Part shown: piece after piece, positions 1 to 39,139 of the stretch | Layout of the letters: the number at the start of each line of letters is the position of its first letter | Position numbering within the stretch: position 1 is the stretch's first letter | Virus record (IMG/VR): IMGVR_UViG_3300020034_000044 | Location: 1-39,139 of that record | DNA from: a virus | Strand: one strand, 5' to 3' | DNA length: 39,139 bases | Made by a program: the position numbers and the translations under genes | Notes under the pieces: generated by a model | Told to the model about the DNA's origin: nothing | Databases searched by the model: none | The model's input: the letters and a program-made list of their open reading frames with translations, nothing else

Positions 1-206
1 GGAGGCGTGAGGTCGGCACCCGCGAGGTCGGCACCCGCGAGGTTGGCACGCGTGAGGTCGGCACCCGCGAGGTTGGCACCCGTGAGGTTGGCACCCGTGA
101 GGTAGGCGCGCGCTTTAACCGCAGCCTCTACGCAAATTTTCAGAGAGCCGCATTCGAGGGCAAATAAAATTGCGCCGGTGAATCTGTGCTTGATTTCAAA
201 TTTCAT
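1..206 (-). CDS. Pentapeptide-repeat protein, N-terminal part (continues at 39139)
   Basis: The start is ATG at 206-204, preceded by GGAGAA (ribosome site) and the leftward promoter. The first ~33 residues form a conserved-looking cap that begins MKFEIKHRFTGA and ends near EAAVKAR; A(N/D/Y)LxG pentapeptides follow. After the 126-bp overlap is removed, the reading frame continues from 39139 to the stop at 38510 and gives one protein of about 234 residues. Bases 1-5 encode a variant that disagrees with the other end, so only codons 1-67 of this copy should be trusted. It is the first gene of the leftward early operon. See the entry at 38510-39139 for domains. Confidence 0.85.
   Translation of the reverse strand, partial: MKFEIKHRFTGAILFALECGSLKICVEAAVKARAYLTGANLTGANLAGADLTRANLAGADLAGADLTP
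6..131. repeat. Left copy of the 126-bp end overlap
   Basis: Bases 6-131 are identical to 39014-39139. This is the signature of a circular or circularly permuted genome cut at an arbitrary point, here inside the pentapeptide-repeat gene. Joining 131 to 39139 keeps one open reading frame across the junction. Bases 1-5 do not match the other end, probably because the edge lies in near-identical 15-bp repeats. Whether this is an assembly overlap or a physical terminal repeat cannot be told from sequence alone; the in-frame gene and the short length favour overlap. Confidence 0.9.
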
Positions 207-243
207 CTTCGTTCTCCGTGGCGGTTGTTAGGCTGTGGAAGTG

Positions 244-272
244 ATTATGCAAAAATACTTTGCATGCGTCAA
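244..272 (-). promoter_or_regulatory. Leftward early promoter (PL-like)
   Basis: On the minus strand TTGACG (272-267) and CATAAT (249-244) are separated by exactly 17 nt, a near-consensus sigma-70 promoter. Transcription would start near 237, about 30 nt before the ATG of the pentapeptide-repeat gene. The spacer is filled by a dyad that is probably an operator. Confidence 0.7.
247..265. promoter_or_regulatory. Operator-like dyad inside the leftward promoter
   Basis: ATGCAAA-N5-TTTGCAT is a perfect 7-bp inverted repeat. It lies between the -35 and -10 boxes of the leftward promoter, so a bound dimer would block polymerase. The Cro-like protein encoded at 382 is the obvious candidate ligand (inference). 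Confidence 0.6.
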
Positions 273-289
273 GCTATTTTTTGATAAAT

Positions 290-302
290 ATGCAAGTATT
301 TT
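290..302. promoter_or_regulatory. Second, inverted operator-like element
   Basis: ATGCAAGTATTTT at 290-302 is the reverse complement (one base shorter) of AAAATACTTTGCAT at 252-265. The two copies face each other about 25 bp apart, between the divergent promoters, as multipartite phage operators often do. The half-site ATGCAA is shared. Binding is inferred. Confidence 0.4.
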
Positions 303-346
303 ATAAATCATTGATATATATAGGAAATGAACAATAAATTTAGTCG

Positions 347-375
347 TTGACACGTCAAAGTTTAATTGCGATACT
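347..375 (+). promoter_or_regulatory. Rightward early promoter (PR-like), leaderless
   Basis: TTGACA (347-352), a 17-bp spacer and GATACT (370-375) form a strong sigma-70 promoter. The ATG of the Cro-like gene begins at 382, only 6 nt after the -10 box, where transcription would be expected to start. No Shine-Dalgarno sequence precedes that ATG. The message is therefore predicted to be leaderless. A small dyad, TTGAC-AC-GTCAA (347-358), overlaps the -35 box and could be an additional operator. Confidence 0.6.
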
Positions 376-381
376 TACGGC

Positions 382-579
382 ATGAAAACTACTGATAAGC
401 TGGTTGAGCATTTCGGCAACAAGGAAGCGACCATTAAATGCTTGGGCATCAACCGCGAAACATGGCGTCTATGGGTGCGGGATGGTGTTCCTCTGGGCAA
501 AGCGCTGTTTGTCGAACAAATGACAGCCGGGAAAGTCGCCGCCGAAGATGTTATTGCCGATGCTAGGCAAACCGCGTGA
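382..579 (+). CDS. Cro-like helix-turn-helix regulator
   Basis: This 65-residue protein has the size and pattern of phage Cro/YdaS-type DNA-binding proteins. The region from about residue 14 (NKEATIKCLGINRETWRLW) reads as a helix-turn-helix in which the second helix would contact DNA. It is the first rightward gene, starts 6 nt after a strong -10 box and has no ribosome site. It probably binds the dyads at 247-302 and controls the divergent promoters. No opposing CI-type repressor gene is visible, so whether this is part of a lysogeny switch or only early-gene timing is open. Confidence 0.75.
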   Translation: MKTTDKLVEHFGNKEATIKCLGINRETWRLWVRDGVPLGKALFVEQMTAGKVAAEDVIADARQTA

Positions 580-953
580 TCCGTCCAAAACGTCGCCTTA
601 CAGCGGAAGAAGCTCACGCTAGATATATAGCGTCAGTCGAGCGTAGTAAGCAACTTACTAAACGACGCACAAAGGCGCATGTAGCGGTTGCTCGCGCGGT
701 CAAAAACAAAGACCTGAAACCAGCCCGAGAAATGGTTTGCGTTGACTGTGGCAAACAGGCTTTTTGCTATGACCATAGAGATTATTCAAAACCTCTTGAT
801 GTTGATCCGGTATGCAAGCGTTGTGATTGCATGCGAGGCGCTGGACTGCCGTATGATGGCGCTGACCAGAGATGGTATCGCAGAATGTCCGCAACGATAA
901 AACGCATGGCGCAGATCGAAAACACTGAGCATTTAACTTGGGAGGATTCGTGA
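576..953 (+). CDS. Zinc-ribbon small phage protein
   Basis: The 125-residue product begins at GTG 576, overlapping the Cro stop codon as GTGA. The N-terminal third is very basic (KRR and RSKQLTKRRTKAH). Two Cys pairs, VCVDCGK and VCKRCDC, with an intervening YDHRDY, look like a zinc-ribbon or HNH-like metal site. It may bind nucleic acid, but no catalytic motif is obvious. Function unknown; the metal-binding reading is inference from the CxxC pairs. Confidence 0.7.
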   Translation: MIRPKRRLTAEEAHARYIASVERSKQLTKRRTKAHVAVARAVKNKDLKPAREMVCVDCGKQAFCYDHRDYSKPLDVDPVCKRCDCMRGAGLPYDGADQRWYRRMSATIKRMAQIENTEHLTWEDS

Positions 954-1096
954 GAGCCACCGACCCGCCGCTGTTCCTTGCTGACAAACTAGACGAGCTG
1001 TGCAACATGTATTTCTGGCGCGGCTTCTGGCAGGGCACGTACCTGTCGCTGATCTGTGTCGGCGCGGCAGGCGGTGCTTACTGGGTGTTCGCATGA
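950..1096 (+). CDS. Small membrane protein (48 aa)
   Basis: GTG 950 overlaps the preceding stop (GTGA), and GGGAGGA at 939-945 is a strong ribosome site. The reading frame runs to TGA at 1094-1096. The C-terminal half (GTYLSLICVGAAGGAYWVF) is a plausible single membrane span after an acidic N-terminus. The next gene starts inside its stop (ATGA). Function unknown. Confidence 0.65.
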   Translation: MRATDPPLFLADKLDELCNMYFWRGFWQGTYLSLICVGAAGGAYWVFA

Positions 1097-1353
1097 AACC
1101 AGAAATCACTCACAGTCTGCGCATGCTGGCGCGGGCGGCTTTTGCGGCAAAGAGGAAATATCCTAAAAACTATATTGGTGTTGCGCATATTTTCATGCCG
1201 GTTGTGCCAATTACTAATCCGGCCCATGTGCGCGCCGACAGATATTTGCGGACAGTAGGATTTGCAGATATCAGAATTGTCGATGAGGAACAACGTCGAT
1301 CAATAATGATTGGGGAAAACTTGCTGCCAGACTCACCCGCGGCGGAAATGTGA
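1093..1353 (+). CDS. Hypothetical early protein (86 aa)
   Basis: ATG 1093 is chosen because it overlaps the stop of the membrane protein as ATGA and opens directly after it; in-frame codons further upstream would run through that gene. The product is basic at its N-terminus (ARAAFAAKRKYP) and holds alternating hydrophobic stretches. No family recognised. It sits in the chain of coupled small genes after the Cro-like regulator. Confidence 0.6.
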   Translation: MKPEITHSLRMLARAAFAAKRKYPKNYIGVAHIFMPVVPITNPAHVRADRYLRTVGFADIRIVDEEQRRSIMIGENLLPDSPAAEM

Positions 1354-1547
1354 TGAGAGGCATACGCCACCTGCTGCCAGCTACAGCAGGGGAAATAGCG
1401 GCGATCACTGGATGCACCTTAAAACAGGCGCACGGCAGACTTGCTAGTCTAAGGCGTCACGGCGGCGCAAAACGCACGGACAGGCTGGTGCCGAACGGCA
1501 ACACGTGGCGGGGCGTGCATTACTCGGCGCTGTGGGTGCTCATATGA
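1350..1547 (+). CDS. Small winged-helix-like DNA-binding protein
   Basis: It starts at GTG 1350 or at the ATG immediately after; both overlap or abut the preceding stop. Residues 12-38 (TAGEIAAITGCTLKQAHGR, then LASLRRHGG) fit a helix-turn-helix followed by a basic wing, as in MarR/ArsR-like or phage replisome-organiser folds. At 65 residues it is a minimal domain. It probably binds DNA; the target is unknown. Confidence 0.6.
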   Translation: MMRGIRHLLPATAGEIAAITGCTLKQAHGRLASLRRHGGAKRTDRLVPNGNTWRGVHYSALWVLI

Positions 1548-1927
1548 TCCCCCGCGAATTCCTAACCGTGCGCGTATGCAAACTGCTACAGGGCTGCGCC
1601 GAGACGCCGTCAGTCATCGCTGAGCATCTGGGCGTGAGGCGGCATCTAATCACCGCCACGATCAGCAATCTCAAATTACTGGGATGCGTGCGCTCAGGCG
1701 ACAAGCGCGGCAATGAAACCGTTTACCACTTTGTCAGCATGCCGATCCGCGCCAACAAAGCCCGGGCTAATAACTTTGCAGAACTGGCGAGGATTCCGCC
1801 GCGGGCGCCAAAGTACCAAGGCCAAATCGTCGCGTCGCGTACGCCCGGCGTGTTCAGGCCGCTGGTGCGCAATCCGTTTGAAGGCTACGAATTGAGCGTC
1901 GCTTGGCGAACGATTTCTACTTCGTAG
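1544..1927 (+). CDS. Winged-helix DNA-binding protein
   Basis: ATG 1544 overlaps the previous stop as ATGA; an apparent longer frame from 1505 would run inside the previous gene. The N-terminal ~60 residues (TPSVIAEHLGVRRHLITAT, then ISNLKLLGCVRSG) form a classic helix-turn-helix plus wing. The C-terminal half is basic and proline-rich (IPPRAPKYQG). It resembles the preceding small protein in design and may be a diverged duplicate. Likely transcriptional or replication-related; not assigned to a named family. Confidence 0.65.
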   Translation: MIPREFLTVRVCKLLQGCAETPSVIAEHLGVRRHLITATISNLKLLGCVRSGDKRGNETVYHFVSMPIRANKARANNFAELARIPPRAPKYQGQIVASRTPGVFRPLVRNPFEGYELSVAWRTISTS

Positions 1928-1984
1928 ATGCGCGCAGCCTCGTTCTCGTGGTGTGCGGGGAAGTGATTGATTTTAACAACATGG

Positions 1985-2044
1985 AAAGGGTAAAAATATT
2001 ATGTCTACAAGCTCAAAGGGTAAAAATATTATGTCTACAAGCTC
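1985..2044 (+). repeat. 30-bp perfect tandem duplication with ribosome site and start codon
   Basis: Bases 1985-2014 are repeated exactly at 2015-2044. Each unit carries AAAGGG, an A/T-rich spacer and ATG followed by STSS codons. The two start codons (2001 and 2031) are in frame. Confidence 0.95.
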
Positions 2045-2372
2045 AGAAACAGCGCTCGAACTCAAGCCCGGTTCACGCGGACGGAAATCAGCAGACGGCG
2101 GCGAAGAAACAATTTCATTCCAGCCCATAAAGGAGGGCGTCGCGGAGGTGATGAAGCTCTACAAAAAGGCTGAACTCGCCGTCGCAGACTTTAACGCAGC
2201 AGCGAAGTCCGTTGCAGAGAAAGGCAACATCAACACGGCATCGCTGAAAAAGTTAATCAAGTCGTCTGCCAAGGGCAAGTTCAAGGACACGCAGCGCGCA
2301 ATCGATCAGCAGTCTGTGTTGTTCGAGACGGTGGGTGAAGTGTCTGGCGGCTCTGATATGGATGTGAACTGA
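2001..2372 (+). CDS. Hypothetical lysine-rich early protein with duplicated start
   Basis: Translation can begin at ATG 2001 (123 aa) or at ATG 2031 (113 aa); each has its own AAAGGG ribosome site 10 nt upstream because of a 30-bp duplication. If the first is used, the protein begins MSTSSKGKNI and then repeats MSTSSE. The rest is a charged, mostly helical protein with an SLKKLIKSSAKGKFKD stretch. No family recognised. It opens a second group of coupled genes after a 73-bp non-coding gap and is followed by the nuclease pair. Confidence 0.65.
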   Translation: MSTSSKGKNIMSTSSETALELKPGSRGRKSADGGEETISFQPIKEGVAEVMKLYKKAELAVADFNAAAKSVAEKGNINTASLKKLIKSSAKGKFKDTQRAIDQQSVLFETVGEVSGGSDMDVN

Positions 2373-2686
2373 TGGCCGGTAGTCCCACGCAGCGAAGTCT
2401 CAAGCATCTGCGCGAGTTGGGGTACTTGGCAGCCGTGACTGAGCACTGGAATCCTTTCGCGCATATCAGGCAAGACCTGTTCGGCATCGTTGACATATTG
2501 GCTGTCGGCAACGGCGAAACCATAGCGGTGCAATGCACCAGCGACAGCAATCTGGCAAACAGGGTCACGAAGATTGCAGACTCAGACGCCACGCCGAAAC
2601 TGCGCGATGCCGGCTGGAAAATTCTCGCGCATGGCTGGAAGAAGAAGGGCGCGCGCTGGGTGCTGCGTGAGGTGGATTGCTCATGA
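2372..2686 (+). CDS. PD-(D/E)XK-like nuclease (small, Holliday-resolvase type)
   Basis: The 104-residue product has the core of a restriction-endonuclease-like fold: the strand GIVDILAVG carries the Asp, and the next strand ETIAVQCTSDSN carries QxT where many members have ExK. The small size fits phage resolvase-like or VRR-type nucleases. Its ATG overlaps the previous stop (TGATG), and its stop overlaps the start of a second nuclease-like gene (ATGA). It could process recombination or replication intermediates. The QxT variant makes catalysis uncertain. Confidence 0.55.
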   Translation: MAGSPTQRSLKHLRELGYLAAVTEHWNPFAHIRQDLFGIVDILAVGNGETIAVQCTSDSNLANRVTKIADSDATPKLRDAGWKILAHGWKKKGARWVLREVDCS

Positions 2687-3189
2687 AACTAGATAGTGCA
2701 TTGGATTTTTGGAAAGAGTGTCGCAGCATCAGTGGCCAACTGAAGGAACATTGGAAGACAAACAAACGTTGGGATTTGATCCTACAGTATTACAAGATGG
2801 CCGAGCCAGCTATTTTGAACGGCACCAGGATAGGGCCTTACGGAATTGGCCTGGACAATTACCTGACGCCCATCGAGCGCGCGCTGTGGAATGACATTAG
2901 GTGCATGGGTCTGCCGTTTTACATGCAATACCCGGTGGGCCGTCGCTTTGTTGACTTTGGTGATCCTGTCTATCAGATCGCTATCGAAGCGGACGGCAAG
3001 GAATTCCACACGCCAGAAAAAGACGCGGCAAAAGATCGTGATTTGGAGCGCGAGGGCTGGCGGGTCTTTCGAGTAACCGGCCACGATTGCATGTATGCGC
3101 GTGCGCCATTGGCTGAAATCCTGCCTATGTATGAGCGATTTGAAGGCCAGTATGACTGGTACTACAGGGATGAAGAGGAAGCAGCCTGA
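2683..3189 (+). CDS. DUF559-type (Vsr-like) endonuclease
   Basis: ATG 2683 overlaps the stop of the previous nuclease-like gene. From about residue 62 the protein follows the DUF559/Vsr-like pattern: LTPIERALWNDIR, then PVGRRFVDF with the catalytic-type Asp, then IAIEADGKEFH (ExDG), and DRDLEREGWRVFRVTG. The family has a PD-(D/E)XK nuclease fold. The N-terminal ~60 residues are an extra, unassigned segment. It lies just before the replication genes, so a role in replication, repair or host-DNA attack is likely; the exact substrate is not readable. Confidence 0.75.
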   Translation: MKLDSALDFWKECRSISGQLKEHWKTNKRWDLILQYYKMAEPAILNGTRIGPYGIGLDNYLTPIERALWNDIRCMGLPFYMQYPVGRRFVDFGDPVYQIAIEADGKEFHTPEKDAAKDRDLEREGWRVFRVTGHDCMYARAPLAEILPMYERFEGQYDWYYRDEEEAA

Positions 3190-3190
3190 G

Positions 3191-3916
3191 ATGAATTTTT
3201 ACAAGCATCACATTGGCGACTATGACGCGGATACCGCGCACCTGTCCATGCTTGAGGATGCGGCCTATTCACGTTTGATGCGCACGTACTATCGAACCGA
3301 GACTCCGATACCAGCCGACATGAAAGCTGCGTGCCGCTTGGTGCGCGCAATTTCAAAGCAGGAGCGTGATGCGGTGTCGGTCGTGTTGAATGAGTTTTTT
3401 ACGTTACATGCTGATGGATGGCACAACAAGCGATGCGACGAAGAACTCACGTCATACATCAAACAAGCGGCAACGAATCGTGACATCGCCGTAGCACGAG
3501 AGGCCAAACGAAAACAGCACGATTCGTTGCACGATTCGTTGCCAACTCGTGAACCTAGCCATAAGCCATTAGCCAATAACCAAGAACCACTAAACCCCAA
3601 AAGCGCTACAGCGGTGGTAGGGAAAGAGAGCGCTGACGACCTCGCATCGTCGTTGCGCGCTTCCGGGGTGAAGGTTGGAAGTATGAATCCACACGTCATT
3701 GATCTTGCAAATCAAGGTGTTACAAGCGTTGTGGTGCGTGAAGCAGTGCGGATTGCGCGAGAAGATCGAGGAAAAGACTCGCCAGTAATCGGGTATTTGA
3801 TTCCAATAATCAATGACTTGCAACATAACGTCAAAACCGAAAAACCGCGAACAATGAGCGATTCAATGCGAACGTTGTTGGCAATGGAAACAGCAAAAAA
3901 TGGAATTGGATCATGA
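3191..3916 (+). CDS. DUF1376/YdaU-like replication protein
   Basis: The N-terminus MNFYKHHIGDYDADTAHLS followed by EDAAYSRLMRTYYRTE is the DUF1376 (YdaU) domain, a winged-helix domain found in phage replication initiators. ATG 3191 has GAGGAAG upstream; the frame is open further upstream only inside the nuclease gene. After a basic, disordered linker (residues ~100-145, KRKQHDSLHDSLP), a second domain of ~90 residues ends the 241-residue protein. It probably binds the origin and helps load the helicase with the downstream partner. Confidence 0.75.
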   Translation: MNFYKHHIGDYDADTAHLSMLEDAAYSRLMRTYYRTETPIPADMKAACRLVRAISKQERDAVSVVLNEFFTLHADGWHNKRCDEELTSYIKQAATNRDIAVAREAKRKQHDSLHDSLPTREPSHKPLANNQEPLNPKSATAVVGKESADDLASSLRASGVKVGSMNPHVIDLANQGVTSVVVREAVRIAREDRGKDSPVIGYLIPIINDLQHNVKTEKPRTMSDSMRTLLAMETAKNGIGS

Positions 3917-4263
3917 GTTTACCTGAACAACTCTGCAAGGCTGTTTTCGATGGACTGCAGCGCCTTTGGGCGATTAGATTGCCCGGAAGTCCAGCGGGAG
4001 ACACCTTACCCGGCGTTGCAAACATCTGGGTTGATGCACTCGGCGATGCTCCGATTACTTGGAATGTTGAGCGCGATTTGCCACGCATTCAACGCTCGTT
4101 TCGACGCATGGAACTCGTGTGCGAGAAGTGGCCTAGTCCATCATTTTTCATGAGTTGCATGCCGCCAGTTCCTGAAACTTTGAAGCTCACGCCACCGAAA
4201 AATTACAGCGTGCAGAAGGAATGGAAAGAACTCGTGGCGAAGATGAAAAGGCTCAACGCATGA
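3913..4263 (+). CDS. Partner of the DUF1376 replication protein
   Basis: ATG 3913 overlaps the stop of the DUF1376 gene as ATGA. The 116-residue product has LCKAVFDGLQRLWAIRLPG at its N-terminus and a proline-rich centre (PPVPETLKLTPPK). Short proteins of this kind commonly follow YdaU-type genes in phages; helicase-loading or primosome function is inference from position. No catalytic motif seen. Confidence 0.6.
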   Translation: MSLPEQLCKAVFDGLQRLWAIRLPGSPAGDTLPGVANIWVDALGDAPITWNVERDLPRIQRSFRRMELVCEKWPSPSFFMSCMPPVPETLKLTPPKNYSVQKEWKELVAKMKRLNA

Positions 4264-4301
4264 CCCGCGACTTCACCACCGCAGAGGCGGGGCAGATTTG
4301 A
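4260..4301 (+). CDS. 13-codon coupling ORF
   Basis: ATG 4260 overlaps the preceding stop (ATGA) and encodes MTRDFTTAEAGQI before TGA at 4299-4301. The next gene starts at TTG 4298, overlapping this stop (TTGA). It may serve only to carry ribosomes to the next start. It could also be the remnant of a longer gene. Confidence 0.3.
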   Translation: MTRDFTTAEAGQI

Positions 4302-4480
4302 ACGCAACCGAAGTCATCAATCAAATCGAGACTGCCGGTAAAAGCCTTTACTACATCTCGAAGGTTTTGCAGGTTCAGTACGTGCAGGTGTGGCGTATGA
4401 AGAAAACGGGGCGGTGTCAGCCATCGCAATTCAAGGAACTAGAAGCCATACGAGATTCGGTGTCACGTCATGACGCCTGA
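4298..4480 (+). CDS. Small Cro-like HTH protein
   Basis: The start is TTG 4298, overlapping the stop of the 13-codon ORF. The 60-residue product (ETAGKSLYYISKVLQVQYV, then QVWRMKKTGRC) fits a short helix-turn-helix of the Cro/C1 class. It sits at the end of the early rightward operon, a position where several phages carry a late regulator; that role is speculative. It overlaps the next gene by 11 nt. Confidence 0.55.
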   Translation: MNATEVINQIETAGKSLYYISKVLQVQYVQVWRMKKTGRCQPSQFKELEAIRDSVSRHDA

Positions 4481-4685
4481 GTGGGAAGTGTTGTTATCGA
4501 GGTCCGAGTTGACGTCTCATGGCTTGGATCAATTCGGTATTTCGAAAGGATCAACGGTAACGACTTACGACTATCACGGCAGAGTTATATCGATTGAAAC
4601 TTGGGGACCAGCGATCAAAATTGATCTACCAGAACGACGCTCATTGTGGGACAAAATTATAAGAGTAGTTACCAAACGTAACTAA
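4470..4685 (+). CDS. Hypothetical protein (71 aa) before the late region
   Basis: ATG 4470 lies inside the end of the preceding HTH gene. The product has a beta-rich middle (STVTTYDYHGRVISIETWG) and a basic C-terminus (IIRVVTKRN). No family recognised. It is the last gene before the terminator at 4771 and therefore occupies the place of a late-gene activator or antiterminator; nothing in the sequence proves this. Bases 4686-4770 hold no gene, only a short AAACGTAAC direct repeat at the gene end. Confidence 0.5.
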   Translation: MTPEWEVLLSRSELTSHGLDQFGISKGSTVTTYDYHGRVISIETWGPAIKIDLPERRSLWDKIIRVVTKRN

Positions 4686-4770
4686 CAAAACGTAACCATG
4701 ACAGCCACATGATTGATTAATAAGTCATTACTATCCGCATCCAAGCGGGCTTACGCTGCGTTTGGAAAGT

Positions 4771-4796
4771 TCCCGCCGAGTGCGGGATTTTTTATT
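4771..4796 (+). terminator. Rho-independent terminator before terS
   Basis: TCCCGC-CGAGT-GCGGGA (4771-4787) followed by TTTTTTATTT is a textbook intrinsic terminator. It ends only 14 nt before the terS start codon and 2 nt before its ribosome site, so late transcription entering from upstream must pass through it. Confidence 0.85.
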
Positions 4797-4809
4797 TGTG
4801 GAGTGTGCT

Positions 4810-5238
4810 TTGCCTGCTGGAAGACCATCGGATTACGATGTTTCATTTTGTCACGTTGCCCACGAGTTGGCGCAAGGCGGGGCAACTGACCGTGAAGTGG
4901 CTGAAGCGCTTGATGTTGATGAAAGAACGCTTTACCGCTGGAAACATAAATATCCTGAATTTCGTCAGTCACTTGCGTTAGCTAAGGAGGCGGCTGACGA
5001 CAGGGTTGAGCAATCTCTGTATCGCCGCGCTACAGGCTACAGTTTCGATTCAATAAAAATCTTGTCTTACGAGGGCCAAGTTATCGTTGAGCCTTTCGTT
5101 GAGCATGTGCCGCCAGACGTAGGCGCAATCAAAATGTGGCTTACCAATCGGCGCTCTGATGGATGGCGCGATAAGGTCGATACCAACGTCACCGGAAACA
5201 TCACGCTGCAAGCGTCGCATCTGGACGAAAAACTGTGA
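4810..5238 (+). CDS. terS: Terminase small subunit
   Basis: The 142-residue product binds the packaging site and delivers DNA to the large subunit. TTG 4810 is chosen because GTGGAG (4798-4803) gives ideal ribosome-site spacing and the protein then begins MPAGRPSDYD, a start typical of this family. Residues ~22-50 (GATDREVAEALDVDERTLYR) form the DNA-binding helix-turn-helix; a C-terminal segment (MWLTNRRSDGWRDK) is also typical. It overlaps terL as GTGA. In P22-like phages the pac site often lies in this gene; none can be pointed out here. Confidence 0.85.
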   Translation: MPAGRPSDYDVSFCHVAHELAQGGATDREVAEALDVDERTLYRWKHKYPEFRQSLALAKEAADDRVEQSLYRRATGYSFDSIKILSYEGQVIVEPFVEHVPPDVGAIKMWLTNRRSDGWRDKVDTNVTGNITLQASHLDEKL

Positions 5239-6584
5239 GCGAATTCAAGCTCACGGCAAAGCAAGAAGCGGCACAAGAAGTTTGCGCAGGCGATGCAACG
5301 CACATCATGCTTTTTGGTGGCTCGCGTAGCGGTAAAACATTTCTGCATGTGCGCAACGTTGTGATGCGTGCATTGAAGGCGCCGGGATCGCGCCACGCCA
5401 TTCTTAGATTTAGATTCAACCACGTCAAAGCGTCAATCATTCTGGATACCTTTCCGAAGGTCATGTCTCTGGCATTTCCTGCTGTCGGCTATCACATCGA
5501 CAAGAGCGATTGGTACGCAAAACTGGGTGAGTCGCAAATCTGGTTCGGTGGCCTTGACGACAAAGAGCGCACCGAAAAAATTCTAGGGCAGGAGCACGCT
5601 ACGCTGTATCTCAACGAGTGCAGCCAGATACCGCAGGTGTCGCGCGACATGGCATCGACGCGGCTTGCGCAAAGCGTTGACCAGATCATGCGCGGCAGGA
5701 ATCCAACCAAGCTGCGCCCGCGCATGTATTACGACTGCAATCCGCCGAGTAAGAATCACTGGTCATACAAAATGTTCGTGCAGAAGGTTGATCCTGAAAG
5801 CAAGCAACCTTTGCAGCATCCTGACGACTATGCATCGTTGCAAATGAATCCACAGGACAACGCGGAGAACCTTGCGCCTGGTTACATCAACACGCTGACT
5901 GCATTAAGCCCGCGCTTACGCAAGCGCTTTCTCGTGGGGGAGTTTGCCGATGCGACACCTAATCAGCTATTTAGCGACGAGACCATTGAGACGTGGCGCG
6001 TGCTTGGAGGCGATTTACCTGACTACGTTCGCGTTGTTGTTGCTGTCGATCCGTCTGGCTCCGGAGACATTGACAACGCCGATAATGATGCTATTGGCAT
6101 TGTGGTATGTGCTCTGGGTACGGATGGCAATGCATACGTTCTGGAAGACTTGACCGTAAAGGCTGGCCCTGCGACATGGGGCAAGATCGCTGTCGATGCC
6201 TACGAGCGAAATCAAGCTGATTGCATCGTCGGTGAGGTCAACTACGGAGGTGCAATGGTGGAGTCAACCATTCAGACCGTGCGCCGCGATCAGGGGCAAC
6301 GTCGCGTGCCTTACATGCCTGTGACCGCAACACGCGGCAAGGTCGTGCGTGCCGAGCCTATCAGCGCGCTCTACGATATCGGCAAGGTGCGTCATGTCGG
6401 ATACTTCCGCGACCTTGAGGACGAGCTATCAGGATTCTCCACCGTGGGATATGTCGGCAATGGCAGTCCGAACCGTGCAGATGCGATGGTATGGGCGCTG
6501 ACCGCGTTGTTTCCCGGCGTTGTTGCGCAGGCCAAGTCAGAGACCAAAGAGCGGCAGGTTCGCCGGGTGTCCGCCTATGCTTAG
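5235..6584 (+). CDS. terL: Terminase large subunit (ATPase/nuclease)
   Basis: This 449-residue protein is the packaging motor and headful nuclease. Walker A is GGSRSGKT (residues 28-35); Walker B with the catalytic Glu is TLYLNE (123-128). The nuclease domain has AVDPSGSGD with Asp near 272, LEDLTVKAG and GEVNYGG, and a final acidic site NRADAMVWAL (Asp near 416), matching the RNase-H fold of large terminases. GTG 5235 overlaps the terS stop. The length is normal for the family. Confidence 0.97.
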   Translation: MSEFKLTAKQEAAQEVCAGDATHIMLFGGSRSGKTFLHVRNVVMRALKAPGSRHAILRFRFNHVKASIILDTFPKVMSLAFPAVGYHIDKSDWYAKLGESQIWFGGLDDKERTEKILGQEHATLYLNECSQIPQVSRDMASTRLAQSVDQIMRGRNPTKLRPRMYYDCNPPSKNHWSYKMFVQKVDPESKQPLQHPDDYASLQMNPQDNAENLAPGYINTLTALSPRLRKRFLVGEFADATPNQLFSDETIETWRVLGGDLPDYVRVVVAVDPSGSGDIDNADNDAIGIVVCALGTDGNAYVLEDLTVKAGPATWGKIAVDAYERNQADCIVGEVNYGGAMVESTIQTVRRDQGQRRVPYMPVTATRGKVVRAEPISALYDIGKVRHVGYFRDLEDELSGFSTVGYVGNGSPNRADAMVWALTALFPGVVAQAKSETKERQVRRVSAYA

Positions 6585-6735
6585 CGTCTTAAAGAAACTT
6601 GAACGCACATTAACGGAGCGCATTGCAACGCGCATCCGTCGCGGCAAGCCACGCCCTACGTTTTCTGTGGATGACGCAACAATCGTGAAATGGGCCGAGC
6701 AGTATTCGCAAAGTTTTATGAAGAAAATGAAATGA
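6577..6735 (+). CDS. Small basic protein after terL
   Basis: ATG 6577 lies inside the last codons of terL. The 52-residue product is strongly basic (LKKLERTLTERIATRIRRGK) and ends MKKMK; its stop overlaps the next ATG. A nucleic-acid or capsid-adaptor role is possible. No family recognised. Confidence 0.6.
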   Translation: MLSVLKKLERTLTERIATRIRRGKPRPTFSVDDATIVKWAEQYSQSFMKKMK

Positions 6736-7052
6736 CGCCGGGCCTGCGTAACCACAAAGAGGCGAGCTTGCGCGTTGCCATACCTGATGGCGTGCCGGAA
6801 GAACTGCGCGAAGGCATACGCGAGATAGTGGCGCTGCAATCTGAATCGCAAGGCAAAGGCCACGCTACGAAGCTCATGCACGAGGTATGCACCGAGGCTG
6901 ATGTATACGGCAAGGTGCTGTTCCTGCAACCGCAGCCGTTTGATGATGGCATGGACGCGGATAAGTTGGAGCAGTTCTACAAAAAATTCGGATTCGAGAA
7001 AATACAGGATGAACCTGTTGTGCTGATGGCGCGAAAGCTGTTTCACCAATGA
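6732..7052 (+). CDS. GNAT-family acetyltransferase
   Basis: The protein has 106 residues from ATG 6732 (ATGA overlap). SQGKGHATKLM (residues 39-49) matches GNAT motif A (Q/RxxGxG/A), which binds the acetyl-CoA pyrophosphate. LEQFYKKFGFEKI (79-91) is the usual motif B segment. The enzyme should transfer an acetyl group to an amine or lysine; the target is unknown. It lies between terminase and portal in the coupled late operon, so it is co-expressed with virion genes. Acetylation of a host or virion protein is inference. Confidence 0.8.
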   Translation: MTPGLRNHKEASLRVAIPDGVPEELREGIREIVALQSESQGKGHATKLMHEVCTEADVYGKVLFLQPQPFDDGMDADKLEQFYKKFGFEKIQDEPVVLMARKLFHQ

Positions 7053-9358
7053 GCGTCTCCGACCAACAATCCGCAGGCGCTGACGACAAGCAGCCCAAGA
7101 CTAAAGACGAGGCAATCTTAGAGGAAGCCCGCGACCGCCGCCGCATGTGCGAGAGCGCCGAGGGCGACAATCATCGTAACGCCCGCGATGACCTGCTGTT
7201 CCTGACGGGCGGCGATAATCAGTGGGATGCGGAAGCGGCAATCATCCGCAGGCGCGACAAGCGCATGATGCTGACGGTTAATAACCTGCCTACGTTCTTG
7301 AATCAGGTCACGAATCAGCAGCGCATGAATAAGCCTGCGATCAAGGTGCATCCTGTCGATGACAACGCAGACGAGGAAACCGCCGAGGTCTTGCAAGGGC
7401 TGATACGCCACATCGAATATGACTCGAATGCTGACGTGGCGACTTACCGCGGCGTGAACAGTGCTGCGTCTATCGGCTTTGGCTACTTCCGTCTCGTGAC
7501 CGAGTTCGAAAGCCCGAATACGTTCGATCAAAAGATCATGTTCAAGAGCATCCGCAACGCGCTGTCGGTGCATATCGATCCGTTGAGTCAGGAGCCGGAC
7601 GGCTCAGACATGACGTATTGCTTTATCGACTCCGTGATGGATCGTAAAGAATTCGAGCGCTGCTATCCTGATGCTGAGGCCAATAGCGTAGGCATCATCG
7701 GGCAGACTGAGTATTCTGGATGGTTCACCGATAAAACCGTGCTGGTGTGCGAGTATTACCGCATCCACAAAAAGGACGCGACGGTGTGCCTGCTGACCGA
7801 TGGCAGCAGCGGCTACAAGGACGAGTTGCCCAAGCCGTTACCGCTGGGCATATCGATCAAGCAGGAGCGCGAGAGTTTCCGGCCCGTAGTCGAATGGTTC
7901 AAGATTACCGGCTCCGATGTGCTAGAGCGCACCGAGATTAAATGCCAGTGGATTCCGGTATTCCCTGTATACGGCAACGAGATTGACGTTGACGGCAGGG
8001 TGGAGCGGTCCGGCGTGATACGCAACGCCAAAGACCCGTTCAAGATGTACAACTACTGCATTACCTGCGCTACTGAGGAAGTGAGCCTGCGCCCCAAGAC
8101 GCCGTTTATCATGGCAGAGGGGCAGGATGAGGGCTATCAGGATGAATGGGCTAATGCCAACTCGGTAAGCTACTCATCGCTCAAATACCGGCCTGTGAGC
8201 CTGGGCGGAACGTTAGCGCCGCCGCCACAGCGGCAGGCGATGGCCGATGTGCCGATGGGCATGCTGGCTATGATGCAGCACGCGGCGGACAACAAAAAGG
8301 CAACGACAGGGCTGTTTGATGCGTCATTCGGTGCCAAAGGAACGGCTACCAGCGGCGTGCAGGAGCGCGAGCAGCAGGCGCAGGGAGATGTGGCTAACTT
8401 CCACTACGCCGACAGCCTGAACATCACTGAGCGGCACGTCGGGCGCTGTCTGGTGAGCATGATCCCCAACTATTACGACGCGGCGCGCACGGTGCGGCTG
8501 TTGGGCGAGGATAACACCGCATCGCAGGCCAAAATCAACCAGCCATACGACAAAAAAGCCAAGGGCGGCGGTGTTAAAACCGTGATGCATGACCTGACGG
8601 TGGGCAAGTATGACGTCACCGTGTCCGCAGGCCCAAGTTTCGCCAGCAAGCGGCAGGAAGCGGCTGAGTTCCTGACCGCTGCGATGCAGGCGGCTAAAGA
8701 CCCTGTGTTTAACCAGATCGTCACCTATCAGGCGTTCAAGAATCAGGACGTCCCCGGCGCCGAAGAAGCGACCAAGATGATGAAAAGGGCCATGCCGCCG
8801 AACATCGTTGAGGCCGAGGACGAAGACGATCAGGAACCGACGATGCAGACGCCGCACGGCCCGATGCCGATATCGCAGGTGCCGCAGTTGATCGAACAAA
8901 TGGGCGCAGCGCTGCAAAACGCTGAAAAAGCTCTGGATCAGGCCAAGGCCGATCAGGTCGAGAACCAGAAAAAAGAATTGCTCATCAAGCAATCGGCGGA
9001 ACAGACGCGCCATTTCGACGCAGAAACCAAGCGCTTCGAGTTCGAGGCAAGCGCGAAGGCGCAGCAGGAAGAAATCGCCATCAAGCGCATGGATGCGAAG
9101 ACAAAGCGCATTTCAGCCATCAAGGATGCGCTGATGCCGCAGTCAACTGGCGACGGAGAACAGCCATCCGGCCCATCTATCGACGAAGTGACCCGCGTGC
9201 TGAGCGAAACGCTTGCCGAACCTGCGCCGATACCGCAGTTCATGGAAATTACCGCGCCCAGCGGTAAGACATTCAGAGTTGAAGTACCGCAGGATGGAGC
9301 AGGTGAAATGAACATCACGGCTCCGAGCGGCCAGCAGATGAAAGTCACACTGCAATGA
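7049..9358 (+). CDS. Portal protein (P22 gp1-like)
   Basis: At 769 residues it matches the P22-type portal, close to P22's 725. It forms the dodecameric DNA channel at the capsid vertex. Family-like stretches include NLPTFLNQVTNQQRMNKPAI (near residue 80), a central IDPLSQEPDGSDMTYCF, and ATTGLFDASFG and SGVQEREQQAQGD around 410-435. The C-terminal ~150 residues are Gln/Lys/Ala-rich helices (barrel-like), then a short beta tail with two similar ITAPSG motifs. ATG 7049 overlaps the GNAT stop. Confidence 0.93.
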   Translation: MSVSDQQSAGADDKQPKTKDEAILEEARDRRRMCESAEGDNHRNARDDLLFLTGGDNQWDAEAAIIRRRDKRMMLTVNNLPTFLNQVTNQQRMNKPAIKVHPVDDNADEETAEVLQGLIRHIEYDSNADVATYRGVNSAASIGFGYFRLVTEFESPNTFDQKIMFKSIRNALSVHIDPLSQEPDGSDMTYCFIDSVMDRKEFERCYPDAEANSVGIIGQTEYSGWFTDKTVLVCEYYRIHKKDATVCLLTDGSSGYKDELPKPLPLGISIKQERESFRPVVEWFKITGSDVLERTEIKCQWIPVFPVYGNEIDVDGRVERSGVIRNAKDPFKMYNYCITCATEEVSLRPKTPFIMAEGQDEGYQDEWANANSVSYSSLKYRPVSLGGTLAPPPQRQAMADVPMGMLAMMQHAADNKKATTGLFDASFGAKGTATSGVQEREQQAQGDVANFHYADSLNITERHVGRCLVSMIPNYYDAARTVRLLGEDNTASQAKINQPYDKKAKGGGVKTVMHDLTVGKYDVTVSAGPSFASKRQEAAEFLTAAMQAAKDPVFNQIVTYQAFKNQDVPGAEEATKMMKRAMPPNIVEAEDEDDQEPTMQTPHGPMPISQVPQLIEQMGAALQNAEKALDQAKADQVENQKKELLIKQSAEQTRHFDAETKRFEFEASAKAQQEEIAIKRMDAKTKRISAIKDALMPQSTGDGEQPSGPSIDEVTRVLSETLAEPAPIPQFMEITAPSGKTFRVEVPQDGAGEMNITAPSGQQMKVTLQ

Positions 9359-9377
9359 AAATTAACAGGTAACAACT

Positions 9378-9848
9378 ATGGCCACCGGCACAATTAAATG
9401 GTTTGCACAGGGCTTGCTCGATCTGGGCAACAAGATACACAACTTATCCAGCGATTCGCTGCGTCTTGGCATCGTTACCAGTGCAACCGTGCCAACGCTG
9501 TCCACAGCAGCTCCACACTGGGGCGGCACTGGAACCACCAACTTTGCAACCAATCAGGTAGGCACCGGAGGCACGCAATACACCGGGCCTAAGACGCTCG
9601 CGTCCGTGACGTGGACGCTGGTATCAAACGTGCCAACGCTGCGCGTTGCTGACATTGTGATGACGCAGGATGCATCAGGCTTCACGACCGGCGCATACGG
9701 TATTCTTTACAACAACACGGACGCGAACAAGCGTGCTCTGGGATTCGTGGAATTGCGCTCTGCCGGTAATTTGTCGTTGGTTGCGAGCGCGGTAACGATT
9801 GACTGGGGCGGCGCGGGTACTGACGTGCTGACGATTACTCAATCGTGA
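9378..9848 (+). CDS. Virion structural protein (156 aa)
   Basis: ATG 9378 follows AGGTAAC. The product starts ATGTIKWFAQGLLDLGN, then becomes a Thr/Gly-rich beta protein (HWGGTGTTNFATNQVGTGGT) that ends WGGAGTDVLTITQS. Such proteins occur in head modules of phages with P22-like portals. It is likely a capsid-surface or assembly component. No enzyme motif. It opens the 5.9-kb block inserted between portal and scaffold. Confidence 0.65.
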   Translation: MATGTIKWFAQGLLDLGNKIHNLSSDSLRLGIVTSATVPTLSTAAPHWGGTGTTNFATNQVGTGGTQYTGPKTLASVTWTLVSNVPTLRVADIVMTQDASGFTTGAYGILYNNTDANKRALGFVELRSAGNLSLVASAVTIDWGGAGTDVLTITQS

Positions 9849-11464
9849 TACCAGGCGGCGCACGGCCTTATGTTGGCGGAGGGCCTACTGCGCCGACATG
9901 GAACGGCGTGCCTCCGCTGTCGTTCGCGCTGGACGAAATCAAGTCTGTGTCGGTTACGGCTTATGTCGATGATTACAGTTCCGGCACTGACGTTATAACG
10001 CTCGATGTGACCAGTGCGGCCTTGCCTACAGGATTAACGTTCAACGGCACGCAATATGTATCAGCCGGCTCGCAGTCGATTGGTGACACGGCTCTCGTAT
10101 ACCTGAGCATCAGCAGAAGCGGCGGGGCTGGCGTGCGCAGTCCGGCGATGACGATACACGTCGCTGATGTGCTGCGGTTCAGGACTGTGCCAACGATTAA
10201 CTTTGATCTTGGCGATGCGGAGAATGTTGATGTTGAACCGTATCTGATTAACCCGCTTTCGCTTGATGTTGACTATTCGCAGATTGGAGCGTCGCTACCC
10301 TCCGGCGTCACTTTCAACGCTGGCTCGCATCAATTTGAGTATGACGGCGGCGGCGCTGCCGGAACGACTACCGGAGCGCAATTGCAGGTAGATCTGGAAG
10401 CGGCCCCTGGACTGACGCATCTTTTTCTAGGATCTGACCCAGACTGCCCGAACTGGTCGCTTTCCATGAAGCACGTAACCGCTTCATTCTGCCCGGCGAA
10501 TAACCGCATGTATTTTCATAACGGAGACTACCGGCCCGGTGGCAGCCGTTACCCCGGCCTGACTCTGACCGATCAATCTTACTGTCAAGAAATGTGGTCG
10601 CTGGATATCGCGGCTCGTTTGGCAGACCCTACTAACGTAGCGGCGGGCTGGCGCTTTGAGTATTCCTACATCGGCAATGGTGGCAGCACCGTTCAGCCGA
10701 AACACCCTGATTTTTGCGGGTTGCCTTGGGACACAACGCGAAATGTGTTCTGGATGGTTCCGGGCACTCTTGTGGCGGCGAGTCAGAACGCGCCGGGAGA
10801 AACGTCTGGCACAGTGAGCGATACCAATTTCCGCTGGTATGAAATGATGCAGTTCAATGTTGGAACCAATGTTTGGTCTACTTTCCCTGCTTACGGTGTT
10901 GGGCCTGATTTTGGCGAAACATGGATGTCGATCTACGACCCGGTACGCGACAGGCTGGTGCGCTCTGGATTGAATGGCGGCTCTGGCGGGGTGCTCAATA
11001 TTTTTGACTGCGCTGCAACGACATGGCTATCCGCAGTGGGTATGGGCGAATGGCCCGTAAGCCACCACACCATACGAATATCAAAGCAGTATCTTGCCGC
11101 CGACATGTCGGCGCGTTTCGTCTACGCCATTGACGACACCGAGCATCGCGTATTGCGATTCAGTCTGGACAGCAGTTACGCGGTTACGGACATGTTGGCC
11201 GCTCCTGGCGCTGCATGGCCATCAGACAATGACGCCTTTCTGCTCTTTAACTCAGTGCATCGCGTACTGGAATATTTCAACCTGACCGAGAGTGTGATCT
11301 ACACAGCGCCGGTAGATTCATTGCCGCTCGTCTGGACGCAGAGCGCCGATTTCGGTCGTCATGTACGCATGGGCGGATACGACCCGGTCAATGACGTGTC
11401 GGTGTGGTCGGGGGGTGTTGCGGAAGACGCCAACAATTTAATTACGTTCTACCAGCACACATGA
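9845..11464 (+). CDS. Ig-like plus beta-propeller structural protein
   Basis: The 539-residue product begins at GTG 9845, overlapping the previous stop. Residues ~20-190 hold two Ig-like beta domains of the putative-Ig kind (LPTGLTFNGTQY and LPSGVTFNAGSHQFEYDG are matching strands). The rest has blade-like repeats: DTTRNVFWMV, YDPVRDRLVRSG, DDTEHRVLRFS and YDPVNDVSVWSGG, each an aromatic/Asp turn followed by a strand, typical of Kelch or galactose-oxidase-type propellers. It probably decorates the capsid and contacts carbohydrates or a host surface. It is coupled to a second propeller gene. Confidence 0.65.
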   Translation: MIPGGARPYVGGGPTAPTWNGVPPLSFALDEIKSVSVTAYVDDYSSGTDVITLDVTSAALPTGLTFNGTQYVSAGSQSIGDTALVYLSISRSGGAGVRSPAMTIHVADVLRFRTVPTINFDLGDAENVDVEPYLINPLSLDVDYSQIGASLPSGVTFNAGSHQFEYDGGGAAGTTTGAQLQVDLEAAPGLTHLFLGSDPDCPNWSLSMKHVTASFCPANNRMYFHNGDYRPGGSRYPGLTLTDQSYCQEMWSLDIAARLADPTNVAAGWRFEYSYIGNGGSTVQPKHPDFCGLPWDTTRNVFWMVPGTLVAASQNAPGETSGTVSDTNFRWYEMMQFNVGTNVWSTFPAYGVGPDFGETWMSIYDPVRDRLVRSGLNGGSGGVLNIFDCAATTWLSAVGMGEWPVSHHTIRISKQYLAADMSARFVYAIDDTEHRVLRFSLDSSYAVTDMLAAPGAAWPSDNDAFLLFNSVHRVLEYFNLTESVIYTAPVDSLPLVWTQSADFGRHVRMGGYDPVNDVSVWSGGVAEDANNLITFYQHT

Positions 11465-12732
11465 CCAGCGTACAGAGCAACACATTCAATATCGTCATCA
11501 CGGATACGTCAGCGCTTCCGTCATGGCTTGCGGGTAAATCAGTGAACGAGTGGGTAGCAATTCCCAATTCGCAACTGACTGACTACGCTAATTTCAGCGA
11601 TGCCTATATCGTAGGCCTTGGCATGCCGCTCCCTAGCACGCACAGCAATACCATGACGTGGGGTCCAAATAAATACGGAGCCAATGCTGACAACGGACGC
11701 ACCGGCGAAAGTTGGGCGGTAGGCGGCGGGCATACCACTTACTCCGGCATGATGTTTGACGATCAGTTAAGCCGCGTGATAGTCGGCGGCGGCGATTCTC
11801 AGTGGGCCGAGAACTCCATGCACGCATTTGAATACGCTCACGATACGCCGGTGTGGGTGCAAAACATTATCGCTAGTTGCCACAAGGATTATTTCAAAAC
11901 TCCGAGCACGCACCCCAGCACATACCCAACCCCAACAGGCGGCGACGATACCCGCTTCTTCCGCATGTATGACGGCAGCCGGCGCGGCGGGCACAGTTAC
12001 TGGGCACCGCAGTTCTTGCGTGCTCGCAACTGGCTGACATTTTTCGGACAGCAGCAGGCATGGCCGGTGGACTTCGGGTTTGATCCAGAGGTGCATGTTG
12101 GTGATTTGGATACGGCTTTGTGGCTTGCGACCAACCCCATTGCAGATCGCCCGGCATTTGCCAATGACGAAGACGCATGGATGCAGAAGCATCCGCTTAC
12201 CGAGGATATTTACTTTTGGGGATCGGGAGGCATCCTGCGTAAGTGGGATGAATCGAGCAACGCCTACTCATCGGTGCTAGACCTGTTCAGCACGCACGAC
12301 GGCGCGCGACTGACTGGATCGATTGACTGGACAAATAACTACATCCTGTTCGCAAGCGGTGGTTTAGGCGGCTACACACACACTAATTTCCTTGTCGATC
12401 TGAGTTCGCCTTCTAAAGTTGATGTGACGGTCGTTGGCCCTTACGCGAGTGAATACATCGTCTATAGAAATGGCGGCCTGTGGTGGTGTCCCGATCAAGG
12501 GCACCACCGATTTTACAAAGACGATGGCTTCGTCTACAGCGTAACGCGTACCGGCTCCGCAGAGGTAACGGTGGATCGCGTGAGTATGACCGGCACCGGG
12601 CCAGTGGATCAAGCCAGCCAGAACAATAAAGCGGGCGGCATTCTGAACAACATGCAATACGACTTCAATCTCAATGGCATGGTGCTGCGCCTCGGCGACG
12701 CTTTGCCGATTTATTTTATGAGGACGGCGTAA
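11461..12732 (+). CDS. Second beta-propeller-like structural protein
   Basis: ATG 11461 overlaps the previous stop (ATGA). The 423 residues contain repeated propeller-like turns: WAVGGGHTTYSGMMFDDQLS, RVIVGGGDSQW, RNWLTFFGQQQAWPV and NYILFASGGLGG. The N-terminal SWLAGKSVNEWVAIPNS replaces the Ig region of its neighbour. It looks related in fold to the gene before it, perhaps by duplication and divergence. Role in the virion surface or glycan binding is inferred; no catalytic residues assigned. Confidence 0.6.
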   Translation: MTSVQSNTFNIVITDTSALPSWLAGKSVNEWVAIPNSQLTDYANFSDAYIVGLGMPLPSTHSNTMTWGPNKYGANADNGRTGESWAVGGGHTTYSGMMFDDQLSRVIVGGGDSQWAENSMHAFEYAHDTPVWVQNIIASCHKDYFKTPSTHPSTYPTPTGGDDTRFFRMYDGSRRGGHSYWAPQFLRARNWLTFFGQQQAWPVDFGFDPEVHVGDLDTALWLATNPIADRPAFANDEDAWMQKHPLTEDIYFWGSGGILRKWDESSNAYSSVLDLFSTHDGARLTGSIDWTNNYILFASGGLGGYTHTNFLVDLSSPSKVDVTVVGPYASEYIVYRNGGLWWCPDQGHHRFYKDDGFVYSVTRTGSAEVTVDRVSMTGTGPVDQASQNNKAGGILNNMQYDFNLNGMVLRLGDALPIYFMRTA

Positions 12733-13541
12733 TGTCACGCACCATACTAACAACCGGCCTTGCGCTTAAAGCGCGTGTCATCTGGGGCGTCGATGATGAC
12801 GGTGTTCAGAGGGTGTTCAAATCCTTCAATTCGTCCGGCGTTCGCAATGAAGATTTAGTCAACGCTGACATGACGGTAAGTGGCACTCTTTCATACAGTG
12901 ATATCACCTGGGCTGGTGGGTCTAGTGGCGTGCCTAAGACGCTTAAAACAGTAAAGTCCATCAGCGGCAGCTATGTGCAGTTCGGCACCAACAAGCCGTA
13001 TATCGATGACAGTACCGTTTACACCAACGGCCTGTTGATGATCTATACCGGGCTTGCGCCAGCCGAGGGCGTGGATCAATTCGCTACCCGAGATTCGGGT
13101 GGGCGTATTCCAGCGCCGTCGGCAGCGCCCAGCAACAAAATGGCGTGCCTGGCTTTAACGACAGTAATCGGCGCAAGCGCTGCGGATGTGGCTTCTGGCA
13201 ATCAGGTCACGATGGCCAACCAGCAAATACAGTCGCGCACCGATGGGCATTTCTATGTCGGTGAATCCAATGTTGCAATACTGGAAGACACCGGATCGAC
13301 GGACGCGGTAAACACGCTGACCGGGCAGGGCGCTATCAGTAAATTGCTGGCGGATGCGAGCGGCAACTTTTGGACGAAATCTACTGCGCTATTCATGATT
13401 ATTGGCGACGACTACGCCAATTCAGCGGCTCGCCTCGCGGCTTTGCAGCCTTATCACAACGATCCATACGGAACGATTTTTGAAGCGCCGGTTGGCGGCG
13501 GTAACGCACGCGCAAGATTTTCAACATTACTAGGAGTATGA
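12732..13541 (+). CDS. Virion structural protein (269 aa)
   Basis: ATG 12732 shares a base with the previous stop (TAATG). The protein starts SRTILTTGLALKARVIWGVDD and alternates beta-rich and small-residue segments. A GTIFEAPVGGGNARARFSTL end suggests a fold used for assembly. It lacks enzyme motifs. It is placed with the head-decoration block by position. Confidence 0.55.
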   Translation: MSRTILTTGLALKARVIWGVDDDGVQRVFKSFNSSGVRNEDLVNADMTVSGTLSYSDITWAGGSSGVPKTLKTVKSISGSYVQFGTNKPYIDDSTVYTNGLLMIYTGLAPAEGVDQFATRDSGGRIPAPSAAPSNKMACLALTTVIGASAADVASGNQVTMANQQIQSRTDGHFYVGESNVAILEDTGSTDAVNTLTGQGAISKLLADASGNFWTKSTALFMIIGDDYANSAARLAALQPYHNDPYGTIFEAPVGGGNARARFSTLLGV

Positions 13542-13542
13542 A

Positions 13543-14328
13543 ATGAGTGACAATGTAACAACGAGCGCGGGCACCGGAGACGGCGCAACTTTTGCTTCCG
13601 ATGATATAGGAGGAATTCAACATACGCGGGTAAAAGCGGGCTTCGGCGTTGACGGTTCATACGTGGATGTGAGCGCCACTGATCCGTTGCCGGTTGCGCT
13701 GCCGTCCGCGACCACGGCATTTCTGGATGGACTGGAAACGCTGATTGGCGCGACGAATACCGCTCTGGCTACGATGGACACTCACGTAGACGGCATAGAA
13801 GCGCTGCTTGGCACGAGCAACACGGCCCTGCAGCTGATCGACAATTCCGCAGTTGACCACGACGCGGCTACCGTAGCGGGCGTCACGCAGATAGGTCTTG
13901 TGGCGCGCAGCACGGAGCCGACTGCGGTAGCGTCAGCCGACGCGACGAAAGCGCTTGGAACGCTTCTCGGTAAGCAAGTCATGTTGCCGTTTGCGATCCC
14001 TGCATCGACATTGCAATACGCGGCGGCAACATCAGGCATTACCAATACGTCAGACGTTGCAGCAGTAGCCGCGGCTGGCTCCGGTATCCGCAACTACATT
14101 ACCGGGGTTCAGGTCATCAACGGCCATGCGACGGTTAGCACCGAAGTAGTGATTAAAGACGGCTCTACGGTGATCTGGCGTGGTTTTGCGCAAGCGGCTG
14201 GCGGCGGGTGTGCGGCGAAGTTTTCACCGCCCTTGCGCGGCACGGCAAACACGGCCATAAATGTTGCCAACATCACGACCGGCAGCGCAACGTATTTCAA
14301 CCTGCAAGGCTTTGTCGCTGCTGAATAA
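13543..14328 (+). CDS. Virion structural protein with conserved head-fibre-like N-terminus
   Basis: AGGAG precedes ATG 13543. Residues 18-40 (ASDDIGGIQHTRVKAGFGVDG) match an N-terminal module common in phage structural and fibre proteins. A middle region carries two near repeats (LETLIGATNTALATMD and IEALLGTSNTALQLID), likely coiled-coil trimerising segments. The C-terminal ~110 residues (GIRNYITGVQVINGHAT to TTGSATYFNLQGFV) form a beta domain found at the end of other phage surface proteins. The layout anchor, shaft and tip suggests a capsid-attached fibre. Confidence 0.65.
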   Translation: MSDNVTTSAGTGDGATFASDDIGGIQHTRVKAGFGVDGSYVDVSATDPLPVALPSATTAFLDGLETLIGATNTALATMDTHVDGIEALLGTSNTALQLIDNSAVDHDAATVAGVTQIGLVARSTEPTAVASADATKALGTLLGKQVMLPFAIPASTLQYAAATSGITNTSDVAAVAAAGSGIRNYITGVQVINGHATVSTEVVIKDGSTVIWRGFAQAAGGGCAAKFSPPLRGTANTAINVANITTGSATYFNLQGFVAAE

Positions 14329-15035
14329 TGACGATAGGCGCACTATTTTTCTCGGCGTGGTATGACGGCGCTGTACCGTTTGGTACAAGCCCGTTTGATA
14401 ACGACTATGATTCAACCGCGCCGCCTATAGGGGCGTTCGCGTTCCTGAAGGGCTATGGCATAGGCAGCGGGCATATCAATTGCACGCCGGGCAATGCTGT
14501 GGCCGATGGTGTTACGGCCAGCATCACGCTAAGTCAGATTGCGCAGTGTGAAGTGGGTAATGCTGTGGCGGATGGCGTTACCTGCACGATTATTGCGGCA
14601 GCGGCACCTGTCGATGACCCCGGACGCAGCGGCGGACTTCCGCAGCTTATGTACGCGCCGCGCAAGCGCGAGTCAGAAGCCGACAAGCTGCGACGGCGTA
14701 TCAAGTTGGGCATCATCAAGCCGGAAAACACAGTCGAGGAAGTCAGTCTATCCGATGATGAGTTGCAGGCCCGCAAAGAGGCCATTCACATGGAAATTGC
14801 TTTGCAGGCGCAGATGGCAGAAGCCGCTCAGTACCGTGCCCAGATCGAGCGCATGGAGGCGATGCAGCGGGATCGCAACAGCAAGATTATCGAGCAGCAG
14901 TTATTGCGCAAGAGGCAGGAAGAACAAATGGCTCAATTGCAGGCAGAGGCCGCGCAGGAGCATGCCGAAATGATCGACGTTGCCTATGCTGCTAAGCAGG
15001 CGATTGACGCTATACGAAACAGGAAAAGATCATGA
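14328..15035 (+). CDS. Structural protein with repeat motif and coiled-coil tail
   Basis: ATG 14328 overlaps the previous stop (TAATG). The product has 235 residues. The first ~90 contain a tandem motif, GNAVADGVTASITL and GNAVADGVTCTII, encoded by similar DNA at about 14491 and 14557. From residue ~115 it is highly charged and helical (RKRESEADKLRRRIKLG, then QAQMAEAAQYRAQIERMEAM), a probable coiled coil. It may be a minor virion or assembly protein; no family assigned. Confidence 0.55.
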   Translation: MTIGALFFSAWYDGAVPFGTSPFDNDYDSTAPPIGAFAFLKGYGIGSGHINCTPGNAVADGVTASITLSQIAQCEVGNAVADGVTCTIIAAAAPVDDPGRSGGLPQLMYAPRKRESEADKLRRRIKLGIIKPENTVEEVSLSDDELQARKEAIHMEIALQAQMAEAAQYRAQIERMEAMQRDRNSKIIEQQLLRKRQEEQMAQLQAEAAQEHAEMIDVAYAAKQAIDAIRNRKRS

Positions 15036-15232
15036 ACGAAAATGAATCCTCTTTAATCACGTTGACATTCCAGAGCGCAAATGGGAAAGCCGTTGACTTT
15101 TCCGAGGCTGAATACAACGCACATTTATCCGAGTTCTCAGAGGTAGCGCAACGATTTGATTACCGTCTGGCAGGCTACCGTCTTAACAGAGCTGTATTTA
15201 CGTCCAAGCCGCCCGCGCCGGTCGCGCGTTAA
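15032..15232 (+). CDS. Hypothetical protein (66 aa)
   Basis: ATG 15032 overlaps the previous stop (ATGA). The small product (LITLTFQSANGKAVDFSEAEY) has no recognised family and is the last gene before the scaffold. It may assist head assembly, by position only. Confidence 0.5.
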   Translation: MNENESSLITLTFQSANGKAVDFSEAEYNAHLSEFSEVAQRFDYRLAGYRLNRAVFTSKPPAPVAR

Positions 15233-15249
15233 TTAAACGGAGATACCCC

Positions 15250-16104
15250 TTGACTGAGGAAGTAGTAAGTGCTACAAGTCCGCCTGAGCTTGCCAATACG
15301 GAAGTTCAAAGCCCCGCCACGGTAGCGGAAGAACAGAAGACCGAAATACCCGCCCCTGGTGCGGAAGAACAGAAACTGGAAGAAGTAGCGGAGACCCCTG
15401 AGCAGCAGGCCGCGAAACAAGAATCCCGCCGTCAAAAAGCCGCAAGGCGAGCCGCAGCAGATTTAGCAGCGGCGCGCACCGAGGCAAGGATTTATCGTGA
15501 GCAGCTTGAGGCAAAGGAAGCTAAGCAGGCCGTTTCCACGGAGCAGCCGGAACCTAGGCGCGAGGATTTTCCAGACGACTATCAATATATTAGGGCCGTG
15601 AATGCTTACGACACTAAGAAAATGCTCGATGCGGAAAAGGCCGAACGCAAAGCAACCGAAGGCAAGCAAGCGCAGAGCAGGCAGAGCGAAGCAAGCGAGA
15701 AAATAGCGAAGGCTTGGGAAGATCGTGAAAAATCGTTTGCGGCAACAGCCAAGGATTACCATGAAGTGGTCGGAGAATTCGCAGAGGAAGGGTTGCATAA
15801 ACTTTCGATGCAGTTCCGAACCGCGATTGTTGAGTCCGAAGCTGGCCCGGCACTCTTACATTACCTTGCTAAAAACGAGGAAGTTGCTGACCGCATAGCC
15901 GCACTGTCTCCGACGCGGCAAATCATTGAGCTTGGAAAACTTGAAGATAAGGTGTCCAAGCCCGCAACACGCACAACCAATGCACCCGCACCAACCCGGC
16001 CTGTAAGCGCGAGTTCTGGAGGCAACAAGGACATAGCAAAAATGTCCCCGATGGAGTTTAGAGCTTGGTCTAAGGGAAAAGGGGTGAGATGGGCGCAAGG
16101 ATGA
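15250..16104 (+). CDS. Scaffolding protein
   Basis: The start TTG 15250 is preceded by CGGAG. The 284 residues are Glu/Ala/Lys/Arg-rich and largely helical with long coiled-coil stretches (ESRRQKAARRAAADLAAAR). A basic, compact C-terminal end (MEFRAWSKGKGVRWAQG) is the usual coat-binding part of P22-like scaffolds. Position directly before the coat gene supports this. It would line the procapsid interior and exit on maturation. Confidence 0.8.
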   Translation: MTEEVVSATSPPELANTEVQSPATVAEEQKTEIPAPGAEEQKLEEVAETPEQQAAKQESRRQKAARRAAADLAAARTEARIYREQLEAKEAKQAVSTEQPEPRREDFPDDYQYIRAVNAYDTKKMLDAEKAERKATEGKQAQSRQSEASEKIAKAWEDREKSFAATAKDYHEVVGEFAEEGLHKLSMQFRTAIVESEAGPALLHYLAKNEEVADRIAALSPTRQIIELGKLEDKVSKPATRTTNAPAPTRPVSASSGGNKDIAKMSPMEFRAWSKGKGVRWAQG

Positions 16105-16119
16105 TTTAAATAACCGCAG

Positions 16120-16163
16120 GGCGCCGTCGTGAGACGACCGCCAACCCCAGCCGAGAGGCTCGG
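16120..16163 (+). promoter_or_regulatory. Two hairpins in the leader of the coat gene
   Basis: Hairpin 1 pairs GGCG/CGCC and GTCGT/ACGAC (16120-16142) around a GAG loop with a CC bulge. Hairpin 2 is CCGAG-AGG-CTCGG (16151-16163). They sit 27-70 nt before the coat ATG, without a following U-tract, so they are more likely mRNA-stability or processing elements than terminators. Confidence 0.55.
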
Positions 16164-16189
16164 AATCCTGCTTAAAACGGAGCTTCATC

Positions 16190-17404
16190 ATGTCAAACGT
16201 ATTAGTTACGTGCGCTTTAATAGCAAAAACAACGGTGCCTATTCTCAAGAATATGCTCGCGTTCTCGGCCAATGTAAACCGCACTTATGAAGATGAATTT
16301 GCCAGCAACATGGCGCGAGGGTATGCGCCGGGGCAGACGATCAATATCAAAAAGCCGCCGCGTTACACCTACCGCGCCGGCCGCGTTGCCGTCCCGCAAG
16401 CCACTGTAGAGACCACCGTACCGCTGACCGTCAATCAAGGCGGCTGCGATATCAACTTTAACAGTCTTGAGCGCACGCTGTCTCTGACTCGCCTTGAGCA
16501 AAAGCTGGAAGCAGCCATTGCGCCTGTCGCCAACGAGATCGACCGCCAAGGTCTGGCGCTGGCGCATTACGCCACTTTCAACACGCTGAACCCGACTGGC
16601 GCATTGCCGACCACGCAGGCGCTGGCACTGGCCGCGATAACCGGCGTGAACCGGCGCTTGGATGAAATGGCCGCTCCCGTTAAAGACGGCGGACGCAACC
16701 TGATTATGAATCCCGCACTTAATGGCGCGATGATTCAGGGTTATGCCGGGCTGTTCAATATGTCCGAGAAAATCAGCGGGCAGTATCGCACCGGCTATAT
16801 GCAGGATTCATTCGGCATTCATCCGGGAATGGATCAGAACGTTGATGTGCATACCAACGGTGCAGCGACGGCGACCAACATCAACGGCGCGAACCAGACC
16901 GGCTCTGCTATCACAGTCGTTGCTGTAGCGGCGGGCACACTGACACGCGGCACCGTTATCCAGTTGCCCGGCGTGAACTCGGTTAATCCTCAGTCGCGCC
17001 AGACTACCGGCGTTCCTATGGATTTCGTTGTAACGGCGGATGCACTGGTTGGTGCCACCACGATCAACGTCAGCCCTCCTCTGGTGACTTCCGGCGCATT
17101 CCAGAATGTCAGCGCAAGCCCGACGACCGCAGCGCCTTACGTGATTATCGGCGCGGCATCCACGGCCTACGCTGCGAATATCGGCTTTCACAAGGATGCA
17201 TTTACCTTGGCGATGGTTCCGATGTGGCAACCTCCTGGCGGCAAAGGCGTGGTCGATGTGTATCAGGAAACGGATGACGGATTCACCGTCAAAGTCACGG
17301 AGATTTACGATGGCGTGAATGACAATTCGCTGATTCGTATCGACGTGCTCTTTGGGTGGGCCGCGACGTACCCAGAGCTGGCCGTCAAGTACTACACCGT
17401 GTAA
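16190..17404 (+). CDS. Major capsid (coat) protein, P22 gp5-like
   Basis: The 404-residue product starts at ATG 16190 after CGGAG. It follows the P22 coat pattern: an N-arm (NVNRTYEDEFASNMARG), the GQTINIKKPPRYTYRAGR stretch, the long helix region LERTLSLTRLEQKLEAA, an inserted beta domain around residues 230-330, and a C-terminal P-domain part ending RIDVLFGWAATYPELAVKYYTV. P22 gp5 is 430 residues, so length fits. It forms the icosahedral shell with the scaffold encoded just before. Confidence 0.9.
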   Translation: MSNVLVTCALIAKTTVPILKNMLAFSANVNRTYEDEFASNMARGYAPGQTINIKKPPRYTYRAGRVAVPQATVETTVPLTVNQGGCDINFNSLERTLSLTRLEQKLEAAIAPVANEIDRQGLALAHYATFNTLNPTGALPTTQALALAAITGVNRRLDEMAAPVKDGGRNLIMNPALNGAMIQGYAGLFNMSEKISGQYRTGYMQDSFGIHPGMDQNVDVHTNGAATATNINGANQTGSAITVVAVAAGTLTRGTVIQLPGVNSVNPQSRQTTGVPMDFVVTADALVGATTINVSPPLVTSGAFQNVSASPTTAAPYVIIGAASTAYAANIGFHKDAFTLAMVPMWQPPGGKGVVDVYQETDDGFTVKVTEIYDGVNDNSLIRIDVLFGWAATYPELAVKYYTV

Positions 17405-17429
17405 TCCAACCCTTTAAAGGAAAAATATC

Positions 17430-18143
17430 ATGTCAGTTTTACTCAGCCGCAATTATGGGCCTTACCTTTCCGGGGTTACGGTTACGCTGGACGAAAATAC
17501 GGAATCGGTGCTTGTCGCGCAAGGCTTTGGATCGCTGGTCGCTAATAGCGCATCCGCTGACGCCAATCTCGGCGCACCTTATATGCCGGTCTCGCAGGGC
17601 GGCAATGTGTCCTCTGGTCCGCAAGCCGGTATCGCAGCAGCAGCGTATTACCAGGGGCCGCTTAACTGGCCGTGTATCAACCTTGGCAGCGCAGCCCTGA
17701 CCGGCTACGAAACCAACGGTGTTGCGCAGACAGCGGGCACCATGAACCTGACCGAAATCTATGTCCCATTCGCTCAGACATGGACCGGCGCCGGGATCCT
17801 CAACGGTACCACGGTGGGCACGCATAAAGTGTTGACCGCTCTGTATGGCACTAACGGCGTGTTGCTGGCTAACTCGGCGGTGGCGGGTGTAACTTCTGCG
17901 AGTGCTTCGGTATTCCAGAACATCGCATACACGTCGCCGATCGCGCTGGTTCCGGGACGCTATTTCCTTGGATTCCAGTATGAAGGCACCACGCCGACCC
18001 CTCGGCATTTGCTGGCCGCGAATGGCAGCAATGTATGCACGGGAACGCAGGCCGGAACTTTCGGCACTGTGCCCGCGACGCTGACCACTATTCCGGTCAC
18101 GTTCACAACCGCAGTCGGGCCGATCTGCCAGCTCTACGTGTAG
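17430..18143 (+). CDS. Head decoration or minor capsid protein
   Basis: ATG 17430 follows AAAGGAAAAA. The 237 residues begin with LLSRNYGPYLSGVTVTLDE, a short N-terminal module, and continue as a beta-sandwich-like domain (MNLTEIYVPFAQTWTGAGIL to GRYFLGFQYEGTT). It sits between coat and a terminator, the usual place for a decoration protein. The beta domain could be a jelly-roll. Function inferred from position and fold-like pattern. Confidence 0.6.
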   Translation: MSVLLSRNYGPYLSGVTVTLDENTESVLVAQGFGSLVANSASADANLGAPYMPVSQGGNVSSGPQAGIAAAAYYQGPLNWPCINLGSAALTGYETNGVAQTAGTMNLTEIYVPFAQTWTGAGILNGTTVGTHKVLTALYGTNGVLLANSAVAGVTSASASVFQNIAYTSPIALVPGRYFLGFQYEGTTPTPRHLLAANGSNVCTGTQAGTFGTVPATLTTIPVTFTTAVGPICQLYV

Positions 18144-18167
18144 TGGTTTCTTAGCTATGACTTAACC

Positions 18168-18194
18168 GTGGCGGGCTTCGGCTCGTCACGCTTT
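18168..18194 (+). terminator. Terminator-like hairpin with C(UUCG)G loop
   Basis: GTGGCGGGC-TTCG-GCTCGTCAC (18168-18189) forms a 9-bp stem with two G-U pairs capped by the very stable cUUCGg tetraloop; CTTTT follows at 18191. It separates the capsid genes from the tail genes and may dampen tail gene transcription after the highly expressed coat. Confidence 0.6.
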
Positions 18195-18212
18195 TCCCTG
18201 AAAGGCTGACCG

Positions 18213-18932
18213 TTGCCATCGCCATCCACAGTATTGCAGTTTATCGAAGATGCTCTGGGGCTTACCAACAGCGTCGGCGCAGACCAGACGCTAACAGCGC
18301 GGGAAACCTCCGACTGTCTGCGCGTCTATAACGACTTGCTGGAGCAAATGTCCACGCAGGGAATGTCTGTTTACGGGCAGGCGAACCAGACCTTTAACAC
18401 CATTGCGAATCAGGCCGTCTACAGCATCGGCGCAGGCGGAGACTTCAATACGGTATGGCCCGCGTCCATCAGCGAACCGGCCTATGCCACGATTCAGGGC
18501 GTCACATTTCCTTATACCTGCATCACGCAGCAGGATTACAACCTTATCGGCTACAAGGCGCAGTCTGGCGGCGGCACAGACCTCGCGCAGTTCTATTTGT
18601 ATGTCAACGCCTTCCCGTTGGGGCAAATCACGCTGTGGCCCGTTCCTAGCGCGATATTCCCCATAACGTTCACTATCGGCACGGTGCTGACTGCGGTAAC
18701 CAGTGCCAGCCAGACGGTGACTTATCCCGTGGGTTACGCCAAGGCGTTCAAATACGCGCTGGCTGTCGAATATGCGCCGATGTTCGGCAAGCAGATTACC
18801 AAGTATCCGGATGTGCTGAAAATCCACATCGACACGATGGCCGATATCAAGCGCATGAATTATCGTCCGCGCGTGCTGCGCACCGACCCGGCTTTGATGG
18901 GTAATCGCAACGCCGGTAATTGGCGGGGATGA
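18213..18932 (+). CDS. Head-tail connector / tail accessory factor (gp4-like)
   Basis: TTG 18213 with AAAGG seven bases upstream begins a 239-residue protein. The N-terminal half (VLQFIEDALGLTNSVGADQ, RETSDCLRVYNDLLEQM) is the helical part of P22 gp4-like adaptors, and the C-terminal half has AKAFKYALAVEYAPMFGKQ. Such proteins bind under the portal and start the tail. The gene order portal - coat - gp4 - gp10 agrees with P22. Family assignment from pattern, not from a search. Confidence 0.75.
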   Translation: MPSPSTVLQFIEDALGLTNSVGADQTLTARETSDCLRVYNDLLEQMSTQGMSVYGQANQTFNTIANQAVYSIGAGGDFNTVWPASISEPAYATIQGVTFPYTCITQQDYNLIGYKAQSGGGTDLAQFYLYVNAFPLGQITLWPVPSAIFPITFTIGTVLTAVTSASQTVTYPVGYAKAFKYALAVEYAPMFGKQITKYPDVLKIHIDTMADIKRMNYRPRVLRTDPALMGNRNAGNWRG

Positions 18933-20347
18933 TGGGCAACCGCATCTCCCTTTTCGGCTTGGGGCAGCTTTCAAAGTCGAGTTTTGTGACGGCCAAGGTT
19001 TTGCAGAATATGTACTGCGAGCAGCGGCCCGCTGGCGAAAAGTCCGGGCTGGTGGCTTATGGCACGCCCGGAGAATTGCTGTTTGCTGACTTCGGCGCGA
19101 CACCGTGCCGGGGCGCTCTTGAGTTTGAGCCGGGCAGTGTTGCCTACGTAGTCCATCGCGGCACTTTGTGGGAAATCAACAATGCCGGGGTGAAGGTTTC
19201 ACGGGGAACATTGCTAAGCGCGAGCGGGCGTGTGTCGATGGCACATAACGGCGTGCAGGTAATGATAGTCGATGGCGCATCCGGCTACATCTACAACACG
19301 CAGACGACCGTTTTTGCGCAGATTACGGATACGGATTTTCCGGCGAATCCAACCACGGTCACGTACCTTTCGCGCCGATTCATCATCAGCCTCTTGAATT
19401 CCAGCCGCTTCTATTGCTCGGATATCGACAACGGGCTGTCATGGGATGCGCTTAACTTCGCCAATGCGGAAACCAACCCCGACCCGATCATTGCGGTATT
19501 CGCCAGCAATGGGCAGTTGATTCTGATGGGCGCGATCAGTTGCGAATACTGGGGTAACTCTGGCGCTCTGGATTTCCCTTTTTCGCTGATACCGGGCACC
19601 GCCACGGAATGGGGCATTGCGGCGCGCTTTTCCATTGCCAAATACGACAATACGCTGGCCTATCTGGTGCGCAACCGCACCGGGCAGGTGATTCTGGCGA
19701 AGCTCAATGGTTACCTGCCGCAGCCAATATCTACGGTTGATTTTGACGCCATTATGAATAGTTATGGCGATGTGTCGAATGCCTCGGCTTATAGCTACAT
19801 GCTGGGCGGTCATCCGATGTACGTGATTACCTTTCCGTCTGCCGGTAAAAGCTGGCTGTATGACGGCAGCACCGGCATGTTTACGATGCTAAAGGGCTTT
19901 CAGGATACGCGGCATAACGGCGAGTTTTCGTTCACGCTGCTGGGCCGCACCATCGTTGCCGACTACGTTACCGGCAGGCTTTATGTTCTGACGGCTACCG
20001 CGCTGACCGATAACGGCGCATCCATCGAGCGCGAGATTGTCAGCGAGACCCTGGCCAATCAGGACTTGGGATTTATTGAACTGGATTGCCTGCGTGTTGA
20101 TGTCGAGGTGGGCGTAGGGATTACCACAGGGCAGGGCAGCAACCCGCAGATCGGTCTGTCGATATCACGCGATAACGGTAAAACATGGGGCGCGCAGATG
20201 TGGAAAACCGTTGGCGCTATCGGTGAATATTTGACGCAGGTGGAGTGGCGCAGGCTCGGGACGGCGCGGCAGGCCACTTTTAAATTATCGCTTACAGACC
20301 CGGTGCCGTTGGTGCTGGTGTCCGCTGTTCTAAATCCGGATAACTGA
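18929..20347 (+). CDS. Packaged DNA stabilisation protein (gp10-like)
   Basis: ATG 18929 overlaps the previous stop as ATGA (an adjacent ATG at 18932 is also possible). About 472 residues, essentially the same length as P22 gp10. It has a propeller-like, beta-rich design: FGLGQLSKSSFVTAKVLQN at the N-terminus, then YCSDIDNGLSWDALNFANAE, GTATEWGIAARFSIAKYDN and GSTGMFTMLKGFQD. The protein forms the ring that plugs the portal and carries the tail needle. Confidence 0.85.
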   Translation: MMGNRISLFGLGQLSKSSFVTAKVLQNMYCEQRPAGEKSGLVAYGTPGELLFADFGATPCRGALEFEPGSVAYVVHRGTLWEINNAGVKVSRGTLLSASGRVSMAHNGVQVMIVDGASGYIYNTQTTVFAQITDTDFPANPTTVTYLSRRFIISLLNSSRFYCSDIDNGLSWDALNFANAETNPDPIIAVFASNGQLILMGAISCEYWGNSGALDFPFSLIPGTATEWGIAARFSIAKYDNTLAYLVRNRTGQVILAKLNGYLPQPISTVDFDAIMNSYGDVSNASAYSYMLGGHPMYVITFPSAGKSWLYDGSTGMFTMLKGFQDTRHNGEFSFTLLGRTIVADYVTGRLYVLTATALTDNGASIEREIVSETLANQDLGFIELDCLRVDVEVGVGITTGQGSNPQIGLSISRDNGKTWGAQMWKTVGAIGEYLTQVEWRRLGTARQATFKLSLTDPVPLVLVSAVLNPDN

Positions 20348-20348
20348 T

Positions 20349-20627
20349 ATGGCACTGATTGGACAACCACCGACCACGCCCGTAGACACGGCGGACACGG
20401 ATAAGCAGGGCCGTATGGTCAAGCTCGCGCCGCCGTCCGAAGGCTGGCGCAACTTTTTCTCCAACGTGTTCAATATCTGCAATGCGCTGACACTGAGCGG
20501 CACCACGGTGCAGCGGCCCTCGGTGGGCCTGTGGACTGGGCGCATCTTTTGGGACTCAACACTGCAAATACCTGTGTATTACGCCGGCGGCGGCGTCTGG
20601 AAAAATTCCGCAGGAGCGCCGGTATGA
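20349..20627 (+). CDS. Small tail-module protein (92 aa)
   Basis: ATG 20349 begins directly after the gp10-like stop. Features: a proline-rich start (IGQPPTTPVDTADTDKQG), WRNFFSNVFNICNALT, and a C-terminal W-x-G-R-I-F-W-D and PVYYAGGGVW pattern seen in short phage tail proteins. Function unknown. It overlaps the cupin gene (ATGA). Confidence 0.6.
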   Translation: MALIGQPPTTPVDTADTDKQGRMVKLAPPSEGWRNFFSNVFNICNALTLSGTTVQRPSVGLWTGRIFWDSTLQIPVYYAGGGVWKNSAGAPV

Positions 20628-20944
20628 CGTTACCCGCTGGAGTTTCGATTAAGCACCATTTCATGTATGCCAAGGAAAACATCATTTCGGCAGGCATGAA
20701 GGTGCCGCAGCACAGGCATAAATACGATCACTACTCGATGCTGGTCAAAGGCTCTGCGGGAGTGCAGGTGGACGGTAATACGGTTCTCTACACGGCTCCA
20801 GCGCTCATCCTGATTGAAGCGGGCAAAGAGCACATGGTCACGGCCATTACCGGCGTGGAGTGGTGGTGTCTGCATGAAACCGATGAGCGCGACGTTGCGA
20901 AAATAGACGCCGCAGTAGTGGAGGATGGCGTTGAACTTTCTTAA
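20624..20944 (+). CDS. Cupin-fold protein
   Basis: ATG 20624 overlaps the preceding stop. Residues 25-75 hold the cupin pattern: MKVPQHRHKYDHYSML gives H30, H32 and H36 (metal-ligand type), then VKGSAGVQVDGN and a second motif IEAGKEHMVTA with H70. The fold usually binds a metal and a small molecule, either as an enzyme (dioxygenase, isomerase) or a sensor. It is coupled to a 2OG-oxygenase-like gene, so the pair may act together. Substrate unknown. Confidence 0.75.
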   Translation: MTLPAGVSIKHHFMYAKENIISAGMKVPQHRHKYDHYSMLVKGSAGVQVDGNTVLYTAPALILIEAGKEHMVTAITGVEWWCLHETDERDVAKIDAAVVEDGVELS

Positions 20945-21512
20945 AATATCTTCGGGTATCGACGTTATGCCGCTGGCTATGGAACTTGCGCGCCAGCCTG
21001 AGCTATGGAATCAGATCACGACACGGCTGGCCTTTGCGGGCAGCCCGCACCGCGAATCCGACGATATCTGGATGCGCTACAAGGATCAGTCCGCGAACAT
21101 CGCCAGCGGTGACTTTAGCGACTTTGCCGACGAACACGATCCTATCTGGTATCCGGCGTTTTACAAGTTGCCGTCATCGGCAAAGTTCATTTTTGACCTG
21201 ATGGCCTATGTCAAAGCGGAACGGCTCGGCGGCGTGATTATTTACCGCGTGCAGCCCGGCAAGCAGATTTACCTCCATGCCGATCAAGGATGGCACCCGG
21301 AGTATTACGACAAATTCAACCTTGCGATTCAAAGCCAGCCGGGATGTGCTTTTTACTATCCGGATCAGGGCGAAGCAATGGAGCAGGTGACAGGCGATAT
21401 GCACTGGTTTCGCAACACCGTGCGGCACGGCGTCATCAATAAAAGCGATCACGATCAAATCATCATGACGGTGTGCGTACGAACGCATGCCAGCGGTTCC
21501 AAGGAGAAATAA
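20925..21512 (+). CDS. Aspartyl/asparaginyl hydroxylase-like 2OG-Fe(II) oxygenase
   Basis: ATG 20925 lies within the cupin gene, so the two are coupled. The 195 residues show the double-stranded beta-helix core: IIYRVQPGKQIYLHADQGWH with H118-x-D120 as iron ligands, GCAFYYPDQGE, then MHWFRNTVRHGVINKSDHDQ with H168, and R186 as the likely 2-oxoglutarate contact. These positions match the Asp/Asn beta-hydroxylase family. It should hydroxylate a protein or peptide using 2-oxoglutarate, O2 and Fe(II). A virion or host target is inferred. Confidence 0.75.
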   Translation: MALNFLKISSGIDVMPLAMELARQPELWNQITTRLAFAGSPHRESDDIWMRYKDQSANIASGDFSDFADEHDPIWYPAFYKLPSSAKFIFDLMAYVKAERLGGVIIYRVQPGKQIYLHADQGWHPEYYDKFNLAIQSQPGCAFYYPDQGEAMEQVTGDMHWFRNTVRHGVINKSDHDQIIMTVCVRTHASGSKEK

Positions 21513-21514
21513 CA

Positions 21515-22549
21515 ATGCCTTTCGCATGGGCGGCAGCAATTGGGGCGGTGGCGTCTGTAGCGTCCGGATCAATGGGCGCGAGTGCGGCAGGTTCAGCCGC
21601 CGATGCTCAGTCGGCGAGCGCGGCACAGGCTACGGCAGAGCAGCGCCGGCAGTATGACCTATCACGCGCCGATCAAGCGCCATTCCTGAATACCGGCACG
21701 GCGGCTAATGTCCGCTTGCGTCAACTGTTGGGGCTGGGAGGTCCAAGCACCAGCAATGCCGCAGAACTGGGCACGATGCAATTACCGAACGGCAGCAGCG
21801 TTTTGCAGGAGGCAGAGCGCCGTTCTGATGCAACCGCCGTGCCCGCTGGCAATGTGCCGCTGTCGTGGTACCGCACCAATGACCCTACATTCTACAATCA
21901 GACGCTGCAAAAGTATGTGCCGCAGATATTGCAGGATTTCAACATTAATCCGGCTACCTCTGGAGGTCAAGCGGGCGGTCAGGCAGGCGGTGAGGACGGT
22001 TCGCTGCTGCGTAATTTCAGTTCTGCGGATTTGGCCGCAGACCCGGTTTATAACTCCGGGCTGCAATTCGGGTTGGATCAGGGCGCGGCGGGCATCAACA
22101 GCCGCGCGATAGCGCAGGGCGGATACGACTCCGGCGCGACATTGAAGGCGCTGACCCGCTTCGGCAACGACTACGGCAGCACCAAGGCCAATGAATCGTA
22201 TAACCGATTCAACCAGAACCAGACCAACATTTACAACAAGCTCGCTGGCGTGTCCGGCACCGGGCAGGTGGCCGCAGGGCAGGTGCAGCAGGCAGGTAGC
22301 AATGCCGCGAATAACATTTCGGAACTGGATACGCAGGCCGGTAACGCGCGCGCAGCGGGTATTGTCGGCGGCGCCAATGCATGGGGAGGCGCTCTGGGCG
22401 GTGTCACTAGTGCCGCAAATAGTTATAACAACAATCAAATATTGCAGCAGTTGCTAAAGCGTAACGGCACATCAGGCGGAAGCTCCTACAGCGGAGCGTT
22501 GAATGGTGTCTCCGGCTATTACGATCCTTCTAGTGGAGACTTCGGATAA
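21515..22549 (+). CDS. DNA-ejection (internal virion) protein 1
   Basis: AGGAGA before ATG 21515 fixes the start; the longer frame runs inside the oxygenase gene. The 344-residue product has an Ala/Gly-rich hydrophobic N-terminus (AAAIGAVASVASGSMGASAAG) that could insert into membrane, then FLNTGTAANVRLRQLLGLGG and the family-like DLAADPVYNSGLQFGLDQG, GYDSGATLKALTRFGNDYG region. Short phage ejection proteins (P22 gp7-like slot) look like this. It would leave the capsid with the DNA and help form the conduit through the envelope. Confidence 0.75.
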   Translation: MPFAWAAAIGAVASVASGSMGASAAGSAADAQSASAAQATAEQRRQYDLSRADQAPFLNTGTAANVRLRQLLGLGGPSTSNAAELGTMQLPNGSSVLQEAERRSDATAVPAGNVPLSWYRTNDPTFYNQTLQKYVPQILQDFNINPATSGGQAGGQAGGEDGSLLRNFSSADLAADPVYNSGLQFGLDQGAAGINSRAIAQGGYDSGATLKALTRFGNDYGSTKANESYNRFNQNQTNIYNKLAGVSGTGQVAAGQVQQAGSNAANNISELDTQAGNARAAGIVGGANAWGGALGGVTSAANSYNNNQILQQLLKRNGTSGGSSYSGALNGVSGYYDPSSGDFG

Positions 22550-23808
22550 TGCCGCTAAATCCAAATATCATCCTTGGCGTGCAGCCGCCACAGATTCAGC
22601 AGCAAGACCCGCTGTCGAATTACGCTAAGGTCATCGGCATACAAAGCGCGCAGCAGCAGGGGCAATTGCAGGGGCTGCAATACGATCAGGCGAAGCAGGG
22701 TATGGCGGATGAATCAGCCATACGTAGCGCCACCATTCAATCAGGCGGCGACTCCGCTGTATTGCGTAAATTGTTGCAGCAGCAGGGCGCTTACAAACAG
22801 TTGCAGGCGCTGGATAAATTCGATCTTGAGAATAAATCGAAGCAGTCAGAGATTGCAAAAAACACGTCCACCGCCAATAAAAACGATATCGATACCGCCT
22901 TTAAAAAGGCAGAACACTTAGGCGCTATCTTCGATTACGCAAAGGACAAGCCCGACGCATGGCCCGGCGTGCGCGCGCTGGTAGTGCAGATCAATCCCGA
23001 AGCTGACGCGAAACTGCCGCAGCAATTCGATCCTAACTATATTCAGGCGAAGATTGCCGAGGGACAGACTATTACCGAACGGCTCAAGGCGGCGCAGGCA
23101 GCGCAGAATAATGCCACCACAATTCGCGGTCAGGATATGACCGCAGCCACTGCGAAGGAAGGCCAAGGCGTCACGATGCGCGGGCAGGATATCGGCGCAC
23201 AGACGGCACGCGAAGGCCACGGCGTGACCATGCGCGGTCAGAATATGGTCGATGCGCGGTCGCGGCAAACGCTGGATCAAGGCAAATGGCAGAACGATCT
23301 GGCGCGCGGCATACAGGTCAATACAGCCACGGGAGAGTCTCGCCCCATCACGGCAAATGGTGCGCCCATAGAGGCTAAAAACGACGCTCCTGAAGCCATG
23401 CTGAAAGCAGCCGGTTACGCTGACCGTATGTCTAAGGCATCCGGACTACTGGATAAATTCTCCGCTGATGGCAAGCCCGGTATCGTGGAAAGCGCGGCGG
23501 GAAGGTCTCCGATAGCCGCGAATCTTTCGCGCAGCCCGGAGCGCCAGCAATACCACCAAGCGCAAGAGGATTGGGTAAGAGCGAAGCTGCGTCAGGAATC
23601 CGGCGCAGTCATTGCTGACGAGGAAATGGCGCGAGAGATCAGAACGTATTTTCCGCAGATTGGCGATAAACCGGGCGTGATAGCGCAAAAAGAACAGGCG
23701 CGAAAAGTGGCTGAAAATGCCATGCGCACCGCTTCGGGCAGGGCTAAGAGCGCCATACCCTCAGAGGCCGCACCCAAATCCGGCATCAAGTTTCTGGGCT
23801 TTCAATAA
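22549..23808 (+). CDS. DNA-ejection protein 2 (gp20-like position)
   Basis: ATG 22549 overlaps the preceding stop (TAATG). The 419 residues are Gln/Ala/Lys-rich and helical, with long coiled-coil stretches early on (LLQQQGAYKQLQALDKFDL). Near residue 190 an 18-residue motif (TTIRGQDMTAATAKEGQG type) is repeated about 2.8 times. A second helical region ends with ATASG-like and KSGIKFLGFQ sequences. It takes the place of P22 gp20. Assignment is from order and composition. Confidence 0.7.
   Translation: MPLNPNIILGVQPPQIQQQDPLSNYAKVIGIQSAQQQGQLQGLQYDQAKQGMADESAIRSATIQSGGDSAVLRKLLQQQGAYKQLQALDKFDLENKSKQSEIAKNTSTANKNDIDTAFKKAEHLGAIFDYAKDKPDAWPGVRALVVQINPEADAKLPQQFDPNYIQAKIAEGQTITERLKAAQAAQNNATTIRGQDMTAATAKEGQGVTMRGQDIGAQTAREGHGVTMRGQNMVDARSRQTLDQGKWQNDLARGIQVNTATGESRPITANGAPIEAKNDAPEAMLKAAGYADRMSKASGLLDKFSADGKPGIVESAAGRSPIAANLSRSPERQQYHQAQEDWVRAKLRQESGAVIADEEMAREIRTYFPQIGDKPGVIAQKEQARKVAENAMRTASGRAKSAIPSEAAPKSGIKFLGFQ
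23116..23268 (+). repeat. 18-codon tandem repeats in ejection protein 2
   Basis: Units start at 23116, 23170 and 23224 with a 54-bp period; the shared core is TMRGQD/N followed by AREG or AKEG. The third copy is partial. The units are clearly similar in DNA, so the duplication is fairly recent. Confidence 0.75.
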
Positions 23809-25442
23809 TGCCTATCGCCAAGGTGCAGATTGATGGGCGCATAGCGATGTTTGACGTGCCGGAAGGAACTACGCCGCAGCAGGTGGAAGCCCAGAAACTT
23901 GAAAATAGGTCTCAGTTCTCAGCGCCCGAAAAATCATTTGGCCGCAAGGCTTTTGATGCGGCGGCGAATATCGGATCAGGCGCACTGAGCGGCGCTGGGA
24001 GCATAGGCTCAACGATACTTTATCCAGTGGACAAGGTGACGGATTTAGTCTCTGGCGATAACCGAAACAGAAATAAGGAGCGCCGCCAAAGCATAACGGA
24101 GACGCTGCAAAACCTCGGCGCTGACCCCAGTTCCGGCTTTTATCAGGCTGGCAAGCTGGGCGGCGAAATAGCGGGAACCGCTGGCGTCGGCGGTGTGGCG
24201 GCTAACCTTGCCACACGGGTTCCGGGACTTGCTGCTGCTGCACCGGAACTAATAAGCGCGGTTAGAACGTCTGGAATGACCGCAGGGCCATCCACAGGCA
24301 TTGCGAACATGGCGACAAGGGCGGCAGGCGGCGCTATCTCTGGCGGTCTGTCTGCGGGGCTTGTAGACCCATCGCAGGCCGGAACGGGCGCTCTAGTTGG
24401 AGGCGCTTTACCGCCTGCCATTGCCGGCGCTGGGAAACTGGGTAGTGCAATCGGAACGTCATTACGCGGTGCTACACCATCCGCAGAGGTAAATCAGCTT
24501 GCTTCCCGCGCCAAGCAACTCGGTATCGACATTCCGGCTGACCGGCTCACCGACAGCAGGCCGCTTAATGCGGTGGCGTCGGCGCTCAACTACGTGCCTT
24601 TCAGTGGGCGTGCGGCTACTGAAAACCTGATGGAGCGCCAGCTAAACACGGCGGCGTCTCGGCTGGTGGGGCAGAACACGCCCAATATGACGCAGGCACT
24701 GCGGCAGGCGAGCGTTGATCTTGGAAACAAGTTTGAAACGACGCTTAAAAACAACGTGGTGAAAGTCGATAACACGTTTATGAATGAGCTTGCATCGGCT
24801 GAAGCGCTGGCTAAAAAAGAACTCGGCAGTGACGCATTGCGTCCGATACTGAATCAACTCGATGAAATTCTGGCTAAAGGCGGCAGCGGTCAAATTGACG
24901 GGCAGGCGGCATACAACATTAAACGCAGCCTTGACCGCATCGGACGGCGCAATACGCCAGAGGCTTACCACGCGCTGGAATTAAAAAATGCGCTGATGGG
25001 TGCGCTGGATCGCTCGCTAGGGCCACAAGAGGCTGCGGCTTTCGCCAAGACGCGGGAGCAATACGGCAACATGATCGCGCTGGAAAAGATCGCCAAGAAT
25101 GGCGCGGAAGGCGATATTTCAGTGGCGCGACTCGCCAATATGAAAAACATCAATAACGATTCGTTGCAGGAATTGGCCGATATCGCATCGCAGTTCGTGA
25201 AACCACGCGAGGGGCAGCATGGGGCGATGCAGCGGGCTTTGGTGGGTGGTGCCAGTGCCTTGCATGGCGGCCCGGCTGGATTGGCTGCGCTGGCGGCAGG
25301 CGGGCGGGGTATCAATGCAACGCTGAATAGCGACGCCGCAAGGTCATTTGTGCAGAACGTGCCTAGCGCTTCAACGCTGGGGAATCGCAGGCTTGAGGCT
25401 CTTTTGTCTCGGTCTCTGCCGCAGACAGTGGCCGACCAGTAA
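23808..25442 (+). CDS. DNA-ejection protein 3 (gp16-like)
   Basis: ATG 23808 overlaps the previous stop (TAATG). The 544-residue protein begins PIAKVQIDGRIAMFDVPEGT, then has a Gly/Ala-rich hydrophobic centre (residues ~60-210, with GAISGGLSAGLVDPSQAG and GALVGGALPPAIAGAG) suited to membrane insertion, and a helical C-terminal half (YNIKRSLDRIGRRN, LKNALMGALDRSLGPQEAAAFAKTR). This composition and last place in the ejection cluster correspond to P22 gp16-type proteins. Confidence 0.75.
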   Translation: MPIAKVQIDGRIAMFDVPEGTTPQQVEAQKLENRSQFSAPEKSFGRKAFDAAANIGSGALSGAGSIGSTILYPVDKVTDLVSGDNRNRNKERRQSITETLQNLGADPSSGFYQAGKLGGEIAGTAGVGGVAANLATRVPGLAAAAPELISAVRTSGMTAGPSTGIANMATRAAGGAISGGLSAGLVDPSQAGTGALVGGALPPAIAGAGKLGSAIGTSLRGATPSAEVNQLASRAKQLGIDIPADRLTDSRPLNAVASALNYVPFSGRAATENLMERQLNTAASRLVGQNTPNMTQALRQASVDLGNKFETTLKNNVVKVDNTFMNELASAEALAKKELGSDALRPILNQLDEILAKGGSGQIDGQAAYNIKRSLDRIGRRNTPEAYHALELKNALMGALDRSLGPQEAAAFAKTREQYGNMIALEKIAKNGAEGDISVARLANMKNINNDSLQELADIASQFVKPREGQHGAMQRALVGGASALHGGPAGLAALAAGGRGINATLNSDAARSFVQNVPSASTLGNRRLEALLSRSLPQTVADQ

Positions 25443-25521
25443 GGCCGCAATACAGACCCCATGCAAAAGCCGCAAACACGAGTACAACGGCCTTGATGAT
25501 TACGTAATCAATGAATTCCAT
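25363..25521 (-). CDS. Possible antisense small membrane protein (52 aa)
   Basis: Minus-strand ATG 25521 reads MEFIDYVIIKAVVLVFAAFA then WGLYCGLTGRPL and a polar tail, stopping at 25363. The first half is a clear membrane helix ending in a Trp-Gly-Leu-Tyr interface motif. It uses the intergenic gap at 25443-25555 and overlaps the end of the ejection gene by 80 bp on the opposite strand. No strong ribosome site is visible. Its protein-like composition suggests a real gene; expression is unproven. Confidence 0.4.
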   Translation of the reverse strand: MEFIDYVIIKAVVLVFAAFAWGLYCGLTGRPLSAAETETKEPQACDSPALKR

Positions 25522-25555
25522 ATGACGACAATAACACAAAAACCAGAGGTGAATA

Positions 25556-27154
25556 ATGGCCGTTAAAGTATCGCCATACGGCCCAAAGCCGCAATTCGTG
25601 CTCGCCAGCGGATTACCCGCAGTAGGCAATAAGCTGTTTTTCTACGTCGCCGGGTCCGTCAATACCAAGCAGAACACCTACACGGATTCGACCGGCCTTG
25701 TCGCCAATACGAATCCGCTGGTTCTGAATGCGCTCGGCGAGCCTTCGACAGAAATATGGTTTACCACGGGGCAGTCGTACAAGATGGTGTATGCGCCATC
25801 GACGGATACCGACCCGCCAACGTCTCCGATCTGGACTATAGACAACCTGACCGGCATCAATGACACGACCACCACAATAGATCAGTGGGTATCGTTTACC
25901 GGCGCCCCGACATTTGTATCGGCTACCTCGTTTACTTTGGCGGGCGACCAGACCAGCACGTTCCACATTGGGCGGCGCGTCAAAACCACTAATAGCGGCG
26001 GCACGATCTACAGCACGATCAGTAATGCCGTGTTCGGCGCGGTGACTACAGTTACAGTAGTCAATGATTCCGGTACTCTGGACTTGGGTTTGTCGGCTGT
26101 TAGCTATGGCCTGCTGTCATATCAGAATCCGTCCATCCCGCAAATTATCTCAGCGGGCAATGGCGTAACCGTAGTCTGGGCGAATGGCCGCGCTACTATT
26201 TCATCGTCAGCCATTCAGCCGATTTACGCGATTACAGCTACGCGAGCATCCAATGCCGAGACAATAACGGTCACGCCTGCCACTGCCGCAAACCTGCAAT
26301 TCAGGAGCGATGTAGCGGGCACAGGGACTTACACGGACATTGCATTTTCAGCGCCGATTACCCTGACGCTTTCCAGCGGTTCTACGGTAGGCGCAATAAA
26401 TGCTGTGCCATTCCGCCTGTGGATCGTGGCATTCAATGATGCTGGTACCTTGCGGCTCGGCGCGGTCAAGACGGTATCCGGCACTGACATCATGAACTTC
26501 CGCGCAGACCTGGCTTACTCGGCTACAGCGGAAGGCGGCGCGGGGGCGGCGGACTCGGCGCAGGTCATTTACTGCGGTAATGCCGTGACCACTAAGGCGA
26601 TTGTGATTCTGGGCTATCTGGAATACACGCTGGCGACGGTCGGCACATGGGTAACAGCACCGTCAAAGATTCAGATTTACCTGCCCGGCACGCCGCTCCC
26701 TGGTGACACGGTGCAGGAGGTCTCGCAGATAACCGGCGCCGCCACGTCAGGCACTACGGTATTGCCCGCCGATAACACGACGCCGCAAAACAACGAGGGC
26801 GACCAGTACATGACCAAGGCTATCGTGCCGAAGTCTGGGGCAAACCTGCTTGAGCATAACGTATTGGGCCATTTCGCCAGTTCTACTACCAACAATATGG
26901 GTATGGCGATGTTTCAGGATGCGACCGCAAACGCTCTGGCGTCATCGTTTTTTGTGTGCAGTGCGGCGAATATTGCGGGGCTGGCGCAGATTTATTATCG
27001 CATGGTGTCGGGCACGGTGGTATCGACCACGTTCAACGTTCGCGCGGGCGGCGGCTCGGCTGGCACTACGTCATTCAATGGCCGCGATGCCGGGACTGGA
27101 TTCTTTAACGGCACGATAACCAGCTATCTCAAAATACGGGAAATCATGGCATGA
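25556..27154 (+). CDS. Tail fibre / receptor-binding protein
   Basis: GAGGTG precedes ATG 25556. The N-terminus (YGPKPQFVLASGLPAVGNKLFFYVAGSVN) is the particle-anchoring module common to podovirus tail proteins, with a following TKQNTYTDSTG and LNALGEPSTEIWF. The shaft (residues ~90-370) is Ser/Thr-rich beta. The C-terminal ~130 residues (GHFASSTTNNMGMAMFQDAT) form a separate compact tip. Length 532 residues. It should bind the host surface; no glycan-degrading motif is apparent, so fibre rather than spike is the safer call. Confidence 0.75.
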   Translation: MAVKVSPYGPKPQFVLASGLPAVGNKLFFYVAGSVNTKQNTYTDSTGLVANTNPLVLNALGEPSTEIWFTTGQSYKMVYAPSTDTDPPTSPIWTIDNLTGINDTTTTIDQWVSFTGAPTFVSATSFTLAGDQTSTFHIGRRVKTTNSGGTIYSTISNAVFGAVTTVTVVNDSGTLDLGLSAVSYGLLSYQNPSIPQIISAGNGVTVVWANGRATISSSAIQPIYAITATRASNAETITVTPATAANLQFRSDVAGTGTYTDIAFSAPITLTLSSGSTVGAINAVPFRLWIVAFNDAGTLRLGAVKTVSGTDIMNFRADLAYSATAEGGAGAADSAQVIYCGNAVTTKAIVILGYLEYTLATVGTWVTAPSKIQIYLPGTPLPGDTVQEVSQITGAATSGTTVLPADNTTPQNNEGDQYMTKAIVPKSGANLLEHNVLGHFASSTTNNMGMAMFQDATANALASSFFVCSAANIAGLAQIYYRMVSGTVVSTTFNVRAGGGSAGTTSFNGRDAGTGFFNGTITSYLKIREIMA

Positions 27155-28008
27155 CCATCATCGCAACACGCTACCTGAACGACTCGCAGACTGATATCCC
27201 CGTAGTCGCAGGCCCGGCGACCATTGCGCTAAACGCCTACGGGTTCGGCCAATTGCCCGGCGTAATCAACTACGGCGGCACATACTATGACTGCACGCAA
27301 CCCGGATTAATCAGCTTTTTTGACACAAATTCCGGGGTAGCGGCCCGGCGTCCCATGTGGACGGGCATCGGCAAGACCGGGCAGGATTGGATAAACGCGG
27401 TTTACGGCTGGATTTCGGCCTGTTCGTGGATGCACGTCCACGGAACGGCGGACGAGGGGCTGACGCAGGCTACTCTGGCTGGCTGGATGAAGCAGCACAA
27501 AGCGCGGCTGCGCTGCGGGGCGATCGTTGACTTCATGGTGTACATCCTGCCGCAACTGGGTGTGTACGCGCGCCGGGTGGGCGTGCTCACCGGCAAGGCG
27601 CCCAATGGCTACGATGACGGGCATATCTGCTTCGAGGCTTATCTAGGTGGGCGCTGGCGCTTCTGGGACTTAACAAACGGCGCCTACTATGCCGATGCGA
27701 ACGGCGACCACCTGAACCTGAAAGAAATCATCGCCAAGGGCATCAATAACTGCGTGCGGGTGCGGGTCGATGCCGATCGGGATTTTTCCTGTGACCCGGC
27801 GGGGAGCATCTGCTTCGGCGTTTATTTCGAAACCATGCGCAAGACGCCGCAGGGCATGACGGACTGGTACGACCGCATTTTCGCCATTCCCTACGTGGGA
27901 TCGACTGCGTTCATTCCGGCGCAATACGCTGGCAGCGCGGGCTGGGTGAACAGTCTGGGTATTGGTGTTGTCACAGAGGCATCGTGGAATGCCACGTTTT
28001 ACCCATAA
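27151..28008 (+). CDS. Transglutaminase-like (Cys-His-Asp) protein
   Basis: ATG 27151 overlaps the tail-fibre stop. In the 285-residue product, residues 115-180 follow the transglutaminase-like core: QHKARLRCGAIVDFMVYILP with C122, GVYARRVGVLTG, DGHICFEAYLGGRWRFWD with H158 and D173, the expected Cys-His-Asp triad and Trp spacing. This superfamily includes peptidases, amidases and crosslinking enzymes. It stands between tail fibre and membrane-protein genes, where phages keep their endolysin; no standard endolysin is present. Cell-wall hydrolysis or tail modification are both inferences. Confidence 0.65.
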   Translation: MTIIATRYLNDSQTDIPVVAGPATIALNAYGFGQLPGVINYGGTYYDCTQPGLISFFDTNSGVAARRPMWTGIGKTGQDWINAVYGWISACSWMHVHGTADEGLTQATLAGWMKQHKARLRCGAIVDFMVYILPQLGVYARRVGVLTGKAPNGYDDGHICFEAYLGGRWRFWDLTNGAYYADANGDHLNLKEIIAKGINNCVRVRVDADRDFSCDPAGSICFGVYFETMRKTPQGMTDWYDRIFAIPYVGSTAFIPAQYAGSAGWVNSLGIGVVTEASWNATFYP

Positions 28009-28358
28009 TGACGCCTATGAAGATACGCGAAGAAGATGAGGCTGGCGGCTCCAACTATAAGGATCGGCGGTGGACGCTCGACAGAAAGCTAAGCCTATCT
28101 ATATTGGGCACTCTCGCCGGGTTGATCGTTTCCATATTTATTGCTGGATGGAATTTTGGCAGTCGCGTTACGGTGATCGAACTTACCCAATCGAATCAAG
28201 GCGTCGCCGCGATAAATAGAGAAGCGGAGCAGCGCAGAACGGATGATAGGCAGGATGTGCGGACGCGAGAGGACAGCGTTTTAATGCGTGCTGAAATAGC
28301 GTTGATGGCCGCAAAAATTGATCGGCTGTCCGACCAAATTGGCAGGCTCCCGCGTTGA
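28008..28358 (+). CDS. Membrane protein with coiled-coil, lysis-cassette candidate
   Basis: ATG 28008 shares its A with the previous stop (TAATG); ATG 28017 is an alternative start. The protein (116 aa) has a charged start, one membrane span (LSILGTLAGLIVSIFIAGW) near residues 30-50, and a long charged helix (REAEQRRTDDRQDVRTRED) ending SDQIGRLPR. A holin-like or inner-membrane spanin-like role fits position and topology; neither is proven. Confidence 0.65.
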   Translation: MTPMKIREEDEAGGSNYKDRRWTLDRKLSLSILGTLAGLIVSIFIAGWNFGSRVTVIELTQSNQGVAAINREAEQRRTDDRQDVRTREDSVLMRAEIALMAAKIDRLSDQIGRLPR

Positions 28359-28444
28359 TGGGCTGGCTCATGGCCTTCGTAATGACCCTCCTGTTAATCG
28401 CAAGCCTGCTATTTAACATTTACTTACTTGAGCATATTGATTGA
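28358..28444 (+). CDS. 28-residue membrane peptide
   Basis: ATG 28358 overlaps the preceding stop as TGATG. The translation MGWLMAFVMTLLLIASLLFN then IYLLEHID is almost entirely hydrophobic. It overlaps the next tiny ORF by 8 nt. Ribosome site is weak, so coupling to the upstream gene would be needed. A holin or antiholin accessory role is inference. Confidence 0.45.
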   Translation: MGWLMAFVMTLLLIASLLFNIYLLEHID

Positions 28445-28526
28445 GATTCTTGCGACAGTTGTAGTTTTGTGCATGATCGGAATTCTGGTTATTTTATTAA
28501 TACTGGTTTGGGAGGATGGAAAATGA
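28437..28526 (+). CDS. 29-residue membrane peptide
   Basis: TTG 28437 overlaps the end of the previous ORF and the frame reaches TGA 28524-28526. The product has MIEILATVVVLCMIGILVIL and a charged WEDGK tail. Its end carries GGGAGGA, the ribosome site of the next gene, and overlaps that gene's ATG (ATGA). TTG start lacks a clear ribosome site, so confidence is limited. Confidence 0.4.
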   Translation: MIEILATVVVLCMIGILVILLILVWEDGK

Positions 28527-28684
28527 GTCCAATTTCGATATTGTTGATCGTGTTATTGATCGTTCTGCTTGTCGGCGCGTTCCCGGCATACACCCTGGCA
28601 CCGCACTATGGTTACGGGCTTGGTGGTATCGGCGGGATTCTGCTGATTGTTCTTGTTGTGCTATTGCTTACGGGGCGGCTGTGA
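28523..28684 (+). CDS. DUF3309-like double-span membrane protein
   Basis: ATG 28523 has a perfect GGGAGGA six bases upstream. The 53 residues are two hydrophobic stretches (SPISILLIVLLIVLLVGAFP and LGGIGGILLIVLVVLLLTG) around a Pro/Tyr/Gly loop (TLAPHYGYGLGG), the layout of DUF3309 small proteins of proteobacteria. In this position it is a good class II holin candidate. The family function is unknown. Confidence 0.6.
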   Translation: MSPISILLIVLLIVLLVGAFPAYTLAPHYGYGLGGIGGILLIVLVVLLLTGRL

Positions 28685-28848
28685 AATCCGCCGCGGCGAT
28701 TCTGGCGCTGTGTCTCACCGGCTGCACCAGCATTCCATCGATAGAAGCCTGCGACACCGTGCGCTATACGCGGGACGGTCTTAAATACTCGGTGTCTTTT
28801 TCGGACTGCCACGTTCAGGTGAATGCGCCTGTGCCGGGGCTGAGGTGA
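28681..28848 (+). CDS. Small lipoprotein (o-spanin-like candidate)
   Basis: GTG 28681 overlaps the DUF3309 stop (GTGA). The N-terminus KSAAAILALCLTGCTSIPS is a lipoprotein signal with lipobox LTGC, so the mature 42-residue protein would be anchored at Cys 15. The short Cys-containing mature part (EACDTVRYTRDGLKYSVSF) differs from Pro-rich o-spanins. Outer-membrane lysis or another envelope role is inferred from its position. Confidence 0.65.
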   Translation: MKSAAAILALCLTGCTSIPSIEACDTVRYTRDGLKYSVSFSDCHVQVNAPVPGLR

Positions 28849-28852
28849 CATT

Positions 28853-29227
28853 ATGAAACTAGAAATACATGTATCACCGATTGAAATCAATCTGAATTGT
28901 CGGAACGTCAACGCCGATGACTTTATCTACAAACAGTTGGCAAAACTTAATCTCATAATGGAGAAGCACATGGCAGCAATAGACGATATCAAGGCGGCAA
29001 TCAAGGATGTGAAGGATGCGGCAGCACTGGAAACGCAGCAAGCAGCAGATCGCCAAACCCAATCCGTAGCAGCAATTCAAGCGCTGACGGATCAGGTAAA
29101 GTTTTTGCAAGATCAGATTAACCAAGGCAACCCTATAACGCCGCAGGATGTCACGGATATCATCACTGAATTGGGATCAGTCAAAACCCAAGTTAGTGGA
29201 ATCATCCCTGACGTGCCAGCCCCTTGA
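28853..29227 (+). CDS. Coiled-coil protein near the lysis cassette
   Basis: ATG 28853 follows the lipoprotein gene by 4 bp. The 124 residues start KLEIHVSPIEINLNCRNVNA, then form a helical region (residues ~28-95, with KHMAAIDDIKAAIKDVKDA and QALTDQVKFLQDQINQG), and end GIIPDVPAP. An internal ATG with a ribosome site (GGAGAAGCACATGG, Met near residue 40) could start a shorter form. Function unknown; a trimeric structural or lysis-control protein is possible. Confidence 0.6.
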   Translation: MKLEIHVSPIEINLNCRNVNADDFIYKQLAKLNLIMEKHMAAIDDIKAAIKDVKDAAALETQQAADRQTQSVAAIQALTDQVKFLQDQINQGNPITPQDVTDIITELGSVKTQVSGIIPDVPAP

Positions 29228-29346
29228 CGTACCGCCGTAGGGCTGCTGAATGGCTCTACGGCACCATTGTCGGTGCGCTGATACTCGGCACGCCTAGCAT
29301 GTGGCTACGGGAATTGTGGAGACGGATAATAAAATGGCGGCGTTAA
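29224..29346 (+). CDS. 40-residue membrane peptide, last of the rightward lysis cluster
   Basis: TTG 29224 overlaps the preceding stop (TTGA). The product starts MTYRRRAAEWLYGTIVGALI and ends WRRIIKWRR: one short span flanked by strongly basic ends. Its stop overlaps the last codons of a convergent minus-strand gene by 4 bp. The start has no good ribosome site; coupling is assumed. Confidence 0.4.
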   Translation: MTYRRRAAEWLYGTIVGALILGTPSMWLRELWRRIIKWRR

Positions 29347-29552
29347 ATTTCATCTGAATTTACATATCCATCTGAATTATATTCAGCGCGCTCATATACA
29401 TGCTGACGCACCGCTACCATAGGCACGGTTTCCCAGTCGCTCCACGTGCCTATTGCAATGATCTCTCCCTCGTACCCAACGCTTTTGTATCGGTACTGCA
29501 ATATCGGAGTACCCGTGCCGTCATTTTTTACAACATACCGCATTTCAATCAT
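29343..29552 (-). CDS. Hypothetical protein (69 aa), last leftward gene
   Basis: ATG 29552 is preceded by AGGAG with eight bases' spacing, strong evidence of translation. The product (MIEMRYVVKNDGTGTPILQY, then GTWSDWETVPMVAV) is a small beta-rich protein of a type seen in early regions of related phages. It is convergent with the lysis genes and overlaps the last of them by 4 bp. Confidence 0.65.
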   Translation of the reverse strand: MIEMRYVVKNDGTGTPILQYRYKSVGYEGEIIAIGTWSDWETVPMVAVRQHVYERAEYNSDGYVNSDEI

Positions 29553-29575
29553 TTTTTTAGCTCCTAGTTGAATAA

Positions 29576-29776
29576 TTGGCAGATGAACCGTGCGATTGCA
29601 TACTGTCTGAGTGGTCTCTGTGGTGTCCGCTGAATAACTGGTCTCTGTGCAAAGACGGTACGCAGTGGCGTTATGAGGTTCGCTGGCGAACGGTGGTAAC
29701 GCCTGCGGCTAATGGTGGGAACCTCTGCGGGCTACAGGGGGAGCGAAGGACGATTACGCGGGAGTGTCCGGCTTAG
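29576..29776 (+). CDS. Thrombospondin type-1-like mini-protein
   Basis: The rightward ORF from TTG 29576 encodes 66 residues with ILSEWSLWCPLNNWSLC, DGTQWRYEVRWRTVVTP, NGGNLCGLQGERRTITREC. The W-x-x-W-x-C start, alternating W/R ladder and six-plus Cys match a thrombospondin type-1 repeat. It fills exactly the gap left between two minus-strand genes, overlapping the second by 22 bp at its 3' end. The start lacks a clear ribosome site. Adhesive or structural function is inference. Confidence 0.5.
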   Translation: MADEPCDCILSEWSLWCPLNNWSLCKDGTQWRYEVRWRTVVTPAANGGNLCGLQGERRTITRECPA

Positions 29777-29969
29777 AAATTGGCGGCTGCGGACAAGGTG
29801 TTTCAATGGAGAATTCGACATTAGTGTCATCCTTGAATAAACATACCTTACGCTTGCCGTTCGGCAGACCTACCGATACGAATACATTCGCATCCTTAAA
29901 CTCCGTAGCGGCGAGCGGCGGCTTACCGGAGTAGGTTACTGATTTAACTTTTGGCGGCTTTTTCATCAT
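29754..29969 (-). CDS. Hypothetical protein (71 aa)
   Basis: ATG 29969 (or the next ATG at 29966) follows AAGGGGGA. The product is basic at its start (MMKKPPKVKSVTYSGKPPL) and has NVFVSVGLPNGKRKVCLFKD and an acidic, proline-rich end. No family recognised. Its start overlaps the previous gene's stop (ATGATGA). Confidence 0.55.
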   Translation of the reverse strand: MMKKPPKVKSVTYSGKPPLAATEFKDANVFVSVGLPNGKRKVCLFKDDTNVEFSIETPCPQPPISKPDTPA

Positions 29970-30289
29970 TCCCCCTTGGCTGCATGATCCTTCAATTGCG
30001 TCCATACGCAATCAGGACTAACGGTATATCTACGCCCCGGCGTTCCGTCAGATGTGGCTTCCGTAAAAATTCCAGTCGTCAGATCAACAAAAAAGAAATC
30101 AGGTATATCGTCTTTGACGGTGATGCTTGGAGCAACGAATTTACTAGGTTCATACTGGCAACTCATACCGGGGCTGGTCATTAGAATACCGTCTGCGCTG
30201 CACACCCCACTCCAAGAGTTACCGCGTTCATAGTATTTGCAGTCACCGCAGATTCCAACAGCGATGCGTTCTTCAAGAGTTTTCATCAT
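29966..30289 (-). CDS. Zinc-ribbon early protein (107 aa)
   Basis: ATG 30289 follows AAGGGG. The N-terminus has GICGDCKYYERGNSWSGVC and SPGMSCQYEP, a Cys4 arrangement likely to bind zinc. The rest is a small beta-rich domain (SPDCVWTQLKDHAAKGE at the end). Similar Cys-rich proteins with CKYYE are common in phage early regions; function unknown. Confidence 0.6.
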   Translation of the reverse strand: MMKTLEERIAVGICGDCKYYERGNSWSGVCSADGILMTSPGMSCQYEPSKFVAPSITVKDDIPDFFFVDLTTGIFTEATSDGTPGRRYTVSPDCVWTQLKDHAAKGE

Positions 30290-31164
30290 TGCCCCTTGGC
30301 TGCTTTGCGCATTTCTTCTATTGCAACTACATACGCATTATTAAGTGACCCAACGTTGCGCAACTGCACCGCCAGCACCTTATCCAGCCTCGCCTGCAAC
30401 TCGGCGGCTCGGCGCTCGGCTTGGGCGAGTTCGCGCTCCATTGCCCTTACTTTCTGTTCCATTTTTACAAACGCCATCTCGTCAGGATCATTTAGATACT
30501 CATCTAACATAGCATCCGTCCTCGGCGTCGGCCCGCCATCAATAGCGCCACCAGCACACTCTTGCGAATGCGCCGCGCCAGAGTCGATCATTGCTCTTGC
30601 GTGCGCAACACTGACAGGGGGTATGGGCATTTGATATGCGCCATCAGCACCTAGAATTTGCTTGGTTTCCTCAACAGAGAGTTGTGGTTCCTCTAGCAAG
30701 TATTCGATCATTTGCCGTGCTTCATCTGCGGTCAGAAGATTTGTTCCGCTTCGGTCGTGCGGATAATTCGGATTCGTGGCGCATCCATCACTGGATACAG
30801 TTCGCGGTAACGGCCACGCGAGAAATCTGCCAACCAATTCTTGTGTACTTTTCATTTGCTTTTTATCCTGTGGCGCTACCGGGGCGGGTTCTTTGCCTTC
30901 CTCGTGCGCATGCGTTGTGCCGGTAACGAATTGATCTGCCTGCAACACCGCTTTCGCTAAATGGGCAGAGCCAATAGGCGATAGTTTATAACTTATGTTG
31001 CGTGCGTGGAATGCAAGATTAACAGCTTCCGCCCAACGCAGAGGAACGTATGGCTTGCCTTCCTCGTGCGCGATGGCGGCGTTGATTATGTTTATCCGCT
31101 TTTCGTCATAGTGATACTCACAAATAAGCTTGAGATAGTCTTTCAGCACATCAATCGTTTTCAT
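30286..31164 (-). CDS. Mosaic early protein (292 aa)
   Basis: ATG 31164 starts MKTIDVLKDYLKLICEYHYD. The protein reads like three modules: residues 1-85 end in an HAHEEGKE linker; residues ~105-155 have VGRFLAWPLPRTVSSDGCAT and GTNLLTADEARQMIEYLLEE, a module frequently seen alone in phages; and residues ~210-292 contain GGPTPRTDAMLDEYLND and a coiled coil (RELAQAERRAAELQARLDK). It overlaps the next gene. Function unknown. Confidence 0.65.
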   Translation of the reverse strand: MKTIDVLKDYLKLICEYHYDEKRINIINAAIAHEEGKPYVPLRWAEAVNLAFHARNISYKLSPIGSAHLAKAVLQADQFVTGTTHAHEEGKEPAPVAPQDKKQMKSTQELVGRFLAWPLPRTVSSDGCATNPNYPHDRSGTNLLTADEARQMIEYLLEEPQLSVEETKQILGADGAYQMPIPPVSVAHARAMIDSGAAHSQECAGGAIDGGPTPRTDAMLDEYLNDPDEMAFVKMEQKVRAMERELAQAERRAAELQARLDKVLAVQLRNVGSLNNAYVVAIEEMRKAAKGQ

Positions 31165-31168
31165 CTCA

Positions 31169-31360
31169 TCACCCTGTAATCACGCACCAGCGTAGAAGTA
31201 GACCGAAGTAGATTTCATGCGGAGAACTCAGTATCTGAATGCTGTACCATCTTCCGTCTATTGGAACGTTGTGATAGCCGCTAAACTCCAATAACAACCG
31301 CACCCCGACAGGCGGCGGCTCTGTCTTGGCGTCATGCCACGGGAGGGGCGGGTATGTCAT
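31169..31360 (-). CDS. Small early protein (63 aa), DUF551-like
   Basis: ATG 31360 overlaps the upstream stop (ATGA) and has AAGGAAATCG just before it. The pattern W-x-D-A-K-T-E-P-P-P-V-G-V-R-L-L with a later Trp-rich end (LLLRWCVITG) is reminiscent of DUF551. The match is loose. Function unknown. Confidence 0.5.
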   Translation of the reverse strand: MTYPPLPWHDAKTEPPPVGVRLLLEFSGYHNVPIDGRWYSIQILSSPHEIYFGLLLRWCVITG

Positions 31361-31878
31361 CGATTTCCTTTGGCGGCTGCGAGCAATTCAATCACAATAT
31401 CTCTGGCTGGAAGAATCCTTCTGCGTAATAAATCAGGAAGGTTACCGGTGACACTATCGTTTTCCATAAAATCACAAAGTCCTTCGACATATGCCGCTTC
31501 AAAGCACCCATCGATGGCCTCCAGTCGCTCCACCGGCACGCACTGAAAAGTTGGCGGCGCGGTGGCTAGGGCGCGTATGGCATCTATACCTGCTTTGTCA
31601 TCTGGCTCGCCGTATTTTTCATTGCAAAACGCGATTACCTGCTCCACCACTTCCGCCCGCGCGCAAGCCAGCTGATGGTGGGCGGCGGCGAGTTCGGCCT
31701 GAGTTCTGAGCAGTGCATCCAGAACCATGTAGCTAGGGTCATATTTAATGCAGGCAGCGTCTGCGTCATTTGTGCAAACTTCTTCGCTGCATAGATCATC
31801 GAGGCGTTCTTGCTTTAGCAACGCTATCGCATTGTCCAGCGATAGTTCGTAGTTATGAACTTCACTCATCGCGTTCAT
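31357..31878 (-). CDS. Hypothetical helical early protein (173 aa)
   Basis: ATG 31878 overlaps the upstream stop (GGATGA), but AAAGGA then has no spacing; the second ATG, at 31869 (MSEVHNYELS), has a better distance of about 8 nt and may be the true start. The protein has helices (DNAIALLKQERLDDLCSEE, TQAELAAAHHQLACARAEVV), several Cys, and ends ELLAAAKGNR. No family recognised. Confidence 0.55.
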   Translation of the reverse strand: MNAMSEVHNYELSLDNAIALLKQERLDDLCSEEVCTNDADAACIKYDPSYMVLDALLRTQAELAAAHHQLACARAEVVEQVIAFCNEKYGEPDDKAGIDAIRALATAPPTFQCVPVERLEAIDGCFEAAYVEGLCDFMENDSVTGNLPDLLRRRILPARDIVIELLAAAKGNR

Positions 31879-32210
31879 CCTTTGGGCTTGCGAATTAGTG
31901 CGCTAACGTGTGTGGTAGCTATTCCAAGACTGGCATTATGCAGGGCCATAGCTTCGCTTAAAAAGAATTCACGGCTTTCATAATCAACGTCTCGTTCAAC
32001 CATCCATGCACTTGGCTGGATCGCCTCAACCTCGCGCAGGCGGCGGAGTTCATCAATTTCTACGATTTCATAGCCACACATTTTTAGAATGGCAAAATGA
32101 TCAACAACTTTATTTGTAGGTAACCCCATATATTCGGCTATTGTTACAATGGCATGTCGCTGTTTTTCGTCAAGCGTCGGCGCTTTAGGCTCATCAATAT
32201 TAGTTTTCAT
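31875..32210 (-). CDS. Hypothetical early protein (111 aa)
   Basis: ATG 32210 follows AAAGG seven bases upstream. Residues ~14-57 are a helical segment (DEKQRHAIVTIAEYMGLP, ILKMCGYEIVEIDELRRL). Overall neutral. The next gene's stop overlaps this start by 11 nt. Function unknown. Confidence 0.55.
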   Translation of the reverse strand: MKTNIDEPKAPTLDEKQRHAIVTIAEYMGLPTNKVVDHFAILKMCGYEIVEIDELRRLREVEAIQPSAWMVERDVDYESREFFLSEAMALHNASLGIATTHVSALIRKPKG

Positions 32211-32373
32211 CTATGACCTTTGCGAATCTATCCCCTAGTTTGCAGAACAGGTTTTCCACTTCGTATCCATAAAAACCGTCGTAGCTGAAAACATGCTTGC
32301 TTAATACGGAATTGGTCTGATTCGTGTCATCACCCTCGTACACCGTAACTTCAATCAGCAGAGCCTTGTTCAT
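32200..32373 (-). CDS. Hypothetical early protein (57 aa)
   Basis: ATG 32373 has GGAGGGG upstream, favoured over the longer frame. The product (MNKALLIEVTVYEGDDTNQT, then YDGFYGYEVENLFCKLGDRF) is small and acidic in the middle. No family recognised. It is coupled to the upstream gene. Confidence 0.55.
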   Translation of the reverse strand: MNKALLIEVTVYEGDDTNQTNSVLSKHVFSYDGFYGYEVENLFCKLGDRFAKVIDEN

Positions 32374-32618
32374 CACCCCTCCGTTTCGTGAAAGCAAAGC
32401 ACGTTCTCAACGAATTTCAGCCATTTCTTACCATTGTTCGAAAGCACGTAAAGCCTATCGTCTGTCTGCAACGTAAGGCGGTCAAAATGGAAGCCAATTT
32501 TAATAATTTTCCCATTGAATCTATGCTTAATAATTTTTCCATCAAGCTCGAAAAATATTGTATTTCCTATCGCTTGTATTTTGTCAATTGCAGAATGACC
32601 GTTTCCGCGTTTACCCAT
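32373..32618 (-). CDS. Hypothetical early protein (81 aa)
   Basis: ATG 32618 follows GGAGGG. The protein is beta-rich and basic (IFFELDGKIIKHRFNGKIIK), with two similar KIIK-type strands in tandem, and ends VENVLCFHETEG. No recognised family. The 36 bases to the upstream gene hold nothing else. Confidence 0.55.
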   Translation of the reverse strand: MGKRGNGHSAIDKIQAIGNTIFFELDGKIIKHRFNGKIIKIGFHFDRLTLQTDDRLYVLSNNGKKWLKFVENVLCFHETEG

Positions 32619-32654
32619 CCCTCACCCTCCGCAGGCTGGCTCGCTGGCGGGAGT

Positions 32655-32849
32655 TCATCGCTTTTTTGGCAGCATCGCCATGCCGTCCATTGCTGATAGC
32701 CATTCTTTTACCTCGCTGTCGTCTAATAGTGATTGAAGGGCCGCTCGATCTAGCGGGTGGCCTCGTGGTGCGGCTAGTTCCTCGGCGTGAACGATGATGC
32801 TGCCCAGCTTGCAGAGTAGCGCTGGCGACGGTTTGAGTGGATCGCTCAC
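32655..32849 (-). CDS. Hypothetical helical protein (64 aa)
   Basis: GTG 32849 follows AAGGAGGGG, a very strong ribosome site, and overlaps the upstream stop (GTGA). The product (LKPSPALLCKLGSIIVHAEE, LDRAALQSLLDDSEVKEWL) is a short helical protein. Function unknown. Confidence 0.6.
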   Translation of the reverse strand: MSDPLKPSPALLCKLGSIIVHAEELAAPRGHPLDRAALQSLLDDSEVKEWLSAMDGMAMLPKKR

Positions 32850-33175
32850 TTCCCCTCCTTGCGCGCGGCGACGGCTAATGCGGCATCAACTGTTTTATTC
32901 CAATCGTCTGCGCCACAGTTACAGTACAGTTCGTCTCCAGGATTAATTCGAGGACTTCCATCTTTACTTTTCGGGCAGCTATACCAGGGGTCTTCGCACT
33001 CATCATGCGCGCGCTTAACGGCTAATTCCATCAATGCGTCATTCTTCTTCCGCAACGCCTCCGCTGCGGCGCGCAGGGCCTTGCAATATTCGATTATGGT
33101 GTCTTTTTTACTGTAGCCATCTAGCGCTGCTTCTAAATAAGCAATCTGTTCCGGCTCCTTCGGCAGTTCGGTCAT
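32846..33175 (-). CDS. Zinc-binding-like early protein (109 aa)
   Basis: ATG 33175 starts MTELPKEPEQIAYLEAALDG. The N-terminal half is helical; the C-terminal half has DPWYSCPKSKDG and ELYCNCGADDW, a Cys cluster probably for zinc, then a helical end. Function unknown; the strand and operon fit the other early genes. Confidence 0.55.
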   Translation of the reverse strand: MTELPKEPEQIAYLEAALDGYSKKDTIIEYCKALRAAAEALRKKNDALMELAVKRAHDECEDPWYSCPKSKDGSPRINPGDELYCNCGADDWNKTVDAALAVAARKEGK

Positions 33176-33184
33176 TTCATTCCT

Positions 33185-33337
33185 TTATAGGGTGAGCGGC
33201 GTCGGGACTCTCACCCGATCCTTACGCTTGGTTATCCGGGCCGCTGAATCGAACAGCAGTACCGTGTCACCGAATAACCTAATCAGCCCTAGAAGCTTCA
33301 TAGGTTGTGCGCGCACACTTTGACGCAAGGCGACCAT
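33185..33337 (-). CDS. Hypothetical small protein (about 50 aa)
   Basis: The ATG at 33337 has GGCGGA close upstream; a TTG at 33367, overlapping the preceding stop, is an alternative start. The product (PMKLLGLIRLFGDTVLLFDS, ARITKRKDRVRVPTPLTL) has a hydrophobic centre and basic end. Low support; composition is acceptable and the operon gap is filled. Confidence 0.35.
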   Translation of the reverse strand: MVALRQSVRAQPMKLLGLIRLFGDTVLLFDSAARITKRKDRVRVPTPLTL

Positions 33338-33363
33338 TCCGCCGCGCCGCTCATGGTTAGTCG

Positions 33364-33603
33364 TCAAACGAGATACAACAACTGCTTTTCTCGTTCGGTT
33401 AATTTAGCCAATGCAGCATCTATCTCTGCCTGCTTAGCATAAAAATCACGTAGTCTTTCCTCGAGTACTCGCTCTATACAGCGTTCATGCGATAGGTTGG
33501 TAATCGTTCCGCCGCCAAAGTGGGAAAATCCCGTCTCTTTCTTTTTATCGCCATCAATGAAAAGTTCATTGCAGAGGTAACAGTGCGCGTCGTCGTAAAT
33601 CAT
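33364..33603 (-). CDS. Small Cys-containing early protein (79 aa)
   Basis: ATG 33603 with CGGAG upstream. YDDAHCYLCNELFIDGDKKK gives a CxxC pair and SHERCIERVLEERLRDF a third Cys with His, possibly a CCHC zinc site, followed by a coiled-coil-like helix (AEIDAALAKLTEREKQLL). Function unknown. Confidence 0.6.
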   Translation of the reverse strand: MIYDDAHCYLCNELFIDGDKKKETGFSHFGGGTITNLSHERCIERVLEERLRDFYAKQAEIDAALAKLTEREKQLLYLV

Positions 33604-33614
33604 ACCTACTCCGG

Positions 33615-33959
33615 TTAGTCGTCAAACTTGGCAAGGGCTGAGCGTATGCGCTTCATATTGTGATTGTCATATCCGCCAAGGTTGTTTATTCGCAAGTAAT
33701 CCGCGTTATCGTCGTGCAACGCTTTCGCTGCCTCTATCAGCTCGATGATGTCGGTGGCGTGGTTGCGGAGGTAGCGCACAAACTCGTGATCGGCCAATCG
33801 TTCCGATCCGAGTGATACGGTCATGCCCTCGGTTGTTGATCTATTCCCTGTGAGATATGACATGATCGGCCCGGCTACGCCTTGATGCTGTATGCGCATA
33901 GGATCACTACCGTTCCAGGGTCCTGGCGTCGCCGCTTCGTGCAACTCTCTCAGCTTCAT
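33615..33959 (-). CDS. Ead/Ea22-like early protein (114 aa)
   Basis: ATG 33959 follows GAGG. The start MKLRELHEAATPGPWNGSDP carries the ATPGPW motif typical of phage Ead/Ea22-like proteins, small early proteins of unknown function often in the leftward region. The C-terminal helix (RNHATDIIELIEAAKALHDD, NMKRIRSALAKF) is also usual. It overlaps the next upstream gene (ATGA). Confidence 0.65.
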   Translation of the reverse strand: MKLRELHEAATPGPWNGSDPMRIQHQGVAGPIMSYLTGNRSTTEGMTVSLGSERLADHEFVRYLRNHATDIIELIEAAKALHDDNADYLRINNLGGYDNHNMKRIRSALAKFDD

Positions 33960-34114
33960 TTCTCTGACCTCACGTATTTCCTAACGAAGAATTTCGACAG
34001 ATCGCCAAGTGTTTGGTTAGCCTTGAAAGTCAAGACCCTGTCTATTGGATACCATGCTTTAAATGTTTTTTCCTCTACGCTAAGCACATGCGGCGGCTTG
34101 CGCTTGGCGGTCAT
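33956..34114 (-). CDS. Missed small gene (52 aa)
   Basis: An ORF from ATG 34114 to TGA at 33956 reads MTAKRKPPHVLSVEEKTFKA then WYPIDRVLTFKANQTLGDLS and ends KYVRSEK. Its start overlaps the upstream stop and its stop overlaps the downstream start (ATGA at both ends), and it contains the ribosome site GAGG of the next gene. The product is basic. Function unknown. Confidence 0.6.
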   Translation of the reverse strand: MTAKRKPPHVLSVEEKTFKAWYPIDRVLTFKANQTLGDLSKFFVRKYVRSEK

Positions 34115-34620
34115 GGGTGCAACTCCTTCGCTGCCTGCTCGAATGCTTTCTGCACAGCGTTGAACATTACCGGGTCTCCGCCCTTATCTGGATGGTGTCG
34201 AGACCGCAGTGTTTTATACGACATACTCACCTCATCGCGCGATGCGTTCGGAGAAACTTCAAGAATTTCACGCCACGAAAGTGAGGTCTGGCCTGGAGCA
34301 GGCAACGCAGCGAATCCAGTGAACGCAGCCTCCATCATGTCGCCAGTGCCCCACCGGGCCACACCGCGCAATGCTTCAATGGTCTTGGCAACGGCTTGCA
34401 GGTTATCTTCGACCTTCCGCCAGCGATCACAGGCAAAGCACATTTGCCGTTTCTTGTATTCAAAATAGATAGCCACGCCCGGATCGTCCGGTTGTCGTTG
34501 ATTGACACACTTGATGCACCACTTCATCGCGCGCTTGTCCGATGGCGGTACGAAACCTAGCGCCCTCTCGGTAACTAGCGCGCTTGCGACCCGGAGGCCA
34601 AGATAATGGAAAAGCTTCAA
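34111..34620 (-). CDS. Zinc-finger J-domain co-chaperone
   Basis: TTG 34620 with AGGAGAG upstream starts a 169-residue protein. Residues 33-66 have WCIKC and MCFACDRW (C35, C38, C61, C64), a four-Cys zinc site. Residues ~114-169 form a J domain with the essential HPD at 143-145 (RSRHHPDKGGD). J proteins stimulate DnaK ATPase, so this phage could recruit host DnaK to its own replication or assembly. The J domain is C-terminal, unlike host DnaJ. Confidence 0.85.
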   Translation of the reverse strand: MKLFHYLGLRVASALVTERALGFVPPSDKRAMKWCIKCVNQRQPDDPGVAIYFEYKKRQMCFACDRWRKVEDNLQAVAKTIEALRGVARWGTGDMMEAAFTGFAALPAPGQTSLSWREILEVSPNASRDEVSMSYKTLRSRHHPDKGGDPVMFNAVQKAFEQAAKELHP

Positions 34621-34839
34621 TCACTGCCGCTCTCCTGCCTTACCCTTGTCCAGCGAGTCAGCAGGATCAATTGATCTACCTCCGCAGTGCCCGCAAATAT
34701 ACTTGCGCGTGTATTGTCCGCAGTCGCCGCACTTCCTGAATCCTAAGCGCTCAAGCAGGTTAATCTTGAAGTACCAGATGTATGCAATGGCCGGCAGCAC
34801 GATCAGCGCTATGGCGCACCACATTTGGGTTAGGGTCAT
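34621..34839 (-). CDS. Membrane-anchored zinc-ribbon protein (72 aa)
   Basis: ATG 34839 overlaps the upstream stop (ATGA). The N-terminal span (MWCAIALIVLPAIAYIWYF) is followed by RKCGDCGQYTRKYICGHCGG, a CxxC...CxxC zinc ribbon on the cytoplasmic or periplasmic side, then a charged tail. Role unknown. Confidence 0.65.
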   Translation of the reverse strand: MTLTQMWCAIALIVLPAIAYIWYFKINLLERLGFRKCGDCGQYTRKYICGHCGGRSIDPADSLDKGKAGERQ

Positions 34840-34997
34840 GCTTCTTTGCCTATATCACGCAGATCAAGATACGCCTGCGTCTCCGCAATCCAGTCGTCAG
34901 GATCACGCAGCTTGAGCATGTGCGCCGCCTCGGCCTGCTCAACTCGCTGCTGCTCGGCCTTGATGTGCTCGTCGGTGTAACCGTAGTTGGGTATCAT
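34836..34997 (-). CDS. Missed small gene (53 aa)
   Basis: ATG 34997 follows AGGAGAA and overlaps the upstream stop; TGA at 34836 overlaps the next start. The product (MIPNYGYTDEHIKAEQQRVE, AEAAHMLKLRDPDDWIAETQ) is highly charged and helical. A translation signal at both ends makes it credible. Function unknown. Confidence 0.6.
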   Translation of the reverse strand: MIPNYGYTDEHIKAEQQRVEQAEAAHMLKLRDPDDWIAETQAYLDLRDIGKEA

Positions 34998-35413
34998 GAT
35001 AGATTCTCCTGATTTATAAATAAAAGAGTCAAAGGTACCCCAAGGGTGATAAGCCCTGTAGTGCCGGCCGTTAGGCCCACACTCCCTAAGAGGTTCTGAT
35101 TTATCGATGCGCCGCTTGTCTCACCTTGGTCGGCACATCTTGCGCGATACCTCAGAAAGCAGTTCGCACGGCGCGCAGTCGGGTGAATAACTGGCCGGTG
35201 TTTTGCTCCAAGCCGCCCATACAGGCGCACTGCTAACGGGTGGAGTCCGGCGCAAAGTAAAGCTGTTTTAGGTGCCGCGCTCTGGCTTGCGATCCTAGCA
35301 AACTGGGTTCTGGGGCAGCCTACAGGAGCCAAAACGCGACCTGAAACAGCCTTACCTCTCCAGAACCCAAAATACTTGGCTCGCGACCAAGGCGCACTCA
35401 TGCGCGTCGTCAT
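34994..35413 (-). CDS. Hypothetical early protein (139 aa), Ash-like character
   Basis: ATG 35413 follows AGAGG at the right spacing; the stop overlaps the next ATG (ATGA), whose ribosome site lies in its last codons. The protein is very basic and Cys/Arg-rich early (SPWSRAKYFGFWRG-like, TALLCAGLHPLAVRLYG) and ends in a hydrophobic, Gly-rich stretch (NLLGSVGLTAGTTGLITLG). Similar odd compositions occur in the Ash/Icd-like families of phage early proteins. It resembles a frame shadow, but the coupling signals argue for expression. Confidence 0.45.
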   Translation of the reverse strand: MTTRMSAPWSRAKYFGFWRGKAVSGRVLAPVGCPRTQFARIASQSAAPKTALLCAGLHPLAVRLYGRLGAKHRPVIHPTARRANCFLRYRARCADQGETSGASINQNLLGSVGLTAGTTGLITLGVPLTLLFINQENLS

Positions 35414-35448
35414 ACTAAACCTCTTTTTTCTGTTTTGTCAAATGTCAT
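35410..35448 (-). CDS. 12-codon leader peptide with duplicated ribosome site
   Basis: ATG 35448 to TGA 35410 encodes MTFDKTEKRGLV and overlaps the ATG of the next gene (ATGA). GAGGTTTAG precedes both this ATG and the next gene's ATG, a duplicated initiation signal. It may be a coupling peptide or a by-product of the duplication. Confidence 0.3.
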   Translation of the reverse strand: MTFDKTEKRGLV

Positions 35449-35450
35449 CG

Positions 35451-35642
35451 CTAAACCTCATCCTTATCGTCACGCAGCATCAACTTTGCCTGTTTCATGG
35501 CTTTCTTAACGGCGTAGTGAAGATCTGCGAGGTCTCTGTGATTAATCCCATCCAGCGCGCCCATGCACTCGCCTTCGATCGATATCCAACACGGATACCT
35601 ACCGTCAACGTGAACCTTGAAGCGGCCTATGGTGTAGTCCAT
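35451..35642 (-). CDS. Hypothetical early protein (63 aa)
   Basis: ATG 35642 starts MDYTIGRFKVHVDGRYPCWI, then SIEGECMGALDGINHRDLAD and a basic helical end (VKKAMKQAKLMLRDDKDEV). The ribosome site is weak and the preceding stop is 2 bases away. Near the recombination genes. Function unknown. Confidence 0.5.
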   Translation of the reverse strand: MDYTIGRFKVHVDGRYPCWISIEGECMGALDGINHRDLADLHYAVKKAMKQAKLMLRDDKDEV

Positions 35643-35644
35643 GC

Positions 35645-36202
35645 TTAGGCTTGGTTCGCCACGTTAAGCTGATCTATCTTTGCGCTGACGGCCTTTTGCG
35701 CGCGCTCGTAATCCGCGGCGAGTATCTGCGAGAGTTTATCGACGCCAGCTTTCTGCTTGAGCCAATCTACGGAAATATGATTCTCGGTGCATCGCGCGTC
35801 CAGTTCGTTCACCTGAACATCGGTGATGTATGCGGCATCATCATCTTGCACTGGCGCGGCTTCCTTGCCTGCTGCCGGTGCTTTAGGGCGAATGCGGATG
35901 CACTCTACTTCGCCGCCGCCGCTCGGATCGCGTGTGGTGCTTACGCATAACGTCACGCGCTTTCCCTTCCACTGTTCGACGGCGTTACCGTAGAGCGCGG
36001 CAATCGTTTTCGCGTTGGTCTTGTTGCAGATCAACGGCTTCACGTTGCCGACAAAGTGAACAATCGGTTTCTTTGATTTACGCCCACCTACTGCGGTGAG
36101 TTCGCCAGCGACGACATTTTTAATCGTCAGTACCATGTCTTTACCTTCCGGTAAATCGAAGTGGCCGATATAGTCGCGGTCATACATTGTGCGGTAGTCC
36201 AT
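35645..36202 (-). CDS. Recombination-cassette partner protein (185 aa)
   Basis: ATG 36202 follows CGAGGAAG; a longer frame runs inside the exonuclease gene. The N-terminal domain (MDYRTMYDRDYIGHFDLPEG, KKPIVHFVGNVKPLICNKT) is beta-rich and followed by VEQWKGKRVTLCVSTTRD, a pattern shared by phage proteins found next to RecE/exonuclease genes. The C-terminus is helical. It may bind single-stranded DNA or assist annealing, by neighbourhood only. Confidence 0.6.
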   Translation of the reverse strand: MDYRTMYDRDYIGHFDLPEGKDMVLTIKNVVAGELTAVGGRKSKKPIVHFVGNVKPLICNKTNAKTIAALYGNAVEQWKGKRVTLCVSTTRDPSGGGEVECIRIRPKAPAAGKEAAPVQDDDAAYITDVQVNELDARCTENHISVDWLKQKAGVDKLSQILAADYERAQKAVSAKIDQLNVANQA

Positions 36203-36203
36203 G

Positions 36204-36941
36204 CTAATCTTCCTCGTAGGTGAGTTCGGTATCTTCCGGCATGTCGAGCGGGACAATGCTTTCAACGTAGGCGGGCCAGCTTTCGGAGCTTTCGCTCATG
36301 CGTAGCCGTTCCATCCACAGAATCAGATTGCGCTCGCCGACTTCCAGCGCGTTGTATTGCACATTGAATACCGTGACCGGGAACGGTGCCGCTGACTCTA
36401 CGGCAACGATGTAGGCGCGGCTGTCGAGTATGTCCATGTTGCAGGCGATTTGCTGCATGCGTAGCTGCGCGTTATACTGCATGCGCAGGGCGTGCCATAC
36501 GAATCGGTTTGGATCGGACGTAGCCGAAGTTTTAAGCTCAGTCACATATCCGTCACCGCGCACATCGGGCGTAGCTCTGCATTTACTGCCCATCCAGTCG
36601 AAGTAAATCGTCTTTTCTACTTCGCCTTGCAGCACTTCCATTGCCGGTTTGCAGGCACGCACCGCTGATGCGATGGCGTGTGACTTTGCGTATTCCGTCG
36701 AGGTCATAATTTCGGCGTTCGGGTTCTGCGCCACGAAATCATCGAACGCTTTGCCGCGCCGCACCGGGCCATCCCATGCCAGAACATCACGGGTATCGAA
36801 CAGGATCGCATGCACAGCCGTTCCGCGCTGCATGGCGTAGTTGGGATCGGTGTCGCAGGTGCGAGCGTGCAGGCCATGTGCAGCGCTGCGCCCGTAGGCT
36901 TTCAGGTGCGAGAAACGAACGGGGGCATCGAGGGTCATCAC
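36204..36941 (-). CDS. RecE-like exonuclease (PD-(D/E)XK)
   Basis: GTG 36941, or the ATG at 36938 next to it, overlaps the upstream stop. Residues ~115-165 show the PDDEXK core: SKCRATPDVRGDGYVTELKT, with the first Asp and the ExK-type EL-K, then FVWHALRMQYNAQLRMQ, the downstream QxxxY-type motif of RecE/Exo VIII relatives. Early residues YAMQRGTAVHAILFDTRD agree with this family. It should degrade duplex DNA 5'-3' to expose single strands for phage recombination. Length 245. Confidence 0.8.
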   Translation of the reverse strand: MMTLDAPVRFSHLKAYGRSAAHGLHARTCDTDPNYAMQRGTAVHAILFDTRDVLAWDGPVRRGKAFDDFVAQNPNAEIMTSTEYAKSHAIASAVRACKPAMEVLQGEVEKTIYFDWMGSKCRATPDVRGDGYVTELKTSATSDPNRFVWHALRMQYNAQLRMQQIACNMDILDSRAYIVAVESAAPFPVTVFNVQYNALEVGERNLILWMERLRMSESSESWPAYVESIVPLDMPEDTELTYEED

Positions 36942-37180
36942 CGCACAATCCCCAGCCGCGATCTAATCTCGTTGGCACGATTCCACATCGAAATGCGATT
37001 GCGCTTATAGGCCATGAGTTCATCCATGACTTTGTGCCCCTGCTTGAGTTCTCCGCCTACACGCGAGATCAGCCGCGTCTCGTTTTCGGCCTGCCATTCC
37101 CAGTACGCGAGCAGGAGTCGCAGCCACATTCGATCAATCGGCGTCAGAGTCGTGTAATGCTGCTTTACGTTGGTGTTCAT
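36938..37180 (-). CDS. Hypothetical helical protein (80 aa)
   Basis: ATG 37180 follows GGAG; the longer frame lacks this signal. The product (DRMWLRLLLAYWEWQAENET, then MAYKRNRISMWNRANEIRSR) is Trp-rich and helical. It overlaps the exonuclease start. Function unknown. Confidence 0.6.
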   Translation of the reverse strand: MNTNVKQHYTTLTPIDRMWLRLLLAYWEWQAENETRLISRVGGELKQGHKVMDELMAYKRNRISMWNRANEIRSRLGIVR

Positions 37181-37452
37181 TTGGCGCGCTCCGTTTCGTA
37201 GCCTGGGCATCCGCCTGCGGCAGAATAATCAAAGCCCTTGCAACCGGGCGTTTGGCATGGGTTCCCGCATTTGTCACTCATCGGTATTTTTTCGTGCCCC
37301 TTGGCCAGTTCATCCATAAGAGCATCGCGCGCTTCGTCTGGCGTCATTGATCGTCCGTCGTCGTGTTTGAACATGTTTTCGTAGGATTTTGGAAAAGTTG
37401 AGTTCTTCAAAAATCCACGCACGCTCATGCACAGATGAAAAGATCGGCTCAT
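37177..37452 (-). CDS. Cys-rich early protein (91 aa)
   Basis: ATG 37452 follows GGAGGG. The C-terminal DKCGNPCQTPGCKGFDYSAA then GGCPGY gives a Cys4-like cluster. The first part is basic with a Phe/Lys-rich helix. Zinc binding is likely; function unknown. It overlaps genes at both ends by ATGA. Confidence 0.6.
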   Translation of the reverse strand: MSRSFHLCMSVRGFLKNSTFPKSYENMFKHDDGRSMTPDEARDALMDELAKGHEKIPMSDKCGNPCQTPGCKGFDYSAAGGCPGYETERAK

Positions 37453-37607
37453 TTCGCCCTCCGCTTAGGCTCAGTCGTCTCAACGCAATGCCCGCAAACC
37501 ACGCAGGCCTGATACCACTTGTCTGCACGGCGAAACTTGCTGCCGGGCACGTGCACGCCGCGCATTAGGCACAGCAGCGGGGCGAGTAGGCGGGCGAGGT
37601 AGGTCAT
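37449..37607 (-). CDS. Missed small gene, zinc-finger-like (52 aa)
   Basis: ATG 37607 to TGA 37449, overlapping upstream and downstream genes by ATGA. The sequence (MTYLARLLAPLLCLMRGVHV, then KWYQACVVCGHCVETTEPKR) has a hydrophobic start and a CxxCGxC zinc-like site. It also holds the GGAGGG ribosome site of the next gene. Too short for the usual gene cut-off, but well supported by signals. Confidence 0.6.
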   Translation of the reverse strand: MTYLARLLAPLLCLMRGVHVPGSKFRRADKWYQACVVCGHCVETTEPKRRAK

Positions 37608-37795
37608 GCTCCGGCTCCGAATATTCCGTTGTCTTGTTTGTATTGCTTTAGTTCTTCTTCGAGGATTGCGATTTCAGTTTCCATGCCGCGTGCGAAATCT
37701 GCATCCACCCACTTGCCATCTAACGTAGTTGGAATTCCGTCAACATTGATCGTGAATGTTTTTACTTGCGCATCAACTCTAGGCGTATCGCTCAT
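37604..37795 (-). CDS. Hypothetical early protein (63 aa)
   Basis: ATG 37795 follows GGAGAGG. It begins MSDTPRVDAQVKTFTINVDG and has FARGMETEIAILEEELKQYK, the pattern of small phage proteins with a DTPRVD start and a coiled-coil end. Stop overlaps the next ATG. Function unknown. Confidence 0.6.
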   Translation of the reverse strand: MSDTPRVDAQVKTFTINVDGIPTTLDGKWVDADFARGMETEIAILEEELKQYKQDNGIFGAGA

Positions 37796-38130
37796 CAGAA
37801 GCACCTCTCCGGCGCGAAGTCGTGTTCCTCGGCGGCTTTGCGGGCTGATGGCAACCAGTAATTGCGCACAACCACTTGCAGCGCGCATCCGGCTTCTGGC
37901 GCGGATTCCCTAAAGTGACCGAACAGCATGATTGTTGCCGTCTCGCCCATTTCAGCCAGCGCCTCGGTCATATATTCCGTGCCGAGTTTCCGCATCCTCG
38001 CCGCAAGCCAGTCTTCAATGAATTCCTCGCGCTCGGCTTCTGTGCCGGCCATGCGGTCATTGGTATCCTGCTGAGCGTGGAATTCTCTGAGCGCTGCTGC
38101 ATTTCCGTCGAATTGATGGGGCGCGTTCAT
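37795..38130 (-). CDS. Hypothetical early protein (111 aa)
   Basis: ATG 38130 overlaps the upstream stop (ATGA). The product (GNAAALREFHAQQDTNDRMA, EREEFIEDWLAARMRKLGTE, FAPERCF at the end) is helical, acidic, with a late Trp/Arg-rich stretch. No family recognised. Its stop shares a base with the next start (TGATG). Confidence 0.55.
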   Translation of the reverse strand: MNAPHQFDGNAAALREFHAQQDTNDRMAGTEAEREEFIEDWLAARMRKLGTEYMTEALAEMGETATIMLFGHFRESAPEAGCALQVVVRNYWLPSARKAAEEHDFAPERCF

Positions 38131-38513
38131 GATTGGTTGGCCTTAGCTATGGCGGCATCTGTCTTGGCACGCAATGCCGTAATCGACGGACTGCTTCCTA
38201 ACATGCGTTCACGAGCTTCTTGCAAGGCGTCTAGGAGACCGTGGTTAGTTTCGCTAACCATGACTAGGCTAACGACAAGCGCTTCCTTATCAGCCCGCAA
38301 TTCGGCTACCTGAAATTCCAATTCGTTAAGCAGGTCCGCGAAGTTATCGCTGTGACCCGTTGCGAAACCGTTTTTAATGATCCATGCCGCAAATTCCTGT
38401 TTTAGTAATCTGTATGCAGAGGCGCGGATAAATTCGCCGTTGCTGGATGGCTCTAAGTGATCGTAGCGAAACTCGTAACGGGTAGGCTCATCTAGTGAGT
38501 GGCGGGCGTTCAT
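38127..38513 (-). CDS. Coiled-coil early protein (128 aa)
   Basis: ATG 38513 overlaps the stop of the pentapeptide gene as ATGA, with GAGG 8 bases upstream. The N-terminal ~60 residues ([20 protein letters not shown]) are followed by a coiled coil ([32 protein letters not shown]). Found directly behind the pentapeptide gene, so co-expressed with it. Function unknown. Confidence 0.6.
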
Positions 38514-39139
38514 TTCGCAGCCTCAAGCTCTGCCACGTATGAGCGCGACTCAAGCCATGCGAACGTCTCTTTGTTGTCTCGATAAAACATTTTCGATGCG
38601 ACCGGGGCCTGAATCATTCCCGCCATTGCCGGTTGAAGATCACGCACTTTCGGATTGGTAGCGCATACTTGCAGCCATCCGGCGAGACAATGCGTTGTGC
38701 CGCAAATAGCTTCCTCGGCACACGAACGATTGCGCCATTCTTCGCCCTCGTGCCAATGGCCCATGTCGAGCAACTTCTGATTGTCGAGGATGATTTCGCG
38801 CACCTTGTCCAGATTGGCGATTGATTCCTCTGGCGTTGCTGATGGGATATCGGTAATGGCACCCGCGAGGTTGGCACCCGTGAAGTTGGCATCCGTGAGG
38901 TCGGCACCCGCGAGGTTGGCACGCGTGAGGTAGGCACCCGCGAGGTCGGCACGCGTGAGGTAGGCACCCGTGAGGTTGGCACGCGTGAGGTAGGCACCCG
39001 TGAGGTTGGCATCCGTGAGGTCGGCACCCGCGAGGTCGGCACCCGCGAGGTTGGCACGCGTGAGGTCGGCACCCGCGAGGTTGGCACCCGTGAGGTTGGC
39101 ACCCGTGAGGTAGGCGCGCGCTTTAACCGCAGCCTCTAC
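38510..39139 (-). CDS. Pentapeptide-repeat protein, main part (N-terminus at 206-1)
   Basis: This is the body of a protein of about 234 residues whose ATG is at 206. Residues 34-118 are 17 pentapeptides of the A(N/D/Y)LTG/AG/TR type, one rung per quarter turn of a right-handed beta-helix. A short linker ([14 protein letters not shown]) follows, then a ~95-residue C-terminal domain with [17 protein letters not shown] and ESRSYVAEL. Pentapeptide proteins can mimic DNA or bind DNA gyrase, but most phage members are uncharacterised. It is transcribed from a promoter at 244-272 under the Cro-like operator. Confidence 0.85.
38861..39115 (-). repeat. 17 tandem 15-bp repeats coding pentapeptides
   Basis: Units read GCC(A/G/T)ACCTC(A/G)CG(G/C)(G/A)T with very few changes, mostly at the fixed variable codons. 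Near identity, even at synonymous sites, indicates recent expansion by slippage or recombination. Confidence 0.9.
39014..39139. repeat. Right copy of the 126-bp end overlap
   Basis: Identical to 6-131; see that entry. One of the two copies should be removed to give the unit genome of about 39,013 bp. Confidence 0.9.

Follow-up and report, generated by a model that had tools for sequence, protein, structure and literature searches.

Organization of the locus and of the phage genome

The window, by which we mean the whole stretch of DNA analysed (39,139 nucleotides), corresponds to an entire IMG/VR record. The enzyme considered here is encoded between a tail fibre gene and a series of small open reading frames, the genes and residues of interest being as follows:

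25556..27154 (+): tail fibre/receptor-binding protein, directly upstream of the enzyme gene (ATGA overlap)
27151..28008 (+): predicted transglutaminase-fold cysteine enzyme, 285 aa (alignment, AlphaFold2 model, Foldseek)
27514..27516 (+): codon of C122, predicted nucleophile, at the N-terminus of model helix 122-136; invariant in 21/21 sequences
27622..27624 (+): codon of H158, within the DGH motif; model strand 157-165
27667..27669 (+): codon of D173, at the end of model strand 168-173
28008..28358 (+): one-TM coiled-coil membrane protein, with a weak PHROG 'membrane protein' match (the listed ORF starts at 27984)
28358..28444 (+): possible 28-aa single-TM peptide, MGWLMAFVMTLLLIASLLFNIYLLEHID, from reading of the sequence
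28525..28684 (+): DUF3309 small membrane protein (longer listed ORF, 28469-28684)
28681..28848 (+): 55-aa lipoprotein-like ORF with a GTG start and an LTGC lipobox
28853..29227 (+): coiled-coil protein closing the cluster, function not assigned

Translation of 27151-28008 on the plus strand gives a protein of 285 residues with C122, H158 and D173 in place, confirming the coordinates, length and numbering of the first-pass annotation, and the frame antisense to the gene is interrupted by stops. The same annotation had set the gene between the tail fibre and a membrane-protein cluster, and this position is borne out by overlaps at both ends. Because the ATG of the enzyme overlaps the stop of the fibre gene by 4 bases (ATGA, 27151-27154), and its own stop shares bases with the ATG of the downstream membrane-protein gene (TAATG, 28006-28010), the gene is predicted to be translationally coupled on both its 5' and 3' sides. 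The genes at 28008-29227 have the look of a lysis cluster and yet include no recognisable lysis enzyme, in a tailed-phage genome that is probably complete; the ORF at 28681..28848 might be called o-spanin-like, by its size and place only.

The window encodes a P22 portal, a P22 coat protein, a gp10-type stabilisation protein, a scaffold and ejection proteins, and by these genes the phage can be classed as a P22-like podovirus, whose nearest named relatives by coat protein are two Manatee Spring phage records, Rhodoferax phage P26218 and EBPR podovirus 1. The P22-like podovirus Xanthomonas phage PBR31 has the same module order (ejection proteins, spike, one gene, lysis genes), but differs in possessing a holin, an endolysin and a spanin and in lacking a homologue of the window enzyme. 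The ends of the contig (1-131 and 39009-39139) overlap over 131 bp. The three mismatches are confined to the first bases, and beyond the shared region the sequence becomes unique; for these reasons the record is probably one full circle of ~39.0 kb and the genome complete, the linear label in IMG/VR probably stemming from the inexact overlap.

Fold and family of the enzyme

The window protein taken alone had no Pfam match at E values up to 10 and gave only noise in PHROGs, where a weak 'anti-restriction' match (E 0.034) was dismissed as such. BLAST found relatives among phage records only in three Bordetella phages (PBb001, PBb002 and PY223), whose hypothetical protein XSF69587.1 shows 30% identity over 99% of the length and shares the C, H and D catalytic set. 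Plasmid records held no match, and queries with the protein and with the two-sequence set against IMG/VR and GTDB contigs found nothing. The family was opened by a degenerate DNA pattern built on DGHxxxExxxxGxWxxxD, which retrieved eleven homologues from IMG/VR, and further scans and profile searches brought the set to 22 sequences, including the window protein, the Bordetella proteins and three second copies. One further record, L038, matched the DNA pattern yet proved by profile search to be no relative of the family.

The alignment of 21 of these sequences (A5) has eight invariant positions: G98, C122, R141, G157, H158, E162, W169 and D173. For part of the rows, DGH, E, W and D were fixed in advance by the search pattern. 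C122, R141 and G98 were free in every row, and three paralogues outside the pattern, with DNGH or EGH in place of DGH, still have the C, H, E, W and D. C122 is the sole invariant residue among the seven cysteines of the window protein. Such a pattern of conservation is far beyond chance.

The first-pass annotation had recognised a transglutaminase-like Cys-His-Asp core and had pointed to PF01841 as the profile to compare. Direct comparison of the window protein with that profile gave no match, even at E 10, but two of its homologues, the L042 and L007 paralogues, pass the cut-off of 23 bits (27.1 and 25.3 bits); the family profile finds these two members at 2.5e-30 and 6.8e-42, and hmmscan saw PF01841 in three of 13 family members. 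AlphaFold2, run on A5, returned a confident model (mean pLDDT 92, pTM 0.89), in which C122 opens helix 122-136 while H158 and D173 lie on neighbouring strands (157-165 and 168-173), the order predicted by the model being that of papain and the transglutaminases. When the model was compared with the PDB by Foldseek, only chains of 3isr, a transglutaminase-like enzyme, fell below E 1e-3, and the matches that followed (FXIII, TG2, TG3, NAT and the vasohibins) all belong to the transglutaminase clan; antibody matches in the PDB profile search were discarded as noise. In the alignment with 3isr, H158 and D173 fall on residues of the same kind, and the 3isr stretch H-x-x-x-E-x(6)-W-x(3)-D is also present in the window protein, which has in common with the PF01841 superfamily the fold and both the order and the identity of Cys, His and Asp. 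VIA Z values of 7.9 (VASH1) and 7.3 (FXIII) are middling (< 8), and the assignment of the fold therefore rests on the model and the sequence together. The family alignment, the PF01841 matches of relatives and the confident model all back the proposed core, and we regard the window protein as a well-supported transglutaminase-fold cysteine enzyme with a predicted activity. It differs from the PF01841 core in having a beta-rich N-terminal part and an extra C-terminal part, both lying outside the core.

Two other groups invite comparison. The BTLCP (Peptidase_C93) proteins, which include HvyA and the genes of river viruses, are likewise Cys-His-Asp and transglutaminase-like; they are often exported, are known in phages and are tied to surface structures (PMC4241560, PMC11283719). 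The present family differs from them, since a search with PF06035 at E values up to 10 came back empty for both the window and the records carrying homologues. The pseudomurein endoisopeptidases PeiW and PeiP (PF12386) resemble the window protein in being viral cysteine enzymes with a C-H-D triad, but they differ in acting on an archaeal wall, in being the wall-lysing enzymes of their own viruses and in belonging to PF12386; PeiP came fourth in a fold search of BFVD, as a distant match (E 0.059), and a Pfam search of the window protein found neither the PF12386 catalytic domain nor PMBR repeats. Neither Pfam nor PHROGs gives these proteins a model of their own, so the family appears to be undescribed in both libraries, and in the literature searched we found no description of it or of its link to a fibre gene. 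Transglutaminase-like phage genes as such are already known.

Export signals differ within the family. By simple hydrophobicity and motif rules, rather than a trained predictor, seven of the 22 sequences carry Sec- or Tat-type signals, recognised by a hydrophobic stretch at the N-terminus or by a twin-arginine motif, or else a lipobox; the same rules showed no export signal or signal peptide in the window protein. When placed on the tree, the label requires five changes, of which supported branches force at least four, and it is not more clustered than when shuffled (99 of 500 shuffles were as low). Because homologues have gained or lost export signals several times, there is a hint that the substrate lies outside the cytoplasm, in the envelope. 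Second copies bearing a signal or lipobox occur at L007 12150-13190, L035 10215-11186 and L042 1509-2477, near lysis genes, and the same three phages also carry a fibre-linked copy.

Endolysins in the window genome and in related phages

The claim that no recognisable endolysin is found elsewhere in the window stands after four kinds of search. Pfam scans of 62 plus 96 ORFs, on both strands, found no endolysin family; PHROGs, searched with the 62 ORFs, gave no endolysin among the matches listed (the best 25 families for half of the ORFs); six-frame searches for PF00959, PF01510, PF05838 and PF00182 were empty; and 14 endolysins or endolysin candidates of related phages, used as tblastn queries, had no match in the window. 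For GH25, SLT, CHAP, NlpC/P60, M23 and M15 the coverage is that of the Pfam scans of ORFs, the six-frame searches being confined to the four families named. Nor did the six-frame searches and the remaining ORFs reveal an endolysin ORF that had been frameshifted or overlooked; truncation of the contig as the cause of the missing endolysin is made unlikely by the 131-bp overlap of its ends. The enzyme is thus the sole recognisable candidate lysis enzyme of its genome.

The related phages differ in this respect. Of the 15 other phage records analysed, 12 encode an ordinary endolysin (GH24, GH19, SleB or M15) alongside the homologue; the three without a counted endolysin are two 7-kb fragments and L030. 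The six-frame search for Phage_lysozyme (PF00959, GH24), which found nothing in the window, was positive in eight homologue-bearing IMG/VR records and in PBb001, and other homologue records have GH19, SleB/Hydrolase_2 or the M15-type endolysin phrog_465. PBb001 is, unlike the window phage, a Mu-like myovirus, and its annotated lysozyme (PF00959, E 8e-15) lies 1.3 kb downstream of the homologue. The window's own clade comprises eight sequences (support 100/99), and five records there carry an endolysin. In the 12 records with an endolysin, the homologue is not the only lysis enzyme of its phage. In L030, the lysis slot holds a phrog_3108 protein with a lysozyme-like look (9491-9961; GYQESKYKVRIQYGNGPARSYWQFE), possibly of an unannotated endolysin family; we did not count it as an endolysin, as PHROGs gives no function and the PDB no match.

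Because 12 of the 15 homologue records encode an ordinary endolysin, the enzyme would not be the endolysin in most of its family. The first-pass annotation's suggestion of a new type of endolysin accordingly gains little from the family, and what speaks for it is the window genome itself; a true endolysin in the same genome, which would tell against the suggestion, was found in relatives and not in the window. For the window phage, we are left with either a lysis enzyme or mode that has gone unrecognised, or the enzyme having taken over the job. In the latter case it would be a transglutaminase-fold amidase or endopeptidase, cutting murein cross-links after the holin has acted and replacing a lost canonical endolysin. 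The probable completeness of a genome with no endolysin family and the coupling of the gene to the membrane-protein and lipoprotein cluster are in keeping with this, and PeiW and PeiP, viral C-H-D cysteine enzymes able to lyse the pseudomurein wall, provide a precedent, their triad having been likened to that of transglutaminases (PMC2989375). We nevertheless consider such a replacement improbable, given the ordinary endolysins alongside homologues in 12 records, five of these in the window's own eight-row clade, the Sec- or Tat-type signals or lipobox in seven of 22 rows, the lack of such a gene in the near phage relatives, and a window protein in which Pfam detects no murein-binding domain. 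If true, a virus presumed to infect bacteria would have an endolysin of transglutaminase fold, distinct from the archaeal PeiW/PeiP type. In either case, the window genome offers a way to test a rare question, how host lysis comes about in a tailed phage that lacks a recognisable endolysin.

Association with the tail fibre and possible role

At most homologue loci a tail fibre gene immediately precedes the enzyme gene, in podovirus- and myovirus-type records alike, the fibre and the enzyme in the latter coming after baseplate J and its neighbour. In record G010 the enzyme gene (11264-12124) lies in the tail module, and with the lysozyme (18623-18994) 6.5 kb away it goes with the fibre and not with the lysis genes. 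The first ~100-135 residues of the window fibre match tail spikes of PBR31, Rhodoferax P26218 and a Manatee Spring phage. Several of the fibres adjacent to homologues have their C-terminal half in common, whereas the window fibre shares only its N-terminal part, and that with spikes of its own lineage. No homologue was present in 13 loci of the lineage recovered via gp10, about six of which span the slot while several end before it, and on this account the enzyme gene looks like a mobile accessory gene.

The explanation that we favour, giving it about an even chance of being right, is that this podovirus carries a papain-like (transglutaminase-fold) enzyme as an accessory partner of its fibre, acting on amide bonds of the host envelope. 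Enzymes with this fold and a C-H-D triad form an acyl-thioester on the Cys, which is then resolved by hydrolysis, transamidation or acyl transfer. The range of reactions in the transglutaminase clan has been surveyed (PMC10318531). C122 would accordingly attack an amide (or ester) bond of an envelope protein, peptide or modified glycan, and the acyl-enzyme intermediate would most likely proceed to hydrolysis or acyl transfer. Signal-bearing relatives would be exported to the periplasm, while the signal-less window form might be carried to its substrate on the virion, close to the fibre, or be set free at lysis. The case for an envelope substrate comes, by analogy, from those relatives, the window protein itself having no such signal. 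The benefit could lie in access to the host surface or in its alteration, either at adsorption or against re-adsorption, and the enzyme would not be the main murein hydrolase of the phage. The nearest functional parallel may be HvyA, a periplasmic Cys-His-Asp transglutaminase-like protein that controls the capsule and the phage sensitivity of Caulobacter, and whose catalytic residues are needed to keep the cells uncapsulated and sensitive to phage phiCr30 (PMC4241560). Of the roles named in the first-pass annotation, that of a tail enzyme acting on the host surface fits the gene context best, the action on the surface itself being conjectural. The missing endolysin of a seemingly complete genome is a gap that the favoured explanation leaves unfilled.

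A virion-maturation enzyme, cross-linking or trimming the tail fibre via isopeptide bonds, would also account for the tight linkage to the fibre gene in podoviral and myoviral records, and the fold is common to the cross-linking transglutaminases. We think this very unlikely, however, because the adjacent fibres are of unrelated types, with no C-terminal sequence common to the window, L015 and the L028-type group, because exported forms of the enzyme would miss cytoplasmic fibres, and because relatives in the lineage have the fibre without a homologue. The cross-linking of virion proteins raised in the first-pass annotation is possible but unsupported.

The slot between the fibre and the lysis genes, where the window gene sits, is a usual site of cargo. 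The enzyme might be cargo (a moron) acting in the infected cell or lysogen and outside the virion, for example by changing the capsule or a receptor against superinfection. Paralogues with a signal or lipobox lie after or beside the lysis genes in L007, L035 and L042, HvyA governs capsule and phage sensitivity (PMC4241560), and, of the auxiliary genes that river viruses have in common, BTLCP was the most frequent (PMC11283719), all of which would suit such a role. Against it, the window member lacks an export signal, and its coupling to the fibre gene points to late expression; with no integrase recognised in the window, a lysogenic state is hypothetical, and the BTLCP parallel is weakened by the lack of a PF06035 match in the family. 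On balance we hold the cargo role to be unlikely, and return to the fibre partner as the preferred reading. The family is spread over podo- and myovirus-type genomes behind a receptor-binding gene, and, should it act on the surface, the fibre-linked set, in which glycan depolymerases and esterases predominate, would gain a peptide- or amide-acting enzyme.

Some other features of the window are recorded here. A 66-aa ORF at 29576-29776 (+) is thrombospondin type-1-like (PF19028, spondin-like), which is odd in a phage; PF19028 had a best E of 3.5e-4 among the scanned ORFs and was assigned to this one by reading its Trp/Cys pattern. A 15-bp tandem repeat at both ends of the contig would encode, on the minus strand, a pentapeptide-repeat protein that runs across the circular junction (38510-39139 joined to 1-131). 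Between portal and scaffold, two large beta-rich fibre- or adhesin-like ORFs (9845-12732, +), among which a He_PIG match falls, are unusual for the P22-like order. Genes for a cupin and an Asp/Arg-hydroxylase-like protein of the 2-oxoglutarate type lie at 20531-21512 (+), between the gp10-like gene and the ejection proteins, and relatives of the cupin stand at the same place in L043 and L044.
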